This document shows positions 1 through 64,000 of a DNA stretch of 64,000 nucleotides, one piece after another. Source of the stretch: Elusimicrobium minutum Pei191 (GTDB lineage Bacteria; Elusimicrobiota; Elusimicrobia; Elusimicrobiales; Elusimicrobiaceae). Below the pieces are notes generated by a model. That model had not been told where the DNA came from, made no database searches, and saw only the letters and a list, made by a program, of their open reading frames with translations. How positions within the stretch are numbered: position 1 is the stretch's first letter; every line of letters starts with the position of its first letter. The stretch lies in assembly GCF_000020145.1 (NCBI RefSeq), contig NC_010644.1, positions 310,001 through 374,000 of the forward strand. Reading direction: 5' to 3'. The translations under genes were made by a program, and so were the position numbers.

Positions 1-4
1 TTTT

Positions 5-787
5 TTGAAATACGATATAGGTTCGTATAAGTTTTACGCCATGATAAATAACACGGGCGCTATTTCTGACGTTCTTATAGGAAATAAAGATAAAATTACT
101 TTTGATAAGTATAAAGCGGCGGGCTGGAACGCGAATGCCATAAATTATTTTTTACTTGATACCGGAACGCAAAAAATTCTTTTTGATACGGGGCTCCCTT
201 TAGCACGCGGCGGCAAAGTGCTTGAACGGCTTGAGGCTATTGGCGTTAAACCTCAGGATATTAGTATTATCTGTCTTACTCATATGCATATGGATCATAT
301 TGGCGGTATGTTAGATGATGAGGGAAAAAAAGTTTTTCCGAACGCTAAGGTTTTTCTCTCAAAAGAAGAGGCGGAATATTGGAATAATCCAAACAATGAT
401 TCTTCCTCCTTTAAATCGGCAAAAAAGGTGTTGGAAGTATACGGTGAAAGTATTATAAAATTTCCCCAAAAACAAAAGATAACTGATGGCGTTACAAGTG
501 TTCCTTTGTTTGGGCATACTCCCGGGCATACAGGGTTTATTATTGAAAATAAAGGAAAGAAACTTGTTATTTTGGGTGATGTTATACACGCCAATATTCA
601 ATTTGTTAACCCTGATATTTATTTAACCTATGATGTGGACCCCAAAACCGCTATGAAAACAAGAAAACTTGTTTTGAAAAAGGCGGCCGCCGAAGGCGTG
701 GATATCACAGGTATGCATATTGCTCCGCCCAGTGTCGGCAAAATAAAGAAAACGGGCAAAGGCTATCTTTTTGAAAGACATATTTAA
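5..787 (+). CDS. MBL-fold metallo-hydrolase, possibly 5'-truncated by the window edge
   Basis: Metallo-beta-lactamase fold hydrolase of the lactonase/AttM-like type. Seen: the zinc motif HMHMDH at about residues 93-98, GHTPGHTG at about 169, GDVIH at about 191 and a late GMHIAPP histidine, so the full set of two-metal ligands is present. The reading frame opens with TTG at base 5 and there is no visible ribosome site, so the true start and perhaps a signal peptide may lie before the window. Substrate cannot be told from sequence; lactonase, thioesterase-like or general hydrolase roles are all possible. It stands alone and faces a convergent minus-strand gene. Confidence 0.85.
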   Translation: MKYDIGSYKFYAMINNTGAISDVLIGNKDKITFDKYKAAGWNANAINYFLLDTGTQKILFDTGLPLARGGKVLERLEAIGVKPQDISIICLTHMHMDHIGGMLDDEGKKVFPNAKVFLSKEEAEYWNNPNNDSSSFKSAKKVLEVYGESIIKFPQKQKITDGVTSVPLFGHTPGHTGFIIENKGKKLVILGDVIHANIQFVNPDIYLTYDVDPKTAMKTRKLVLKKAAAEGVDITGMHIAPPSVGKIKKTGKGYLFERHI

Positions 788-1117
788 CTAATATTAAAAT
801 ATAGTTAAAAAAATTAAAGGAACCGGAAGAAACTTTCAAAAATTCGCAAATTTAACAAGAAAGAGATTCGTGAATTAAATACTTTTGAATTTTCGGAATT
901 AAGGATAAAAAGTTGAGTTTTGGCTACATAAGAACCCTTTAGAGACTTCTCCAAAGGGTTCTTATATAAATTATGGGGTGCGCCCGTAGACAAATACTTA
1001 AACTATATAATAAGATCACACGTCCCAATAAACGCCGCCGCCTTTTTGCAAGATACAGGCGGGCAGCATTTTTACAATAATACGGCAGTCATATTAAGGA
1101 ACAGCCTGGCATAGATA
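788..1117. other. Gene-poor gap with decayed coding scraps
   Basis: No intact gene lies in this 330-base gap between convergent genes. Two short stretches on the plus strand look coding-like but lack starts: about 826-916 (reading KKLSKIRKFNKKEIRELN and onward to a stop) and about 1013-1114 (reading NAAAFLQDTGGQHFYNN and onward to a stop). They may be remnants of genes; they could also be chance. A 13-bp perfect hairpin sits between them. Confidence 0.3.
928..965. terminator. 13-bp perfect hairpin between convergent genes
   Basis: ATAAGAACCCTTT (928-940) pairs perfectly with AAAGGGTTCTTAT (953-965) around a 12-base loop. It lies between two convergent genes, which fits a bidirectional terminator, but neither side has a clean run of T, so termination is an inference. 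Confidence 0.4.
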
Positions 1118-1828
1118 TTATTTGCGTTTTTCAGTTCTTTTTTCGGCATCGTTACTTTCTGAGAAGCTGGTTCCAAGTAGTATTGCAACAAGCCAAAAAG
1201 CTGAATATAAAACATAGTTAATCCAAGGCTTAGCAGAAGTAATCGGCGGTATCAGACCCGCTAAAAATTGCAATAACCATATTAAAAAAGCAAGTATTAG
1301 TAAGCCTGCAAAATAACCAGGGAAATCTTTTGCCCGAAAGTTTTTTGAGAAAGGAACTCCAAATAAAACTGCCATAAAAGTAAGTATAAAAAGCCAGGCT
1401 GCCGACAACATAAGCCAAGGCTGCTTATATGGCGATGGGGTATCACTCTTTTCTATTATTGTGGTGGCAGGTGTTTCTGTGGGCTCACTAGTAGATGTTT
1501 GCTGGGGTAATTTGCTAGAACTATCTTTTTTTAGCCAAGAGGGTACATTTAGAGTGCTGAAAAAAGGCTTTCTTTCTAATATTTCTCTCTCTATTTTATT
1601 AATATGTTCTAAATATTCTTGAGTATGGGTGTTGCTTTTCTTTAATTCGACTATTGCTTGCAATTGCTTTATTTTTTGATTAGTGGAGTAGTTAAAAGAC
1701 CATCCCAAGAAATTATTTAACAAAAATAACATTGCAATAGAAAGGATTACTAAAGAGGCTTTTAAGGGAAGCGCGAACCTTTTGTCAGCTAAAAAATTGT
1801 ATATATGCTCTGCTATTGATTTAAGCAT
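1118..1828 (-). CDS. Hypothetical membrane protein with four predicted membrane segments
   Basis: Not recognised. The start is taken at the ATG at 1828 rather than an upstream in-frame codon at 1897, because AAGGAGC lies about six bases before it; the product is 236 residues. Seen: one hydrophobic segment near residues 20-42, a charged, probably coiled-coil stretch (KQLQAIVELKK region), a low-complexity Ser/Thr/Pro linker, then three hydrophobic segments in the C-terminal half and a charged tail. The N-terminal segment plus coiled coil and a membrane-embedded C-terminus suggests an integral inner-membrane protein. No catalytic motif was seen. Confidence 0.6.
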   Translation of the reverse strand: MLKSIAEHIYNFLADKRFALPLKASLVILSIAMLFLLNNFLGWSFNYSTNQKIKQLQAIVELKKSNTHTQEYLEHINKIEREILERKPFFSTLNVPSWLKKDSSSKLPQQTSTSEPTETPATTIIEKSDTPSPYKQPWLMLSAAWLFILTFMAVLFGVPFSKNFRAKDFPGYFAGLLILAFLIWLLQFLAGLIPPITSAKPWINYVLYSAFWLVAILLGTSFSESNDAEKRTEKRK

Positions 1829-1947
1829 AAAAAGCTCCTTTTGATATGGCGTAACTATTGGTATATTGCGAACTTTCTTGTTAGTCGCAGCAGACACCCT
1901 TTAAATAAAGTATATAAAAATACAGCTCTTAATTCTTTTTATGCTAG

Positions 1948-2122
1948 AATTTAAGTAGTAAAAGCAGTATAAAATTTGATTTTGGACTTGTTTTTAGAGC
2001 CGCTGAGAACGGTACGATTTTGCTAAAAGTTAGCAAAGCGGTCTAGAATCTAAAAATGAAGAAGTGGCAACAAAATATATTGAGCAAGAAATATCAAAAT
2101 TGGGAATAAAAATAGATGTATA
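1948..2122 (+). pseudogene. Possible frameshifted gene remnant
   Basis: Two overlapping coding-like stretches in different frames: one reading FDFGLVFRAAENGTILLKV up to a stop at 2044-2046, the other reading ESKNEEVATKYIEQEISKLG up to a stop at 2120-2122. Joined by a frameshift they would form about 55 residues of a C-terminal region. No start codon or ribosome site precedes them. The family is not recognised; it may be chance. Confidence 0.3.
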
Positions 2123-2155
2123 AATAAGGATATTATTAAATTCTTTCCATAATAT

Positions 2156-2227
2156 CCAGAGGGGATTTATTAAACCCTCTTTGATGCATATATAGCATCA
2201 GTAAAAAGTTCAATAAATCCCCTCTGG
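2156..2227. repeat. 16-bp perfect inverted repeat abutting and including the tRNA-His CCA end
   Basis: CCAGAGGGGATTTATT (2156-2171) and its exact reverse complement (2212-2227) flank a smaller hairpin TGATGC/GCATCA (2182-2187 with 2195-2200). The right arm begins inside the CCA of tRNA-His (2225-2227, minus strand). It could simply be the tRNA terminator, although no T-run follows, or a mark left by an element that integrated at the tRNA 3' end. Confidence 0.75.
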
Positions 2228-2302
2228 GGTGGCTGAGGGGACTCGAACCCCCGGCCCTTGGCTCCACAAACCAATGCTCTAACCAACTGAGCTACAGCCA
2301 CC
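2225..2302 (-). tRNA. tRNA-His (GTG), CCA encoded
   Basis: On the minus strand the sequence folds into a full cloverleaf: acceptor GTGGCTG/CAGCCAC, D-stem GCTC/GAGC, anticodon stem TTGGT/GCCAA with loop TTGTGGA (anticodon GTG), and T-arm GGGGG TTCGAGT CCCCT. The base at 2302 supplies the extra G at position -1 that is specific to tRNA-His, opposite C73, and a genomic CCA follows at 2225-2227. The other two tRNAs in the window lack an encoded CCA. Confidence 0.96.
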
Positions 2303-2507
2303 AAAAAACTGTTTTACACAAAAATCTACTTTGCAACAGGTTGTCTTAAAAGTCTAAGTATATATATTATAGAATATTTTTTTGCTTTAGCATAATTTTG
2401 CTTTGGCTTATTTTTTAGAAGTTGAAAACCTGCATATGGGCGGCTACGTGCATTATATCCACAAAATGTTATATATTATATAAAATACAAGTGTAACACG
2501 ATTAACT

Positions 2508-3230
2508 ATGAAACTTAAACTTTTTTTACTTTTTATAATAGCTTTTAGTTTGTGTGATGCAAAAACTCACGTTGAAATAGCGGAAGAGTTCAGCCCCAGC
2601 GTTGTTACAATTAATGTTGCTAACAGCCGCGGCGGCACATTTAACGGCACAGGTTTTATTGTAAGTCCGGACGGGCTTATAGCCACAAGCAGGCATGTTG
2701 TGGACGGCGCTATTTATATGAACGTTACATTTAATACGGGACTTGTGTCGGATGAAGCTGTTTTGATAGCGGTTTCGCCAAAAGTTGATATAGCTTTAAT
2801 AAAAATAAACGCGAAAGACTTGCCTACTGTGGTTTTGGGTGATTCGGACTATGCTTTACCCGGTTCTATAATAACAGTTATCGGTAACCCGAGAAGGTTG
2901 CAAAATACTGTAACGGAAGGCATTATATCCCAAGTCAGATTAATGAAAAAAGGTGTTGTGTGGCACCAAATAAGCGCGCCCATTTCCCCCAGCAGCAGCG
3001 GCAGCCCTGTTTTTAATGAAAACGGGGAAGTTATATCCGTTGCTTTTTCAACATACAAAGGTGCCGATAACCAAAATTTAAATTTTGCCATTCCCTCTAA
3101 TTATCTTGCCGAGCTTATGCTGGAAAAAGGTTATATACCGCCCATGGCGCAAAGAGTGCAAACTAATGAAAATAAATTTGCCTCCTATATCAAGCAATGT
3201 TGGGACACTTTAATCAAACTTATATCTTGA
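2508..3230 (+). CDS. Exported trypsin-like serine protease (HtrA-type, no PDZ domain)
   Basis: Secreted S1C/HtrA-like protease of 240 residues. Seen: an N-terminal signal peptide (MKLKLFLLFIIAFSLCDA), then a chymotrypsin-fold domain with catalytic His in ATSRHVVDG (about residue 63), Asp in VDIALIKI (about 96) and Ser in SPSSSGSPVF (about 164). DegP and DegS proteins normally continue into PDZ domains; here the chain ends soon after the protease domain with a short hydrophobic/charged tail, so it is a minimal version. Likely acts in the periplasm on misfolded or specific envelope proteins (inference). It precedes the three-paralogue cluster in the same direction, about 100 bases away, so a role in processing those proteins is conceivable but untested. 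Confidence 0.88.
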   Translation: MKLKLFLLFIIAFSLCDAKTHVEIAEEFSPSVVTINVANSRGGTFNGTGFIVSPDGLIATSRHVVDGAIYMNVTFNTGLVSDEAVLIAVSPKVDIALIKINAKDLPTVVLGDSDYALPGSIITVIGNPRRLQNTVTEGIISQVRLMKKGVVWHQISAPISPSSSGSPVFNENGEVISVAFSTYKGADNQNLNFAIPSNYLAELMLEKGYIPPMAQRVQTNENKFASYIKQCWDTLIKLIS

Positions 3231-3267
3231 CTTTTTTGTTTATATAGATATATTTATATATATAGCA

Positions 3268-3307
3268 TACAGTGCTTTCAGGGTTAAAATTCCGTTGAAA
3301 GGCTGTA
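3268..3307 (+). promoter_or_regulatory. Candidate cis-regulatory RNA hairpin, copy 1
   Basis: Hairpin in the leader of the first paralogue: TACAG (3268-3272) with CTGTA (3303-3307), a TG/G internal bulge, CTTTC (3275-3279) with GAAAG (3297-3301), and a 17-base loop beginning AGGG and ending TCCGTT. The same layout, with compensated pair changes but the same loop bases, recurs at 7444-7479 before the third paralogue. It ends 38 bases before the start codon. It matches no riboswitch class that I recognise. Confidence 0.55.
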
Positions 3308-3345
3308 AATACTTGTTTTAATGATATTTGTTTTTTGGGGATTAT

Positions 3346-5205
3346 ATGCGTTTAAGAATTAAAAAAAGAAAGGTTTTATTTTTTGTCGCGGGATTAGCGG
3401 CGGCGGGATTTCTTTTGCTGCCTGTTATTGATAAAGCTTTTTCTAAAACCATTCCGGGAAGCCTTAAAAAAGCCCAGCCGCAGGTTGCTTCTTCCAACCC
3501 GCTTGCTAGAGCTATGGAATTTTTATCCTCTTTTATTGATTTCGGTAATACAAAAAAAGATAAGCAGCCTGTTGTTTCCTCGCCTTCGGTTAACAGCCAA
3601 AAGCTTTCAAACTCGCAAAAATTTGCTTTGGGCCTTGCCTCTATTGACACTAATGCCCAAAGGGCCGCTATGTATGACGGTAATATGCCTGATTACGCTG
3701 ACAGGAATATAAAAATAAATTTTGAGGATTATGGCAGTGCGGAAGTAAAAGATAAAGACGGAAACTGGGTTTTGGTGCAGCAAAAAGAACCCGATGTCTT
3801 CAGCCGCGGCATGTACGAGTCTGATTTAAAAAAAGACCCCCTTTCTCTTATTGAGGGCAGAAATATTTCAGATAAAATAGCCCAAGACAACAAAGATAAG
3901 GAAGGTTTATACGCTTCCGCTTTACCGTTTAGCAAAATATTCGCGGACGGCGCCAAAAAAGGCATGTCGGCTATCGCTAAAACATTTGACGGTTCTTCAG
4001 GCGCAATGCTCGCTTCTTCTGGGCACGGCACCAGGCCTTCAGGTTATCCAACGGTTTCAGGCAGCGGGGGACTTTCTGGCTTTTCAAACGCTGGTTCAGG
4101 TGCAAATTTATCTGCTGCGGGCCAAATGGGCTTGCCTAGTTTAGAAAAACTTTTCGCCGACATTAGTGAAAAGGCTTCATCTTCAAACGACAGATACGAT
4201 TCCAACGGCAGGAAACTTTCCGATAAAGAAAGGGAAGAAACTAAAACAGCCGAAAGAGACGCCGACTATGAAAGGCGCAGAGGGGAAGCTTTTAGACTAG
4301 CCGAAGCAAAGGCCATACAAATGCTTGAAGAGTCCGCTAAAGGCCAAAAGGAAGTTGAACTTAGTGAGAAGGATATAACAAGAAACGCTGCCTGTGAGGA
4401 AGTTTGTTATGTGGATTCTTACCATCCGAATAAAGACGCGGTTCAAGCAGTACAAAAAGAATCTGTAATAAATATTTTAAACTCGGTGCTTCCTGATTTC
4501 AGAGAAGGGTTAAAAAAAGGGAACCCCGCCTATCAGCAATATCTTAATGATTATATTACAGAGACTGAAAAAGATTCAAGTCCTAAAGGTATGCAACCTA
4601 AATATGTTTATGTTTTAAAATCCAGTAAGGAAGACGCCGCCGGAACAGCTGAAGTATTAGAGAAAACCGGACGTGGCATAAGAACTGATTCTGCTTTTGA
4701 TATTAACGCCGGCAGGCAACAGGTAGAAAAAGAAATAGCCTCATGCACGGAGGAAGAGTGTTTTTGGGTGCCTAAAGTGGAAGGGTATTTTAAAGACGCT
4801 TCCATAGCGGCCGGCGGTAAAATGCGTGAACTTAATGTAAAGGGATCGGAAAATGACGAAAAAGGCTATCATTTCCTTACCAGAAGCCAATTACAGCAAA
4901 TAGTGGATTCTGATAGAAATACTGTTTATGTAACAGGGTCGCCTGTTACAAGTTTATCTTTACATAAAAATTTAAATGTTTACGCCTTGCAGACATTTCC
5001 TTTAGACACTAAATATTTGACCGGGCAGCAAAAAGGGGAAGAAATAAGCGGTGTTTCAGGGGAAATTAATAAAAAAACAGTAGAAAAAATAGAATTAATG
5101 GAAAACGAGTTTACGTCGGCTGAAAGGCAGAGGGTTCAGTCCGCGATTATCGGCCTTATGCAACAAGGCGAAAAGAAACAGAATGGCAGTACAAATAAAA
5201 AATAA
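3346..5205 (+). CDS. Tandem paralogue 1: membrane-anchored protein with Cys pairs
   Basis: Not recognised; about 619 residues. The ATG at 3346 is chosen because GGGG precedes it by five bases and both paralogues start with the same MR-basic pattern. Seen: basic N-terminus and one hydrophobic segment ending GFLLLPVIDKAFSK (signal anchor or uncleaved signal), an NPLARAMEFLSS motif, a conserved VKDKDGNWV and EPDVFSRGMYE block near residue 140, SALPFSKIF, a Gly/Ser-rich linker, a charged helical stretch (KEREETKTAERDADYERRR), and two cysteine pairs (CEEVC, CTEEEC). Paired cysteines after an export signal suggest disulfides outside the cytoplasm (inference). Heads a set of three paralogues. Confidence 0.8.
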   Translation: MRLRIKKRKVLFFVAGLAAAGFLLLPVIDKAFSKTIPGSLKKAQPQVASSNPLARAMEFLSSFIDFGNTKKDKQPVVSSPSVNSQKLSNSQKFALGLASIDTNAQRAAMYDGNMPDYADRNIKINFEDYGSAEVKDKDGNWVLVQQKEPDVFSRGMYESDLKKDPLSLIEGRNISDKIAQDNKDKEGLYASALPFSKIFADGAKKGMSAIAKTFDGSSGAMLASSGHGTRPSGYPTVSGSGGLSGFSNAGSGANLSAAGQMGLPSLEKLFADISEKASSSNDRYDSNGRKLSDKEREETKTAERDADYERRRGEAFRLAEAKAIQMLEESAKGQKEVELSEKDITRNAACEEVCYVDSYHPNKDAVQAVQKESVINILNSVLPDFREGLKKGNPAYQQYLNDYITETEKDSSPKGMQPKYVYVLKSSKEDAAGTAEVLEKTGRGIRTDSAFDINAGRQQVEKEIASCTEEECFWVPKVEGYFKDASIAAGGKMRELNVKGSENDEKGYHFLTRSQLQQIVDSDRNTVYVTGSPVTSLSLHKNLNVYALQTFPLDTKYLTGQQKGEEISGVSGEINKKTVEKIELMENEFTSAERQRVQSAIIGLMQQGEKKQNGSTNKK

Positions 5206-5291
5206 TAAATATAATCTGGGTTTAAAGACGGTAGAATAACAGGATAAAATTTTTGTTTATTATACTTTATTATGTTTAACCAGAGGAACTT

Positions 5292-7217
5292 ATGCGCTTA
5301 AGAATAAAGAAAAAGAAAATATTGTTTTTTGTTTTGGTGTTTGCCGTTGCGGGCTTTTTACTTTTACCCGTTATTGACGGCGCGTTATCTAAAGTCCCTG
5401 CTTATGCGTCGGCCAAAAAAGCGGTTCCGCAAGCCGCGTCTTCTAATCCTCTTACAAAAGCAATGGAATTTTTATCTTCAATAATTAAGGGCAGGAAAAA
5501 AGAAACGGCTTCCGCGCCTGAAAAAACCCTTCGCACTTTTACCGGCGGGCAAAGAGCCGCCTTAAATATAACACAATATGATGAACGCGCAGGTGTTTAC
5601 CAAGGTATTCATGATGGTAAGGAAATAAGAATTAAACTTGACGGCGACGGGATTTCTGAAATAAAAGACAAAGACGGAAATTGGATTATGGTGCACCAGA
5701 AAGAACCCGATGTTTTCAGCCGCGGCATGTATGATTACAATTTAAAAAATGACCCGCTTTCAATAATGGAAGGAAGAAGGATTTCAAACCAAATAGCTGC
5801 TGATAATAAAGACGCTAACGGTTTTTACGCTTCCGCTTTACCGTTTAGTAAAATATTTTCTGACGGAGCCAGAAAAGGTATTAACGCTATTTCCAATACT
5901 TTTGAAAATCCTGATACCATATTACAGGAAGGAAAAGAATATTACGCCGCTTTGGGAAATCCTTCCGGAAATATTTCAGGTTTCTCAAGAGGTAACGTAA
6001 GTATGCCTTCAGAAGGGTATTCTGGGCAGGAGTTAAGCGAAATTTTTGCTAAGGCCCAGCAAAAAGCATTTGATTCTTTGGCTATGTATGACCAAAATGG
6101 CAAGCTTTTAAGCGATAGCGATAAGGAGAAAGCCAAAGATAATGAAATGAGAGATACTCAAAGGCAGGCAAGAGGCACCGCATTCTTGGAGTTGCAAAAA
6201 CAAGCCAGAGAAAAATTGCAGACCGCCGCCCAAAAAGAAATTGAAAAAGGACCCGACAGCTGGATGCTTGATAAAATAGGGGAATATGACAGTATTGCCA
6301 AGGAAAAAATGCAAACGGGCAGACTGTCATGCGAGGCTGAAGAAAAAGCTGCATGCGGCTCATATAAACAAATTAATTCAAAAGATGTATATAACAAAGG
6401 AAAGGAAAATGCGGCTAAAGTTTTAGGAGCTTGGATACCGGGGTTTAATGATGATAAAGTGTTCTCCCCGGAAGAAAGGGAATCCATTATATACTCCTAC
6501 CTGTCGGGCAGTGAACATAGTTATAAAGGTGTAAATTGGAACGCGTTAAGACCTTCTTTTTTAGTTGCCGTTCCTGCTAATCCGAAAGGACTTGATTTAA
6601 CAAAAGAACAACAAAAAGAATTAGGTATTTCAGATAATACCATGGTAAAAATAAAGAAAGAATGCCAAGACGGCGGTTGTTCCTGGCTTGCTTTTTCATA
6701 TACCGGCGGACAATACAGCCAAATGGGCGAAAGACTTGGGTGGTCATACTCTAACGTCCCAAACAAAGTTCCCCGTATTTACAGTTCGGTAGATTCTGAC
6801 TGGGATTTGGTGAAAACTTCAGATTTAGAGAAGGAAATTCAAAAAGTTTCATCGGTAAAACCTTCAGATGAAAATTTTGTAATACCTCCATATATCGTTA
6901 CATCGGCAAGGCAAGGCGTGGAATGGGATAAAAAAAGAGTTTCATATCCTTCCTTAATTTTCCAGTTTGATAAAGGCAGCCATCTTGACAGAAGTATTGT
7001 GGGAGAGGTGGTTGAAGGAAACCCGCCTGTGGAACGGGCGTCGGATGAGCTTTTTAATGATTATCTTGCAAGAAACCAGGAATTTGCCGATAAAACAGAG
7101 GAATCTATTAAAAAGATTATAGAATCAAAAAGAAATAATACTCCTAAGAATTCAGTTGCAAAAGCGATTATGGATATCAAAAAAGCGGTTTCGGAAAAGT
7201 CAAAAAATAAGGAATAA
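5292..7217 (+). CDS. Tandem paralogue 2: membrane-anchored protein with Cys pairs
   Basis: Not recognised; 641 residues, start ATG preceded by AGAGGAA. It is closest to paralogue 1: the N-terminus MRLRIKK and GFLLLPVIDG, ASSNPLTKAMEFLSS, IKDKDGNWIMVHQKEPDVF and ASALPFSKIF are nearly the same, while the C-terminal third has diverged. Seen: a middle helical, Gln/Lys/Glu-rich region (about 270-340), cysteine pairs near LSCEAEEKAACG and CQDGGC, and a charged tail. No enzyme motif was found. It lies 86 bases after paralogue 1 without a clear terminator, so co-transcription is likely, although a TATACTTTATTAT element at 5261-5273 is shared with the promoter region of paralogue 3. Confidence 0.8.
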   Translation: MRLRIKKKKILFFVLVFAVAGFLLLPVIDGALSKVPAYASAKKAVPQAASSNPLTKAMEFLSSIIKGRKKETASAPEKTLRTFTGGQRAALNITQYDERAGVYQGIHDGKEIRIKLDGDGISEIKDKDGNWIMVHQKEPDVFSRGMYDYNLKNDPLSIMEGRRISNQIAADNKDANGFYASALPFSKIFSDGARKGINAISNTFENPDTILQEGKEYYAALGNPSGNISGFSRGNVSMPSEGYSGQELSEIFAKAQQKAFDSLAMYDQNGKLLSDSDKEKAKDNEMRDTQRQARGTAFLELQKQAREKLQTAAQKEIEKGPDSWMLDKIGEYDSIAKEKMQTGRLSCEAEEKAACGSYKQINSKDVYNKGKENAAKVLGAWIPGFNDDKVFSPEERESIIYSYLSGSEHSYKGVNWNALRPSFLVAVPANPKGLDLTKEQQKELGISDNTMVKIKKECQDGGCSWLAFSYTGGQYSQMGERLGWSYSNVPNKVPRIYSSVDSDWDLVKTSDLEKEIQKVSSVKPSDENFVIPPYIVTSARQGVEWDKKRVSYPSLIFQFDKGSHLDRSIVGEVVEGNPPVERASDELFNDYLARNQEFADKTEESIKKIIESKRNNTPKNSVAKAIMDIKKAVSEKSKNKE

Positions 7218-7538
7218 ATTAAAAAATACAAATCGGGCGTGGTATTATAAAAAGTAATTTATCTTTTTAAACAAATAATTTTGCTTTTTATAAAACGCCA
7301 TAAAAATGCTATAAAAACAATATATTTACGCGTGTTTTTGAGGAAAAGTGTTTTTAGACGTATTTTTTAATTAAAAATAGCTATCAGAACCACCTTGATT
7401 TTTTTAGAAACTTCACTATACTTTATTATATGCTTTTTGTAAATGCAGTGCCTTCAGGGATATCCGTTGGAGGACTGCAAAGTTTTATTTATCTGTGTTA
7501 TTCGGGTTTAATTGTTATGTCTGCAACGGAGGCAGTAT
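7218..7538 (+). promoter_or_regulatory. Intergenic leader with promoter, stem-loop and candidate RNA switch
   Basis: A 321-base non-coding stretch between paralogues 2 and 3. Seen in order: an extended imperfect stem-loop (GGCGT 7236-7240 with ACGCC 7295-7299, and ATAAAAAG 7247-7254 with CTTTTTAT 7284-7291), a sigma-70-like promoter TTGATT (7395-7400) with a 16-base spacer to TATACT (7417-7422), and the hairpin at 7444-7479. It makes paralogue 3 a separately transcribed gene with a leader of roughly 110 bases. Confidence 0.5.
7444..7479 (+). promoter_or_regulatory. Candidate cis-regulatory RNA hairpin, copy 2
   Basis: TGCAG (7444-7448) pairs with CTGCA (7475-7479) and CCTTC (7451-7455) with GGAGG (7469-7473), leaving the same TG bulge and AGGG...TCCGTT loop as copy 1 at 3268-3307. 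The 5' arm TGCCTTC (7449-7455) can also pair with GGAGGCA at the ribosome site of the downstream gene (about 7528-7534), which would give two exclusive folds, one hiding the site. Confidence 0.55.
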
Positions 7539-9347
7539 ATGCGGGTAAGGATTAACAGAAAAAAAATAGTGGTTTTGCTTACAATATTTGCTACAGTGGG
7601 TTTTTTGCTTTTACCTATAATTGACGGGACTTTAAATAAAAATGCGATATTAAACAGCCTAAACAATAAGAGGGCCGTTCCTCAGGTTGCTTCTGCCAAT
7701 CCTCTCACAAGGGCGATGCAGTTTATATCTTCTTTATTAGGTATGAACAGAGGCAGAACGCCTGTACTGGCTAAGGCGGAACTTAGTAAAGGTTCACCAA
7801 ACTCAGATAAACTTACTTCCGCTCAAAGGGCGGCTTTAGGTTTAATACCCGGTGGGGAAGAAGTCAGCGTTCCCAGCAGTTCGGATATGTCTTTTGACGG
7901 AAACAGTTCTATTTTTGATTTAGGATCTGAAGTAAAAGATAAAAACGGAAACTGGGTTTCTATAGATAAACACTCTGCAAAAAGAGCATCCGCATCAGAT
8001 ATAAACAAGCAAAAAAATCAAAGCGCGTCCCGTTCAAATAAAAATTCTTATACCTCAAAACACCAATACGCTAATGATTCCTCCGGCGGGCCTTTAACAA
8101 AAAGTTTTACGGAAGGCGCCGCGAGAGGTATTTCAACAGGTGCGGGAGCCGCGGGCTCTAAATATTCTTTGGCAAAAGCCAGTATCGGCACTGGCGCTGG
8201 CGGAACGTTTTCTGCGTCAACCTCGGGCGCGGTTAATAATTTTTCAAGGGGCGATGTTTCTTTGGGCGGCGGCGCGGACGGGTTATCTCTTCCTAATATA
8301 AATAAAGCTTTTTCAAGCGCAACCCAAAAAGTAGCCGAGGCAAATGCTTATAAGGATGAAAACGGAAAGCAGCTGAGCGCTAAAGAAAAAACATCGGTAA
8401 GAGAGCAATACTTAAGAGAAAAATATAATGAACACATGAATGAAGCGTGGGATATGGTGGAAGAAGCGGCAAAAAACCGGTTATTTTCCGGCAGAATAGG
8501 TCAAGAAGCTGATTTTTATGAAGATGAAATAGTTTCTTCTGATTGTAAAGACGGCAAGTGCGAATATAAAAGCTCCTCTAAATTGATAGCTGAAAGAGAA
8601 AAAAATGCCGCCATAAATATTTTAAATGCTGTCGGCGTTAACGGTAACGATGCTCTTATAAGCAGTTATACGGAGGGGAAAGCTTTATCAGAATACAGAC
8701 CCGATATAGTATATGTTTATATGTCTTTAGATGATATTAGCAACAAAAGCGATAGCGAAGTAGTATCAGCAGTATGGGCAGGTAACACACCGGAAATAGA
8801 AGAAACTCAAAAACAAAAAAATGAAAGGAAAAAGCTTGCCGAAGATCTGAGGAAAGATTCTTCTTTATGTAATAAAGGATGTTTTGTGATTTCTAAAAAT
8901 ACGCCTTATTTTGAAGATGTCGCCAAATGCGCGGGCGGGAAAGTTTACGATGTTAAATCAAAAATAAGTAATTCCTCCAAAGATTATATTGTTATTGACG
9001 GCAAAAGAGCGGCGGAAGAGTTAAAAAACAAGCGTAATATTACGGTTGTTACCACCTCCAAGGCAACAAGTATAAAAGTTTATGATGTTTTGGGCGTGCC
9101 CGCGGCGAATATTATTTCAGCCGATAGAAATGATTTCTTGGGGTCTAAAAATGTTAGCGGAATGCAGCAATTTTCAAATAAAATTAACAGATCAATAGTC
9201 AACAAATATTCAATGCTTAACAAAAGCTTTAATGAAAAACAAAAAAATTATTTCGAACGCGAATTAGCTGACAGGACAGAATCGGCCTCAGCTTCAGCGG
9301 GAAACGGTGTTAATATAACAAAAACTTCCTCATATTTAAAGAGATAA
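7539..9347 (+). CDS. Tandem paralogue 3: membrane-anchored, Gly/Ser-rich protein with Cys pairs
   Basis: Not recognised; about 602 residues from the ATG at 7539, chosen because GGAGG lies just upstream and the paralogues begin the same way. Seen: a hydrophobic anchor ending GFLLLPIIDGTLNK, VPQVASANPLTRAMQFISS, EVKDKNGNWVSID, then a Ser/Gly/Ala-rich segment that replaces the EPDVFSRG block of its sisters, YKDENGKQLSAKEK, cysteine pairs CKDGKC and CNKGC, and a C-terminal alpha/beta-looking part (DIVYVYMSL, NITVVTTSKATSIKVYDVLG) matching NTVYVTGSPVTSLS of paralogue 1. The most diverged of the three. A strong terminator follows directly. Confidence 0.78.
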   Translation: MRVRINRKKIVVLLTIFATVGFLLLPIIDGTLNKNAILNSLNNKRAVPQVASANPLTRAMQFISSLLGMNRGRTPVLAKAELSKGSPNSDKLTSAQRAALGLIPGGEEVSVPSSSDMSFDGNSSIFDLGSEVKDKNGNWVSIDKHSAKRASASDINKQKNQSASRSNKNSYTSKHQYANDSSGGPLTKSFTEGAARGISTGAGAAGSKYSLAKASIGTGAGGTFSASTSGAVNNFSRGDVSLGGGADGLSLPNINKAFSSATQKVAEANAYKDENGKQLSAKEKTSVREQYLREKYNEHMNEAWDMVEEAAKNRLFSGRIGQEADFYEDEIVSSDCKDGKCEYKSSSKLIAEREKNAAINILNAVGVNGNDALISSYTEGKALSEYRPDIVYVYMSLDDISNKSDSEVVSAVWAGNTPEIEETQKQKNERKKLAEDLRKDSSLCNKGCFVISKNTPYFEDVAKCAGGKVYDVKSKISNSSKDYIVIDGKRAAEELKNKRNITVVTTSKATSIKVYDVLGVPAANIISADRNDFLGSKNVSGMQQFSNKINRSIVNKYSMLNKSFNEKQKNYFERELADRTESASASAGNGVNITKTSSYLKR

Positions 9348-9360
9348 TTCCAAAAATTAA

Positions 9361-9389
9361 AAAACGGCGTTTTAAACGCCGTTTTTTTT
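9361..9389 (+). terminator. Rho-independent terminator after paralogue 3
   Basis: AAAACGGCGTTT pairs with TAAACGCCGTTTT and is followed by a run of eight T. It closes the three-paralogue region before malic enzyme. Confidence 0.9.
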
Positions 9390-9472
9390 GTGTTTTTAAG
9401 GCTTAAACCGCGCGGTAAAATAAATTTGTTGTTAAATTTTTATTTAACGATTATTTTTGCTAAACTTTTAAT

Positions 9473-10942
9473 ATGAATTTAGAAGATAAAGATATTGCCG
9501 TTTCTTTAAAAAATATAAACAGTTTTTTTACGCATCTCGAAGCGGACGCGGCAGTCCATGCCAAAACTCTCTTTTTTAAAAAACTAAGTTTAAAAGCACA
9601 TTTATTTTACGGCGGTAAAATGACTACAATGCCTAAGGCTGCGCTGCCTTCGGCGGAATGGTTTAATGTGTGGTATACTCCGGGCGTATCCTCCGTTTCC
9701 ACTAGTATACGGGATAATAACAAAAATTCTTTTTCCCTTTCAAACAGAAGTAATTTAGTTGCCGTGGTAAGCGATTCAACCAGAGTGCTTGGCGACGGGG
9801 ATTGTACTTCGCCCGGCGGGCTTGGCGTTATGGAAGGCAAATCTTATTTAATGAAGCTTTTGGCTGATGTTGATGCCACTTCATTATGTATAGACAGCAA
9901 AGACGAAACGGGCAAGAATTCAGCCCAAAAAATAATTGATTTTGTTCTTATGGCGCAGCACAGCTTCGGCGCTGTAAATTTAGAAGATATAAGCCAGCCT
10001 AATTGTTATAAAGTTTTGGACGAGCTTAGAAAGCGCGCAATAATACCTGTTTGGCATGATGACGCGCAGGGCACCGCCACTATTTTGGCGGCAGGCCTTA
10101 TAAACGCTTTAGAGCTTGCGTATAAAAAAATGGAAACGGTAAAAATAGTTTTTTTTGGCGCGGGCGCGGCCAATATAACCGCGTGTGATTTAATTATAAA
10201 AATGGGTGCTGACCCTAAAAAAATAATTTTAATTGACGAAAAAGGCCCTTTAAATAAAAACCGTAAAGATTTGAAAGGAAGTTCTGATTTTTATAAACAA
10301 TGGGCTTTTTGCCTTCAGACAAACCCTCTTAACATAAGCGAAGTTGATGAGGCTGTAAAAGGGGCTGATGTCTTAATAGCTTTATCTAAACCGGGGCCGG
10401 GCACAATTAAGCCTAAGCAAATAAAGAGTATGAATGATAAGGCCATAGTTTTTACCTGTGCCAATCCCGTACCGGAAATTTACCCGCACGCCGCTAAAAA
10501 AGCGGGCGCTTTTATAACTGCAACTGGCAGGGGGGATTTTGATAATCAGTTAAACAACTCGGTTTGTTTCCCGGGGATACTTAAAGGCACGCTTCTTTGC
10601 GGAGCCAAAACAATAACGGATAATATGGCTGTCGCGGCGGCGCGCGCTATCGCTGATTTTGCTAAAAAGCGCGGCATTACGTCGGATAATATAGTGCCCA
10701 AAATGGAAGAATCTGATATATACCCCACAGTCGCCGCTGCTGTAGCTGAAGCTGCTGTCAAAGAAGGCGTAGCCTCTGTATATTTGGACCCCAAAGCCAT
10801 TTATGAGAGAACAAAAGCTGATATTGTTAAAACACAAGCAGCTTTTAACCTTTTGCAGGAAAGGAATTTAATAGAGCCTCCTCCTTTGGAAATAATAAAA
10901 AGCGCTTTAAAAGAAACACTGGAGGAAATGTGCGCCAAATAA
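9473..10942 (+). CDS. Malic enzyme (malate dehydrogenase, oxaloacetate-decarboxylating)
   Basis: Interconverts malate and pyruvate plus CO2 with reduction of NAD(P). Seen: WYTPGVSSVSTSIRDN, VVSDSTRVLGDGD, the metal-binding stretch PVWHDDAQGTATILAAGL (around residue 195) and the nucleotide-binding FFGAGAANITACDLIIKMGA. At 489 residues it is somewhat longer than the common short bacterial form, mostly through N- and C-terminal tails. No strong ribosome site precedes the ATG. Its end overlaps the next gene by 13 bases, so it is translated together with the fumarase subunits: malate is the shared metabolite, linking fumarate, malate and pyruvate in a fermentative branch (inference). Confidence 0.95.
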   Translation: MNLEDKDIAVSLKNINSFFTHLEADAAVHAKTLFFKKLSLKAHLFYGGKMTTMPKAALPSAEWFNVWYTPGVSSVSTSIRDNNKNSFSLSNRSNLVAVVSDSTRVLGDGDCTSPGGLGVMEGKSYLMKLLADVDATSLCIDSKDETGKNSAQKIIDFVLMAQHSFGAVNLEDISQPNCYKVLDELRKRAIIPVWHDDAQGTATILAAGLINALELAYKKMETVKIVFFGAGAANITACDLIIKMGADPKKIILIDEKGPLNKNRKDLKGSSDFYKQWAFCLQTNPLNISEVDEAVKGADVLIALSKPGPGTIKPKQIKSMNDKAIVFTCANPVPEIYPHAAKKAGAFITATGRGDFDNQLNNSVCFPGILKGTLLCGAKTITDNMAVAAARAIADFAKKRGITSDNIVPKMEESDIYPTVAAAVAEAAVKEGVASVYLDPKAIYERTKADIVKTQAAFNLLQERNLIEPPPLEIIKSALKETLEEMCAK

Positions 10943-11769
10943 AATCTTCTGATATTACAAAAACGATTGCTTCTTTGTGCAAGCAAGCGAATATTGAACT
11001 GCCAAACTCAACGGTTTGCTCATTTGCGGCTTGCGCTAAAAGATGTTCCGGCAGAGAGAAGGAGATTTTTAATATTTATTTAAAAAACGCCTCCATAGCT
11101 AAAGGGCAGCTTTTACCAATATGCCAAGATACCGGTATAACAGTTGTTTTTTTAGAAATAGGCGTCGGCGTTCTTATAAAAGGCGATTTATATAAGGCTG
11201 TTAACAAAGGTGTTTCTTTAGGCTATAAAAAAAACTTTTTAAGGGCTTCCGTGGTAAAGGATCCGCTTTTCGGGAGGGTAAATACAAAAGATAATACCCC
11301 CGCCGTTATATACACAAAAATTGTTAAAGGCAGTAAAATTAAAATAACGGTTGTACCAAAAGGCGCAGGCGCGGAAAATATGAGTGCGTTAAAAATGTTT
11401 AACCCTTCCGCCCCGATAGAAGAGATAAAAGATTTTATAGTTAACACCGTTAAACAGGCGGACGCCAATCCCTGCCCTCCCGTTGTTGTGGGTGTGGGAG
11501 TAGGCGGTACTTTTGACTATTGCGCTTTTATGGCAAAACACGCTTTAACTAATGAAATAGGCAGGGTAAATAAAGATAAAAATTATGCTTCTTTAGAAAA
11601 AGATATTTTAAAGAAAATAAATAAACTTGGCATAGGTCCCCAGGGGTTTGGCGGCAAAAATACAGCTTTAGCCGTATTTATTGAACACGCCCCCTGCCAT
11701 ATGGCAAGCCTTCCCGTAGCGGTTAACATAGGCTGCCATGTGCATAGGCACGCCAAGGCGGTTTTATGA
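10930..11769 (+). CDS. Class I fumarate hydratase (or related hydro-lyase), alpha subunit
   Basis: Alpha half of an oxygen-sensitive [4Fe-4S] fumarase/tartrate dehydratase. Seen: CQDTGITVVFLE near residue 60, the glycine-rich NPCPPVVVGVGVGGTFDYCA near 178-197 and conserved cysteines fitting the cluster ligands. GTG at 10930 is chosen as start because GGAGG lies four bases upstream; it overlaps the malic enzyme end. The stop overlaps the beta-subunit start in ATGA. By family knowledge the two subunits together equal one FumA chain. Tartrate dehydratase is the alternative; malic enzyme next door favours fumarase. Confidence 0.92.
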   Translation: MRQIKSSDITKTIASLCKQANIELPNSTVCSFAACAKRCSGREKEIFNIYLKNASIAKGQLLPICQDTGITVVFLEIGVGVLIKGDLYKAVNKGVSLGYKKNFLRASVVKDPLFGRVNTKDNTPAVIYTKIVKGSKIKITVVPKGAGAENMSALKMFNPSAPIEEIKDFIVNTVKQADANPCPPVVVGVGVGGTFDYCAFMAKHALTNEIGRVNKDKNYASLEKDILKKINKLGIGPQGFGGKNTALAVFIEHAPCHMASLPVAVNIGCHVHRHAKAVL

Positions 11770-12281
11770 TAAAACTTAAAACACCGCTTACTGTTAAAGA
11801 CTTGAAGAAAATAAAAACGGGAGACAGCGTTTTACTCTCCGGCGTTATATATACAGCCAGGGATAAAGCGCATAAACAACTGTTGGAAGAAAAGGTTTTC
11901 CCTTCATTTTTAAAAGGTCAAATTGTTTATTATGCCGGCCCCGCGCCCGCGCCTAAAGGAAAGGTTGTAGGAAGCATAGGGCCGACTACCAGCGGAAGAA
12001 TGGATAAATTTGTAAAGCAAATACTCTCAAAAAGCGATATAATTGCTACTATAGGGAAGGGCATGCTAAGCGCTGAAGCTAAAGAAGCCATGGTTGGCAA
12101 AGCTGTATATTTCGCGGCAATGGGCGGCGCGGGAGCTTTAATAGCTCAATGCGTTAAAAAATGCGAGTGTGTTCTTTACAAAGATTTAGGGGCCGAGGCA
12201 ATTTATAAACTTGAAGTTGAAAATATGCCTCTTATTATGGCTTTTGATTTATACGGAAGCGATATTTTCTGGAGGAAGTAA
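11766..12281 (+). CDS. Class I fumarate hydratase (or related hydro-lyase), beta subunit
   Basis: Beta half of the two-subunit fumarase; 171 residues, usual for the family. Seen: LTVKDLKKIKTGDSVLLSG and the VGSIGPTTSGRMDKFVKQIL region, then GKGMLSAEAKEAM and YFAAMGGAGALIA, all typical of this swivelling domain. ATG overlaps the alpha stop by four bases, indicating coupled translation. The stop overlaps the ATG of the next lipoprotein by one base, which ties this metabolic trio to the envelope cluster downstream. Confidence 0.92.
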   Translation: MIKLKTPLTVKDLKKIKTGDSVLLSGVIYTARDKAHKQLLEEKVFPSFLKGQIVYYAGPAPAPKGKVVGSIGPTTSGRMDKFVKQILSKSDIIATIGKGMLSAEAKEAMVGKAVYFAAMGGAGALIAQCVKKCECVLYKDLGAEAIYKLEVENMPLIMAFDLYGSDIFWRK

Positions 12282-12838
12282 TGAAAACATTTAAAAAATT
12301 CTTGGTTTTCGCTTTATTGGGCGTTATGCTTACCGCCTGCGCCAATAAAAAAGAGGAAGAGCCTTATTACAGAACCGGAAGCAAGCAAGAAATAGAAAAT
12401 TATTACAGAAACAAGGTTTTTGCACCCTATTTCGGCGAAAATAAATTTTATGCCACATATTCTATGGCAAAAATAATAAAGGAAGCCGATAAGGAAGGAT
12501 ATTACACGGTAAAATTTTTAAACGGCCCTTATGAAGGGCAAACAATAAAAACCAAAGACATCATAAGAAAAACACTTCCCGTTACGGCTGAGGATCTTAA
12601 ACGGGGCGATGTTGTTTTGAGAGATTTCTGGGTCCCTAGAGATCCTACCAAAAGCGCTAGAGACCGCTGGAATAAAGCGGTGGTATATGACATAAGAAAA
12701 ATCGACGAAGGCAGGGTGGTTATAGAGTTGCCGCATGACAGTAATGACTTTATTCCCACTAAAGAAACCGTTTATATAAGCGCGTTAAGACATATTGAAG
12801 ATCCCGTTACAAGAGATCCCAGAAGAATTATACCATAA
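12281..12838 (+). CDS. Hypothetical lipoprotein
   Basis: Family not recognised. Seen: a lipoprotein signal with lipobox LTAC (Cys20), then about 165 residues of mixed alpha/beta sequence with charged, beta-rich segments (YYTVKFLNGPYEGQTIKTKD and GRVVIELPHDSNDF) that resemble two small SH3/Tudor-like barrels. The ribosome site GGAGG lies inside the end of the fumarase beta gene and the ATG overlaps its stop. Ten bases later the barrel protein starts, so the two probably work together at the outer membrane (inference). Confidence 0.7.
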   Translation: MKTFKKFLVFALLGVMLTACANKKEEEPYYRTGSKQEIENYYRNKVFAPYFGENKFYATYSMAKIIKEADKEGYYTVKFLNGPYEGQTIKTKDIIRKTLPVTAEDLKRGDVVLRDFWVPRDPTKSARDRWNKAVVYDIRKIDEGRVVIELPHDSNDFIPTKETVYISALRHIEDPVTRDPRRIIP

Positions 12839-12847
12839 GGGGGATAG

Positions 12848-13543
12848 ATGAAAAGATTATTTAGTGTTATTTTTTTGTTAGTTTGCGCGGTGTGTGTGCA
12901 CGCCCAGGATTTAAGAAAGGATTCAATTTTAATTGACGTTCCCACAGCTGAAACGCTTGACCATTATTCCTTGGATTTTAATACAAGGTTTTTCTCACAA
13001 AACAGCGTTATGACAAGCGTTGATTTCGGTGTTTATCCGCGTCTTAATATAGGGTTTTCAATAGCGGCACAGGAGCTTATCGGCAATGAAACTCCTATTA
13101 AAGTTTTAACCCCTCAGCTTCAGGCTAAGTTTAAAATTTACGACGGCTCTCTATATTTGCCCGCCATAGCCATAGGTTATGACGGAAGAGAATATTTTTA
13201 TGACCGTCACATAAAAGAATACGCCCATGAAAAAAAGGGCGGTTATCTTGTGCTCAGCCGTGAAATTATAATTCCTAACCTGCAGGTTCACCCTGGTATA
13301 AACTTTTCTGATTTTGACAGTTCCGACATTTTCTTTTTTACCGGCGTAAACTTTAATATTGAAGACAAAGTTAATGTTTTGTTTGAATGGGATAATGTTC
13401 ATAACATAAAGGATTCACGCTTAAACGCGGGTTTAAGAATTTATCTTTTGGCTTCACTTGATTTGGATTTTGCTTTTAGGGATATGGCGCACAAAGACAC
13501 TTTTGAAAGAATTGTGCAGTTACGATGGAAGGCTAATTTTTAG
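12848..13543 (+). CDS. Probable outer-membrane beta-barrel protein
   Basis: Seen: a signal peptide (MKRLFSVIFLLVCAVCVHA), then about 210 residues of alternating hydrophobic/polar strands (LDFNTRFFSQNSVMTSVDFG, YPRLNIGFSIAA, LQAKFKIYDGSLYLPAIAIG) ending in aromatic KANF, the classic outer-membrane signature. The layout resembles YjbH-like exopolysaccharide-associated barrels, but I cannot assign it. GGGG precedes the ATG by five bases. Lies between a lipoprotein and a HAMP protein in one strand-coherent cluster. Confidence 0.65.
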   Translation: MKRLFSVIFLLVCAVCVHAQDLRKDSILIDVPTAETLDHYSLDFNTRFFSQNSVMTSVDFGVYPRLNIGFSIAAQELIGNETPIKVLTPQLQAKFKIYDGSLYLPAIAIGYDGREYFYDRHIKEYAHEKKGGYLVLSREIIIPNLQVHPGINFSDFDSSDIFFFTGVNFNIEDKVNVLFEWDNVHNIKDSRLNAGLRIYLLASLDLDFAFRDMAHKDTFERIVQLRWKANF

Positions 13544-13553
13544 ACGCCGTTTC

Positions 13554-13586
13554 TTATATCCCGCGCCTTAAAAACGCGGGATATAA
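13554..13586 (+). repeat. 12-bp perfect hairpin without T-run
   Basis: TTATATCCCGCG (13554-13565) pairs perfectly with CGCGGGATATAA (13575-13586) around a nine-base loop. It is followed by A-rich sequence and the next gene's ribosome site, not by T, so it is not a standard terminator; an RNA-processing or mRNA-stability element inside the cluster is possible. Confidence 0.5.
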
Positions 13587-13601
13587 AAAAGAGGGGCTTT
13601 T

Positions 13602-14087
13602 ATGCAAGATAATAAACAAATGCCGGCACAGCAAACCGTAAAACCCGTATTTAAAAGGCGGATTATCTTTATCAAAAAAGAGATGCAGTTTAAATATATG
13701 TTTTTAATAGGGATAAGCGTTATTTTAGGTATAGCTATAATGACTTTTGAAGTTCTTACTACATTGCAAAATATTTACGCTAACTATCCTATGGTGCTGC
13801 AGCCTTTATATGATAAATTCATACCTATAAGTTTAACGATAGGTTTGAAAATGGTTATTTTTTTGATTCTTGTTATGCTTGTTTCGGCTATTTTATCACA
13901 GAAAATGGCGGGACCTATATACAGGTTTGAAGTTACATGCAAGGAAATAGCCAAAGGCGATTTTTCCAAAAGAGTGAATTTGAGAAAAGGCGATGAATTT
14001 GGCGATTTGCAAAAAGATTTTAACAATATGATGGATGTTGTGGAAGCAGAGATAAAGAAGGGTAGAAATGAAAATAAACAATCTTGA
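13602..14087 (+). CDS. Small membrane protein with HAMP domain
   Basis: 161 residues: two membrane segments (FLIGISVILGIAIMTFEVL and LKMVIFLILVMLVSAIL) separated by a short periplasmic stretch, followed by a HAMP domain (MAGPIYRFEVTCKEIAKGDF, then RVNLRKGDEFGDLQKDFNNM). There is no kinase, cyclase or methyl-acceptor output domain; the chain stops just after the HAMP coiled coil. Such stand-alone HAMP proteins may act as partners for other signalling proteins (inference). The gene overlaps the TolC-like gene by 20 bases. Confidence 0.8.
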   Translation: MQDNKQMPAQQTVKPVFKRRIIFIKKEMQFKYMFLIGISVILGIAIMTFEVLTTLQNIYANYPMVLQPLYDKFIPISLTIGLKMVIFLILVMLVSAILSQKMAGPIYRFEVTCKEIAKGDFSKRVNLRKGDEFGDLQKDFNNMMDVVEAEIKKGRNENKQS

Positions 14088-15363
14088 AAAAATATCTTTT
14101 TTGGCAGTTATATTACTTGTTTCCCCGCATATTTTCGCGGCGGAGTACTTTAGCCGTTTTACTCCTGCGGCGGACGTTACTTTAGAGCAGGCTATAAGGC
14201 TTGGTATTGAAAATAATACCAACCTGCTAAGCGTTGAGCAGAGTATAATAATAGCCGAACACAGAGTAAATGAAACTTCGTTTATGCGCTTTCCGCAATT
14301 TGACTTAATGGCTTCGGCCACAAAATATGATTTGGAATATCCCACAGTTTTACCTGAAAGTATGGGTTTTAAAGTTTTAAGCCCCCAAAGCGGCCGGAAT
14401 GATAATTTATACGGCGTAAGAGTGTCTGCCGTGCAATATTTATACTCGGGAGGCAGAATTTCCGGTTCAATAAAACTTGCGAAAGCGCAGCTTAAAGAAG
14501 AAAAAAGTAAATATGAAACGGAAAGAAATAATGTTATTTTTAACGTAAAGAATTCTTTTTATAATATGCTTTACGCGCAAAAAAGGCTTGAAACTGCCGA
14601 AGAGGGTTTTAAAAGAGCACAAAACTACGCAAAAAAACAACCTTTACAAGGCTGGCGGGGAGTAGCGGTTACCGCGGCGGTTGAAAAGTTCAGAACGGAA
14701 GTTTTTGCGGCCAGGCATGAGTTTAAAAAAGCTCATTTGGATTTACTTAAAAATTTAAACAAAGAACTTAACGCCGAAGTTAAAATAAAAGGTGATTTTA
14801 AACCTTTTACGTTTGAAAGCGATTTGTCTAAATTGACGCTTTGGGCCATGCAGTTCAGGCCGGAACTTAAAACCGCTCTTTATGAACTTGAAGTTTATAG
14901 CATTTACACAAATTTAAGTATAAGCCAAAAATATCCCGATATTATTGTGGGCGCCAGTTTTGAACAGCTTGGGGATTCTTCTTTAGAAGATACCAACAAG
15001 CAAATAAGTATGGCGGTGCGTTTGCCCCTTTCATACGGTTTTATAAGCCAGCCCAGGCAAAGAAAAGCACAACAAAAACAAAGCACGCTCAGACGCGCCG
15101 ATCTTGAAGACAGAATAAGAATACAGGTGTCGGAAAACTTTAGTAATTTGACTTTCTGGCAGGCTGAGGTTGTACAAAGGGAAGCATCTTTGGAAATTCT
15201 GTCTAAAGAAATAGCCAAAAATGAAAAACTGGGATCTTTTGGCCAGGAATCTCTTTTAGCGTTGGAAGCTTACCAAACCGCTAAATACTCTTATCTTCAA
15301 GCCGTATTTGAAAACCTTAAATCTAAAGCAGGCCTTGAATGGGCGGTAGGCCAAGATTTATAA
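14068..15363 (+). CDS. TolC-family outer-membrane efflux/secretion protein
   Basis: Outer-membrane channel of type I secretion or RND-type efflux. Seen: signal peptide, then the first outer-membrane-efflux repeat starting VTLEQAIRLGIENNTNLLSVEQ, long amphipathic helices (RLETAEEGFKRAQNYAKKQ), a second repeat with LTLWAMQFRPELKTALYELE, and ISMAVRLPLSYGFISQPRQ. Length of 431 residues is normal. No membrane-fusion or inner-membrane pump gene lies nearby, so its partner is elsewhere or it serves the envelope cluster around it. Overlaps the HAMP gene. Confidence 0.9.
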   Translation: MKINNLEKISFLAVILLVSPHIFAAEYFSRFTPAADVTLEQAIRLGIENNTNLLSVEQSIIIAEHRVNETSFMRFPQFDLMASATKYDLEYPTVLPESMGFKVLSPQSGRNDNLYGVRVSAVQYLYSGGRISGSIKLAKAQLKEEKSKYETERNNVIFNVKNSFYNMLYAQKRLETAEEGFKRAQNYAKKQPLQGWRGVAVTAAVEKFRTEVFAARHEFKKAHLDLLKNLNKELNAEVKIKGDFKPFTFESDLSKLTLWAMQFRPELKTALYELEVYSIYTNLSISQKYPDIIVGASFEQLGDSSLEDTNKQISMAVRLPLSYGFISQPRQRKAQQKQSTLRRADLEDRIRIQVSENFSNLTFWQAEVVQREASLEILSKEIAKNEKLGSFGQESLLALEAYQTAKYSYLQAVFENLKSKAGLEWAVGQDL

Positions 15364-15375
15364 TTGTAAACTATT

Positions 15376-16320
15376 ATGAAAAAATATTGTCTTTTATTCG
15401 CTGTTTTTGTAACTGCTTTGCCTCTTTTTTCGGGAGAAATAAAGAAGCAGGACGATATTTTGCGCGAATTTTTGTGGAATGAATTTATTTCAACTCCTGC
15501 TGAAGAAAGAACAAAAGTAGGGCTTTCTTTATCAGCCGGCGGAACGCGCGGTTTCGCGCATGTGGGCGTTTTAGAAGTGCTTGAAGACGCCGGCACGCCA
15601 ATCGATATGCTTACGGGAACTTCTATGGGGGCGGTAATAGGTTCCGCTTACGCCGCCGGGCTTCCGATAAAAGGACTTTGGGAACTTGGCGAAAACATGA
15701 CTATTAATAAAGTTACCGATGATCTTGGCGTTACCGGTTTATTTAAGCTTATAGTAGGTAAAGAGCTTCCCACTTCACAGCAATTTGAGGTTTTTTTAAA
15801 CGAAAACCTGGAAAATAAAAATTTTGAGGATTTGAATATTCCTTTTGCCTGCCCTTCAATGGATATTAAAACGGGTGAGAAAGTTTTGTTCACTTCAGGC
15901 CCCGTGGCATTAGCGGTGCGCGCCAGTATGAATTTGCCCGGCGTTTTCGAGCCCGTGCAATACAGGCAGCGCCAGTTGGTAGACGGCGGGGTTGTGGACT
16001 ATTTGCCTGTTGGCGCGGTAAAAGATTTAGGGGCCGAATATGTTATAGCCTCCCTTGCTTTGCAAGATTACAGCGGCGTTGTTCCTAAAACAATAGCGGC
16101 GTACCTGTTAAGAATAGGCGATATAAGAGGCGCAATCTTAACGGAGGAAGCCTTGACTAAAGCTAATTTTGCCGTAAAGCCGAAAATAGCAAATATAGAA
16201 GTTCTGGCTTTTGAAAAGCTGCCCAAAGCGGGTGAAATAGGTGTTAGGGAAATGTATAAAAATCTTCGCGCTTTACAGGAAGATTTAATACTTTTTAATA
16301 TGAAAAAATATGCGAAATAA
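15376..16320 (+). CDS. Exported patatin-like phospholipase
   Basis: Patatin-family lipid acyl hydrolase of 314 residues. Seen: a signal peptide (MKKYCLLFAVFVTALPLFSG), oxyanion loop GGTRGFAHVG, nucleophile elbow GTSMG (Ser near residue 84) and the DGG motif in LVDGGVVDYLPV with the dyad Asp. All catalytic elements are intact. The signal peptide places it in the periplasm or on the outer membrane, unlike cytoplasmic RssA; membership of the PlpD/RssA-like class without its own barrel is possible. Lies 12 bases after the TolC-like gene and overlaps the TPR gene. Confidence 0.92.
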   Translation: MKKYCLLFAVFVTALPLFSGEIKKQDDILREFLWNEFISTPAEERTKVGLSLSAGGTRGFAHVGVLEVLEDAGTPIDMLTGTSMGAVIGSAYAAGLPIKGLWELGENMTINKVTDDLGVTGLFKLIVGKELPTSQQFEVFLNENLENKNFEDLNIPFACPSMDIKTGEKVLFTSGPVALAVRASMNLPGVFEPVQYRQRQLVDGGVVDYLPVGAVKDLGAEYVIASLALQDYSGVVPKTIAAYLLRIGDIRGAILTEEALTKANFAVKPKIANIEVLAFEKLPKAGEIGVREMYKNLRALQEDLILFNMKKYAK

Positions 16321-17284
16321 AAAACTTATTATTTTTATTTTATTTTTACTTTGCTGCGCTTTAAGCGCGGAGGCTGCCGTATGGCCTTTTGGAAAAAAAC
16401 AAAAAAAACTGCTTAATGACGCCAGACAAGATTATTCGGAAGGAAATTATTATTCGGCCATAGATAAGCTCAAAGTTTTTCTTGTTGAAGGTACCGTTAA
16501 AAGGCGCGAAAAAAGAGCCTATCTTCTCCTTGGTGAAAGTTATGAAAAAATAGGAGAAATTGATTCAGCTCTTAACACATATCTTGAAGGCGTTGAGTTA
16601 AACCCCAAAGATAAAGACCTTTTGTTAAAGCTGGGAGCTCTTTACCAAAGAAACGATTTAATACGGGACAGCATAGAAATTTATGAGCGTATTTTAGCTC
16701 TTGATAAAAACAATTCACAGGCTTTTCTGGGGCTTGCCAGGGCATATACAGATGAAGGATTTTTTTCTAAAGCGGAAGGATATTTCCAGCAATATTTAAG
16801 GATAACAAAGATAGAGGATTTTGACGGTGATATTTTTTTGGAACATGCCGGCGCTTATTTCAGACAGAGGAAATATAATGAAGCTCTCTTTAACGCGGCC
16901 TTATCTATTGACAAGCTTGGCGAAAATAAAGATAACACATTTCTTGTTGCCAAAATAAACAGAATGCAGGGAAATATGGAAGACGCTTACATTTATATAG
17001 ATAAAGCGATAAATCTTGAAGGTTACGATAATTGTTATACCGCTTTACTTACAAAGGCCCTGTGGCTTACGCAAGATAAAAGATATGAAGAAGCAAAAAT
17101 AATATCGGACTCCGTTTTATTGGAAAAACCAAATAACAGACTTGCGTTATACGTTAACTTCCTGGCATACAGGGGTAAAGGAAATAAAAATAAAGCGGAC
17201 GAGTATTTAAAACGCATATCCGCTTATGAGGATAACAGTTTTATATCCCGCGTTGCACGTACGCATCTTAGTGTTGATAATTAA
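16310..17284 (+). CDS. Exported tetratricopeptide-repeat protein
   Basis: 324 residues: a signal peptide (KLIIFILFLLCCALSAEA) followed by several TPR units, for example LLGESYEKIGEIDSALNTYL, LLKLGALYQRNDLIRDSIEI and FLGLARAYTDEGFFSKAEGY. By family knowledge such solenoids are scaffolds for envelope complexes. It overlaps the patatin gene by 11 bases and ends the cluster that began with the lipoprotein at 12281. No catalytic domain was seen. Confidence 0.88.
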   Translation: MRNKKLIIFILFLLCCALSAEAAVWPFGKKQKKLLNDARQDYSEGNYYSAIDKLKVFLVEGTVKRREKRAYLLLGESYEKIGEIDSALNTYLEGVELNPKDKDLLLKLGALYQRNDLIRDSIEIYERILALDKNNSQAFLGLARAYTDEGFFSKAEGYFQQYLRITKIEDFDGDIFLEHAGAYFRQRKYNEALFNAALSIDKLGENKDNTFLVAKINRMQGNMEDAYIYIDKAINLEGYDNCYTALLTKALWLTQDKRYEEAKIISDSVLLEKPNNRLALYVNFLAYRGKGNKNKADEYLKRISAYEDNSFISRVARTHLSVDN

Positions 17285-17320
17285 ACAAAGTATTTTAAAA
17301 ATAGTAAAATCTAATTTAAC

Positions 17321-18403
17321 ATGGTTAAAAAAAATAATCCTTCCATAGTTTATGGACAAGAGCAAAACGAGGCCTGCCGGACATCCACAAAAACATGCTT
17401 ATGCGGATCTTGCGTTTACGCTTATGAGCTTGCCTATATGTTGGACAGGGAACATAAATATGCGTTTATGTTCGGCACTTCCGATTCGGACGGAGGCGTT
17501 ATACATGATTTGGCCTCTTCCATTCACGATAAATACCATAAAATAGCTTTTTCCGGAAAACCTGTAACGTATGAATGGTCATTAGAAAACCATGGCGCTA
17601 TAAAGCACTACCAAAGCACTTTATTGCCTTTAATTAATAAAAATGAAAAAAACTTTAATGTTTTGGGCGTTGTAAGAGACATAACAAAAATGCTTCCTTC
17701 CGGTCGTATCCCCTCGGATATTATAAAAGATTACGGCGCAAAAACTTTCGCACAGGTTTTATTAAAAACCAAAGAGGATGAAAAAAAGAAAATATCCTCC
17801 GCTTTGCATGATGAGCTTGGCTCGGCTGCGGTAGTGCTCACTTCAATTTTAAGTGTATTGCAAGAAGATATTAAAGAAGATAAAAAGGAAGACGCTTTAA
17901 CCCGCACAAAAGAACTTAATGAGGAAATTAAGGAAACTATTGAAAAACTTAAAAATATAGTTGTAATGATGCGTCCGCCAAGTTTGGAGGCTGTAGGCTT
18001 AGACGGTGCCATAAAAGAAATCGTGGAAAACTTGAACAAATTTGCTAATGTACGTATAATATATAAGTATGAAGAGAAAGAAAGCGCTGAAATAGATGAT
18101 GAAGTTAAAATCATGCTGTTTCGGGTAGTACAGGAAGGGCTGAGCAATGTAATTAAGTATTCTAAAGCCACCGAGGCAAAGGTGTTACTGCAGAACCTTA
18201 AGAATATTGTCAGATTAGAAGTGTCGGATAATGGAGTTGGCTTTAAACGGACTACAAGTAAAAAGCTGAGTCAATTAGGGTTACTGGGTATGGAAGAAAT
18301 GGTGAAATACCTGGGTGGAAAGTTTCAAATTAAAACTGCTTTAGGTAAGGGCACGGTTATTAATGTGTCTTGTCCGAAAGTTGTGTATAAGGTGGATATA
18401 TGA
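17321..18403 (+). CDS. NarL-type sensor histidine kinase with N-terminal Cys cluster
   Basis: Cytoplasmic-looking kinase of 360 residues with no membrane segment. Seen: a cysteine cluster C19-X6-C26-X-C28-X2-C31, a PAS-like region to about residue 130 (NVLGVVRDITK), a HisKA_3 dimerisation helix with the phospho-acceptor in SALHDELGSA (His about 163), then the HATPase boxes EGLSNVIKYSKA, DNGVGF and GLLGMEEMVKYLGG. The cysteine cluster next to a PAS domain recalls Fe-S oxygen sensors of the NreB kind, though spacing differs; metal or redox sensing is inference. The stop overlaps the response-regulator start. Confidence 0.92.
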   Translation: MVKKNNPSIVYGQEQNEACRTSTKTCLCGSCVYAYELAYMLDREHKYAFMFGTSDSDGGVIHDLASSIHDKYHKIAFSGKPVTYEWSLENHGAIKHYQSTLLPLINKNEKNFNVLGVVRDITKMLPSGRIPSDIIKDYGAKTFAQVLLKTKEDEKKKISSALHDELGSAAVVLTSILSVLQEDIKEDKKEDALTRTKELNEEIKETIEKLKNIVVMMRPPSLEAVGLDGAIKEIVENLNKFANVRIIYKYEEKESAEIDDEVKIMLFRVVQEGLSNVIKYSKATEAKVLLQNLKNIVRLEVSDNGVGFKRTTSKKLSQLGLLGMEEMVKYLGGKFQIKTALGKGTVINVSCPKVVYKVDI

Positions 18404-19047
18404 TAAGAATACTCCTAGCAGACGATCATGCCCTGGTTCGTGACGGTATAAAGTCAATCCTTGAAAGAAAGGGAAAAAACATTTCTGTCGTAGCGGAAAT
18501 GGGTAATGGTAAAGAGATGTTGGATTATGCAGTAAAAAACAAAAACATTGACGTATATGTAGTAGATATAGCTATGCCTATACTTAACGGTATAGCTGCA
18601 GTACAGAAACTTCTTAAAATCAATCCTGACGCTAAAGTCATTGTTCTAAGTATGTATGATGACAGAGCCTCTGTCGAAAAGGCTTTTAAAGCAGGGGCAA
18701 GGGGTTTTGTCGTTAAGGTTTCTTCAGCAGACGAAATTATAGAAGCTATAAAAGAAGTAAGCGCGGGTAGATTTTATCTTTGTTCTAAAGTTTCTAAATT
18801 TGTTGTCCAAGGTTTTTTGGGGAAGGCGTCCCCTTCCAAGAAAGACCCCAGCGGTTTAACACCTAAAGAAAAGCAGATTCTTCAGCTCATAGCGGAAGGG
18901 TTTAGCAGCAAGGAAATCGCGAAAGAATTTGGTCTTTCTCTAAATACTGTTCATGTGCACAGAAACAATATTATGAGAAAGCTTGATATTCATAAGCAGG
19001 CGGAGTTGGTGCGTTACGCTATTAAAGAGGGCATTGCGCATTTATAA
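18400..19047 (+). CDS. NarL/FixJ-family response regulator
   Basis: 215 residues: receiver domain with acidic pocket (LLADDHALVRDG) and phospho-acceptor Asp in YVVDIAMP (about residue 56), followed by a LuxR-type helix-turn-helix (LTPKEKQILQLIAEGFSSKE, then NTVHVHRNNIMRKL). Overlaps the kinase gene in ATGA, so the two are a cognate pair. Target genes are not evident from the window. Confidence 0.96.
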   Translation: MIRILLADDHALVRDGIKSILERKGKNISVVAEMGNGKEMLDYAVKNKNIDVYVVDIAMPILNGIAAVQKLLKINPDAKVIVLSMYDDRASVEKAFKAGARGFVVKVSSADEIIEAIKEVSAGRFYLCSKVSKFVVQGFLGKASPSKKDPSGLTPKEKQILQLIAEGFSSKEIAKEFGLSLNTVHVHRNNIMRKLDIHKQAELVRYAIKEGIAHL

Positions 19048-19059
19048 CTCTTAATTTTA

Positions 19060-19110
19060 ATACCGCCTTGTCTTGTTATTGAGTGTGGTCTATAACGGGC
19101 ATGGCGGTAT
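19060..19110 (+). terminator. Possible long-loop terminator after the two-component pair
   Basis: ATACCGCC (19060-19067) pairs with GGCGGTAT (19103-19110), loop about 35 bases, followed by GTTTTATTTG. The long loop weakens the case. Confidence 0.4.
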
Positions 19111-19132
19111 GTTTTATTTGTAAAGGAAAAGT

Positions 19133-19813
19133 ATGCGTATTATTGCAGGTACGGCTAAGGGCCGCAAAATATTTTCAGTTTCTAAAAAGATGGCCGTGGT
19201 TCCGATATCGGACAGAATCAAGCAATCCGTTTTTGATATCATAAGGCCCAAAATACCCGCTTGTTACTTTTTGGATTTATTTGCCGGCACGGGCAATGTT
19301 TCTTTAGAAGCGCTTTCGCGCGGCGCGGCCAAAGCGGTTATGCTTGATAAGGAGGTGGCCTGCGTAAAAAATATAAAACGTAATTTGGAGCATCTTGGCT
19401 TTGCCGACAGAGGCATGGTTTTTAAGGGGGATGTTTTAAAAGGAATAGGTTTTTTATCAGCCTACGCGCCCGAAGGTTATGACATTATTTTTATGGGGCC
19501 TCCTTACCGTGATATTAATGAAAAGCCTCTTTCCCTTTCCGGCCCGGCTTTGGCTGAAGCGGCAAAATATAATTTACTCGCTAAAGGCGGTTTTATAGTT
19601 TTGCAGCATCATAAGCACGAGTTTTTTGACGTGCCCGCCCTTTTTAAAATATACCGTGAGGAAAAATACGGCGATACGCTTGTGCATTTTTTACATTTTA
19701 ATAAATCTAAAAATCCGCAGCCTTCCAAAAGTGAGGATTTTGAAGGCACCATAGCCAAAAGGAAATTTGTTCACGCTAATTCCGACAAACAACTAAAGGA
19801 AATTAAACAATAA
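19133..19813 (+). CDS. rsmD: RsmD-like 16S rRNA (guanine966-N2)-methyltransferase with altered catalytic motif
   Basis: SAM-dependent rRNA methyltransferase acting on the small-subunit rRNA. Seen: the family start MRIIAGTAKGRKI, SDRIKQSVFDII, and the SAM loop FLDLFAGTGNVSLEALSRGA (about residues 46-65). The catalytic (D/N)PPY motif reads GPPY here (residue 122), coded GGG, which differs from both Asp codons at two bases. There is also a C-terminal tail of about 35 charged residues beyond the usual end. Either the enzyme tolerates Gly or activity is lost. GTAAAGGAAAAGT precedes the ATG; the stop overlaps the next start. Confidence 0.88.
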   Translation: MRIIAGTAKGRKIFSVSKKMAVVPISDRIKQSVFDIIRPKIPACYFLDLFAGTGNVSLEALSRGAAKAVMLDKEVACVKNIKRNLEHLGFADRGMVFKGDVLKGIGFLSAYAPEGYDIIFMGPPYRDINEKPLSLSGPALAEAAKYNLLAKGGFIVLQHHKHEFFDVPALFKIYREEKYGDTLVHFLHFNKSKNPQPSKSEDFEGTIAKRKFVHANSDKQLKEIKQ

Positions 19814-20547
19814 TGGAATTTGAGCATAAAGTTTACGAACTTAATTATTCTAAGATAAAAACTTATAAAGAATGTCCTCTTTTATATAAATATAAATATG
19901 TTGAAGGTAAAAGAGAGGGGCTTGTGCCCGCATCTTCTTTAGGCGTTTCCATACACCGTACTCTTGAGGAATACCACAAATATTCTAATGATCCTTCCGA
20001 AATTTTAAATTATTTTAACAACTGTTGGCTGGGCGCGGGCTATACAAGCGCGGGCGAACAGATGGAATATTATTTAAAAGGCAAAAAAATGCTTGAAGCT
20101 TACGCCGAAAAAGAATATGAGCGTAAAACTTCGGTAGACAGTACCGAGCGTGAGTTTATTTTTGAGCATGGTATTTGGACAATAAGGGGCAAAATTGACC
20201 GCACCGACTTATGGCCGGACGGCAGTTGGGAAGTTATAGATTATAAAACAGGCTCCGAACTTGACGAGAATTTTGACGTAACCCAAAGCCTTCAAATGGG
20301 CATATATTCCGTAGGCGCCAGAAGAGCCTGGAATATGAAAAAGGGCAAAGCTTCAATATATAACGTAGCTTTAGGTATTGTATACAGCGCTGATTTTGAT
20401 TTGTTTAATGAAGATGAAATTTTAAAAACTTTCGTTGAAACAGGTAAAAAAATAGAAGCGTCTTTTTTCCCCGCCAACACCAATCACTGCCAGCATTGTT
20501 TGTTTAATAACCGCTGCCCCAGTTCGTCGGTAAAAGAGGCCGCTTAA
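19813..20547 (+). CDS. RecB-like PD-(D/E)XK nuclease with Fe-S cysteine set
   Basis: Stand-alone exonuclease-type domain of 244 residues, like the C-terminal part of AddB or a Cas4 protein. Seen: YSKIKTYKECPLLYKYKYVEG at the N-terminus with the first cysteine (about residue 21), GKIDRTDLW followed by the active-site WEVIDYKTGSE (Asp/Lys near 142-145), and a C-terminal trio HCQHCLFNNRCP. The 1+3 cysteine layout is that of [4Fe-4S] AddB/Cas4 nucleases. No CRISPR or helicase genes are nearby. ATG overlaps the rsmD stop; its own stop overlaps the stop of the convergent SDR gene in TTAA. Confidence 0.88.
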   Translation: MEFEHKVYELNYSKIKTYKECPLLYKYKYVEGKREGLVPASSLGVSIHRTLEEYHKYSNDPSEILNYFNNCWLGAGYTSAGEQMEYYLKGKKMLEAYAEKEYERKTSVDSTEREFIFEHGIWTIRGKIDRTDLWPDGSWEVIDYKTGSELDENFDVTQSLQMGIYSVGARRAWNMKKGKASIYNVALGIVYSADFDLFNEDEILKTFVETGKKIEASFFPANTNHCQHCLFNNRCPSSSVKEAA

Positions 20548-21293
20548 TAAAATCTGTTATAAACAAAATCAGGTATAACTTTTAATATAAAAGCAATAAA
20601 ACGCCATCTTTTTGTTACATAAACAATCTTTTTCCTTTTGTCTAAAGCGTTAAGTATTTGTTTTGCAGCCTTTTCGGCGGACGCTACCCAAAATAAACCT
20701 TTGCCGCCCACTCCTTTTGCCAAAGCGGTATCTACAAAGCCGGGTATTATGGTTGTTACGTAAACAGGCTTTTTTATTTTAACTGACTTTTTTCTAAGAC
20801 CTTCCAAATAATTGCTTATATAAGCTTTGCTGGCAAAATATGCGGGCGCCGCGTCCGAACCGCTAAAAGACGCTATGCTTGAAACAGCGCTTAACCTTGC
20901 GCCTTTACCCGTGCGCTCAAAACGTTCCTCAAAATATTTGTACCCTTCTATAATCCAATCGGTAAAGCCAAGCACGTTTGTGCGCGCTGTATTTAATTCA
21001 ATATCGTTTTCTAATTTTAAATTTATGTCACCCATTCCCGAACATACTAAAATAGTGTCAATATCGCCCATTTGATTATGTATTTCTTTTATAAGCTCGG
21101 ACGCTTTTGTTTGTGTTACGTCATTAACAAAAGTAAACACTCTCTCAGGCGCGGTTTGTTTTAGTGAGGCAAGCAGCTCCTGCCTTCTTCCCGTAACGGC
21201 AACTTTTGCGCCGAGGGATAAATATTGTAAGGCGACTTCTCTTCCTATACCTGAGGTTGCGCCTATTATAAGTATATTTTTAGATCTTTCCAT
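20544..21293 (-). CDS. Short-chain dehydrogenase/reductase (SDR)
   Basis: Classical SDR oxidoreductase, 249 residues. Seen: cofactor loop GATSGIGREVALQYLSLGA, ND in TFVNDVTQ, catalytic Ser in LSAVSSIASFSG and YFASK (Tyr/Lys), then the PG motif IIPGFVDT. Arg at the end of the second strand (VTGRRQ) favours NADP(H). The C-terminus ends in hydrophobic residues that could rest on a membrane. GGGG precedes the ATG. Substrate unknown. It follows the EFR1-type ferredoxin gene by eight bases in the same direction. Confidence 0.93.
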   Translation of the reverse strand: MERSKNILIIGATSGIGREVALQYLSLGAKVAVTGRRQELLASLKQTAPERVFTFVNDVTQTKASELIKEIHNQMGDIDTILVCSGMGDINLKLENDIELNTARTNVLGFTDWIIEGYKYFEERFERTGKGARLSAVSSIASFSGSDAAPAYFASKAYISNYLEGLRKKSVKIKKPVYVTTIIPGFVDTALAKGVGGKGLFWVASAEKAAKQILNALDKRKKIVYVTKRWRFIAFILKVIPDFVYNRFY

Positions 21294-21301
21294 ATATCCC
21301 C

Positions 21302-22069
21302 TTAATTTATAAAAAATGTTTCGGGTTCTTTTCTTAATTTTACTTTTTTAGCAAAACCAATTGCCGCTATTTTAAAAAGAATTCCTTTGAACTTTCTGGC
21401 GTGCTGCGGGCATAAAGCAATGCATCTTGCGCAGCTGAAACATTTTTCTTTATCTGTTTTTTTTGGGTTGTCCGCCGGTATTGCTTTAACCGGGCATGCG
21501 GCTACGCAAACGCCGCATTTATTACATTTATATGTGCCTGAAGGTTTTAAAGGTATTTTGCCAGGGGTTTTATAAGGGGTGTTTCCTTTTACTTTAAGTT
21601 CTTTTGTTATATTTCCGTTTTGGGCCAAAGTAAAAGATTTTTTTATAAATTCAGTAATTTTATTAATATCACTGTTATCAGGCCTTTGTTCGGCAACTTT
21701 TGTAAATATGGAATGCCTTGCTATAAAAGCGCCCGCTGAAACCGGCAAAAAGCCGTTTTTGCTTGATATATCTTTAAGCTCAAGCAAAGCGTCGTCATAA
21801 TCTCTGTTGCCGTAAACAACCATAATAACGGCGGGAGTGTTTTTTCCTTTTATAGTTTTAAAAATATCCGCCGCCATAGCGGGTATTCTGCCTGCGAAAA
21901 CCGGCGAGGCAAAAACGGCAAAATCCGCCTTACTTAAAGCGATAGGTTCTTTTATCCCTTGCGTTATGTCATGTTCAATTATAGGCAGAGGTATTTGTTT
22001 GGCGGCCGCGCATATTATATTTTTTGTGGAAAGCGCGGGGCTGTAATAAATAAGATGTAAATTTTCCAT
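21302..22069 (-). CDS. EFR1-type flavodoxin/ferredoxin fusion
   Basis: Electron-transfer protein: an N-terminal flavodoxin-like domain (NLHLIYYSPALSTK at the first strand and phosphate loop, FAVFASPVFAGRIPAM) followed by two [4Fe-4S] motifs, CNKCGVCVAACP and CFSCARCIALCP, each complete. The ATG at 22069 is preferred over one 33 bases upstream because it lets the flavodoxin first strand begin at the N-terminus; 255 residues. Such proteins are common in anaerobes. Its partner is unknown; the SDR gene follows immediately. Confidence 0.9.
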   Translation of the reverse strand: MENLHLIYYSPALSTKNIICAAAKQIPLPIIEHDITQGIKEPIALSKADFAVFASPVFAGRIPAMAADIFKTIKGKNTPAVIMVVYGNRDYDDALLELKDISSKNGFLPVSAGAFIARHSIFTKVAEQRPDNSDINKITEFIKKSFTLAQNGNITKELKVKGNTPYKTPGKIPLKPSGTYKCNKCGVCVAACPVKAIPADNPKKTDKEKCFSCARCIALCPQHARKFKGILFKIAAIGFAKKVKLRKEPETFFIN

Positions 22070-22100
22070 ACTTACAATGTAGCACTTTAGCGTATAAAAC

Positions 22101-22128
22101 AAAACCCCGTTTTAAAACGGGGTTTTTA
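22101..22128. terminator. Bidirectional-looking terminator
   Basis: AAAACCCCGTTTTAAAACGGGGTTTTT is a near-perfect palindrome with A-run and T-run. On the minus strand it ends the rpsU-dnaG-rpoD-flavin reductase transcript. Confidence 0.88.
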
Positions 22129-22145
22129 ATTTTTAAATAATATTT

Positions 22146-22628
22146 TTATTTCTCATAGCAGTCCACAATTTCACCGAAGTAAAAATAATGGTAGTCGCCG
22201 TTATTATAAAGCGGCTGCAACTCCTGCGGTAAAACTTTGCCGTCTAAAAGCTGGTTATGCGTAAGTTTGCATTCATAATACATGTCGCAGCCTTTAACAA
22301 CGGGGCTGTTTACTTTTTTTGCGGGTATAAATTCAATCACGTCTGCTTTATTTATATCCGCGCCTGATTTGGTGCCGCATACCGCCAGCTCTTTAGCCAT
22401 TGTACCGAAAGGAATGCTTATTGTAAAGCTGTCCGCTTTATCAATAATTGTTTTAGTAAACCTTTGCGGTCTTACGCCCACAATAAAATAAGGTTTATGC
22501 CAAAAATAACCTATAAAACCCCAAGATACCGTCATTGTATTGGTTTTACCCAAAGCTCTGACTGTTAAAAAAGCTCCCGCGGTGTTATAGTATTTGGCCG
22601 CTTGTTCAAAGTTTTTAGCGTAATTCAT
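22146..22628 (-). CDS. Flavin reductase family protein (FMN-binding split barrel)
   Basis: 160 residues of the flavoredoxin/flavin-reductase-like fold. Seen: GAFLTVRALGKTNTMTVSWG, the aromatic KPYFIVGVRPQRFT and SFTISIPFGTMAKELAVCGT, all in family order. Starts nine bases after the rpoD stop, so it is co-transcribed at the tail of the macromolecular-synthesis operon, an unusual appendage. Likely binds FMN in redox chemistry in the cytoplasm. Confidence 0.9.
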   Translation of the reverse strand: MNYAKNFEQAAKYYNTAGAFLTVRALGKTNTMTVSWGFIGYFWHKPYFIVGVRPQRFTKTIIDKADSFTISIPFGTMAKELAVCGTKSGADINKADVIEFIPAKKVNSPVVKGCDMYYECKLTHNQLLDGKVLPQELQPLYNNGDYHYFYFGEIVDCYEK

Positions 22629-22637
22629 GTGATACTC

Positions 22638-24353
22638 CTATTCGTCGGAATAATCTTTAAGCATTTTGGTTCTGCTCGGGTGGCGCAGTTTTCGTATGGC
22701 TTTTGCCTCAATTTGTCTTACGCGCTCACGTGTTACGTTAAACATTTTACCCACTTCTTCTAATGTTCTGGGATAGCCCGAGTCAATGCCAAAGCGCAGC
22801 CTTATAATTTTTGCCTCACGTTCTGAAAGTGTGTTAAGCACTTCGGATACTTCTTGCTTTCTTAAAAAGTCAGACGCGGTTACCGTGGGGTTAGCGCCCG
22901 CTTTATCCTCAATAAAGTCTTCCAGGTTGGAATCTTCATCCTCGCCTACGGGTGTTGATAAAGATATAGGGTCTTGCATTATTTTAAGCACGCCTTTAAC
23001 TTTTTCCATAGAAAGGCGCAGTGATTTTGAATAATCTTCCAAGCTGGGTTCCCTGCCGTGTTCCTGTCTGAACTTATTTGTAACTTTTGTAAGTTTGGAA
23101 ACAAGCTCCTTCATATGCACTGGTATGCGTATGGTGTTGGCCTGGTCCGCGATGGCGCGGTTAATGGACTGCCTTATCCACCATGTTGCGTAGGTTGAGA
23201 ATTTAAAACCTCTTTTATATTCAAACTTTTCCACGGCTTTCATAAGGCCCAAACCGCCTTCCTGGATTAAGTCGGAAAGTTCTAAATTTGAGTTTACGTG
23301 CTTTTTGGCGATAGACACAACCAGCCTTAAGTTCGCTTTAATAAGTTTAAGTTTGTCTTGCAAAATCATGTCTTCAAAAAACACAATGCGGTCGTTAAAA
23401 GCCAAAAACTCTTTTTCGCTCATGGGAAGAGTGTTTATAAGCTTCTCATGTCTTGAACGTATCATATCGATATTGTTGATGGCGGTTTCAAGTTCTTCAT
23501 AAGTAAAGCGGGTTTTCTTTTTAAGTTCGGCTTTAGAAATTTTTCCTTTGGAAGCCTGGGTAAAAAGTTTTTTTACTTCGGCGTACTGGCCAAAATATTC
23601 GTCAAACCTGTTAAGGTCGTTTCTTGACTCGGCTATTCTCTGCGCCAAACTTTTGATTCTGTTTGTTAAACGCTTAATTTTATTTTGGTTTAAATTAAGT
23701 TTTATAATGCTGTCAACAACTTCCTTTTGCTTTTTCTCAAGAGCTTCGGTATATTTGTTAAGCATTTTGTCTGAAATGCTGGGCTCGCGCAATTTTTTCA
23801 TTAATTCGGTAATTTCACCTTCCCGTTTACCGATAAACTTGGCGGCCTCTTTAAGTTTTTTACGCATGTTGTTAAGTTCGCGCGTTGTTCTTTTGCCTCT
23901 GGGCATCAATTCTTTTGTAGTCATTTCTTCTTGGTCTACAAGTTCTTCCCAGTTGCAAATTTCGCGCATTGTGATGGGGGATTCCAACACAAGTTTGCGC
24001 AATTCTTTTTCTCTTTCCCTGACGTTACGGGCCAAGGTTATTTCCTCGTCTCTGGAAAGCAGCGGCACTTTGCCCATTTCAGACAAGTACATGCGGATAG
24101 AGTTAGAAATATCGGGGTTAGCCATAAACTCTTCGGTATAGGCTTCTTTTTCCGCCATGGCTACGGATTTATATTTTTTACGGTCAACTACCTGTATGCC
24201 CAAATCTTCCAATGTGCCCATTAAACCGTCAATATCTTCCGCGCTCATTGAGGAAGATGTAAGCGAACGGTTAATTTCGTCCAAGGTAAGAAAACCGTTT
24301 TCTTTACCAACTTCAACTAAATCTTTAAAAGCTTTATTTGCAACGTTTACCAT
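22638..24353 (-). CDS. rpoD: Primary RNA polymerase sigma factor
   Basis: Sigma-70 of 571 residues. Seen: a short N-terminal region 1.1-like part, region 1.2 ([20 protein letters not shown]), a long charged non-conserved insert typical of primary sigma factors, region 2 ([20 protein letters not shown] and [17 protein letters not shown]), region 3 ([16 protein letters not shown]) and region 4 ([17 protein letters not shown], then [17 protein letters not shown]). AGAGGAC precedes the ATG. Third gene of rpsU-dnaG-rpoD, the classical order. Vegetative transcription; the promoters seen in this window are of the matching consensus. Confidence 0.98.
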
Positions 24354-24390
24354 TTTTTGTCCTCTCCGCTGTCCGTGCTTATGCGCGGCC

Positions 24391-26127
24391 CTAACTATTT
24401 TTAATTTGTTTTTGAAGTTCGTTCTGCGCTCTGAGTAACGCCTCAGGCACGCTGCCGACTCCCATTTTTTTTATTTCTGCTTTTAACGCCGCTAATTTTT
24501 TTGAAAGGTAGTTTCTTTCAATCTTAGCTGCGCAGTCTCTTATATCGCGGGCCGGGTTAAAGTCCTTCGGCGTCGCGGCCATGCTTATTTTGAGTATAAA
24601 GTTTTCGTGCTGTGGTAATTTTTTTATCAGCATCGGAGCTATGTTCTCAGTAGATGGGGTTTGTTTTAATATTTCGTCCATAGTACTGATAATCTCATAA
24701 CAAGCGCGGCTTGTAAACTTACTTTCGTCAAGCTCTTGGGCTTGCGTTATATGCGCCGGGCTTTTTAAAAGCCAAGCGACCAAATCTTCTTCCTCTACGG
24801 GAATATTTGTTTTTTTAACCTGCGGCGCGGGCGGGGTGTTTCTTCTTGTGTTAACAGCCGTTTTTTTAGGCGTTAAAAGGTGTTCCTCCACGCTTAATTT
24901 TTCGGAAACAATTTTAATCCACTCGCTTTTTACTATAGGGTCCGGCTGTACGGAAACTATTTCCATAAGCTGCGCGGCTATCTGCGTTTTGTTTTGCGGC
25001 GTTAAATTGCCGCCGTGCTGTTTAATAAGCACATCAGCCTGAAAATCAATAATGTCAACCGCGTCCGCTAAAATATTTTCAAATTTTTCCTTTCCGTACT
25101 TGTTAATAAACTCGTCCGGGTCAAGGCCTTCTTCGCCCAAAGTGGCTACTTTAACAAATAAACCCTGCTGTATTAAAATTAATGCCGTTCTTAAACTGGC
25201 TTTTATGCCCGCGGCGTCGGGGTCAAATAAAATTACGGCGTTTTCACTGTATCTTTTTAAAAGCTTGGCGTGCTCTTCATTAAAACTTGTGCCCAAAGGG
25301 GCCACGCAGTTGCCAATGCCGCTTTGCATAACGCCTATTACATCCATATATCCTTCAAGCAAAATGCTGTAATTTGCCTTACGTATTTCAGGCCCGGCAA
25401 AATTAAGCCCGTATAAAACCCTGCTTTTGGAAAATAAAATTGTTTCGGGCGAATTTAAATATTTAGGTTCCCCTTCGCCGAATATACGCCCGCCGAAGCC
25501 AACAGTTTCACCCCGGTGGTTGATAATGGGAAACATTATTCTTGACCTGAAATAATCCCTAACCCCATACTGCCCCTGGGCGGCAAGCCCCGCGGAACGC
25601 AGTAAGTTAGCATTATAGCCGTTTGCCAATGCCGCTTTACTAAGCGCGTCAACCCCCTGGGGGGTAAAACCTATTTCAAATTTTTCAACCGTTTCTTTGG
25701 TTAAACTTCTTTTTTTCAAATAGCCCCTGGCTTCATTACCTTGGGAGCTTAACAATGTTTTATTGTAAAAAACTTTGGCGAAATCTAATAATTTCCTTGC
25801 CTCCAGACGGTTTTTTTCCTCCTGGGTCAATACTTCCTCTTTTTTCCATTCAAGTCCGGCGCGTTCGGCTAATTTTTTTGCCGCTTCAGAAAAAGACAGG
25901 TTTTCTGTCTTCATCAAAAACGCAAAAACGTCGCCCCCGGTCTGACAACCGAAACAATAGAAAAGCCCCCTGTCCTGGCTTACCGTAAAAGAAGGGGTTT
26001 TCTCATTATGAAAAGGGCAGCAGCCTTTATATGTTTTACCCGCTCTTTTAAGAGAGGGCACATATTCTCTTACCAGTTCAACAATGTCAACTCTGTCCCT
26101 TATTTCTTCTATTATTTTGTCTGACAT
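24391..26127 (-). CDS. dnaG: DNA primase
   Basis: Makes RNA primers at the replication fork. Seen: CHC2 zinc finger C37-X2-H40-X17-C58-X2-C61, the RNA-polymerase core starting [20 protein letters not shown], Toprim motifs ([15 protein letters not shown] and [11 protein letters not shown]) and a helical C-terminal region for helicase contact. Length 578 residues is normal. Placed between rpsU and rpoD, with an attenuator-like hairpin just upstream. The DnaB partner lies at 36117. Confidence 0.97.
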
Positions 26128-26154
26128 AAAACCACCAACCGTTTACAGAAAAAG

Positions 26155-26187
26155 AAGCAATAGCCCTCTTTAAGAGGACTATTGCTT
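26155..26187 (-). terminator. Attenuator-type terminator between rpsU and dnaG
   Basis: AAGCAATAG with a CCTCTT/AAGAGG inner stem forms a hairpin followed on the minus strand by CTTCTTTTTC. The position matches the terminator known between rpsU and dnaG in the E. coli operon, where it lowers primase relative to S21 expression. Confidence 0.8.
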
Positions 26188-26200
26188 TAAGAACAAACTA

Positions 26201-26395
26201 TTAAAAGCGTTTGCGCTTTGTGCGTCTCATTCTTCTTTGAGCTTCTTGAGACTTTATTTTTCTTTTCACGCTCGGCGGCATGTAGGTTTCACGTCTTTTG
26301 ATTTCTTTAAGTATGCCGTTTTTTTCGCATTCTCTTTTGAATCTTTTAAGCGCTTCTTCCAAATGCTCTGCGTCTCTAACTTTTACAAAGACCAT
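26201..26395 (-). CDS. rpsU: Ribosomal protein bS21
   Basis: Small-subunit protein of 64 residues near the anti-Shine-Dalgarno region of 16S rRNA. Seen: MVFVKVRDAEHLEEALKRF and the arginine/lysine-rich RRMRRTKRKRF tail. GGTGGTGAG lies before the ATG. First gene of the macromolecular-synthesis operon. Confidence 0.97.
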   Translation of the reverse strand: MVFVKVRDAEHLEEALKRFKRECEKNGILKEIKRRETYMPPSVKRKIKSQEAQRRMRRTKRKRF

Positions 26396-26423
26396 TTAAT
26401 TTCTCACCACCTTTACTTGAAAA

Positions 26424-26451
26424 AGTATAATAGATATCCCCTAAATTACAA
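26424..26451 (-). promoter_or_regulatory. Putative sigma-70 promoter of rpsU-dnaG-rpoD
   Basis: On the minus strand TTGTAA (26446-26451) and TATACT (26424-26429) are separated by 16 bases, about 30 bases before the rpsU start. Confidence 0.5.
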
Positions 26452-26493
26452 GGGGGCTTTTTTAAAACAGTTAAATTTGTGCCTGCCTAAGCG

Positions 26494-26832
26494 TCAACCC
26501 GGAGGCCAAAGCATTCTTCTTCCCGCCAAAAGGTGAAAGTGAAGGTGTCCTACGCTTTGCCCCGCGCCTTTACCGTTATTTGTAACTAAGCGGAAATCCT
26601 TAAGCCCGAATTTGTTTGCTATTTCAACAGCGGCTAATTGCAGTTTTCCCAAAAGCTCTAAATCCTGCGCTTTCGCGTCCGATAAGGAAGTTAAGTGTTT
26701 TTTAGGTATAATTAAAATATGCGTCGGAGCTTGCGGGTTTAAATCTTTAAAAGCGACAATATCGTCATTTTCAAAAATGATTCTTGTTTCAATCTCTCCG
26801 CTGGCTATGCCGCAAAATATACAATCTGCCAT
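26494..26832 (-). CDS. HIT-family nucleotide hydrolase (HinT-like)
   Basis: 112-residue histidine-triad protein that by family cleaves AMP-linked phosphoramidates. Seen: the N-terminal CIFCGIASGEI with the cysteine pair of the HinT type, HILIIPKKH, and the triad HLHFHLL (His 96, 98, 100). Short C-terminus ending LWPPG as in HinT. Divergent from the metallopeptidase gene at 26899. Confidence 0.95.
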   Translation of the reverse strand: MADCIFCGIASGEIETRIIFENDDIVAFKDLNPQAPTHILIIPKKHLTSLSDAKAQDLELLGKLQLAAVEIANKFGLKDFRLVTNNGKGAGQSVGHLHFHLLAGRRMLWPPG

Positions 26833-26898
26833 AGAGTTATTATATCATTTTAAAAAATAATATAATAGTTTTAAATTACCATAGATTTGGAAGTGATT

Positions 26899-27624
26899 AT
26901 GAGCGATATTGAAATAGAAACCACATTAACTGACATTAAACTTTTTATAGAGTCCCTTAAGTCCGACATGCCGGAAGTCTTTGCCAAAGACAAAGTAAAG
27001 GAAGATATAGCGGGTAAAGTGCTTTATATGGGCGATATTTATGACGCAGCCATTAATATAACCCCTGAGGAAGAACCAAGCGTTAAATTTGAGGACGGCA
27101 AGTTTATTGTTAAAATAAAGTCCGAACAGGACGATGCCGGCGCTTTAGTTGAAACCTGGCTTTGGAACCAGGCGGAAACAGTTTTAAAGGAACGCACCAA
27201 AATTTGGGCCGAAAAAATGGGTGTTGAAGTAAACAACGTTGCTATTAAAGACCAACGGACCATGTGGGGAAGCGCGTCCGAAAAGAAAAATATCAATTAT
27301 TCTTACCGTATAATAAAGATGCCCAATGTTATTATTAACTACCTTGTAATTCATGAGGTTGCGCATCTTGTCCATATGAACCATGCCGATGAATACTGGT
27401 CCTTAGTGGCTGTTCATTGCCCCGAGTATAACGAGCATCGCAAGTGGCTTAACGGTAATCGCGCGTATATTATGGCGGATACAAAACTTAAATACGTAAA
27501 ACCACAGGAAAAACCTGTGGAGGCGGAAACAGACGCTGAACAGCCTGTTGATAGAGAATCTGCGCAGGACCGGGTTTCAGTTGAGGGTGCAAATTTGCAG
27601 GAGGAAAGCAATGAACAAATTTAA
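26899..27624 (+). CDS. YgjP-like (DUF45) zinc metallopeptidase
   Basis: About 241 residues. Seen: the family MWGSASEKKNINYSYRIIKM lead-in, zinc motif HEVAH (about residues 152-156) with MNHADEYW supplying the third ligand, and the HRKWLNGN end of the domain, followed by an acidic, Glu/Gln-rich 50-residue tail of low complexity. ATG at 26899 is preferred over TTG at 26887 because GGAAGTG sits properly before it. The tail overlaps the next gene by 14 bases, indicating translational coupling. Cytoplasmic; substrate unknown. Confidence 0.88.
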   Translation: MSDIEIETTLTDIKLFIESLKSDMPEVFAKDKVKEDIAGKVLYMGDIYDAAINITPEEEPSVKFEDGKFIVKIKSEQDDAGALVETWLWNQAETVLKERTKIWAEKMGVEVNNVAIKDQRTMWGSASEKKNINYSYRIIKMPNVIINYLVIHEVAHLVHMNHADEYWSLVAVHCPEYNEHRKWLNGNRAYIMADTKLKYVKPQEKPVEAETDAEQPVDRESAQDRVSVEGANLQEESNEQI

Positions 27625-28561
27625 ATTATTGGCGGTTTTATTTTTGCTGCCTGTTATGGCTTTTTCACAACAACAAAAAGAGGAGCGCATTATAATTAAT
27701 GAAAATGAACACGCATACGTTAATTTCCCTTCTTCCGAAACAAAAACCCAAAGAAACGTGCGTTTTGTTCTGCCCCAAGGATATTTAGAAACAAGGGCCT
27801 CTTACCCCGTTGTTTATGTTTTGGGTGAAACAGAACATAAAAAAACTGTTGTTTCTAAAGACGCTATCTTCGTTTTTATAACCCCAGCTGAAAAAGAATT
27901 AGATACCGCCGCTTTTACCAGATTTTTACTTAGAGATGTTCTTATTTATACGGATTTAAACTTCCGTACCAAGGCCGAGCCCAGGTACCGCATGTTAGCG
28001 GGCAGGAATTTTAACGCCCAATTCGTTGCAAATATCTACCAAAACCAAACGCAAATAGAGAATTTAGCTTTAATTGATGTTAAATTTTTTGACGATTTAA
28101 AAACCTTTGCTCCCCAGGGCAGAATTTTGTTAAGCGGCGCTAAAAAAGAAATAAACCGCTTTGTTTTTAACGAAAAGTTTAAATTTGGCGGGAATTTACT
28201 TTATTCTTTTAAGGAAGACGTGAGCTTATCATCAATACCTACGGATATGGTTTTTAGTCCGGAAGGTTATGCTAAAGATTTTAAGCTTTTTCTATCTACG
28301 GACACAAACGGCGTTCCCCGCGGCTTTAAAGAAGGCGTTGACATGACCGCAACATTAGTTTATAAAAACGGTTTTGAGGCTAATTACCTGCCCTTGCAAA
28401 GCGATTTAACCATAAAGCCCTCCTCTGCTTTGATTTGGAATGAGCAGCCCCAGCAGTTTTTTATAACAAAAAGTGCGGCCGAATCGGCAAAAAAGAGAAA
28501 TGTTAAGGTTAAATTGTCGCTTTTGGGACAGACGTCCGATTTAAAGATAAAATTGTTCTAA
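27611..28561 (+). CDS. Exported esterase-fold protein, apparently catalytically degenerate
   Basis: 316 residues from the ATG at 27611, preceded by AGGAGG. Seen: signal peptide (NKFKLLAVLFLLPVMAFS), then a layout like the putative-esterase (Esterase D/enterochelin esterase) family: NVRFVLPQGYLE and YPVVYVLGE match the first strands, and LIYTDLNFRTKAEPRYRMLAGRNF (split by the fold) matches the helix and nucleophile elbow, where family members have GxSMGG but this protein reads AGRNFNA with no serine. A likely pseudo-enzyme or a very diverged member (inference). Ends close to the DnaA-box cluster. Confidence 0.6.
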   Translation: MNKFKLLAVLFLLPVMAFSQQQKEERIIINENEHAYVNFPSSETKTQRNVRFVLPQGYLETRASYPVVYVLGETEHKKTVVSKDAIFVFITPAEKELDTAAFTRFLLRDVLIYTDLNFRTKAEPRYRMLAGRNFNAQFVANIYQNQTQIENLALIDVKFFDDLKTFAPQGRILLSGAKKEINRFVFNEKFKFGGNLLYSFKEDVSLSSIPTDMVFSPEGYAKDFKLFLSTDTNGVPRGFKEGVDMTATLVYKNGFEANYLPLQSDLTIKPSSALIWNEQPQQFFITKSAAESAKKRNVKVKLSLLGQTSDLKIKLF

Positions 28562-29061
28562 AAAATGGTATTTTAGCTCCTAAAAAGGCAAAATATCAAC
28601 AAAAAATTTGATTTGTCAACAGTTTTTTTTGATAATTTTTAATTAGTTTTATAAACCTCTTTTGTATAGTATGTTTAGACGTGGATTTTTACTTTATCAA
28701 CAGGGTTTTATCAATAGAGATGCGCTTGTTGGGTTTAAGTTATCCACAGAAAAGCCGAGTTATCCACAATTTTGGGTAAAAGTTAGAAAATTTAATATTT
28801 TTTATTAAAATTTTTTTAATTAAATTTAGCAATACAGAAAAGTTATCAACAACTTATCAACAGGGTGTTGATAAATGTGGATAAACTCTAAAATTCAAAA
28901 GTTGAAGCTTTTTAAGCGGGCAAAAAGCTTTGCCGGTTATTGAACTTTCGGTTTGTTTTTAATTTAATTGCTATTATTAAAAACAGTAGGAGTAAAACGC
29001 TAAAAGCGGTTTGTGAAAAATACAGCGTTTGGGTGTTTTTTGGAATATTGGCAGTTTTTTG
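28562..29061. other. oriC: Candidate chromosomal replication origin (oriC) with DnaA-box cluster
   Basis: About 500 gene-free, very AT-rich bases. Perfect TTATCCACA boxes lie at 28740-28748 and 28760-28768 (plus) and 28876-28884 (minus). TTATCAACA boxes lie at 28694-28702, 28843-28851, 28854-28862 (plus) and 28866-28874 (minus). Weaker ones are at 28593, 28613 and 28708. A/T-only tracts at about 28622-28650 and 28785-28838 could serve as unwinding elements. dnaA is not adjacent; the neighbours are an esterase-like gene and a Pal-like lipoprotein. Confidence 0.8.
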
Positions 29062-29067
29062 TATAAT
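29040..29067 (+). promoter_or_regulatory. Putative promoter of the OmpA-like lipoprotein
   Basis: TTGGAA (29040-29045), 16-base spacer, perfect TATAAT (29062-29067), about 39 bases before the start codon. Confidence 0.55.
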
Positions 29068-29105
29068 CTAAGTAAAATAGAATTTAATTCTGTACGGATG
29101 ATATT

Positions 29106-29630
29106 ATGAAATTTATAAAAGTAATTTTAGTTTTAGCTTTGTTTATCGGCGTCGCGGGCTGTTCGAGTGAACCCAAAAGAGACGAAAACGGATACGTTGC
29201 GGACCCTATTATTGAAAAAGAAAGAAAGCGAAACGCGAGGCTTGAAAAACAAACCTCCGAAGAAATGTTTGCCTCAAGGCAAATACCTTCCGTTAATTTT
29301 GAGTTTGATTCCGTGCATTTAGCGGCTTCGGCCTATCCTATTTTGGATAAAGTAGCTGGATTTATGGTGGGCAGACAGCATATTAAACTTATTGTTGAGG
29401 GGCATACGGACAATGTCGGGTCAGACGAATATAATGACTGGCTTAGCGAAGCGCGGGCGATTGCCGTTAAAAGCTATATCGTAAGCCGCGGCGTTCACCC
29501 GGATTCAATTAAAGTGTATGGGTTTGGTAAAAGGCGTCCACTTACTTTAGATGACAGTATTGAAGGCCGAGCCACTAACAGAAGAATTGTTTTTACCGTT
29601 ACTGACAGAACCTGGAACTCAGTTTATTAA
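29106..29630 (+). CDS. OmpA/Pal-like peptidoglycan-associated lipoprotein
   Basis: 174 residues that tether the outer membrane to peptidoglycan. Seen: lipoprotein signal with cysteine at 19 (GVAGCSS), a charged linker, then an OmpA_C domain: VNFEFDSVHLAASAYPIL, VEGHTDNVGSDEYNDWLSEA with the diaminopimelate-binding Asp, and GRATNRRIVFTV with the binding Arg. Stand-alone; no tol genes nearby. Confidence 0.94.
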   Translation: MKFIKVILVLALFIGVAGCSSEPKRDENGYVADPIIEKERKRNARLEKQTSEEMFASRQIPSVNFEFDSVHLAASAYPILDKVAGFMVGRQHIKLIVEGHTDNVGSDEYNDWLSEARAIAVKSYIVSRGVHPDSIKVYGFGKRRPLTLDDSIEGRATNRRIVFTVTDRTWNSVY

Positions 29631-29643
29631 TTAAATTTTTTTT

Positions 29644-29674
29644 AAAAGCCCCGCCATATGGCGGGGCTTTTTTT
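29644..29674 (+). terminator. Rho-independent terminator
   Basis: AAAGCCCCGCCATATGGCGGGGCTTT stem followed by a T-run, directly after the Pal-like gene. Confidence 0.92.
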
Positions 29675-29994
29675 ATGAGAGTACGGGTCCCTCTGCGTAA
29701 AGCGGGGGATGGTAGTCCCCTGATTTCTCAACGCCTACGCCTTTCCGCTGTGAAGGCGTTGATGTTTATTGTTGAGTGAAATCGCAAAGCTAAGCTTTGA
29801 AATAAAAGCCCCCCCGGGCTTGAGCCGGGGGTTTCATTATGGATTTTATAGTTTTCATTTTAGGACAGGGTGTTTTTATTGGCAAATTAATAAATCCTGC
29901 TATAGGTCAAAAGGCCTAAAAACATTTAGGCCTTTTGACCCTTGTTGCGGCGGCTTAACGGCGGTAAAATTAATATATACAAGAAAGGCGATTT
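29675..29994. other. Hairpin-rich non-coding stretch
   Basis: 320 bases without a credible gene. Seen: GGGGA/TCCCC near 29703-29720, CAACGCC/GGCGTTG near 29729-29761, a C-run/G-run stem CCCCCGG...CCGGGGG near 29812-29833, and the perfect 16-bp hairpin at 29905-29940. GC content by eye is far above the surrounding intergenic DNA. It may encode an unrecognised structured RNA or be a cluster of repeats; I could not match it to 6S, SRP, RNase P or tmRNA. Confidence 0.4.
29905..29940. repeat. 16-bp perfect hairpin
   Basis: GGTCAAAAGGCCTAAA (29905-29920) pairs perfectly with TTTAGGCCTTTTGACC (29925-29940) over a four-base loop; no T-run follows. Lies 54 bases before the next start codon. Confidence 0.7.
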
Positions 29995-31674
29995 ATGAAC
30001 AAATACTTTATTAAAGTATCGGCGTTATTTTTATGTTTTAGTTTAATATCTTCCCAAACACGGTTAGCGGTTGGGCAGCCGCTTCTTTTTCTAAATAACG
30101 CCGAAAGCAAGGAATTTAAACAGCAGCAAACAGATTTTAAAAAGAAGATGGAAGATTTGCAAAAGCAGGCTGAGTTTTTTGCGAATACAAACCCCGCTTT
30201 TGGTAAAAATAATCACGCCGCAAATATTGCCGCCGCTATTGAAAAAGAAAAAAACAGTATTACTGTCAGGCAAGATAATACAAGAGTTGTTTTAAAAAAC
30301 TTTCCGTTTGAACCGATTGAGTTAAAAGAAAACAAAATTATTTCCTGGGCGCAAAACATAACGGAGGAAAACGGCAGAGGGATTGTTTTACTTAGCCTGC
30401 TTAAAGATAAAGAACTTTTATCCCGGCCGGAAGTTTATGAAAAAGACTCCTGTTCCGAAGGATATGAGGGGGAAACGCCTTGTTATTTTGGCCTTATTTT
30501 GGAAAGTTTGCCTTATGTGTATTTTAATTATTTTGAGGCCGAAACCTTAACCGATTTTATAATAAAGCAGTTAAAAACCCCTTATGACAGAGACGATAAA
30601 TACTACAAGGTTTACTATCTCTACACTCTTGTAGCCGCCAGTTTGGTGTCAAATAATTCAACAAGTTCTTTAATGTTGGAAAGACTTTTAGAAGGTGTTA
30701 AAACAGGTTATCCGGTAACACAAGTATGGGTGGCTAAAGCTTTGTCGGAAATTGTGTATTTAAAACCTTTCCAGCAAAGAAAAGTGATGCAAGAATTAGA
30801 AACCCTGTTACAAAGATACAGTGACAGCCTTAAATTCGCTTATTATGAAAAAAGCACTATACCCGGGTTAAAAATACCTAATCAAACCATGGCTATAAAA
30901 AACTTTATGTACAGTGTTTGCTTTTTTGCCGCTAAGGAAGATGACAGTATTTTTAAACTTCTTATAACCACAGGGTCTTTTGTTGACAGGGCGGCATATT
31001 TGCAAAACCCCTTGCCCGGTATGGATTGGGATATGTTAGATAAAGGGGCAAAATTTTCCAAAAGCCAGTCCGGTTATAAACATGAAATAGCTTTTAATTT
31101 AATTGAAACTCTTTTCAGCACTTACGCTATGGCAGAACGTTACGATAAAATGACAAACTTTATTATAAAATACGCGACTTATAAAGAGGGGTACGGCTTT
31201 CTTAATTACTTTTTGTTTGCCATGCTGGGGCTTGAATTCGCTAACGCTTATAACGATATTTTAAATATAGAAGGCTGGACGGTGCAGCATAAAACCTTTC
31301 TTGCCGTTTTAAACGAGAAAGTTGTGGAACTTGATCCGCTTGTTTCCGATATGGTTAGAAACCAAATGGCAGCGGAGGTTATTGCCGAATGGGCGACTTT
31401 TGCAAGAGTTTTTAAAGTAGTAGGCAAGGGGTTGGGCCTGGCCGGTAAAACAGCCGTAAAATATATGCCGAAGGCAGCTTTTAAAAGCGGGCAGGCTTGG
31501 AGGGCTGTTTCTTCTAAAATGCCCGGTATCGCAAAAAAAGCGAAATGGCCGGCCATAGTAGTGGGCGGAGGCATTGCATCTAAAGCGGTTTATCAAAAAA
31601 TTACTTCCAAAAGCAGGCCTAAAGTACCGGAAATGAGCGACGAAAATATTAGAAAAGCTATAACAGTAAAATAA
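29995..31674 (+). CDS. Hypothetical exported helical protein
   Basis: Not recognised; 559 residues, AGAAAGGCG before the ATG. Seen: signal peptide (KVSALFLCFSLISSQTRLAVG), an N-terminal Lys/Gln-rich coiled-coil-prone stretch (QQTDFKKKMEDLQKQAEFF), then a long helical body that looks HEAT/ARM-like (VAASLVSNNSTSSLMLERLL; VWVAKALSEIVYLKPFQQRK), a Cys-containing insert (CSEGYEGETPC) and a C-terminal basic region with a hydrophobic glycine-rich segment (WPAIVVGGGIASKAVY). Probably periplasmic or membrane-associated. No neighbour helps assign a role. Confidence 0.65.
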   Translation: MNKYFIKVSALFLCFSLISSQTRLAVGQPLLFLNNAESKEFKQQQTDFKKKMEDLQKQAEFFANTNPAFGKNNHAANIAAAIEKEKNSITVRQDNTRVVLKNFPFEPIELKENKIISWAQNITEENGRGIVLLSLLKDKELLSRPEVYEKDSCSEGYEGETPCYFGLILESLPYVYFNYFEAETLTDFIIKQLKTPYDRDDKYYKVYYLYTLVAASLVSNNSTSSLMLERLLEGVKTGYPVTQVWVAKALSEIVYLKPFQQRKVMQELETLLQRYSDSLKFAYYEKSTIPGLKIPNQTMAIKNFMYSVCFFAAKEDDSIFKLLITTGSFVDRAAYLQNPLPGMDWDMLDKGAKFSKSQSGYKHEIAFNLIETLFSTYAMAERYDKMTNFIIKYATYKEGYGFLNYFLFAMLGLEFANAYNDILNIEGWTVQHKTFLAVLNEKVVELDPLVSDMVRNQMAAEVIAEWATFARVFKVVGKGLGLAGKTAVKYMPKAAFKSGQAWRAVSSKMPGIAKKAKWPAIVVGGGIASKAVYQKITSKSRPKVPEMSDENIRKAITVK

Positions 31675-31705
31675 TATTTAAAACCACCCGCCGTACAATG
31701 GCGGA

Positions 31706-32596
31706 TTATTTAGCTGCTATCTGTTTGGCCAAAGCGTTATGTGGAACTACTGTATTATTATCTAAATCCACAAGCCATATGCCGCAGTGTATCGGGTAAG
31801 GTTTTAAAGAATTTTGAGTCTTACCTCTTTTGGAATCAGACACGCAGGTAACCAAAAACATATTGTCAAACATAGCGCTGTTCCACTCTTTGTCGCCGTT
31901 AATCAAAATATATCCTTTTTTGGCGTCTTCACGGTCAAGACGGTAAAGATAATTGTCTATATCGTAACCGAAAAAGCGTTTGACATAATCAATACTTTGT
32001 TTTTTATTGTAGTTTAAAGTAAGCGTTGAAATACGTTTCTGCTCCTGTGTTTTAAGCTCAGCTTCTCTGGCGTTTTGTATAATTTTTTTGGCTTCGTAGG
32101 CCTCATCTTGTATCGTTTTTTGTTTTTCTAACTGGGAAATGCGGTAAAGATTAGTTTCTTCTTTATATTTAAGTTTTATGGTGCCGTCGCGGCTTATGGC
32201 TCCGGCGGGCGTTACCGAGGCTGTTATAACCCCTAAAACTGAGGAATATTTTATTTTTATTCTTATGACGCCGGGCTCATATTTTCTAGAGCGTCCTTTC
32301 ATGGCAAGGTCTTGCGCGTAATCGCGGTTAAAATCAAGCACCACTTCAGGCATGTCGCTGCGCCAACAGCAGGTTTGGGTACATGAGAATCTTTTATCTA
32401 ACCTGTTTTTAGCTTCTTCAGGTATGAATTTAAAGTTTAATTTAAAGCAGGAGTCTACCTGTTTACCTTCCCAGTCTTTTTTGTCGCTAACAACTTCCAG
32501 CCATTCTTTGTTTGAGGCGTAAGCGGAATCATAAGTCACGTTTCCGGCGCAGGAAAACATAATAAACACCGTTATAAAAAGAATAATGTTTCTCAT
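31706..32596 (-). CDS. Hypothetical lipoprotein
   Basis: Not recognised; 296 residues. Seen: short export signal with a cysteine at 16 (IMFSCAG), suggestive of lipidation although the box is imperfect, a pair of cysteines in CTQTCC, a charged central helix (QKRISTLTLNYNKKQSIDYV) and a C-terminal beta-rich part with two more cysteines (VTCVSD, PIHCGIW). Divergent from the MscS-like gene 28 bases away, so the two share a short promoter region. Confidence 0.6.
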   Translation of the reverse strand: MRNIILFITVFIMFSCAGNVTYDSAYASNKEWLEVVSDKKDWEGKQVDSCFKLNFKFIPEEAKNRLDKRFSCTQTCCWRSDMPEVVLDFNRDYAQDLAMKGRSRKYEPGVIRIKIKYSSVLGVITASVTPAGAISRDGTIKLKYKEETNLYRISQLEKQKTIQDEAYEAKKIIQNAREAELKTQEQKRISTLTLNYNKKQSIDYVKRFFGYDIDNYLYRLDREDAKKGYILINGDKEWNSAMFDNMFLVTCVSDSKRGKTQNSLKPYPIHCGIWLVDLDNNTVVPHNALAKQIAAK

Positions 32597-32624
32597 GGGT
32601 TAATTATATAATATAATTGAAAAT

Positions 32625-33899
32625 ATGAAACCCATATTTAATCTTCTTGAATATCTGCAAGTGTCTGAATTTTGGGCCTTGCTTTTGGCAAAATTAATAA
32701 GTCTTGCCATATTTATTTTTTTGATATGGCTTGCGGGATATATTTTCAGGCTTTTTACGGAAAAATATCTTATAGACAGAATTTTCAAAGGCCGCTTTAA
32801 AAAATGGCACACCGCGCTGCAAAAAGGCAACTTTTTTGCCGCTATAGGTTATTTTTTAGCCGGTATTTTAGCGCAGTACGCGGTTGACTTCTTTTTCCCC
32901 GGGGAATATGCCAGATTCGCCTCCTTCGGAGTAAAAGTTGTTAACGTGTACTTTCAAATTTGCGTAATTATAATAATTAATAAAGTTATTGATATTATAA
33001 TTTCCTTCTACGGCAACAACCCCAAACTCCCTGTTAAAGGGTTAATGCAGGCTATAAAAATAGTTATTAACTTTTTGGGCGGTCTTGTCATTTTGGCGTG
33101 GATGCTTGGCAAAGAACCGCTTTTCTTTATTTCCGCTTTAGGTTTGGCCGCGTCCGTTTTAATGTTGGTGTTTAAGGACCCTATTTTAGGGTTAACGGCA
33201 AGCTTCCAGCTTTCATTTAACGACATGCTCCGCATAGGAGATTGGATTGAAATGCCCAAACACGGCGCCGACGGCGATGTTATAGATATTTCTTTAACAA
33301 GCGTGCGCGTGCAAAATTGGGACAAAACTATTGTAAGCATTCCCGCCTATGATTTAATTTCCTCCTCGTTTAAAAATTGGCGCGGAATGAGCGACTCCGG
33401 CGGTAGAAGAATAAAAAGAGCCATAAATATCGATGTGCAGACAATTAAATTTATGGATGAGGACCTTTTTAACAGACTTAAAAAAATTGAGTTATTAAAA
33501 GAATATCTTACAAAGAAAGGGCAGGAAATAGCCTCATTTAACGAAACTTGCAATGTAAAAGAAAGCATGGTTAACGGCAGGCATTTAACAAACGTGGGCA
33601 CCTTTCGCGCTTATTGCGAAGCTTATATAGGCAGCCGTGATTATATACATAAAACATATACCTCCATGGTAAGGCAACTTGAGCCCGGCTCACAAGGGCT
33701 TCCTTTGGAAATATATTGCTTTACCAATACTACCGCGTGGGTAGCGTATGAGGCGCATATGTCTGATTTATTTGACCATTTGTTCGCGGTTATGAAAGAC
33801 TTTGATTTAATGCCTTTCCAAAACCCGAGCAGCGGAGATATAAGAAATCTGAGTTTAAAGGCATTGCCCTCCGCGGTTGCCGGCTCTGAAAATAAATAG
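32625..33899 (+). CDS. MscS-family mechanosensitive channel (YbdG-like)
   Basis: 424 residues, the size of the YbdG/MscM class. Seen: about five membrane segments in the first 190 residues, the pore helix and beta-domain region FKDPILGLTASFQLSFNDML then RIGDWIEMPKHGADGDVIDI, VRVQNWDKTIVSIPAYDLIS and a large cytoplasmic C-terminal domain with FRAYCEAYIGSRDYIH. It likely relieves osmotic stress in the inner membrane. A strong bidirectional terminator follows. Confidence 0.92.
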   Translation: MKPIFNLLEYLQVSEFWALLLAKLISLAIFIFLIWLAGYIFRLFTEKYLIDRIFKGRFKKWHTALQKGNFFAAIGYFLAGILAQYAVDFFFPGEYARFASFGVKVVNVYFQICVIIIINKVIDIIISFYGNNPKLPVKGLMQAIKIVINFLGGLVILAWMLGKEPLFFISALGLAASVLMLVFKDPILGLTASFQLSFNDMLRIGDWIEMPKHGADGDVIDISLTSVRVQNWDKTIVSIPAYDLISSSFKNWRGMSDSGGRRIKRAINIDVQTIKFMDEDLFNRLKKIELLKEYLTKKGQEIASFNETCNVKESMVNGRHLTNVGTFRAYCEAYIGSRDYIHKTYTSMVRQLEPGSQGLPLEIYCFTNTTAWVAYEAHMSDLFDHLFAVMKDFDLMPFQNPSSGDIRNLSLKALPSAVAGSENK

Positions 33900-33917
33900 C
33901 TTAGTTTGGTTTACAAT

Positions 33918-33952
33918 AAAAAACCCGCGCGGTTTAAATCGCGCGGGTTTTT
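33918..33952. terminator. Bidirectional terminator between convergent genes
   Basis: AAAAACCCGCGCG stem with CGCGCGGGTTTTTT, loop GTTTAAAT, A-run on one side and T-run on the other; serves the channel gene and the gene at 33962. Confidence 0.92.
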
Positions 33953-33961
33953 TATTGTACT

Positions 33962-34717
33962 TTATCCGAATATAAAATAAGTTAAAGTTACCGTATTTTT
34001 TGAAACGGTTTTATAAATAACTATTGGGTTAGCTTCGTCTTCCTTTTTGGCGGGAATTATATCTTTTAAATATTTAAAATCGGGGTGGTTGGGCAAAATG
34101 TTGTTTAAAATAAGCAGCGGGTTGGCGCCGTTTAGAGCGGCGTCGTTAATTATTGTTATTAAAGGTTTTGCTATTTTAGAGCTGTCTGTTTCGTATGTTA
34201 TGTCAACCCTTAACGATTCGGACGATGTTTTCTCATAAAAAATAACGTTTCCGTCATTAGTGTTTTCCGTATATTGTTTAAACCTGTATTTGGCGGGAAG
34301 GTAAAGCGTAATTTCCTTATCTTCTTTTTTATATTTTTTGGGATTAAAATTGCCGATTTGTTTTTGTTTTTTATCTTCCTGCGCGCCCAGAACGGTAAAA
34401 TCTATTAAAAGCGCCCTGTCTTTTATGTCTATTCCTGTTATCGCTTTTACTTTCCCGTTATGGAGAGACCCTGATATAATAGGCTCGGCCTTTAAAAAAA
34501 CACCGTGCTGTTCGGATAAGTCAGGATCAAAAGCGTCGTTTATGGTAACGGTAATTCCAGTGTCGGATCTTTTTACCTGTTCTAAAATCTTTTCTTTTAA
34601 TTTTATTTTTTCATCTTTTATGTTGCGGGGGATTTTAATATCCAAATCCTCCTCAACGCCGGCGCGCGCGCAAACCAGCATTAAAGGCAAAATAAAAAGT
34701 ATAAAAAACTTTCTCAT
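33962..34717 (-). CDS. Hypothetical exported protein
   Basis: Not recognised; 251 residues from the ATG at 34717, chosen over an upstream codon at 34765 because GGAG precedes it by five bases and a signal peptide then starts cleanly (RKFFILFILPLMLVCARA). Seen after the signal: a charged helix (IPRNIKDEKIKLKEKILEQV), then beta-rich sequence without cysteines or catalytic motif (KRSDTGITVTINDAFDP; YLPAKYRFKQYTENTNDG). Periplasmic by inference. Confidence 0.6.
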   Translation of the reverse strand: MRKFFILFILPLMLVCARAGVEEDLDIKIPRNIKDEKIKLKEKILEQVKRSDTGITVTINDAFDPDLSEQHGVFLKAEPIISGSLHNGKVKAITGIDIKDRALLIDFTVLGAQEDKKQKQIGNFNPKKYKKEDKEITLYLPAKYRFKQYTENTNDGNVIFYEKTSSESLRVDITYETDSSKIAKPLITIINDAALNGANPLLILNNILPNHPDFKYLKDIIPAKKEDEANPIVIYKTVSKNTVTLTYFIFG

Positions 34718-34885
34718 GATAACTCCATATATACTAATAATAATCAAATAATAAAACCGCCACAAGGGCCAAAAGACCTATATGTACTATGGGCCTTATA
34801 ACCTTAATTGATTATACAAAAACAAATTTTATTTTTGTAAACAAGTTTAAAAGCGCCGCGAGGGATAATTTAGTTTATTGCGGGG

Positions 34886-34913
34886 TTGTCAAATCTGCTA
34901 AAATATATATAAA
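34886..34913 (+). promoter_or_regulatory. Putative tRNA-Arg promoter
   Basis: TTGTCA (34886-34891), 16-base spacer, TATAAA (34908-34913), 14 bases before the mature tRNA. Confidence 0.55.
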
Positions 34914-34927
34914 TAAATTTTAATTAA

Positions 34928-35001
34928 GCTCCCCTAGCTCAATTGGATAGAGCGACTGTCTTCGGAACAGTAGGCTGTGGGTTCGAGTCCCTCGGGGAGT
35001 A
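34928..35001 (+). tRNA. tRNA-Arg (TCG), no encoded CCA
   Basis: Cloverleaf with acceptor GCTCCCC/GGGGAGT, D-stem GCTC/GAGC, anticodon stem ACTGT/ACAGT, loop CTTCGGA giving anticodon TCG, and T-arm GTGGG TTCGAGT CCCTC with one mismatch. The 3' end runs straight into ACTTTTTTT, so CCA must be added enzymatically and the T-run probably terminates transcription. Confidence 0.93.
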
Positions 35002-35064
35002 CTTTTTTTCTTATTTTTTATTAACCTTATTTAAAAATATAAATCTATAATTTTAGGATTTAAA

Positions 35065-36105
35065 ATGCGCGCGGATTTGTTTAAACCTTCATTTTTCGTT
35101 TTGCTTTTGGCAGCTTTTGTTTGTGCTTGCTCTTCAAACAGAACGCAGAGTTCGGCTTTCCCGTGGCATGAATATGAAAAGGTTGCGCAGGAACTTACCG
35201 TCAGCGGGCAGACGGAAGAGGATTCCAATGCGGAAGTTTGCGCCGTTCCGGGGCGTGTTATAACGCTTACTTTCGCGGGCGATACCACGATGGGAGATTA
35301 TCCCGAGCAACAGGGTATGACTTTTAACTGGCAGTATAAGCAGCTAAAGGGCGATAAGAAATATTTTTTAAAAAATATGCTGCCTATGTTTACTACGGAC
35401 GATTTTACAATAGTTAACCTTGAGGGCGCCATTACGGATAACGACGAAGCGCAGGAAAAGGAATTTCGCTTTAAAGGCCCTTACGAATACCTGGATATCC
35501 TTAAAGCCGGCAGCGTTGAAATGGTTAATATGGCCAATAACCATACGCATGATTACGGTGTAAAAGGTTACAATGACACAAGGGAAAATCTTAAAAAAGC
35601 GGGTATTGCTTTTTTCGGTTATGATGATTTGATAGTAAAAGAACTGCATGAGACAAAGCTTTGTTTCCACGGGTTAAAGGGTTTTGACTGGAACCGGGAC
35701 AGCAAAATGCTTTTAAAACACTTAAAACATTTTAAAGAAATTAATTGTGATATTATCATAACCACTTTTCACTGGGGTGAGGAAAAAGCTTATGAAAATA
35801 ACGCCTTGCAGGAACGCCTTGCCCGTTTAGCTGTTGATAACGGAAGCAGTTTAATTATAGGACATCATGCGCATGTGGTGCAAAATATTGCACAATATAA
35901 AGGTGTAACCATAGTATACAGTTTGGGAAACTTTGTTTTCGGCGGAAATAAAAACCCGGCAGACAAACGCGCCCTTTTATACCGTGTAAAAATACAAGAC
36001 GGCAAAATAATAAGCGCGAACCCCGTAAAAATTTTAATATCATCAGAAAAGGCACGCAATAACTACCAGCCGGTTTTTGACGGCGAGTATCAGGATTTAT
36101 TATAA
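35065..36105 (+). CDS. CapA/PgsA-family lipoprotein (metallophosphoesterase-like)
   Basis: 346 residues of the CapA family known from poly-gamma-glutamate capsule loci. Seen: lipoprotein signal with cysteine at 22 (FVCACSS), TLTFAGDTTMGDYP, NLEGAITDND, NMANNHTHDYGVKG, TTFHWGEE and IIGHHAHVVQ, all conserved active-site stretches of the fold. No capB/capC genes are near, so a capsule role is uncertain; other family members have unknown envelope roles. dnaB begins 11 bases later. Confidence 0.9.
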   Translation: MRADLFKPSFFVLLLAAFVCACSSNRTQSSAFPWHEYEKVAQELTVSGQTEEDSNAEVCAVPGRVITLTFAGDTTMGDYPEQQGMTFNWQYKQLKGDKKYFLKNMLPMFTTDDFTIVNLEGAITDNDEAQEKEFRFKGPYEYLDILKAGSVEMVNMANNHTHDYGVKGYNDTRENLKKAGIAFFGYDDLIVKELHETKLCFHGLKGFDWNRDSKMLLKHLKHFKEINCDIIITTFHWGEEKAYENNALQERLARLAVDNGSSLIIGHHAHVVQNIAQYKGVTIVYSLGNFVFGGNKNPADKRALLYRVKIQDGKIISANPVKILISSEKARNNYQPVFDGEYQDLL

Positions 36106-36116
36106 GGAGCGGCAGT

Positions 36117-37514
36117 ATGGCAGACAATATTTTAGATAAAGTTCCTCCCCAGGCGATAGACGCGGAAATGGCGGTTTTGGGATCAATGTTAATAGAGGCC
36201 CAGGCTGTTGAACGCGCTTTTGATATTTTAAAGGCGGAGCACTTTTATAAAGACGCCCATAAGAAAATTTTTTCCGCCATGCGTAATTTAGCTGATAAGA
36301 ACCAGGCTATTGATACCATTACGTTAACCGAAGAACTTAAAACCACAAACCAGCTTGCCGTAGTAGGGGGGGAAGTATATTTAGCCGAACTTATAGATAA
36401 AGTTTCCACCGCCGCCCACGTTGAACATTATGCGGAAATTGTTTATAAAAAGTTTTTGGTGCGAGATTTAATTAAAATTTCCACAACAATTATACAAGAG
36501 TCTTACAAACAGGAAGACGAGCCTGAAAAACTTATTGACCTTGCCCAGGAGCAAATTTTTAAAATAAGCCAAAAGCAGGATATTAAAGGCTTTATTGCCG
36601 CCAAAGACCTTGCCGAAGAGGTTATGCATCTTATTGAAAAGGCCAGGCTTGATAAAAACCCCGTTAAAGGCGTGCCCACGGGATTTACTGAATTTGATTA
36701 TAAAACGGGCGGGTTTAGAAAGTCTGATTTAATTATTATAGGCGCGCGCCCTTCGCAGGGTAAAACGGCGCTGGCTTTAAACGTGGCGCATTTCGCAAGC
36801 GTGGTTAAAAATATTCCTATAGCTTTTTTCTCTTTAGAAATGGGCAAGAACTCTATTTTTGAGCGTATGCTTTGTTCCGCCGCCATGGCTGACGTGCACC
36901 AGGTGCGCAGCGGTATTTTTAAAATGGAAAAATGGCGCGACCTTACCCGTGAAGCGGGCCGCCTTGCGCAGGCGCCTTTCTTTATTGACGATACTCCCGG
37001 CATTACTATTACAGAGATACGTATGCGTGCGCGCCGCCTTGCCAATGATTTGGAAAAACAGGGCAAACAGTTAGGCATGATTATGATTGACTATTTGCAG
37101 TTAATCCGCAGTACGGGCCGCTTTGAAAGCAGACAGCAAGAAGTGTCCGAAATTTCAAGAATGTTAAAAGAACTTGCCAGAACCTTAGACGTGCCTGTGG
37201 TCGCTTTATCACAGCTCAGCCGTAAAAACGAGGACAGAAGCAGAGTAGATAATAAGCCCCAGCTTTCCGATTTAAGGGAATCAGGTTCTATTGAGCAGGA
37301 CGCGGACGTTGTTGCTTTAATACACCGCGACGGCTATTATAAACGTGATGATGAAAGCCTTAAACGCAAGGCCACATTAATTATAGCCAAACAGCGTAAC
37401 GGCCCGGTGGGCGACGTTGACCTAAACTTTATAAGCGAACATACTTTATTTACAAACCCCGCTCCTGAAAATATTGAAGTGGGCGAATACGGGGACGTAA
37501 GCGTTCCTATGTAA
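36117..37514 (+). CDS. dnaB: Replicative DNA helicase
   Basis: Hexameric fork helicase, 465 residues. Seen: N-terminal domain (VPPQAIDAEMAVLGSMLIEA), linker, RecA-like core with Walker A GARPSQGKTALALN (about residue 209), MIMIDYLQLI (Walker B), VVALSQLSRKNEDR and DLRESGSIEQDADVV. No intein. GGAGC precedes the ATG. Followed 16 bases later by alr in the same direction. Confidence 0.98.
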   Translation: MADNILDKVPPQAIDAEMAVLGSMLIEAQAVERAFDILKAEHFYKDAHKKIFSAMRNLADKNQAIDTITLTEELKTTNQLAVVGGEVYLAELIDKVSTAAHVEHYAEIVYKKFLVRDLIKISTTIIQESYKQEDEPEKLIDLAQEQIFKISQKQDIKGFIAAKDLAEEVMHLIEKARLDKNPVKGVPTGFTEFDYKTGGFRKSDLIIIGARPSQGKTALALNVAHFASVVKNIPIAFFSLEMGKNSIFERMLCSAAMADVHQVRSGIFKMEKWRDLTREAGRLAQAPFFIDDTPGITITEIRMRARRLANDLEKQGKQLGMIMIDYLQLIRSTGRFESRQQEVSEISRMLKELARTLDVPVVALSQLSRKNEDRSRVDNKPQLSDLRESGSIEQDADVVALIHRDGYYKRDDESLKRKATLIIAKQRNGPVGDVDLNFISEHTLFTNPAPENIEVGEYGDVSVPM

Positions 37515-37530
37515 AACGGGCTAGGATATT

Positions 37531-38640
37531 ATGGATAAAATTTTAAGGCCTACAGCCGCCGTGATTGACTTGGAAAATTTAAAACATAATATTAATTATG
37601 TTCGTTCCCTTTTAAACCCAAAAACAAAAATGCTTTTTGTTTTAAAAGCAAACGCTTACGGACACGGCGCAGTTAAGCTTGCTAAATACGCCCAGGAAAA
37701 TAATCTTTGCGATATGCTTGGTACCGCTTCTGTGGAAGAAGGCGTTGAACTTAGAGAAAACGGAATAAAACTGCCTGTTCTGGTTTTGGGAAGCGTCTAT
37801 CCTTTTGAAGCTTTTGAAACCGCCGCCGCTTATGATTTGGCTATAACAATAGCAAGTTTATCCGCCGCCAAAGCCGTTTGTGAAATAGCTTCTAAAATCA
37901 ATAAAACCGTTTACTGCCATGTTAAGCAAGATACCGGCATGGGGCGCATAGGCACAAGACGTACCGGCGTAGCTAAAATACTGCAAGAGCTTAAACAAAA
38001 TAAAAATATTATTATTGAGGGGTTGTACACTCATTTATCTTCCACAGACAGCGACGAAGTTTTTACTTCTTGCCAATTAGGTTATTTTGAAGAAGCCGCC
38101 CTTGCCGCAAAAGCTGATAATATTGACGTAGAAATATTTCATGCCTGCGCTACCATGGGTACGCTTTTCGCTCCGCGCGGCAGGTTTGACATGGTGCGTT
38201 TGGGACTTGGCGCTTACGGCATGGTAAAAGAGGATAAAAATTTTAAACCTGTTCTTTCTTTAAAATCAAAAATAGTGTTTGTTAAAGATGTTAAAAAAGA
38301 TTTCGCCATAAGTTACAACCAAAGTTTTATTGCGCCTAAACAAATGCATATAGCTACCGTGCCCGTAGGTTACGGAGACGGGTATATGCGCGCCATGTCC
38401 GGCAAGGCGGAGGTTTTGATTGCGGGCAAGAGATGCAAGGTTATTGGCAATATTACCATGGATATGATTATGGTTGACGTCACTGACGTCCAAGAGGCAA
38501 CCGTAGGCGACGAAGTTGTTTTGATAGGTAAGCAGGGTGATGAGGAAATTACCGCTTGGGAGCTTGCTTCCTGGGCAAACACCATAGCTTATGAGATTAC
38601 CACACTTATAACCGCCAGAGTGCCTAGATTTTATAAATAA
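37531..38640 (+). CDS. alr: Alanine racemase
   Basis: PLP enzyme converting L- to D-alanine for peptidoglycan. Seen: VLKANAYGHGAVK with the PLP lysine at about residue 39, KQDTGMGRIGTRR, the ISYNQSF segment with the second catalytic tyrosine, VPVGYGDGYMR and NITMDMIMVDVTD. 369 residues is normal. It probably shares a transcript with dnaB. Confidence 0.97.
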   Translation: MDKILRPTAAVIDLENLKHNINYVRSLLNPKTKMLFVLKANAYGHGAVKLAKYAQENNLCDMLGTASVEEGVELRENGIKLPVLVLGSVYPFEAFETAAAYDLAITIASLSAAKAVCEIASKINKTVYCHVKQDTGMGRIGTRRTGVAKILQELKQNKNIIIEGLYTHLSSTDSDEVFTSCQLGYFEEAALAAKADNIDVEIFHACATMGTLFAPRGRFDMVRLGLGAYGMVKEDKNFKPVLSLKSKIVFVKDVKKDFAISYNQSFIAPKQMHIATVPVGYGDGYMRAMSGKAEVLIAGKRCKVIGNITMDMIMVDVTDVQEATVGDEVVLIGKQGDEEITAWELASWANTIAYEITTLITARVPRFYK

Positions 38641-38693
38641 TATATTTTTTTCTAACGTAGAAAATTCTTTAAATACAAAAGTAAATTTACCGC

Positions 38694-38726
38694 AGAAGGT
38701 TTTGCCCGTAAAGGACAAAACCTTCT
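38694..38726 (+). terminator. Rho-independent terminator after alr
   Basis: AGAAGGTTTTG (38694-38704) pairs with CAAAACCTTCT (38716-38726), then TTTCTTCT. Confidence 0.8.
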
Positions 38727-38810
38727 TTTCTTCTGAAAAAAACTATGTATAAATAGTAAAATAATGTTATATAGTATTAAATAGTAACCACAGGAGCGCG
38801 TTTAAAACTT

Positions 38811-39587
38811 ATGTTCGCTGTTATCGGGCGGGAAATAATTATATTTTTTAATGAATGCGGCAAAGCGTTTAACATGCTTCGCTCCTGTATGTTTTGGCTT
38901 TTCAAAGCGCCTTTTGAATGGGCGCAGGCTATGCAGCAGTCGGTTACAATAGGCATAAACTCTCTTACGGTTACAACTCTTACCAGTATTTTTACCGGCA
39001 TGGTTCTTGCCTTGCAGGGCGGTAACACTATTTCAAATATTTTAAGCGAGCCTATGTTTGTAGGAACGTTGGTAAGCTTTTCTTTAATACGCGAGCTTGG
39101 GCCCGTGCTTACGGCCGTTGTGGTTGTAGGCCGCGCAGGGGCCGCGGTTACGGCTGAAATAGGCACAATGCAGGTAACGGAGCAGATTGACGCTCTTTAT
39201 ACTTTAGGCACAAATCCCGTAAGGCAGCTTGTTTTGCCAAGAATGTTCGCTTTTATGCTTACTGTGCCGATACTTACGCTTTTCGCTAACTTCTCAGGCA
39301 TATTCGGCGGTTATTTGGTGGCGGTACACGGTTTAGGCGTGCCGGATGTTACCTATTTAGAAGATATTACAAACTATATGAACACGCTTGATTTCATGCA
39401 CGGTTTTATAAAATCAATTTTCTTTGCTTTTATGGTAGGCACGGTTTGTTGCTATAAAGGTTTGGACACAAAAGGCGGCGCCGAAGGCGTGGGCCGTTCA
39501 ACCACGATAGCCGTTGTAACAAGCATGGTTTTAATTTTAGTTTTGGATTATTTCTTAACCGCTATATTAACGGCGTTCGGGATATAA
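38811..39587 (+). CDS. mlaE: MlaE-family ABC transporter permease
   Basis: Inner-membrane permease for phospholipid traffic between the membranes. Seen: about five to six hydrophobic segments, VTIGINSLTVTTLTSIFTGM, the signature ELGPVLTAVVVVGRAGAAVTAEIGTM (split across residues 95-120), and EQIDALYTLGTNPVRQLVLP, all hallmark stretches. The ribosome site is weak (AGGAGC lies 16 bases upstream). First gene of mlaE-mlaF-mlaD. Confidence 0.95.
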   Translation: MFAVIGREIIIFFNECGKAFNMLRSCMFWLFKAPFEWAQAMQQSVTIGINSLTVTTLTSIFTGMVLALQGGNTISNILSEPMFVGTLVSFSLIRELGPVLTAVVVVGRAGAAVTAEIGTMQVTEQIDALYTLGTNPVRQLVLPRMFAFMLTVPILTLFANFSGIFGGYLVAVHGLGVPDVTYLEDITNYMNTLDFMHGFIKSIFFAFMVGTVCCYKGLDTKGGAEGVGRSTTIAVVTSMVLILVLDYFLTAILTAFGI

Positions 39588-39588
39588 G

Positions 39589-40338
39589 ATGATAGAAATT
39601 AAAGATTTATACAAAAGCTTTGGTGATAAAAAAGTTCTTAACGGGGTTAATTTAACGGTTAAGGAGGGGGAGGTTGTGTCCGTAATAGGCGGCTCGGGTA
39701 CGGGCAAAAGCACGCTTATTAAGTGTATTGTGCGTCTTATAAAACCCACAAGCGGCAAAATTTTAATTGATAGTAAAGATTTTACTTATACTGATGATGA
39801 ATTCCGCCTCGCGGCTATAAGGCGCAAATTCGGCTATTTATTTCAGGAAGGGGCTTTGTTTGATTCTTTAAGCGTAGGCGAGAACGTTGAGTTTGGTTTA
39901 CGCTATTTAACGGAAGAGCCTAAATCAAAATATAAAGAAATAGTAAAAGACAAACTTGCCTTGGTCGGTTTAAAAGACGTTGAGAATATGCGTCCTTCCG
40001 AGTTAAGCGGCGGTATGAAAAAGCGCGTCGCGTTGGCGCGCGTTTTGGCCGTAAGCCCGAGGTATCTTTTGTATGATGAACCCACAAGCGGTCTTGATCC
40101 TATAATGTCTGACGTTGTTAACGAACTTATTTTAGATATGAAGAAAAAACTTAATATGACGTCTGTAGTTATCACGCACGACATGAAATCAGCTTACAAG
40201 ATATCAGACACCATTGTTTTCTTATACGGAGGCAAGGTGCTTATGCAGGGCACGCCGGAAGAATTTAAAAATACTGACAATCCTTATGTAAGGCAGTTTG
40301 TGGACGGCACGAGTAACGGACCGATTAAAATAAATTAA
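39589..40338 (+). CDS. mlaF: Mla-type ABC transporter ATP-binding protein
   Basis: 249-residue ATPase. Seen: Walker A GGSGTGKST, Q-loop YLFQEGALFDSLSV with the Mla-typical phrasing, signature LSGGMKKRVALAR, Walker B YLLYDEPTSGLDP and switch His in SVVITHDMKSA. Two bases after mlaE, so translated together. Confidence 0.97.
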   Translation: MIEIKDLYKSFGDKKVLNGVNLTVKEGEVVSVIGGSGTGKSTLIKCIVRLIKPTSGKILIDSKDFTYTDDEFRLAAIRRKFGYLFQEGALFDSLSVGENVEFGLRYLTEEPKSKYKEIVKDKLALVGLKDVENMRPSELSGGMKKRVALARVLAVSPRYLLYDEPTSGLDPIMSDVVNELILDMKKKLNMTSVVITHDMKSAYKISDTIVFLYGGKVLMQGTPEEFKNTDNPYVRQFVDGTSNGPIKIN

Positions 40339-40356
40339 AATAGGTAGAATGATACT

Positions 40357-41649
40357 ATGAGAGCAGAAACTAAAGTTGGCATATTCGCGGTGGCGGGGGT
40401 AATACTTTTCGGCATTTCGGTATATATGCTTGGCAATATTTCAACAGGCGGCGAATATAAAGTTAACGTAAGATTTAGCGACGTTACCGGACTGCCCGGT
40501 AAATCAACGGTTAAACTTAACGGCGTTGACGTGGGTAAAGTGCGCCGCATAAAAATGAACGGAGACCATGTTCTTGTTACGGTTGGTATCAAAGACGGGG
40601 TTGAAATTTACCGCGACGCGGCTTTTAAAATTACCACAAGCAGTATAATAGGTTCTAAATTTTTAAGTATAGCGCAGGGAAAGCCGGGCAAAGGCATCCT
40701 TAAAAACGGCGATACGATTGACGGCGCTAATGAACCTTCCATGGACCAAATGGTTCAGGAAACCCTTGCAAGCGTAAAACAATTTGTTGACAGTATTAAC
40801 GGAGATGGCGGCCTTGGTGAGGATTTGAACGCCACTTTATCTAATGTGCGTAATCTTTCCGCCAATTTAAATGAACTGATAGCGAGTTTAAAACCTTATT
40901 TAGAAAATTCCGCCCATGATATAAGTTATATGACTGCCGATTTGCGTGATCTTATAGCAAAGGCCGACAGTATTGTTGATAAAATTGACAATGGCGACGG
41001 CATGATAGGCGCGCTTATTAATGATCCGGAAGTGAAACAAAATGTTAAAGAATCTTTTGCAGATTTAAAAGAAACTTTAGCCGAAACAAAAACATTTGTG
41101 GGTAAAATGTCGCGCTTTAGAGTGTTTTGGGTTTTTGACGGTTATTATAATATGGACGCTGAAGCGCTTGCCGCGCAAGTGGCGCTTAAAGTTTACCCCA
41201 GCAATAACTACACATATTACCGCGCGGGTTTTGCCAATATCGGCAATGAGGATGATTTTGTCAGCGATAATGATTATATGGAAAGGAACAAACTGGATTT
41301 ACGTTTGGGCTTTTACAACAATTACTTTGATTTCTCCGCGGGTTTAGTGTGGGGAGCCGGCGGTGCAGAACTTATTTTGAAACCTTTTTACGGGCACGGT
41401 TTTTGGGAACGCCTTACATTGCAGGGCCGTTTTACGGATTTTGGGCGCGACAGGACAATTAATAACCGCGATTTCTCCAAACCTAACGTTCTTTACGGTG
41501 TAAATTTTGAAATTAACAGGTTTATTGAAATCGGCGCTGGTATGTCGGACGCGCTTGAAGTTAACCAGCCATATATAAGAGCTATGATCAAGTTCCAAGA
41601 TAAGGATATTTCCTCCTTCTTTGGGCTTGCGGCTATGGCCAGCAATTAG
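40357..41649 (+). CDS. mlaD: MlaD-like MCE protein with long C-terminal extension
   Basis: Substrate-binding MCE protein anchored in the inner membrane. Seen: an N-terminal hydrophobic anchor (VGIFAVAGVILFGISVYML), the MCE domain (YKVNVRFSDVTGLPGKSTVK, LNGVDVGKVRRIKM), then helical sequence to about residue 250 (ATLSNVRNLSANLNELIA) and a C-terminal 180 residues of strand-like sequence rich in Tyr/Phe/Gly (FYNNYFDFSAGLVWGAGGAE, YGVNFEINRFIEIGAGM). Classical MlaD is far shorter; the extension resembles barrel strands. Length 430. mlaB and mlaC are absent here. Confidence 0.9.
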   Translation: MRAETKVGIFAVAGVILFGISVYMLGNISTGGEYKVNVRFSDVTGLPGKSTVKLNGVDVGKVRRIKMNGDHVLVTVGIKDGVEIYRDAAFKITTSSIIGSKFLSIAQGKPGKGILKNGDTIDGANEPSMDQMVQETLASVKQFVDSINGDGGLGEDLNATLSNVRNLSANLNELIASLKPYLENSAHDISYMTADLRDLIAKADSIVDKIDNGDGMIGALINDPEVKQNVKESFADLKETLAETKTFVGKMSRFRVFWVFDGYYNMDAEALAAQVALKVYPSNNYTYYRAGFANIGNEDDFVSDNDYMERNKLDLRLGFYNNYFDFSAGLVWGAGGAELILKPFYGHGFWERLTLQGRFTDFGRDRTINNRDFSKPNVLYGVNFEINRFIEIGAGMSDALEVNQPYIRAMIKFQDKDISSFFGLAAMASN

Positions 41650-41662
41650 AAGAAATATAATT

Positions 41663-43198
41663 ATGAGAATATTAAATACTGATGTCCTTGTAATAGGTTC
41701 GGGTCTGGCGGGCGCGACATACGCTTTAAAAGCGGCGCGCAATGGGCTTAATGTAATAATGATCTGCGGAGGGGAACTTGCGGAAACCAACAGCGACCTG
41801 GCGCAGGGCGGCGTTGTGTTTGAAAATCCCAAAACTGTTAACGGGCTTTTAAAAGATATACAAACGGCGGGTTGCGGGCTTTGTAATATCCCGGCTGCTA
41901 AAGATATTTGCGTTAACGGACACAAGGTAATTGAAGAGCTTTTTATTAAAGACCTGGGCGTTCCTTTTGACACGGATAAAAACGGCAAACTTTTACTAAC
42001 CCGTGAAGGGGCGCACAGTAAAAAACGTATTTTGTATTCAAAAGATACCACCGGCCACGCTATGCTTTCACGCTTGCTTAGGCAGGTTAAAAAAACAAAA
42101 AATATAAAGACATTTACCCATAATACCGCGGTTGATTTGTTAACGCTTTCCCACAACTCTTCAGAAACGCTTGACCGCTACTATCCTTTAACCTGCTTCG
42201 GCGCTTATATTTTAGATAATAAAAAAAGCGAAGTTTACGCCGTTACCGCTAAAAAAACAGTTTTGGCTACAGGCGGCGCGGGGCAGCTTTACAGACATAC
42301 TACCAACTCTCCTTCAAGCTTCGGCCACGGCATAGCCATGGCATACCGTGTGGGCGCAAGGGTTATGAATATGGAGTTTATGCAATTTCACCCCACGGTT
42401 TTCGGCAAAGGTAAAACGTTTTTAATATCCGAAGCCGTGCGCGGCGAAGGCGCCGTTCTAGTTAACTCCAAAGGGCGTCAGTTTATGAATAAATATCATC
42501 CTATGGGCTCTTTAGCTCCGCGAGATGTTGTGGCAAGAGCTATTGAAGAGCAACGCCTGCACGGTGATAAAGTATTTTTAGATTTATCCGCTATTAAGCC
42601 TGAGCATGTTAAGGAAAGATTTCCCAATATTTACAGCAAATGTTTAGAACAAGGCGTGGATATCACTAAAGAGAATATACCCGTTGTTCCGGCGGCGCAT
42701 TATTTTTGCGGCGGAGTTTACGCTGATGTAAATGGCCGGACAAATATTTTAAATCTTAACGCCGTGGGGGAAACCGCCTGCACCGGCCTTCACGGGGCAA
42801 ACCGCCTTGCAAGCACTTCACTTTTAGAAAGTTTATCTATGGGCGCGGCCTGTGCCAAAAAAGATTTTGAGGATATTAAAAAAACTAAATTTCATATTCC
42901 TGTTCCCAGAGAATGGCGCAGTCCCCGCGCTAAACCCGACCTTAATTTAATTAAGCAAGATATTTCCACCCTGCAAAGCACTATGTGGAACTATGTGGGG
43001 CTTATAAGAAGTAAAACGCATTTGCAAAGAGCCGAAAAAATTTTAAGGCATTTGCATAATGAAATAGCGGTTTTTTACCAAGACGTTGAACTTACGCCTG
43101 AGTTAATTAACCTTCGAAATGGCACACAAACGGGGCTTTTAATTACCTACGCGGCTTTAAAAAACAACAGAAATATAGGCTGCCACTTTATTTCTTAA
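41663..43198 (+). CDS. nadB: L-aspartate oxidase
   Basis: FAD enzyme making iminoaspartate, first step of NAD synthesis; in anaerobes it can use fumarate as acceptor. Seen: [31 protein letters not shown], the [20 protein letters not shown] loop, [38 protein letters not shown] and a helical C-terminus. The ATG at 41663 is chosen because the Rossmann strand then begins at once; an upstream codon at 41621 would lie inside mlaD. 511 residues. nadA and nadC are not in the window. Confidence 0.94.
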
Positions 43199-43209
43199 AA
43201 GGATTAAAC

Positions 43210-43728
43210 ATGAAAAAAGGTTTTACGTTAATTGAACTTTTAGTTGTTGTTTTAATAATAGGTATTTTAGCGGCTATAGCTTTACCGCAGTATAATAAAG
43301 CGGTGGCCCGCAGCCGTTCGGCCGAGATGCTTCTTGCCTTAAAAGCAATTAACACCGCACAAAAAGCGCATGTGCTGGCAACAGGCTCTTTCGCTAAAGA
43401 TTATGGCGAGCTTTCCATAGAATTCCCGGGCTGTAATTATCAAACTGTTTCCGGGACAATATCTATAAATTATTTAAAGTGTAATAAGTTCACGTCTGTA
43501 ATTGAAACCACAGGCAGAGCAATTTTTATAGGTCCTTATAATGGAAGTAATATGAGTTTATCTCTAAACGAAAGAAGCACATATATTTTATATACTCCGC
43601 TTGCTACGGATGAGGTTATTTGCAGAGACGGCAATATTTTACCCGTAAAACCATCTTGTAAAGATATCGGTTTTACAAAAGCGTATACGGGGAACTCATG
43701 TTTTTGGGGTTCTTGCTATACCCAGTAA
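43210..43728 (+). CDS. Type IV pilin-like protein A
   Basis: 172 residues. Seen: short leader ending MKKG, then the prepilin motif [20 protein letters not shown] with Glu5 of the mature chain, LPQYNKAV, and a C-terminal region with cysteines ([25 protein letters not shown]) likely forming disulfides. Processed by a PilD-type peptidase (family knowledge). AAAAGG precedes the ATG by about six bases. Follows nadB by 11 bases, far from any pilus assembly gene. Confidence 0.93.
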
Positions 43729-43768
43729 CTTTTAAATACGTAATATATGTAAATCAAAGGAGGGGTGT

Positions 43769-44302
43769 ATGAAATTAAGTTCAAAAGCAAGTTCGTTTTT
43801 AGCCTTAACGGGTATACTGTCTTTAGTTTTAGGTATTCTTGTTTTGGTCTATCCTGGGTTAACGCTTGTTACTTTGGCGTTTATTTTGGGTGTAGGAATT
43901 TTATGTACGGGCATTGTACAGTTGTCCGGCTATATAACCAATAAGGAAATGCTGACAAAGCCGGGTTGGACGCTTGTTGTAGCTTTGTTAGATATTTTTA
44001 TAGGTATTTTCCTTCTCGCTAACTTGGGCGGTGCGGCGATGGCAATACCTTTTGTGGTCGGGTTTTGGGCAATGTTTGTAAGTATAACAAAAATTGCCGC
44101 GTCGGCTTCATTTAGAGAGTTGGGTTTTAAAAACTGGTGGGTTGTTTTAATATCAGGATTTTTGGGTTTGATTCTGTCATTCTTTATTATGTTCTGCCCG
44201 ACATTCGGCGCTTTGGTTGTAATCGTTTATATAGGCGTATACTTGATTTTTGTGGGCATAACCGATATAGCAGAAGCTTTTTATGTAAGTAAGTTGAATT
44301 AA
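43769..44302 (+). CDS. HdeD-family (DUF308) membrane protein
   Basis: 177 residues with about six hydrophobic segments in three hairpins, each with the family pattern of LGILVLVYPGLTLVTLAFIL, GWTLVVALLDIFIGIFLL and LIFVGITDIAEAFYV. AAAGGAGGGG precedes the ATG. HdeD helps acid resistance in E. coli; here only the family can be claimed. A strong terminator follows. Confidence 0.9.
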   Translation: MKLSSKASSFLALTGILSLVLGILVLVYPGLTLVTLAFILGVGILCTGIVQLSGYITNKEMLTKPGWTLVVALLDIFIGIFLLANLGGAAMAIPFVVGFWAMFVSITKIAASASFRELGFKNWWVVLISGFLGLILSFFIMFCPTFGALVVIVYIGVYLIFVGITDIAEAFYVSKLN

Positions 44303-44313
44303 ACACTGTTTTA

Positions 44314-44346
44314 AAAACGGCGCTTTAAAGACGCCGTTTTTTTTTG
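44314..44346 (+). terminator. Rho-independent terminator
   Basis: AAAACGGCG/CGCCGTTTT stem with a CTTTAAAGA loop region and a long T-run, after the HdeD-like gene. Confidence 0.9.
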
Positions 44347-44417
44347 TCCTTTTGTGTTTAAAAATATAATTTAGTAAAATATATTTATGCGGTGTTTTTC
44401 ACCGTTTTAATTTTTTT

Positions 44418-44504
44418 GGAGAGATGGCCGAGCGGTTTAAGGCGCTTGTCTTGAAAACAAGTGTGGGGGAAACTCCACCGTGGGTTCGAATCCCACTCTC
44501 TCCG
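44418..44504 (+). tRNA. tRNA-Ser (TGA), no encoded CCA
   Basis: Class II tRNA of 87 bases: acceptor GGAGAGA/TCTCTCC with discriminator G, anticodon stem CTTGT/ACAAG with loop CTTGAAA (anticodon TGA), a long variable arm (GTGTGGGGGAAACTCCAC) and T-arm GTGGG TTCGAAT CCCAC. A TATAAT lies at 44365-44370. Confidence 0.95.
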
Positions 44505-44831
44505 TAGATTTGCCGTCTAAACAATATAGCTTTTAAGTACCCCTGTTATTTCAGGGGTACAATAAAGTCATCAAACTTTAAAAGGTTTTCTCTTTCTTCT
44601 TTTTTCCTTAATATTTTTAGCTTTTTTCTTATTGGTTTGTATTCGTTGTTGTGTTTCTTTTGTATCTCTATGCCGCACATAGGCGCATACCGTTTTTTGC
44701 CTGCTTTTTGTGCCTGTCTAGATGTGATATGGCTTGTTGTTGGCAAAAACGCAAAACAGAGTTTTGAAAAAAGCCCCCCGCATAGCGCGGAGGGCTTTTT
44801 TATTTAAATATCAATGCGAGTATCTGTCAGC
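44505..44831. other. Gap after tRNA-Ser: hairpin, lysine-rich frame, terminator
   Basis: GTACCCCTG (44537-44545) pairs perfectly with CAGGGGTAC (44552-44560). On the minus strand a 66-codon lysine-rich frame (44546-44746) ends inside this hairpin; it starts with TTG and has no ribosome site, so I do not call it a gene. A terminator for the autotransporter lies at 44767-44801. Confidence 0.4.
44767..44801 (-). terminator. Terminator after the autotransporter
   Basis: AAAAAAGCCC(C)CCGC stem with GCGGAGGGCTTTTTT, one bulge and an ATAGC loop region; T-rich on the minus strand downstream of the autotransporter stop. Confidence 0.82.
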
Positions 44832-47800
44832 TTAAAAAGCCAAACGGAAGCCTAAATTGCCGCCGAAGGCTTGTATCTTGCTTCCTGTTTCAAAAGTAGC
44901 CTGGCCATATACATAGATATCTTTGTTAAACTGATAATTCAGACCCAAGGCCGTTTCAAAAGCGCCGCCTGAAAGGTTTGTTTCGCTAACCGCGCCGGAG
45001 TAGCTGACATCGCCCTTTCCCATAAACGTTTGGCTGTAAGCAAGCTCTGCGTAAGGTTGTGTAAAAAGACCTGTTTGCCTTTTATGCATATACGCAAGCA
45101 TTACCGAGGCTTTTGTTATTATATATGAGGCATTTTCATATTTTAAAGAACCGTTGCCGTTTTCAACATTTGTACTGTCTCCCGAAGCGTTTAAAAATGC
45201 CAATTCGGCTTTAGGTTCAACCCGCCACTGTGTACCGCGACAAGACATAATCTGAAACTCTTTACCGAATTCCGCGCTCATAGTAAACAGGTTTCTTCTG
45301 GGGGAATATTTAAGCTCGGTTCCTAAAGAAGAATAGTTAACCATATCTAAGTTTGTCCAAAAATTTCTTATGGTTAAATCTAAAAAATATGAAGAAGGGG
45401 TTATAAAAGTCATATAAGCGCCTACGCTGGGGGCATCGCCGTTTCCTTTACTGTAAAAACCGTTATCCTGTTTTGTTTTTACATTACCAGCAGTCATATA
45501 ACCACCCATTAAACCGAGATAAATTCTGTTTTCGTCGCCTTCTCTCATTAAAAAATCATACCCGGCCTCAAAACCAAATATTGACATGTCTGTTTCTATC
45601 AGGTCATCTACGGTAATTTGCTTTCCGTATGATCTTGTCCAAACGCCGTGTTGTTTAGATGAGTTGCCGAAATTACGTAAGTCGCCTAAACGTTTTTGAA
45701 GGGAATTCATGCCTGTTTGTGCCATAACAACATTAAGCTGCGGTATGTTTAACATTGTTTTAAAAGTGTCTGTCATGGCGTTAGATAAGCGAAGGAAGAA
45801 AGACTGATTGTCCGACTGGTCTTTATTTCCCTGTAAAAGGAAATATTTAAAAGCGCCTGTATCAATGCTGCCGCCGTTTAACACAAATGAATTGGCGGAA
45901 ATGTGCGCGCCGGCCTTAGCCTCTACTATTTTTATTTCAAGAGGGTCCGTACCGGGAAGAGTTGTGCTTGTATCATTTATAAACAAAGTGGTAGAACCGT
46001 TAGCTGAGCCGCTTACGGAAATCATATCCGTGCTGCCGCCGTTAACGTCTGTATTTAAATAGATATTGCCATTATGACCCATATAATTTTCAAGCGTCAG
46101 AGTATTATAAGCCCCGGACGTTTGAGAACCTATAAAAATATCAGAAGAGCTATTAGTAAGCGAGGTCATATTGGAAGAATTAATCATATTCCACGCGCTG
46201 TCCGTAAACGATACATGTGCGGCGGTATCCGCGGCTGTTGTTATAACGCCGCTTAGGAAGGCATCTTTTGCGTTAAACTCAGACTTGCCAACCATTACGC
46301 TTGGATCATTATGGTCAGCTATAGCCGTATTAACCAAAAGCGCGCTGTTACCTGTTGCCGTAACATTCTCTATATTATAAACGCCATAACCTATGGTTTG
46401 GAACAAAGTATCTTGCGTAAGCATGTTTATGGTTGAATCTTTTATATTAATTTCCGCGCCACCCTCTTGGCTTGATTCGGCTATTGCTAAATCATCATTT
46501 TCGGTTTGTATATACATGCCTTCAACATTAACCTGTGATAAAGCCACTTTTGTACCCGCAGACGGCCTGTTAACGTTCCATTGCGCAAAAAGGCCTGATT
46601 GCAAATTATCTTTAAAGGATAAAATATTAGATCCGTTACCTTTTATATTCATTGCGCCGCCGCCAAAGGTAGAGGCAATGGCATAGCTGTTATTTTCAAG
46701 GTATATATCCATATTGGTTATATTAAAATACTCGCTGCCTTCATACTGCGCGTTCTCCTGGGTAATAAGAGCATAGGTATTGCCGGAACCATATATTGTA
46801 TGCAACCCCGATGTGCTGTTTATATCAATCGTAGCGCGTGAAGCAAGAATTCCGTTAGCGTTATCGGTAACGATTATATTGGAATCCTTCATTATGGCTT
46901 CGCCGTTGTACCAGGCTATTATGCCGAAGTTCTGGTTCTCAATATTTATAACGTTCATATTTTCGGCGTAGAATCTCCCGCCGTGCACGTCCATACCCAT
47001 AGAGCTGCCGCTTAAACTTTTATCACCGTTATTTCGCAAGCGGATAATGTTAGTGCCTGTTGAGGATATTGCGTTTAAAACACCGCCGCCTGAGACATAA
47101 AGTCCTATTGCGCCGTTATCCGTCGCGGTAATATCAGTGTCCGTAACATTAAAAGTTATATTTCTACCTAATGAAAGGCCCGTGCCTGAGTTAGACGTAA
47201 CCTTTGTGCCGTTATTTGTTAGCACAAGTTCTTTAACGTTAAAAACCAGCGGATCTTCCAAAGATGAGCCGTTTAATACTATGCCTGAAGCGCCGTTGTC
47301 TTTTGCTACAAAGCTAAATTCAGAATCGACCTGTGTCTGCCAGTCAATATTACCCGCCAAGCTAAAGCCGGTTCCGCCGTTATTAAAAGCGTTGATCTGC
47401 GTAAAGTTTATAAGCTGGGTTGAACCTGTAAATTTTGCGCCGTCTCCGCCGTTGTTTGAAAAGATCATCTTCCCTTCGGTGTTATTACTTTTTAAGGAAA
47501 GAGTTCCTCCGCTTGCCAACATTCCCGTTCCGCCGTTGCCGGAAATGTTTATCCCATCGACATTGGCTATTTCTAAATTATCCAGCCTTAAATATACGCC
47601 GTGGTTTCCGTTGCCGGTTACGCTTAAATCACCCACGCCGAAGACCCTGCCTGCCGCGTCTATAGATACGCTGCCCGAGTAAACGTGCAGCCCGTATCTG
47701 CCGTTATTATTAAGCTGGAGCGAAGCTAAATCCTTAAGCTCCAAATTAGCCGCGCTGGAATATATGCCGTCGCTGGCAGCTCCCGTATTATTGCTTGAAC

Positions 47801-49640
47801 TTATTGAAATCTGCTCACCCGCAATATTTGTTATTGTTGAGTTTACGCCTAAATTAAGCCCTGTACCGCCGTTGCCGTTTGCCTCTATGATTGCAAAATC
47901 CTGAATTGTAAAAGAAGTTGACTGTGCAGCGCTTATGCCCGCGCCGATATTATTATTTACGCTTAATTTAGAGGTTAGGCTGCCGCTTCCATCTAAAAGA
48001 AGAGAGCCGTTTGCGGATGTGGATATACCGGTAATGTTTCCTTCTGCGGTAATAGTTTCCATGTTATTGAGCTTTAAAGAGCCTGAAGCCGCCTGTATAC
48101 CGACGCCCCCTGATCCCGTACTGTTTTTATTGCCTGAGGCGCTTAAAGTTGAGTTAAGGCCGCCGTTTATTTCAAGTTCCGCCGTTGCCCCGTTAACCAA
48201 AAGCCCCGCTGCAGCCGCCGTAGCAGAAACCCCGTTGCCGTCCAAAGTTACCACACCGTTATCGGTAAGATTCATAGTTGTTTTACCGTTGTTTACGGCA
48301 AACCCGTACCTTCCGTTACCGGTGGATTCAAATATATCAACCCTGTCCAAAACAAGATTTGCTGCAGTTGATAAAAAGCCGAAAGTTCCCACGCTTGTAT
48401 TATTATTTGTTTTTATGGTAAGATTCTGCCCCGCCGCTGTCTCTATAGTGCTTGCGCCTGAGATGACAAAACCGTTGCCGCCGTTGCCGCTGGCTTCAAT
48501 TTCTCTGAAGTCCTTAATTGTGACAAGCCCCGCAGAAGAAAACCCGGTGCCCGTATTATTGTTGACCGAAAGTTTAGACGCGGCAGATCCGGTGCCCGTT
48601 AAATTCAATGTAGTGTTTGCCGCTGTGGTGATACCGCTGGCATTGCCATTTACATTCATTGTTTCTACGCCGCTTATATCTAAAGAAGCCGAAGCGCCCG
48701 TAACGGAAACGCCTATATTGCCGTTATTATTAATATTTATAGTCGAAAAACCGCTTATATCCGTACTGCCGCTGTTAATAAGGCCCGTATAAGTGTTGTT
48801 GCTTATGCTTAAAGAGGATGTCGCACTGCCGTTGCCTGACAAAGTTAAATTTGTCGATGCCACATTTTGTACGCCGGTATAATTGCCGTTAATATCTACG
48901 GACTGCATATTTGTCATTGTTACGGCGGAGCCGGCGGTGCTGATATATATACCTTGCCCAGCGGTAAGGTTGCCTGAACCGTCCTGGCGGCCGTTGCCAG
49001 AGGCGGTGAATGTTGTGGTGCCGTCCGCTTTACCGGTAATTGTAATAGAACCGCCGCTTGCAGCCTGCATGCCAATGTTAGTGTTACCGTTAAAAATAAT
49101 GTTTTGGTAATCCGTTATTGATACCTCTGAGCCAGCGCCGGTAGAAAGAATACCCGTGCCGCCTGTTGTTGTCGCATTTTTATTATTGCTGGAGTTAATC
49201 GTATTTGTCCCGCCGCCGATAAAATTGAGTTTAGAACCTGCGGCGTTTGAAATACCGAGAACGCTGCCGCTGATATTTACATCCGCATTGTTTATGTTAA
49301 GCGTTGTCGCGCCTGTCAGATTTAACCCCGTACCTGATGTGCCTGCGGCGTTTCTGTTATCCGTTAAATTTATAGCGCCGCCGTTACCGTTAACCGTAAC
49401 AACCCCGCCGCCTGTAAGCTGAAATCCCTGCGCTGTATTATTAGACGCCGAAATTGTAAAACCGTCAAGGTTCAAAACGCGGTTTGTAACCGAGCTGTTA
49501 AAAATAATGCCGGCGGTGCCGCCGTCATAGGCGGAGTTGTCGGTAAGAGTATGGTCCGCCGAGGTCAGTACAAGCTGTGCCGCATTTGCGCCGCTTGATA
49601 AGAAAATAAAGATTGCCGTTATTTTAAATATATTTTTCAT
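44832..49640 (-). CDS. Giant autotransporter with Gly/Asn-rich repeat passenger
   Basis: 1602-residue type V secreted protein. Seen: signal peptide (KNIFKITAIFIFLSSGANA), a passenger of about 1300 residues built of short repeats around NGNGGTGL (for example ANGNGGTGLNLG, SGNGGTGMLASGG, SGNGGNGFVISG) alternating with hydrophobic beta strands (LNLTGATTLNINNADVNISG), as expected of a right-handed beta-helix, then a linker and a C-terminal barrel of about 270 residues (GVWTRSYGKQITVDDLIETD, IYLGLMGGY) ending LGFRLAF with terminal Phe. Family: AIDA/Pmp-like autotransporters; likely surface adhesin or shield (inference). AGAGAG lies before the ATG. Confidence 0.92.
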   Translation of the reverse strand: MKNIFKITAIFIFLSSGANAAQLVLTSADHTLTDNSAYDGGTAGIIFNSSVTNRVLNLDGFTISASNNTAQGFQLTGGGVVTVNGNGGAINLTDNRNAAGTSGTGLNLTGATTLNINNADVNISGSVLGISNAAGSKLNFIGGGTNTINSSNNKNATTTGGTGILSTGAGSEVSITDYQNIIFNGNTNIGMQAASGGSITITGKADGTTTFTASGNGRQDGSGNLTAGQGIYISTAGSAVTMTNMQSVDINGNYTGVQNVASTNLTLSGNGSATSSLSISNNTYTGLINSGSTDISGFSTININNNGNIGVSVTGASASLDISGVETMNVNGNASGITTAANTTLNLTGTGSAASKLSVNNNTGTGFSSAGLVTIKDFREIEASGNGGNGFVISGASTIETAAGQNLTIKTNNNTSVGTFGFLSTAANLVLDRVDIFESTGNGRYGFAVNNGKTTMNLTDNGVVTLDGNGVSATAAAAGLLVNGATAELEINGGLNSTLSASGNKNSTGSGGVGIQAASGSLKLNNMETITAEGNITGISTSANGSLLLDGSGSLTSKLSVNNNIGAGISAAQSTSFTIQDFAIIEANGNGGTGLNLGVNSTITNIAGEQISISSSNNTGAASDGIYSSAANLELKDLASLQLNNNGRYGLHVYSGSVSIDAAGRVFGVGDLSVTGNGNHGVYLRLDNLEIANVDGINISGNGGTGMLASGGTLSLKSNNTEGKMIFSNNGGDGAKFTGSTQLINFTQINAFNNGGTGFSLAGNIDWQTQVDSEFSFVAKDNGASGIVLNGSSLEDPLVFNVKELVLTNNGTKVTSNSGTGLSLGRNITFNVTDTDITATDNGAIGLYVSGGGVLNAISSTGTNIIRLRNNGDKSLSGSSMGMDVHGGRFYAENMNVINIENQNFGIIAWYNGEAIMKDSNIIVTDNANGILASRATIDINSTSGLHTIYGSGNTYALITQENAQYEGSEYFNITNMDIYLENNSYAIASTFGGGAMNIKGNGSNILSFKDNLQSGLFAQWNVNRPSAGTKVALSQVNVEGMYIQTENDDLAIAESSQEGGAEINIKDSTINMLTQDTLFQTIGYGVYNIENVTATGNSALLVNTAIADHNDPSVMVGKSEFNAKDAFLSGVITTAADTAAHVSFTDSAWNMINSSNMTSLTNSSSDIFIGSQTSGAYNTLTLENYMGHNGNIYLNTDVNGGSTDMISVSGSANGSTTLFINDTSTTLPGTDPLEIKIVEAKAGAHISANSFVLNGGSIDTGAFKYFLLQGNKDQSDNQSFFLRLSNAMTDTFKTMLNIPQLNVVMAQTGMNSLQKRLGDLRNFGNSSKQHGVWTRSYGKQITVDDLIETDMSIFGFEAGYDFLMREGDENRIYLGLMGGYMTAGNVKTKQDNGFYSKGNGDAPSVGAYMTFITPSSYFLDLTIRNFWTNLDMVNYSSLGTELKYSPRRNLFTMSAEFGKEFQIMSCRGTQWRVEPKAELAFLNASGDSTNVENGNGSLKYENASYIITKASVMLAYMHKRQTGLFTQPYAELAYSQTFMGKGDVSYSGAVSETNLSGGAFETALGLNYQFNKDIYVYGQATFETGSKIQAFGGNLGFRLAF

Positions 49641-50149
49641 TTTATCTCTCTTATAAAACAGTCCTATAATCTGTTAGGTTAATATAATTTAACTGCTATT
49701 ATTAATGTAAATTAAAACTATTATACCTTTTATATTACACCCATTATACCTATTATTTATAATATTTAGTAATTAATTTAAAAAACATAAAACTCTTTAT
49801 TAAAAGCAGCGCGGAGTTTTAATAAAAAATATTGTTTTAAGTTTAATTAGTAAATAGAATTAAGCATTTTGTATAGTATGTACATGTTCTTTGTCTTAAA
49901 AAATTTATGAAATTATAAAACTTCCTATATGGGAAATTTGCTGGATGTAAATTAAAATATGGGGGTATTATCGAAACTGAGGGGTTTTTAGTGTTTTTAT
50001 ATGGAATATTTATTGATACGGCGCAAAGAAGTCTTTATGTTCAAAGCGGTAAATAAAAGGTAAACTTTAATATAAAGATAAAAGTATAAAAATATTTAGT
50101 TGTACAATATTTTCATCTATATCTGTATAACAAAAAAAGGAGTAGAAAA
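49641..50149. promoter_or_regulatory. AT-rich divergent intergenic region
   Basis: 509 bases between the autotransporter (minus) and the FGDRKP protein (plus), strongly AT-rich, with no coding-like frame. It contains TTTTGTATAGTATGT (49867-49881), also found in the origin-like region at 28660-28674, and several TATAAT-like boxes. It must hold at least two promoters, but I cannot place either firmly. Confidence 0.4.
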
Positions 50150-50443
50150 ATGGATAGTGAAATATTGGAACAATTGAAAAATATAAATACACAATTAGAA
50201 AAAATTACAAAACTTCTTGAAGAAAAAAAGGCCTTCCCCCCAAAAAGAGATTTTGGCGACAGAAAACCTTTTGGCGACAGAAAGTCATTTGGCGACAGAA
50301 AACCGTTTGGTAAAGGCGGCGGAAGAGATTTTGATCGTAAGCCCCGTTCTTCGGAACAGCGTTTTAACGCGGATGGCAAACCCAGAGTAATTGCCGACGG
50401 AAGAGATTTTGGCCCCAAAGGCAATAAAAGAGGCCGTTTTTAA
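50150..50443 (+). CDS. Small coiled-coil protein with FGDRKP repeats and basic Gly/Arg tail
   Basis: 97 residues, family not recognised. Seen: an N-terminal heptad helix (EILEQLKNINTQLEKITKLL) that should oligomerise, then tandem FGDRKP / FGDRKS / FGDRKP units followed by FGKGGGRDFDRKP and a basic end NKRGRF. The tail is disordered-looking and rich in Arg, Gly, Asp and Phe, like RGG-type nucleic-acid binders, but no RRM or cold-shock domain is present. Good ribosome site AAGGAG before the ATG and its own terminator support a real gene. Confidence 0.8.
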   Translation: MDSEILEQLKNINTQLEKITKLLEEKKAFPPKRDFGDRKPFGDRKSFGDRKPFGKGGGRDFDRKPRSSEQRFNADGKPRVIADGRDFGPKGNKRGRF

Positions 50444-50466
50444 GTCTTAATAAATATTTAAATAAA

Positions 50467-50502
50467 TAACCGGCGTTTATTATAAACGCCGGTTATTTTT
50501 TT
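50467..50502. terminator. Terminator between convergent genes
   Basis: ATAACCGGCGTTTAT pairs with its complement ending CGCCGGTTAT, followed by TTTTTTT; it lies between the FGDRKP gene and osmC-like gene. Confidence 0.9.
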
Positions 50503-50520
50503 GTAAGTTAACTGAAAAAT

Positions 50521-50904
50521 TTATTTTCTTACAATAATAACTTCATGTGCGGGTTTTATATGTTTGCCTACTTTGCAGCTTTCAACATTTGTTTTTAATC
50601 CGGTCTCATGTTCTTTCGGGAAAGTTTCGGGAATTGTAACAAATACTTTAAAATTGTCCACCATGCCTTCTTTTGTATATGCGGGTTCAATATCAACATT
50701 CACGCCTTCCTTGCTAAGGCCGTGCTTATCTAAATAAAAAAGTGCAAATACTGCGGTGCAGGCGGCGAAAGAAGCTAAAAACAAGTCAAAAGGATTCGGC
50801 GCGGTATTGTCCCCTTTATGCGCGGCGGGCAAATCCGTATTAACTGTAAAACCCCCTACTTCAACTGCTATTTTCATATTGCCTGTGTATTTTGTTTTTA
50901 CCAT
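50521..50904 (-). CDS. OsmC-family peroxiredoxin-like protein
   Basis: 127 residues. Seen: FDLFLASFAACTAVFALFYL with the first conserved cysteine, and VESCKVGKHIKPAHEV with the second. The two-cysteine OsmC/YhfA fold reduces organic peroxides in studied members. AAGGAGAATTTT precedes the ATG. Stands alone between two plus-strand genes. Confidence 0.92.
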   Translation of the reverse strand: MVKTKYTGNMKIAVEVGGFTVNTDLPAAHKGDNTAPNPFDLFLASFAACTAVFALFYLDKHGLSKEGVNVDIEPAYTKEGMVDNFKVFVTIPETFPKEHETGLKTNVESCKVGKHIKPAHEVIIVRK

Positions 50905-51078
50905 AAAATTCTCCTTATTAATATAAATTAAAGCATATTAAAACTGTAAGTGTAACGCTTAAATCGGTATATGATTTTTTCAAATGTAAAAAAACATAAA
51001 AATGCAAAATAAACGCGGCGGGTTGAATATATTTGTATATATTAAAATGTTTCTTATATACAAAAAATTAGGTAGCAT

Positions 51079-51864
51079 ATGATAATGAGAGTTAACAGCT
51101 ATTGGTTTGTTTTTTATAAGAATAATTTGCTCCTTAAAAAGGAAGGGGGCAGATATTCCGTTCCTTTATCTCCGCGCGCGCTGTTAACATGCAACGCTAA
51201 GAAAATATATGCCTCAGGCTGTTTAAATAAAACAAACTGCAAAACCTTTGAGGTTAAAAGAAAAATTAATACAGACGGGTTTGAATGGATTGGGTTAAGA
51301 GAATGTTTTTTGCTTTTGCCCGAAAAAACTTTTTGGGCGGCGGGTAAAAGTTTTCAATTTTTAACATGGGCGCGCGACAGCCGCTACTGCCCGGCATGCG
51401 GCGTTAAAACCAAACCATATTCTTATAACGCCAATATGTGCCCGTTTTGCAAAAAGGAAATTTATCCCAACATAGCGTCCGCCGTTATGGTGCTTGTGCA
51501 AAAGGGGGATTCTTTGCTTATGATACGGGGCAAAAATTTTAAAGGCAATCATTACGGGCTTGTGGCGGGATTCTTAGAAGCCGGCGAGAGTTTGGAAGAA
51601 TGCGCCGCCAGGGAAGTTATGGAAGAAACAAACTTAAAAATAAAAAATTTAAAGTATTTTTCCAGCCAGCCATGGCCTTTCCCAAGCGGATTGATGATTG
51701 GTTTTTTTTCTGATTACGCGGGCGGTAAACTTAAGGCAGACCCCGGCGAAGTGGCCGAAGCGGCTTTCTTTACAGTTTCTTCTATGCCTAAACTGCCTTC
51801 TAAAATAAGCCTCGCCCGTAAAATGACAGACGCTTGGATTAAGGAACAAAAAAAGCGGTTTTAG
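51079..51864 (+). CDS. nudC: NADH pyrophosphatase (NudC-type Nudix hydrolase)
   Basis: 261 residues. Seen: zinc ribbon CPACG (about residue 104) with CPFCK, the Nudix box GFLEAGESLEECAAREVMEE, and the NudC-specific SQPWPFPSGLM downstream, which marks NAD(H) or NAD-capped RNA as substrate. The N-terminal domain is shorter than in E. coli. Cytoplasmic. Starts with two near ATG codons (51079 or 51085); which is used cannot be decided. The cardiolipin synthase gene follows by ten bases. Confidence 0.93.
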   Translation: MIMRVNSYWFVFYKNNLLLKKEGGRYSVPLSPRALLTCNAKKIYASGCLNKTNCKTFEVKRKINTDGFEWIGLRECFLLLPEKTFWAAGKSFQFLTWARDSRYCPACGVKTKPYSYNANMCPFCKKEIYPNIASAVMVLVQKGDSLLMIRGKNFKGNHYGLVAGFLEAGESLEECAAREVMEETNLKIKNLKYFSSQPWPFPSGLMIGFFSDYAGGKLKADPGEVAEAAFFTVSSMPKLPSKISLARKMTDAWIKEQKKRF

Positions 51865-51874
51865 CAGGTAAACG

Positions 51875-53341
51875 GTGTATAAAATGGAACTTTTACGAGA
51901 GATTTTACACTTTATTTTTTATTCTTATACAATGGCTGTTGTCTTTCATATAGGCCTTGCGGTATGTGTAACGGTGCATGTTTTGCTTTATAAAACCAAT
52001 GTGTATTCCTCAATAGGCTGGATAGGCCTTGCCTGGTTTTCACCTGTGTTTGGCGGCATAATTTATATAATTTTCGGCATAAACCGTATTCGCATGAAAG
52101 CGGCCGAACTTAAAGAAAATAACGGCAAGGCTTCTTTTAAAATGGTTTCAGAAAAAGAGTTGAAAGAATATTTAAAAACTATTCCGGATTATATTGTTCC
52201 TCTGGCCAGGCTCGGCCTTCATGTTCACCCGGTAAGAGAAGTCAGCGGCAATAACATTGAGCTGCTTATTAACGGCGACCAAGCTTACCCCGAAATGGCC
52301 GGGGCGATATCAAAGGCCAAAAAAGATGTTTTGCTTTCAAGTTATATTTTTGATTATGATAACGCGGGCAAAATTTTTGTGGACGCGATAAAAAAAGCCT
52401 GTTCAAACGGCGCCAAAATTTATATTTTAATTGACGCTGTCGGCAACTCTAAATACAATTCAAAGCTTGGCAGAATATTTAAAAAATTAAAAAATGTTAA
52501 TTTTGTAAAATTTCTGCCGCCAAATATACCTATCTCTCTTCCTTTTATTAATTTAAGAACCCACCGCAAAATACTTATTGTAGACGGGAATACCGCTTTT
52601 TTTGGAGGCATGAATATACGCGGCAAGTGTATGCTTAAAGATAATCCTAAAAATCCCACGCGCGATATAACTTTTAAAGTATCTGGCCCGGTAATTGACC
52701 AAATAAGGGAAATTTTTGTTGAGGACTGGTATTTTTCGGCTAAGCAAAATATAAGGCCTTCTTATTATGACGAAAAAGCAAACCCCTCATTTGCTGCGTA
52801 TGCCCGAGTTATACCGGACGGCCCCGAGAGTGAGGAAGAAAAAATAATGACCGTCTGTTTAGCCGGCCTTAATTACGCTAATAAAAAAATTAACATTATC
52901 ACGCCTTATTTTCTGCCTACTGAAATTATTTTAAAAGCTATTGAAATGGCCGCAATGCGCGGCGTTGAAGTTAATATTATTTTGCCCCGTAGTTCAAACC
53001 ACAAAATAATAGAGTGGGGCGGTGAGGCTAACTACGCCAGACTTCTTAAACATAATGTAAATATTTATCTTACGGGCGCGCCTTTTGACCATAGCAAAGC
53101 CATGACGGTTGACGGTGTGTGGAGTTTTATAGGTTCTTCTAATTGGGATGAACGCAGTTTTAAACTTAACTTTGAGGCCAATATGGAAGTTGTTTGTTAC
53201 AAACTGGCAAAGCAGATAGATGATTACCTTAAAGACCGTATAAACAATGCTGAAAAGATTAAATTTACAGATTATGACAAAATGCCTTTGCTTAGGAAGC
53301 TAAGAAACAATGCCTGCCGCTTAGCCACTCCTTATTTTTAA
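51875..53341 (+). CDS. cls: Cardiolipin synthase (phospholipase D family)
   Basis: Joins two phosphatidylglycerols to cardiolipin at the inner membrane. Seen: two N-terminal membrane segments (AVVFHIGLAVCVTVHVLL; SIGWIGLAWFSPVFGGIIYI), then two HKD motifs, HRKILIVDGNTAFFGG (His about 230) and HSKAMTVDGVWSFIGSSNWD (about 405). GTG at 51875 is chosen because AGCAGG lies at the right distance; ATG at 51884 is the alternative. 488 residues is normal. Stop overlaps the convergent glycosyltransferase stop in TTAA. Confidence 0.94.
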   Translation: MYKMELLREILHFIFYSYTMAVVFHIGLAVCVTVHVLLYKTNVYSSIGWIGLAWFSPVFGGIIYIIFGINRIRMKAAELKENNGKASFKMVSEKELKEYLKTIPDYIVPLARLGLHVHPVREVSGNNIELLINGDQAYPEMAGAISKAKKDVLLSSYIFDYDNAGKIFVDAIKKACSNGAKIYILIDAVGNSKYNSKLGRIFKKLKNVNFVKFLPPNIPISLPFINLRTHRKILIVDGNTAFFGGMNIRGKCMLKDNPKNPTRDITFKVSGPVIDQIREIFVEDWYFSAKQNIRPSYYDEKANPSFAAYARVIPDGPESEEEKIMTVCLAGLNYANKKINIITPYFLPTEIILKAIEMAAMRGVEVNIILPRSSNHKIIEWGGEANYARLLKHNVNIYLTGAPFDHSKAMTVDGVWSFIGSSNWDERSFKLNFEANMEVVCYKLAKQIDDYLKDRINNAEKIKFTDYDKMPLLRKLRNNACRLATPYF

Positions 53342-54300
53342 ATTTGTTCATACGCGAGGGTAAAGTCCTGCGTTTTAAAATTATTAACGCTGTTTTTATC
53401 TGTAATAACAATTTTACTTTGCGTATTATAAGGGGCGTTGTAAGCGGAATATGCGTTATAAAAACCTATAGTTTTTATTTTGTATCCCGATGCTATGTGT
53501 ATTATCGCAGTATCGGGCGTAATTACTAAAGACGAGCGTTTGATAAGTTCAAAAAGCTCAAATACGTTTGCAGTTTTAAATAAAAAGCTGTTTTTAATTT
53601 GCGCCCATGTTTTAACACGTTCAATTTGCGCGGGCATACCGGGAATTACAATTTGGGCGTTGGGATTTTTTGTAATAATTTGTTTTGTTATTTTGTCAAA
53701 AGTTTCTTGGTTAAAACTTCTTGCTTCTATAGAGCCGAAAAGGTTTAATAAAATATATTCGGATATACCTTTTTCTTCCAACAGGGAATTTATTTTTTGT
53801 TCCGTTTCCGGTTCAACGGGCAAATCGTAAGAAGAATCTATATCATGCTTTATTAACAGTTTAGCTATTTCTTTTTCCAGCTCTTGAGCGTGAAAAGGTT
53901 TTTTAAAAAAATCCCCGGAAAGGCAGCTTGCGTTAATTTCCCGTCCCCGTCCTGCCAGCAGTTTAAATAGACGCCAGTTAAGAAAATCCTTTGCGGAAGA
54001 ATCTATAATAAGATCAAAATTTTTAATTCGTAACCTAAGCCCCAGTAAAATAAGTCCTATCCAGCGTTGGTTTGGGCGGATAACACGTCTTGCGGGTATT
54101 TTGTATATAACATCTATATATTTGTTGTTTTGCAGATAAGCGGTAGCGGAGCCGTAACACGCGACGGAAATTTTCAACTCAGGGTTCGCTTTTTTATATT
54201 CACGGTAACAGCAGGAAGATAAGATAGCGTCGCCCAAAGAGCCTTCGCCTCTTAATATCAATATGTTTTTTAAATTTTTTATGTCGGAAATATTTTTCAT
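53338..54300 (-). CDS. Glycosyltransferase family 9 (heptosyltransferase-like)
   Basis: 320 residues of the ADP-heptose:LPS heptosyltransferase family. Seen: ILILRGEGSLGDAILSSCCY at the N-terminal Rossmann start and SLVITPDTAIIHIASGYKIK in the donor-binding half, with IVIPGMPAQIER between. Likely adds a core-lipopolysaccharide sugar in the cytoplasm; donor not decidable. No other LPS genes adjoin it. Confidence 0.88.
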   Translation of the reverse strand: MKNISDIKNLKNILILRGEGSLGDAILSSCCYREYKKANPELKISVACYGSATAYLQNNKYIDVIYKIPARRVIRPNQRWIGLILLGLRLRIKNFDLIIDSSAKDFLNWRLFKLLAGRGREINASCLSGDFFKKPFHAQELEKEIAKLLIKHDIDSSYDLPVEPETEQKINSLLEEKGISEYILLNLFGSIEARSFNQETFDKITKQIITKNPNAQIVIPGMPAQIERVKTWAQIKNSFLFKTANVFELFELIKRSSLVITPDTAIIHIASGYKIKTIGFYNAYSAYNAPYNTQSKIVITDKNSVNNFKTQDFTLAYEQI

Positions 54301-54466
54301 TTATTTATGGGGTGCAATAATTTACAGAAGTAAAAAACTAAAACCCTACTCTTTGTTTATTAAATATAATTTATTTTATATTTTTTATTATGGATTGTGT
54401 AAAGTTGAAACTCCTTGAATTTGTATTTTTATTAATATATGTTTAATAGTAACGGGGGTAAAAAAT

Positions 54467-55336
54467 ATGAATATGCGTGAAATAAAACAAATAGTTCAGG
54501 GCACTGCCACAAAAGACGGCGCCGGCGTAAAATTAACAAGGGTTTTAAGCAGACCTAATGTAAAAGATTTTGATCCTTTTTTAATGCTTGACGCTTTTGA
54601 TTCCCATGATAAGGCGGATTTTATAAAGGGTTTTCCGTGGCATCCGCACAGGGGTATAGAAACGGTTACCTTTATAGTTGAGGGAGATGTGGAACACGGT
54701 GATTCAATGGGAAACAAAGGCGCGATTAACGACGGCTGCTGCCAATGGATGACTGCTGGCAGCGGTATTATCCACCAGGAAATGCCTAAGGGAGACAGAA
54801 TGCTCGGCCTGCAGCTTTGGGTAAATTTACCTAAAAAAAATAAAATGACGCGGCCCGCCTACCGTGATATAAGAAGTGATATGATTCCCGTTGTTAAAGA
54901 AGAAGGCGCTCTTATAAAAGTAATGTCAGGCAAATATAATGGCGTAAAAGGACCTGTTGAAGGGGATTATGTTAAAGTTTTATACCTTGACGTTACTTTA
55001 AACCCCGGCGCCGTTTGGGAAATAGAAACGGATAAAGAACTTAATATGTTTGCCTATATTTTTAAAGGGGAGGCTGAGTTCGGCGGGGAAAAAAACTATA
55101 AAAACTATATCAGCGCCAAAAACGCAGTTTTATTTACCGAAGGGAAAAACCTTGCTGTCAAAGCGGGAAAAGACGGCGCGCATTTTGTGTTAATCGGCGG
55201 CAAGCCTTTAAAAGAACCGGTTGAATGGGGCGGGCCTATTGTTATGAACACCCGCGAGGAACTTCATACCGCGTTTGCCGAACTTGAAAACAATACGTTT
55301 ATTAAGGACAATCACCCTAAAGAAGTTAAGTTTTAA
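54467..55336 (+). CDS. Pirin-family protein
   Basis: 289 residues, bicupin. Seen: LTRVLSRPNVKDFDPFLMLD, the metal ligands in PWHPHRGIETVT, and MTAGSGIIHQEMP, which give the His/His/His/Glu set of pirin. Some bacterial pirins act as quercetinases or regulators; here only the fold is certain. A terminator follows, shared with the convergent pilin gene. Confidence 0.94.
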   Translation: MNMREIKQIVQGTATKDGAGVKLTRVLSRPNVKDFDPFLMLDAFDSHDKADFIKGFPWHPHRGIETVTFIVEGDVEHGDSMGNKGAINDGCCQWMTAGSGIIHQEMPKGDRMLGLQLWVNLPKKNKMTRPAYRDIRSDMIPVVKEEGALIKVMSGKYNGVKGPVEGDYVKVLYLDVTLNPGAVWEIETDKELNMFAYIFKGEAEFGGEKNYKNYISAKNAVLFTEGKNLAVKAGKDGAHFVLIGGKPLKEPVEWGGPIVMNTREELHTAFAELENNTFIKDNHPKEVKF

Positions 55337-55339
55337 TAT

Positions 55340-55370
55340 AAGAAGCCCCGTCGTACGGCGGGGCTTCTTT
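55340..55370. terminator. Terminator between pirin and pilin B
   Basis: AAGAAGCCCCG pairs with CGGGGCTTCTT around a short inner TCG/CGG loop, with a T-run. Confidence 0.88.
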
Positions 55371-55374
55371 AAAA

Positions 55375-55872
55375 CTATTTTATTTGGTAACAGTTTCTTC
55401 CCCATAAAGTCGTTGTTTTGGAAGAGTCTGCCACTGTTTTACAAACATCTTCCCCGCCGGTGGGATAAAAACAGCAATATTGTTTAGTGGGGTCTTCTAA
55501 ACTAAGGGCTATTAAAGGTGTACGCCCCCAGTTGGGGTGTCTTCTTACGGATGCTACCCACGATTTATTTTTATCTAAGAATACATCATAATATTTCATT
55601 ATGGCGTAATGCCCAGCTCCGTGATATTCCTCAGCCAGTTTAAACTGCGTTGCTGGAACGGTAATATCCAGCTCGTCCCAGCTTAAAGCGTAATCACCTG
55701 TTTGTAATTTATATATTTGTTGGGAGTTTAGAGCTGCTCTTGAAAGAATAAGCGCTTCGGTTATTCTGCTTCTTTCAACTGTTTTATTATATTGGGGCAA
55801 TGCTATGGCGGCAAGTATTCCTATAATTAAAACAACTACCAAAAGTTCAATTAATGTAAACCCTTTTTTCAT
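55375..55872 (-). CDS. Type IV pilin-like protein B
   Basis: 165 residues. N-terminus MKKG then [20 protein letters not shown] and [12 protein letters not shown], as in the other two pilins, but with different synonymous codons. C-terminal half with a cysteine set ([21 protein letters not shown]). Aligned pilins A and C differ after residue 35. AAAGGATCGTTTT precedes the ATG. Not next to pilus-assembly genes. Confidence 0.93.
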
Positions 55873-55975
55873 AAAACGATCCTTTTACCTATTTATACAA
55901 ATTTTATTTAGGGGTATTATAGCATTAATAAGAATTCTATAGGGGCTGGAATTATTCTGTTTAGCAAAATGAATT

Positions 55976-56899
55976 TTATATATTAAACTTTTTGTCGATT
56001 ATATAGTTTGGTCTTTGTTTTGTTTCCTTATATATTCTGCCTATATACTCGCCCAAAATTCCAACAGATATCATTTGCAGGGCGCCAAAAAAAAGTATTA
56101 ATACCGCTAAAGAAGCGTAACCCGGCGTATCTTTGCCCAAAATTAAAGTTTTTGTAATTATAAAAAAAGCGTAAAAGGCTGAAAATATGGCTATGATAGC
56201 GCCCAAATAAGTCCATATCCTAAGCGGTAAAGTGGATGCGCTGAAAATGCCGTCCAATGCCAAATTCCATAATTTTTTATATGGTAGCCCAGTGTTGCCG
56301 GCATTGCGCTTAGGTCTGTCAAATTCTATGGAATCGGTTTTAAATCCCACCCAGCCAAACAGGCCTTTCATAAACAAATTACGTTCACGGCAGTTTTTTA
56401 GGGCCTCAATTACGCTTCTATCCAAAAGCCTGTAATCCCCGGCGTTGTATGGAATAGGGTAATCACTTATCAAATTATAAATTTTATAGAAAAACGAGGA
56501 AAGAGTGTTTTTTAAAAAACTGTCTTTACGGATTTTTCTTACCCCGTAAACCATTTGGTTTCCTTCTTCCCATTTTTTTATAAACTCAGGTATTATTTCA
56601 GGCGGGTCCTGGAGGTCGGCGTCTATAGGTATGGCCGCCTTTCCCTGGGCATAGTCAAAACCGCATAAAAGCGAGGCTTCTTTACCGAAACTTTTTGAAA
56701 GCGATATTATTTTAATTTGAGGAATTGTTTTTGCTTTTTCTTGCAAAATATTAAGAGTGCTGTCTTCACTGCCGCCTTCTATAAACAAATACTCATAGGT
56801 TTTTTTGGCCGCGGGCATAATTGCTTCAAGTTTTTCCAAAAGAAGCCCAACATTTTTCTCTTCATTCATTACCGGTATTATTAAGGAAATGTCAGTCAT
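55976..56899 (-). CDS. Family 2 glycosyltransferase, polyprenyl-phosphate type (DPM1/GtrB-like)
   Basis: 307 residues from the ATG at 56899, chosen because AGGA precedes it and the domain begins at once; the upstream codon would overlap the HlyIII gene. Seen: SLIIPVMNEEKNVGLLLEKL, EGGSEDSTLNIL, PIDADLQDPPEIIPEFI with the catalytic acidic run, and two C-terminal membrane segments (WTYLGAIIAIFSAFYAFFII; LILFFGALQMISVGILGEYI). Family: makes polyprenyl-phosphate sugars for GT-C enzymes such as the one at 57557. Confidence 0.93.
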   Translation of the reverse strand: MTDISLIIPVMNEEKNVGLLLEKLEAIMPAAKKTYEYLFIEGGSEDSTLNILQEKAKTIPQIKIISLSKSFGKEASLLCGFDYAQGKAAIPIDADLQDPPEIIPEFIKKWEEGNQMVYGVRKIRKDSFLKNTLSSFFYKIYNLISDYPIPYNAGDYRLLDRSVIEALKNCRERNLFMKGLFGWVGFKTDSIEFDRPKRNAGNTGLPYKKLWNLALDGIFSASTLPLRIWTYLGAIIAIFSAFYAFFIITKTLILGKDTPGYASLAVLILFFGALQMISVGILGEYIGRIYKETKQRPNYIIDKKFNI

Positions 56900-56907
56900 T
56901 TTCAATC

Positions 56908-57567
56908 CTATATTAAAACGCAGCCGAACAATACGGCAAAAAAATGTACCATTGTCCCCGCCAGCACGAACAAATGCCATATGCCGTGGTAAAAGGCTTT
57001 GTCTTTCCTTATGTAGAAATAAACGCCGCCCGAATACAGAAGGCCGCCTATAACAATAAAGATCATACCTAAAGACGGTACATTTTGTATAAACGGTTTT
57101 ATCGCGAAAATAGCAATCCAGCCCATACCCAAATATATAGCCAGGGAAAGTATTTTAAATCTGCCCGTAAAAAATAGTTTCATTATTGTGCCGCCCAAAG
57201 CAAGTGCCCACACAATGCCAAACATAACCCAGCCGAAAACGCCGCGCAGGTTAATTAATAAAAAAGGAGTGTAAGTGCCGGCTATTAAAATATAAATTGA
57301 AATGTGGTCAAAAATTTTAAGCCTGCGTTTGGCCACGGGACTTATTGCCGCGTGGTAAAGGGTTGACGCCACGTAAAGGGTTATCATTGAAGCTGAAAAA
57401 ATAGAAACTGAAACTATTTTCCAAGGGTCACCGGTAAGTGCGGCGATGGTTATAAGAACACCTGCCCCGAAACTTACAAAAATTGTTCCTATCCAATGCG
57501 TTAAAGCGTGCATAAGTTCTTCGCCTTTTGTATAGGCGTTATGTGAAATTATATTATTACTGTTCAT
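56908..57567 (-). CDS. Hemolysin III/PAQR-family membrane protein
   Basis: 219 residues with seven predicted membrane segments. Seen: KGEELMHALTHWIGTIF, STLYHAA and GIWHLFVLAGTMVHFFAV, whose Ser/His/His pattern gives the metal site of PAQR proteins. Starts within the end of the GT39-like gene (11-base overlap) and lies eight bases before the GT2 gene, so the three are co-translated; why it sits there is unclear. Confidence 0.92.
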   Translation of the reverse strand: MNSNNIISHNAYTKGEELMHALTHWIGTIFVSFGAGVLITIAALTGDPWKIVSVSIFSASMITLYVASTLYHAAISPVAKRRLKIFDHISIYILIAGTYTPFLLINLRGVFGWVMFGIVWALALGGTIMKLFFTGRFKILSLAIYLGMGWIAIFAIKPFIQNVPSLGMIFIVIGGLLYSGGVYFYIRKDKAFYHGIWHLFVLAGTMVHFFAVLFGCVLI

Positions 57568-58969
57568 TTGTATTTATCCTTATAAAACAATCCTGTTTTA
57601 TACATTTTACTTTTGTAAAGGGCGGCAGTCCGCCGAAATTGTTAATGGGTATCCAAACCAAAGCGTTTTTATCATGTTTTTTTAAATAAGAAAGACCTTC
57701 GGGTTCGTTTATATTTATAACCTTGGCGCCTGGTACCTTAATATAGTAGCCAAAAACTAACGCTTCCGATTTTTTAGGGTAAAAATTTCTTGAATAAAAA
57801 TAGAAGTTTTTCGACCCGTTTGAGTTTTGCGTTAAATACTCGGCCGCTGTTTTGCCGCCGGTGTTTACTTTATAGTCAAAAATATTTTGAAGCGATATAC
57901 AAAGCATGCTTACCAGGATAATAGCATTAACAAACATAAAATACCTGTTTTGTTTTTGCGCGCGGCACATAACAAAAGAAAACAACAAAAATAAGCATGG
58001 TAAAAGAGCGGTAAAAAAGCGGCCCATAAAAAACGTAAGTTTAGGTTGTAATAGAAGGCAAAAAAACAGTGTCAAAACTACCGCCGTGAAGGAAAAAGTA
58101 ACGCTTGTTTCTTTTAACTCCTCAGATGTTTTTTTTGCTTTTAAAAGGACATATATGCCGCTTATTGCTAAAAATACGGCGGGTAGAGTACCCGCGAAAA
58201 CGTTTATAAAAACGTCATTAAGCAGTTCAGCTAAAACAAGTTCGCTTGTGCCCCACCAGCCGCCGTTGGCGGCTTCAATCTGCGCAAAATAATGCCAAAT
58301 GAGCCATGGTAAAAACAGCGCTAAAAATAAACCGTAAGCGGCGCAAAAATGCCAGAAATATTTTTTATATTTTAAAGCCGTGCCCGCAAGGATAATAAAG
58401 TAAACTCCCGCTACTATGCTGCCAAAATAATGCGTAGCGCTTAAGGCGGCGGTTAAAATAAAATAAAGCGCAAATTCTTTAAAATTTATTTCATTGACAT
58501 CTTTAATTTTTTGCGCTAAATTAACGCAAAAAAAGGTTAAAAATAAAGACAGCATCAGCATAAAACTGTATGAACGTACTTCAAAGCTGTGCTTTATAAC
58601 CAGGGGGGAAATACAAATAAGCGTAAAGAAAATAATTTTTTGCGTTTTTGGCAAATATTTGGGAAATAAAAACCACGCGCTTAATATTGAAACTAAGCTA
58701 AAAATACCGCTTGGAATAATTGAAGTAGTTTTTGTCATCGCGGGGAAAACATGGTTCCACAAATACAAAGTTAAATTATAAAGCGGCGGGTGCACGTCAG
58801 GTATCAAAAAATATTTCAATATATAAAAAACGCCGAAATCCGGCGAAGCGGTTACAACGGTAAACGTTTCATCATAGGTTAGAGGGGCGGGAATATAGGT
58901 TATTCTTAACAAAATGCCTGTGGCGGCGCATATAGCGCAAATAAGGAAAAAAACCCTGTTTTTAAGCAT
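57557..58969 (-). CDS. GT39/ArnT-like membrane glycosyltransferase
   Basis: 470 residues of GT-C type with about eleven membrane segments. Seen: PLTYDETFTV with the catalytic acidic pair in the first extracytoplasmic loop and IPDVHPPLYNLTLYLW, the motif typical of dolichyl-phosphate-mannose mannosyltransferase/ArnT relatives. It uses a polyprenyl-phosphate sugar as donor (family knowledge), which the GT2 protein in the same operon could supply. Acceptor (lipid A, glycan or protein) unknown. Confidence 0.88.
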   Translation of the reverse strand: MLKNRVFFLICAICAATGILLRITYIPAPLTYDETFTVVTASPDFGVFYILKYFLIPDVHPPLYNLTLYLWNHVFPAMTKTTSIIPSGIFSLVSILSAWFLFPKYLPKTQKIIFFTLICISPLVIKHSFEVRSYSFMLMLSLFLTFFCVNLAQKIKDVNEINFKEFALYFILTAALSATHYFGSIVAGVYFIILAGTALKYKKYFWHFCAAYGLFLALFLPWLIWHYFAQIEAANGGWWGTSELVLAELLNDVFINVFAGTLPAVFLAISGIYVLLKAKKTSEELKETSVTFSFTAVVLTLFFCLLLQPKLTFFMGRFFTALLPCLFLLFSFVMCRAQKQNRYFMFVNAIILVSMLCISLQNIFDYKVNTGGKTAAEYLTQNSNGSKNFYFYSRNFYPKKSEALVFGYYIKVPGAKVININEPEGLSYLKKHDKNALVWIPINNFGGLPPFTKVKCIKQDCFIRINTNEQ

Positions 58970-59076
58970 ATAAAATATTATACAAATTTGAAATTTTGTA
59001 TTTATGCGTTTATTTAATATAATGGTACTGTAAAGTATTATCTCACTTGAGAAGCAATCAAAACAGGAGCTGCAAA

Positions 59077-61866
59077 ATGGCTAAAACAGTAAAGAAAGCG
59101 GCAAAAAAAGCCGCGGTTAAAAAAGCAGTTAAAAGCATGAAAAATGTTTATTACTTTGGCGGCGGCAAAGCCGACGGCAAAGGCTCAATGAAAGAACTGT
59201 TGGGCGGCAAGGGGGCAAACCTGGCTGAAATGGCCGGTCTTATGAAACTTCCGGTTCCTCCGGGCTTTACGATTACTACAGAAGTTTGCACATATTATTG
59301 GGATAATAAAAAAAATTACCCTTCCTCATTAAAAGCTGAAGTTGAATCTAATCTTAAAAAAGTTGAAAAAGAAACAAAAAAAGTTTTCGGTTCCGTTGAT
59401 AATCCCCTTTTGCTTTCCGTACGTTCCGGGGCAAGAGCTTCCATGCCGGGTATGATGGAAACTATTTTAAATATCGGTTTGACTGAAAAAACAATTCCCG
59501 GTATGATTAAAAAAACGGGTAACGAACGCTTTGTTTATGACGCTTACAGGCGTTTAATAATGATGTATTCCGACGTTGTTATGGAAAAAGCCGCCGGCAT
59601 TGAACCTAAAGACGACAAAGGCATACGTAAAGTTTTAGATGGTATGCTGCATGACGTTAAATCCAAAAAAGGCGTTAAAGACGATACTGATTTAACGGCG
59701 GAAGATTTAAAAACCCTTTGCGCGGAATTTAAGAAAACCGTTAAAAATGTTTTAGGTAAAGAATTCCCCGATAACCCGATGTTGCAGCTTTGGGGCGCCA
59801 TAGGCGCTGTTTTCTCAAGCTGGAACGGAAAAAGAGCTATCGCTTACAGAAATATTGAAAAAATTCCGCACGAATGGGGAACGGCTGTTAACGTACAGGC
59901 CATGGTTTTCGGTAACATGGGGACAGACTCGGCCACCGGCGTAGCTTTCTCAAGAAACCCCGGCAACGGCGATTCACACTTCTATGGCGAATACTTAATT
60001 AACGCCCAGGGTGAAGACGTTGTGGCGGGTATCAGAACACCCAGCCCCATGAACAAATGGTCCAAAAATACACATTCCGAACACTTGCCCACATTGGAAC
60101 AGGTTATGCCTAAAGCTTATAAGGAACTTGACGGCATACAGAAAAAACTTGAAAAACATTTCAGAGATATGTTAGATATTGAGTTTACCATTGAACAAGG
60201 TAGACTTTGGATGCTACAGTGCCGCGTAGGAAAAAGAAACGGCACCGCTGCCGTTCAAATGGCTTTAGACATGGTTAAAGAAAAACTTATCAGCCAAAAC
60301 GAAGCCGTTTTAAGAGTTACAGCCTCTCAACTCGACGAACTTTTGCACCCCGCTATTGACCCTAAAGCGGAGGCTTTGGCTAAAATTGTAGGAAAAGGTT
60401 TGCCCGCAGGTCCCGGCGGCGCTTCAGGTAAAGTTGTTTTCACTTCAGAAGCGGCCATGGCGCTTAAAGCCAAAGGCGAAAAAGCTATTTTGGTAAGAGA
60501 AGAAACCAACCCCGAAGACGTTGAAGGTATGAGAGCGGCTGAAGCTATTTTAACACAGCGCGGCGGTATGACCTCACACGCGGCGTTAGTAGCCCGCGGC
60601 TGGGGTAAATGCTGTATAGTCGGCTGCGGCGAGCTTGAAATTAATTTAAGCAAAAAAACCGCCTCAATCGGCAGCGTTACTTTTAAAGAAGGCGACTTCA
60701 TTACACTTAACGGCACAAAAGGTTTTGTTTACTTAGGCCAGCTTAAAATGTTAGAAGCGGGCGAAGGCAACAATAACTTAACTAAATTCTTAGATATGTG
60801 CGATAAAATAAAACGTCTTGACGTACGCACAAACGCCGACACTCCCGAAGACGCTGTAAGGGCCAAAAAATTCGGCGCTAAGGGTATCGGTTTATTCCGC
60901 ATTGAACACATGTTCTACGGCACCAACGCCGAAAAACCGCTGTTCATCTTAAGAAAAATGATTGTTTCCAAAACAACCGAGGAAAGAACAAAAGCTGTTA
61001 ATGAGCTTTTCCCGTTCATGAAAAAGGCCATCAAAGGTACAATTAAAGCCATGGCTGGTTTTGGAGTTACAATCCGCTTGATGGACCCGCCTTTGCATGA
61101 GTTTATTCCCCAGCAGAAAGAGGTAAAAGAGCAGGTTTGCAAAGCTATGGGAATTACAATGGAAGAGTTTGATTCCAGAGCCGCTGTCCTTCACGAAGTT
61201 AATCCTATGATGGGACACAGAGGCGTGAGGCTTGGCGTTACATATCCCGAAATTACGGAAATGCAGTCCAGAGCAATACTTGAATCCGCGGCCGAACTTA
61301 TAAAAGAAGGCGTTAAAGCTATGCCTGAAATTATGGTTCCCGTTGTTTGCCATGAAAACGAACTTATTGACCAAAGAGCTATTATTGAACGCGTTTATAA
61401 AGAAGTTGTTGCCAAAACAGGCGTTAAGAAATTACCGCTTTCAGTAGGCACCATGATTGAGATTCCCAGAGCGGCTATTATGTCTCACAAAATTGCCGAA
61501 CAGGCGGATTTCTTCTCCTTCGGTACAAACGACTTAACTCAAATGACGTTCGGCTTCTCAAGAGATGATATCGGCGGTTTTATGGGCGCTTACCTTGAAA
61601 AAGGCGTTCTTAAAAACGATCCGTTCCAAACGCTTGACCAGGATGGCGTAGGCTACTTAATCAAGCAAGGCGTTAAGGGCGGCAGAAGCACAAAAGCCAA
61701 ACTTAAAATCGGCATTTGCGGCGAACACGGCGGCGACGCGAAAAGCGTTGAATTCTGCCACAGGGAAGGATTTAACTATGTTTCCTGCTCACCGTTCAGA
61801 GTTCCGATAGCCAGGCTTGCGGCTGCGCAGGCGGTTGCTAAAGAAATAAAAACTAAAAAGAAATAG
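59077..61866 (+). CDS. ppdK: Pyruvate, phosphate dikinase with Lys/Ala-rich N-terminal extension
   Basis: Interconverts pyruvate/ATP/phosphate and phosphoenolpyruvate/AMP/PPi. The ATG at 59077 is chosen over TTG at 59047 because AGGAG precedes it. Seen: a 22-residue AKTVKKAAKKAAVKKAVKS tail before the usual YYFGGGKADG start, nucleotide loop GGKGANLAEMAGL, swivelling-domain catalytic His501 in GGMTSHAALVARG, and the PEP-domain GTNDLTQMTFGFSRDD and GICGEHGG with the catalytic Cys. 929 residues; without the tail normal. Supports PPi-linked glycolysis or gluconeogenesis in an anaerobe (inference). Confidence 0.97.
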   Translation: MAKTVKKAAKKAAVKKAVKSMKNVYYFGGGKADGKGSMKELLGGKGANLAEMAGLMKLPVPPGFTITTEVCTYYWDNKKNYPSSLKAEVESNLKKVEKETKKVFGSVDNPLLLSVRSGARASMPGMMETILNIGLTEKTIPGMIKKTGNERFVYDAYRRLIMMYSDVVMEKAAGIEPKDDKGIRKVLDGMLHDVKSKKGVKDDTDLTAEDLKTLCAEFKKTVKNVLGKEFPDNPMLQLWGAIGAVFSSWNGKRAIAYRNIEKIPHEWGTAVNVQAMVFGNMGTDSATGVAFSRNPGNGDSHFYGEYLINAQGEDVVAGIRTPSPMNKWSKNTHSEHLPTLEQVMPKAYKELDGIQKKLEKHFRDMLDIEFTIEQGRLWMLQCRVGKRNGTAAVQMALDMVKEKLISQNEAVLRVTASQLDELLHPAIDPKAEALAKIVGKGLPAGPGGASGKVVFTSEAAMALKAKGEKAILVREETNPEDVEGMRAAEAILTQRGGMTSHAALVARGWGKCCIVGCGELEINLSKKTASIGSVTFKEGDFITLNGTKGFVYLGQLKMLEAGEGNNNLTKFLDMCDKIKRLDVRTNADTPEDAVRAKKFGAKGIGLFRIEHMFYGTNAEKPLFILRKMIVSKTTEERTKAVNELFPFMKKAIKGTIKAMAGFGVTIRLMDPPLHEFIPQQKEVKEQVCKAMGITMEEFDSRAAVLHEVNPMMGHRGVRLGVTYPEITEMQSRAILESAAELIKEGVKAMPEIMVPVVCHENELIDQRAIIERVYKEVVAKTGVKKLPLSVGTMIEIPRAAIMSHKIAEQADFFSFGTNDLTQMTFGFSRDDIGGFMGAYLEKGVLKNDPFQTLDQDGVGYLIKQGVKGGRSTKAKLKIGICGEHGGDAKSVEFCHREGFNYVSCSPFRVPIARLAAAQAVAKEIKTKKK

Positions 61867-61876
61867 TTTAATTAAG

Positions 61877-61910
61877 TAAAAACCCCCGTTTAATAACGGG
61901 GGTTTTTTTA
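61877..61910 (+). terminator. Rho-independent terminator after ppdK
   Basis: AAAAACCCCCGTT/AACGGGGGTTTTTTT stem with a TAAT loop region. Confidence 0.92.
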
Positions 61911-61979
61911 TTGTGATTTTTGATATAATTTCAAAAAAACATATCAGATTTTGTATATCATTATGTTAGGAGAATATTT

Positions 61980-62450
61980 ATGAAAAAAGGATTTACTTTA
62001 ATTGAACTGTTGGTCGTTGTGCTTATTATAGGAATACTGGCGGCTATAGCTTTGCCGCAATATAACAAAGCTGTGGAAAAATCCCGCGCGGCTGAAGCTT
62101 TTACCATATTAAAAGCGATACATTTGGCCAATGAAAGATTCTTTTTACAAACAGGGGTATATAACGCTACTTTTAACGACCTTGATATTGAAATTCCCGG
62201 CGCGGACGCTTTCTACCAAGTAGACAGAAAAGAAACAAAAACCTTTTCTTACGCATTAAGAAATGACCTTTCATGGGTTGTTGCAAGCCGTGTTCCGGTA
62301 GCTACAAGATACGCTATAGTTTTTGTGCACGGTACGGGTGAACGCCGCTGCGTAATTTATGATACAAAGTATGCTGAAGTTTGCAAATCCTTAGGAGTTG
62401 ATACCAGTAAAACGTGTTCTTTTGCGAACGGATGCTTTGTTTTGCAGTAA
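61980..62450 (+). CDS. Type IV pilin-like protein C
   Basis: 156 residues. Same N-terminus as pilins A and B ([36 protein letters not shown]), C-terminal cysteines in RRCVIYD, AEVCKSLG and TCSFANGCFVLQ. Ribosome site AGGAG before the ATG and a TATAAT at 61924-61929. Sits between ppdK and infC with no assembly genes. Confidence 0.94.
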   Translation: MKKGFTLIELLVVVLIIGILAAIALPQYNKAVEKSRAAEAFTILKAIHLANERFFLQTGVYNATFNDLDIEIPGADAFYQVDRKETKTFSYALRNDLSWVVASRVPVATRYAIVFVHGTGERRCVIYDTKYAEVCKSLGVDTSKTCSFANGCFVLQ

Positions 62451-62579
62451 AAGCGGCTTTTTTACTTGTAGATAAAGACACAATCGGTGAACCTGTCTAA
62501 ATTTGCTAAAATTTGTAAAGGCATAACCTTTGAAGTATGCATACGGACGGAACACTTGATTATCACAAAATCAATTAAA

Positions 62580-62608
62580 TTGACAGCAAAGTTTGATATT
62601 GATATAAT
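62580..62608 (+). promoter_or_regulatory. Perfect consensus sigma-70 promoter of infC-rpmI-rplT
   Basis: TTGACA (62580-62585), 17-base spacer, TATAAT (62603-62608): both boxes match the consensus exactly at the ideal distance. Expected transcript start near 62615, giving a leader of roughly 28 bases. Confidence 0.9.
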
Positions 62609-62642
62609 TTTAGTGTCCTAAAAAAAGGACATATTGAAATAA

Positions 62643-63176
62643 ATGGCTAGATACGAAAAACAAGAAAAAAAAGATTTTGTTCGCAAAAACGAACAAATCA
62701 GAGTGCCCCAGGTTCGTCTTATTGATTCTGACGGTACTATGTTAGGCGTAAAGTCTGTAACCGAGGCTTTATACTTAGCAAAACAACAAGAGCTTGATCT
62801 GGTGGAGATTTCACCAACCGCCGAGCCTCCTGTGTGTAAGATATTAGATTACAGCAAATATCTTTACGAACAGGGCAAAAAACTCAAAGACGCTAAAAAG
62901 AAAACAGCTAAAACAGCAATGAAAGAGCTGCGCATAAAATCGAGAATAGCGTCCCACGACTTGGAAGTTAAGATTAAGCATATTGAAGACTTTCTTAAAA
63001 GGAAAGACATGGTTAGGCTTGTGGTAGTTTTCCACGGGCGCGAAAACCAGCATAGGGATTTGGGCGAACAGATGTTGCATGACGTCGCCAAAAGGTTAGA
63101 ACCTATTGCCAATGTTGAGGGGGGCCTTCAGGTCACCGGAAACAGAATGTCAATGATTTTTGTTCCTAAAAACTAG
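62643..63176 (+). CDS. infC: Translation initiation factor IF-3
   Basis: Prevents premature subunit joining and checks start-codon pairing. Seen: NEQIRVPQVRLIDSDGTMLG, EALYLAKQQELDLVEISP, PPVCKILDYSKYLYEQ, then the C-terminal domain with KEIRIKSRI-like KELRIKSRIASHDLEVK. The start is ATG, with an in-frame stop right before it, so the AUU start that drives autoregulation in enterobacteria is not used. The ribosome site (AAGGAC) lies about 14 bases upstream, unusually far. Confidence 0.97.
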   Translation: MARYEKQEKKDFVRKNEQIRVPQVRLIDSDGTMLGVKSVTEALYLAKQQELDLVEISPTAEPPVCKILDYSKYLYEQGKKLKDAKKKTAKTAMKELRIKSRIASHDLEVKIKHIEDFLKRKDMVRLVVVFHGRENQHRDLGEQMLHDVAKRLEPIANVEGGLQVTGNRMSMIFVPKN

Positions 63177-63273
63177 GACTTAAATTTCTTTTAAGTTAAA
63201 ACTGCGTCTTACGCGCTTTTTGGCGCGGGTATGCGGTCAATTTAAACATTAAATTATAGAGGTTATTAGAATT

Positions 63274-63477
63274 ATGCCAAAGTTAAAAAACCACAGCGGC
63301 GCGAAAAAGAGATTTGCAAAAACCGCTACAGGTAAATATAAACGCAGAAAAGCCGGCAGAAAGCATTTGCTTACGCCGCAATCGGGCTCACGCAAGAGAG
63401 AAATGAGACAGACGGGTATTATTAAACCGGAATCTGCCGAAGGAAAACTCCTTAAAAAATATTTACCGATGGACTAG
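63274..63477 (+). CDS. rpmI: Ribosomal protein bL35
   Basis: 67 residues, large-subunit protein. Seen: MPKLKNHSGAKKRFAKTATG and RKHLLTPQSGSRKREMR. GAGG lies before the ATG. Middle gene of the conserved infC-rpmI-rplT set; the 97-base gap from infC holds the usual room for an L20-binding leader, but I see no clear fold. Confidence 0.97.
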   Translation: MPKLKNHSGAKKRFAKTATGKYKRRKAGRKHLLTPQSGSRKREMRQTGIIKPESAEGKLLKKYLPMD

Positions 63478-63492
63478 TGGAGAAAAAGATAT

Positions 63493-63849
63493 ATGAGAAT
63501 TAAATTTAGCGTTGCAAGACATGCAAGAAAGAAAAAAGTTTTAAAAAGAGCCAGCGGTTATTACGGTGATAAATCCCGCCGCTTAAGAATGGCTACCCAA
63601 CAAGTAGATAAATCACTTGTTCACGCTTATACGGGCAGAAAAGACAAAAAACACCAGTACAGACAACTTTGGATTACCAGAATTAACGCTGCTGTAAGAG
63701 AAGAAGGTTTGAACTATTCAAACTTTATCAACGGTTTAGCAAAATCAAACATTACGCTTAACAGAAAAATGTTATCCGAAATGGCGATTCAGGATCCGTT
63801 GTCATTTAAAAAGCTTGTGGATGTTGCAAAACAGGCCATAGCCAAATAA
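63493..63849 (+). CDS. rplT: Ribosomal protein bL20
   Basis: 118 residues, early assembly protein of the large subunit. Seen: ARHARKKKVLKRASGYYGDK, RQLWITRINAAVREEGLNYS and the LSEMAIQDPLSFKKLVD end. Fifteen bases after rpmI. In other bacteria L20 represses this operon; not shown here. Confidence 0.97.
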   Translation: MRIKFSVARHARKKKVLKRASGYYGDKSRRLRMATQQVDKSLVHAYTGRKDKKHQYRQLWITRINAAVREEGLNYSNFINGLAKSNITLNRKMLSEMAIQDPLSFKKLVDVAKQAIAK

Positions 63850-63861
63850 GCAAAACTTTAT

Positions 63862-63892
63862 AAAAAAGCCGCCTTTTAAAGGCGGCTTTTTT
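63862..63892 (+). terminator. Rho-independent terminator after rplT
   Basis: AAAAAAGCCGCC/GGCGGCTTTTTT stem with a TTTTAAA loop. Confidence 0.92.
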
Positions 63893-64000
63893 ATTTTGTT
63901 GCTTGAGGTAAATTATTGTGGACGTAATTGTTTGATTTTATTAACGTATTATATTTTTATTTATAAATTTAAGTCTATGGGGTCCAAATATATCCTGTTC

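What the first reader, a model, noticed from the sequence alone, without database searches (positions are those of the whole stretch)
3268..7479. Hairpin with compensatory base changes in front of two paralogues: candidate RNA switch
Hairpins at 3268-3307 and 7444-7479 share loop bases AGGG...TCCGTT and a TG bulge while their stems differ by compensated changes (TACAG/CTGTA versus TGCAG/CTGCA; CTTTC/GAAAG versus CCTTC/GGAGG). Conserved unpaired bases with covarying stems point to a selected RNA structure rather than a chance repeat. I match it to no riboswitch class I know.
Basis: partly seen in the sequence, partly recalled or inferred. Interest (0 to 1): 0.75.

Follow-up and report, generated by a model that had tools for sequence, protein, structure and literature searches.

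The report
Paired 5' leader hairpins, Elusimicrobium paralogues
Two genes for related envelope proteins in a gut bacterium carry almost the same small RNA hairpin at the start of their messages, and relatives carry differently spelled hairpins at the same place, which suggests a local mRNA-control element rather than a new kind of metabolite switch.

Summary
The two hairpins are real: 15 pairs each, 29 bases shared, two fully compensated and two half-compensated pair changes, none broken. They precede paralogues 1 and 3 of an unnamed membrane-anchored family; paralogue 2 has an unstructured leader. The two genes have diverged to 29% protein identity and 51% identical synonymous third positions, so the hairpin was held, or re-copied, while everything around it drifted. 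But this sequence occurs only twice: no further copy in its genome or in 340 genomes of the phylum, and no Rfam match. What does recur is the position: in a sister genus, 18 of 62 leaders of the same gene carry a 5' hairpin between promoter and start codon (GGnGC..GCGGCC), with covarying outer stem. It is found only before this gene, and its model does not recognise the window's hairpins. Best reading: a single-gene, lineage-specific structured 5' leader that tunes mRNA lifetime or translation. A ligand riboswitch is not supported; an attenuator is disfavoured because the stem-to-T gap is 3-4 nt, against 0-2 nt at 42 of 47 terminator-like sites.

The parts
3268..3307 (+). Leader hairpin 1: 6 bp, bulged G, 7 bp, bulged G (3' arm), 2 bp, 8-nt loop
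7444..7479 (+). Leader hairpin 2, same shape, 4-nt loop, stem changes compensated
3227..3254 (+). Promoter-like TTGACT-16-TATATT upstream of hairpin 1 (consensus match only)
   Evidence: 15 such sites found in the region against 9.8 +/- 3.1 in shuffles, so not significant by itself
7395..7422 (+). Promoter-like TTGATT-16-TATACT upstream of hairpin 2 (consensus match only)
3346..5205 (+). Paralogue 1 (619 aa, N-terminal membrane helix), start codon 38 nt after hairpin 1
5292..7217 (+). Paralogue 2 (641 aa); its upstream region 5206-5291 has no hairpin of this kind
7539..9347 (+). Paralogue 3 (602 aa), start codon 59 nt after hairpin 2
2508..3230 (+). Trypsin-like protease (Pfam Trypsin_2) directly upstream of the paralogue cluster

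Best explanation
The hairpins are structured 5' leaders: an RNA stem-loop that forms near the 5' end of the mRNAs of two of three paralogous membrane-anchored proteins. It acts in cis on that one message, most likely by slowing 5'-end-dependent decay and/or setting translation, as 5' stem-loops do on ompA and papA mRNA. Shown here: the hairpins, their retention between old paralogues, and a covarying hairpin at the same leader position in 18 of 62 relatives' copies of the gene. Inferred: that the promoter lies just upstream in the window, that the hairpin is transcribed near the 5' end, and the effect on stability or translation.
For: Hairpins. Held while synonymous sites drifted to 83 of 164 identical (paralogues 1/3) against 29 of 36 aligned hairpin bases. 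Relatives (genus g2): TTGAAA-n17-TAGACT or close to it, followed within about 4-18 nt by a hairpin, in 18 of 62 upstream regions read; covariation score 0.289 against at most 0.073 in any slid control pairs and 23 cells changed on both sides, 0 of 500 shuffles as high for cells or score. RNAalifold gives the same hairpin on the model-fitted alignment, and its inner helix plus three outer pairs on an unfitted MAFFT alignment. The 18 lie in two separate protein clades. Two further leaders have strong hairpins of other sequence at this place (L053 z -3.5, L068 z -3.3): structure and place recur more than letters. The genome has RNase E/G. 5' hairpins that stabilise mRNAs: passages of PMC3997798 and PMC7509114.
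Against: No transcript data, so start sites are unknown; the window's promoter matches are not above chance and would leave about 7-15 unpaired nt before the hairpin, whereas classical 5' stabilisers sit at the very end. 44 of 62 g2 leaders, both same-genus relatives (the gene begins 5 nt after the protease gene) and paralogue 2 lack this hairpin, so it is dispensable for the family. The inner motif is kept in sequence across both g2 clades, more than a plain stabiliser needs. R2 does not match the window's hairpins, so common descent of the two forms is not shown. A6 was fitted to its model and leans towards it; on the 12 training rows alone 50 of 500 shuffles reach the covariation score.
Confidence: 0.45

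Rival explanations
1. The hairpin is the binding site of a specific RNA-binding protein or small RNA that recognises the bulged inner segment and represses or activates this one message.
For: In g2 the inner motif GGnGC...GCGGCC, with one or two extra Gs on the 3' arm, is kept across two protein clades while the outer stem is rewritten with compensation. In the window both bulged Gs and the inner CAGGG..CCGTTG are kept.
Against: Found before one gene only; inner motifs of window and g2 differ. CsrA is unlikely as the factor: no CsrA match in the genome and copy 1 lacks GGA.
Confidence: 0.22
2. The hairpin is a transcription attenuator or pause element: hairpin plus T-rich tract just after the promoter ends or delays transcription.
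For: In g2 the hairpin is followed by TTTTTATT or similar in all 18 leaders, a tail also seen at ordinary terminators there; R2 picks up terminators elsewhere.
Against: Stem-to-T gap is 3-4 nt in 17 of 18 (read by eye); 42 of 47 perfect-stem hairpins before a T tract in 97 family loci have a gap of 0-2. The window's copy 1 has no T tract directly behind it. No antiterminator partner was seen.
Confidence: 0.12
3. No RNA function: the pair is a relic of tandem duplication or of gene conversion of a short palindrome, kept paired by palindrome-correcting mutation.
For: Only two copies, in one genome; lineage-specific paralogue expansion; 6 random transitions keep pairing in 6.6% of trials.
Against: Similarity stops at the hairpin's ends, flanks do not align by eye; covarying leader hairpins in g2.
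Confidence: 0.1
4. DNA operator: a palindrome bound by a transcription regulator just downstream of the promoter.
For: Palindromic, next to the promoter in g2; inner inverted repeat kept in sequence.
Against: Extra bases on one arm in both forms break dyad symmetry; the outer stem of g2 exists in at least three differing complementary spellings (CCGG/CCGG, CCATT/AATGG, CCTTTT/AAAAGG), which an operator does not need.
Confidence: 0.07
5. Ligand-binding riboswitch.
For: 5' leader position, covarying stems.
Against: No Rfam match at gathering score or E<=5; about 40 nt, one hairpin, variable loop, no alternative fold seen; one gene family only.
Confidence: 0.04

Closest known systems
5' stabilising stem-loops of bacterial mRNAs (ompA, papA type)
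   Same: Single-gene stem-loop in a short 5' UTR between promoter and ribosome-binding site, gene for an envelope protein
   Different: Not shown to be at the 5' terminus or to stabilise; inner motif more conserved than such a role needs
Autoregulatory protein-binding leader hairpins (for example the rne 5' UTR stem-loop)
   Same: Hairpin with conserved bulged bases in one mRNA leader
   Different: The encoded protein is membrane-anchored with no RNA-binding domain found; no binding partner known
Intrinsic terminators / attenuators
   Same: In g2: GC-rich hairpin and T-rich tract in a leader
   Different: Stem-to-T gap of 3-4 nt, no antiterminator seen; window copy 1 without adjoining T tract
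Riboswitches of Rfam 15
   Same: Structured 5' leader
   Different: No family matches; no aptamer-like complexity

Membership tests
5' stabilising stem-loop (ompA/papA type) | Stable stem-loop in the 5' UTR | tested here: met
   (fold); the 5' UTR place is inferred from the promoter in g2
5' stabilising stem-loop (ompA/papA type) | Stem begins within a few nt of the 5' end | tested here: inconclusive
   g2: hairpin begins about 4-18 nt after the -10 hexamer; window: about +7 and +15 from consensus promoters that are not above chance
5' stabilising stem-loop (ompA/papA type) | Prolongs mRNA half-life | not testable with these tools
   needs an experiment
Known riboswitch or other Rfam 15 family | Match to a covariance model at gathering score | tested here: not met
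Riboswitch (general) | Conserved aptamer core before several functionally linked genes | tested here: not met
   one gene family only; R1 and R2 over 340 genomes
Riboswitch (general) | Ligand-dependent change of structure | not testable with these tools
   needs probing
Intrinsic terminator / attenuator | Stem followed directly by a T tract | tested here: not met
   gap 3-4 nt in 17 of 18 g2 leaders (by eye); control 42 of 47 sites at 0-2; window copy 1 without adjoining T tract
CsrA-bound leader | CsrA present and GGA in the loop | tested here: not met
   no CsrA match in the genome; copy 1 has GGGUU
Same element as the g2 leader hairpin (model R2) | Match of the window hairpins to R2 | tested here: not met
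   filters off, best 6.6 and 4.7 bits and not at the hairpins

The most novel reading that the evidence does not exclude
A fast-evolving, family-specific regulatory RNA of Elusimicrobiaceae: the leader of one envelope-protein gene keeps a bulged-G hairpin at a fixed place while its letters are rewritten between lineages, because a co-evolving RNA-binding factor reads it. It would be a cis-element class defined by place and shape rather than sequence, invisible to covariance-model searches that start from one lineage.
Probability: 0.15. Interest if true: 0.6.

Novelty: new member of a known kind. Interest (0 to 1): 0.33.

Why it matters
If true, it gives a little-studied phylum a cis-acting RNA element with a defined gene, and a case in which a leader hairpin is kept by place and shape while its sequence turns over within one bacterial family. 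It also warns that two covarying copies in one genome need not mean a riboswitch. Practical value is modest until transcripts are mapped.

Tried and rejected
More copies by sequence: R1 on own genome, family (90 genomes) and phylum (340 genomes), plus an exact pattern over GTDB contigs. Weak R1 hits were followed: L008 and L105 lie inside coding genes (apolipoprotein N-acyltransferase-like and DXP-synthase-like by my reading of the sequences, not by a family search), L111 inside a substrate-binding-protein-like gene; L009 and L010 were only read as sequence. The GTDB pattern hits number 7, about what I estimate for chance (5-6, my own arithmetic), all in unrelated taxa. A protein scan of GTDB contigs with A2 found no relative.

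R2 hits outside the gene: 14 weak family hits were checked; each is covered by a stop-free frame of 73-979 codons in one of six frames (weak evidence), and several look like terminators. L114 (G139) is a terminator-like stem between two genes and L115 (G148) lies between convergent genes; L116 and L117 were only scored. A faint R1 match before paralogue 2 (5232-5264, 5.4 bits) may be a remnant or chance; not used.

Identity of the protein: no Pfam or NCBIfam family (the few hits at E 0.006-0.009 each match 1 of 51 members). AlphaFold of paralogue 1 (pLDDT 67.7) and of its C-terminal part (pLDDT 80.0): no Foldseek match at E<=0.001; the VIA-align second look lists class III substrate-binding proteins (BtuF, FhuD, heme binders), best Z 8.6-8.7 over 118-133 residues at about 3 A, little above the range the tool calls common. 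A lead only.

Papers: 'Elusimicrobium minutum' (listing), 'Elusimicrobia'+'riboswitch' (listing), 'Elusimicrobi'+'structured RNA' (listing): none of the listed titles or abstract starts describes this leader; most subscription journals are not in the library. PMC3071783, PMC7509114, PMC3997798: passages only.

Full report
Where it is. The window is bases 310001-374000 of a single-contig genome of 1,643,562 bases. From memory this length is that of Elusimicrobium minutum Pei191; no tool named it. Three paralogous genes follow each other at 3346, 5292 and 7539, behind a trypsin-like protease gene. Protein identity is 38% (1/2) and 29% (1/3).

The hairpins. At 3268-3307 and 7444-7479 stand two stem-loops of one design: 6 bp, a bulged G on the 5' arm, 7 bp, a bulged G on the 3' arm, 2 bp, and a loop of 8 or 4 nt. 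With short flanks they fold at -14.9 and -19.2 kcal/mol; 10 and 1 of 200 shuffles do as well. Among 12,792 overlapping 40-nt stretches of the window's + strand 1.3% and 0.25% fold as well as the bare hairpins. Of 40 alignment columns 36 have letters in both and 29 are identical. Of 15 pairs, 11 are the same, 2 changed on both sides, 2 on one side, none broken. All six stem changes are transitions; under random transitions such a result has a chance of 6.6%, under random substitutions 0.06%.

Why it is more than leftover similarity. Between paralogues 1 and 3 only 83 of 164 third positions agree in codons for the same amino acid, and 45% of aligned coding bases agree, while 29 of 36 hairpin bases agree and the flanks do not align by eye. 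Either the hairpin is under constraint or it was copied later by gene conversion with edges at the hairpin. Paralogue 2 has an unstructured leader (-0.7 kcal/mol for 5255-5295).

No more copies of this sequence. A covariance model of the pair (R1) finds nothing else in the genome at E<=10, 3 weak hits at E 0.25-0.78 in 90 family genomes, and one weak hit (E 0.02 for that genome) in 340 phylum genomes. Two of these four lie inside coding genes (L008, L105); L009 and L010 were only read. Rfam gives nothing.

What does recur. The protein family is present in 64 of 90 family genomes: the own genome, both same-genus genomes, and 61 of 66 genomes of a second genus, g2. I read the upstream regions of 64 places (2 same-genus, 62 in g2). 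In both same-genus genomes the gene starts 5 nt after the protease gene, with no room for a leader. In g2 18 of 62 leaders have TTGAAA-17-TAGACT (or close to it), then a hairpin with outer stem (CCGG/CCGG, CCATT/AATGG or CCTTTT/AAAAGG) and inner motif GGnGC...GCGGCC, then 3-4 nt, then TTTTTATT or similar, then 13-23 nt to the ATG. The model R2 (built from 12 of the 18) finds all 18. Counted on the fitted alignment: 93.4% of cells paired, 5 pairs and 23 cells with both sides changed, covariation score 0.289; slid controls reach at most 0.053, and 0 of 500 shuffles reach the observed score. On the 12 training sequences alone covariation is weak (50 of 500 shuffles reach the score): the signal comes mainly from the comparison of the clades. 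One pair (14-31) is broken in 5 of 18. RNAalifold gives the same hairpin on the fitted alignment; on an unfitted MAFFT alignment it gives the inner helix and three outer pairs. The 18 fall into two protein clades of 13 and 5, apart from each other on a quick tree, so the hairpin was lost repeatedly, or gained twice, in g2.

Is it the same element? By place, size, a hairpin with extra G on the 3' arm, and the gene, it looks alike; by sequence model it is not recognised. Two further g2 leaders carry strong hairpins of unrelated sequence at the same place (L053, z -3.5; L068, z -3.3); a third (L067) is not better than shuffles. Hairpins at this place seem to come and go, or to be rewritten.

What it does. 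Strong R2 matches are found only before this gene in g2; its weak hits elsewhere look like terminators (two followed) or lie over open frames. A switch that serves a regulon or a metabolite pathway is therefore unlikely. The T tract in g2 suggested an attenuator, but the gap between stem and T tract (3-4 nt in 17 of 18, read by eye) differs from terminators in the same loci (0-2 nt in 42 of 47; that scan asks for perfect stems), and copy 1 in the window has no adjoining T tract. DNA operator: the asymmetrical extra bases and rewritten complementary outer stems speak against it. CsrA: no match in the genome. What remains is a structured 5' leader acting on its own message. RNase E/G is present, and 5' hairpins are known to stabilise mRNAs (passages of PMC3997798; PMC7509114). 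That the inner motif is kept in both g2 clades leaves room for a protein that reads it. Neither step has been tested.

The gene product. The family has an N-terminal membrane helix, a low-complexity stretch and a C-terminal domain with two invariant and two nearly invariant cysteines; no Pfam or NCBIfam family. A weak structural lead points to class III substrate-binding proteins.

Verdict. Real hairpins, probably functional, as a lineage-specific 5' leader element of one envelope-protein gene. Not a demonstrated switch and not a new riboswitch class on present evidence.

Noticed in passing
3346-9347: Three tandem paralogues of an unnamed membrane-anchored family with four conserved cysteines, found in 64 of 90 family genomes, behind a protease-sized open frame in nearly all places read; no Pfam or NCBIfam family; weak fold resemblance to class III substrate-binding proteins.
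   Followed up: partly
3321-3362, 5272-5301, 7517-7555: Before each paralogue a short ATG reading frame (13, 9 and 12 codons) overlaps the start codon of the main gene out of frame; may be chance in AT-rich DNA.
   Followed up: no
5232-5264: Faint match to the hairpin model (5.4 bits) upstream of paralogue 2: possible remnant.
   Followed up: partly
L053:1421-1465, L068:2532-2590: Strong leader hairpins of unrelated sequence at the same place in two further relatives.
   Followed up: partly
L074 (G016:C2): A g2 genome with two tandem copies of the gene, the only other duplication among the places read.
   Followed up: no
44832-49640: Open reading frame of 1602 aa on the - strand, not looked at.
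   Followed up: no
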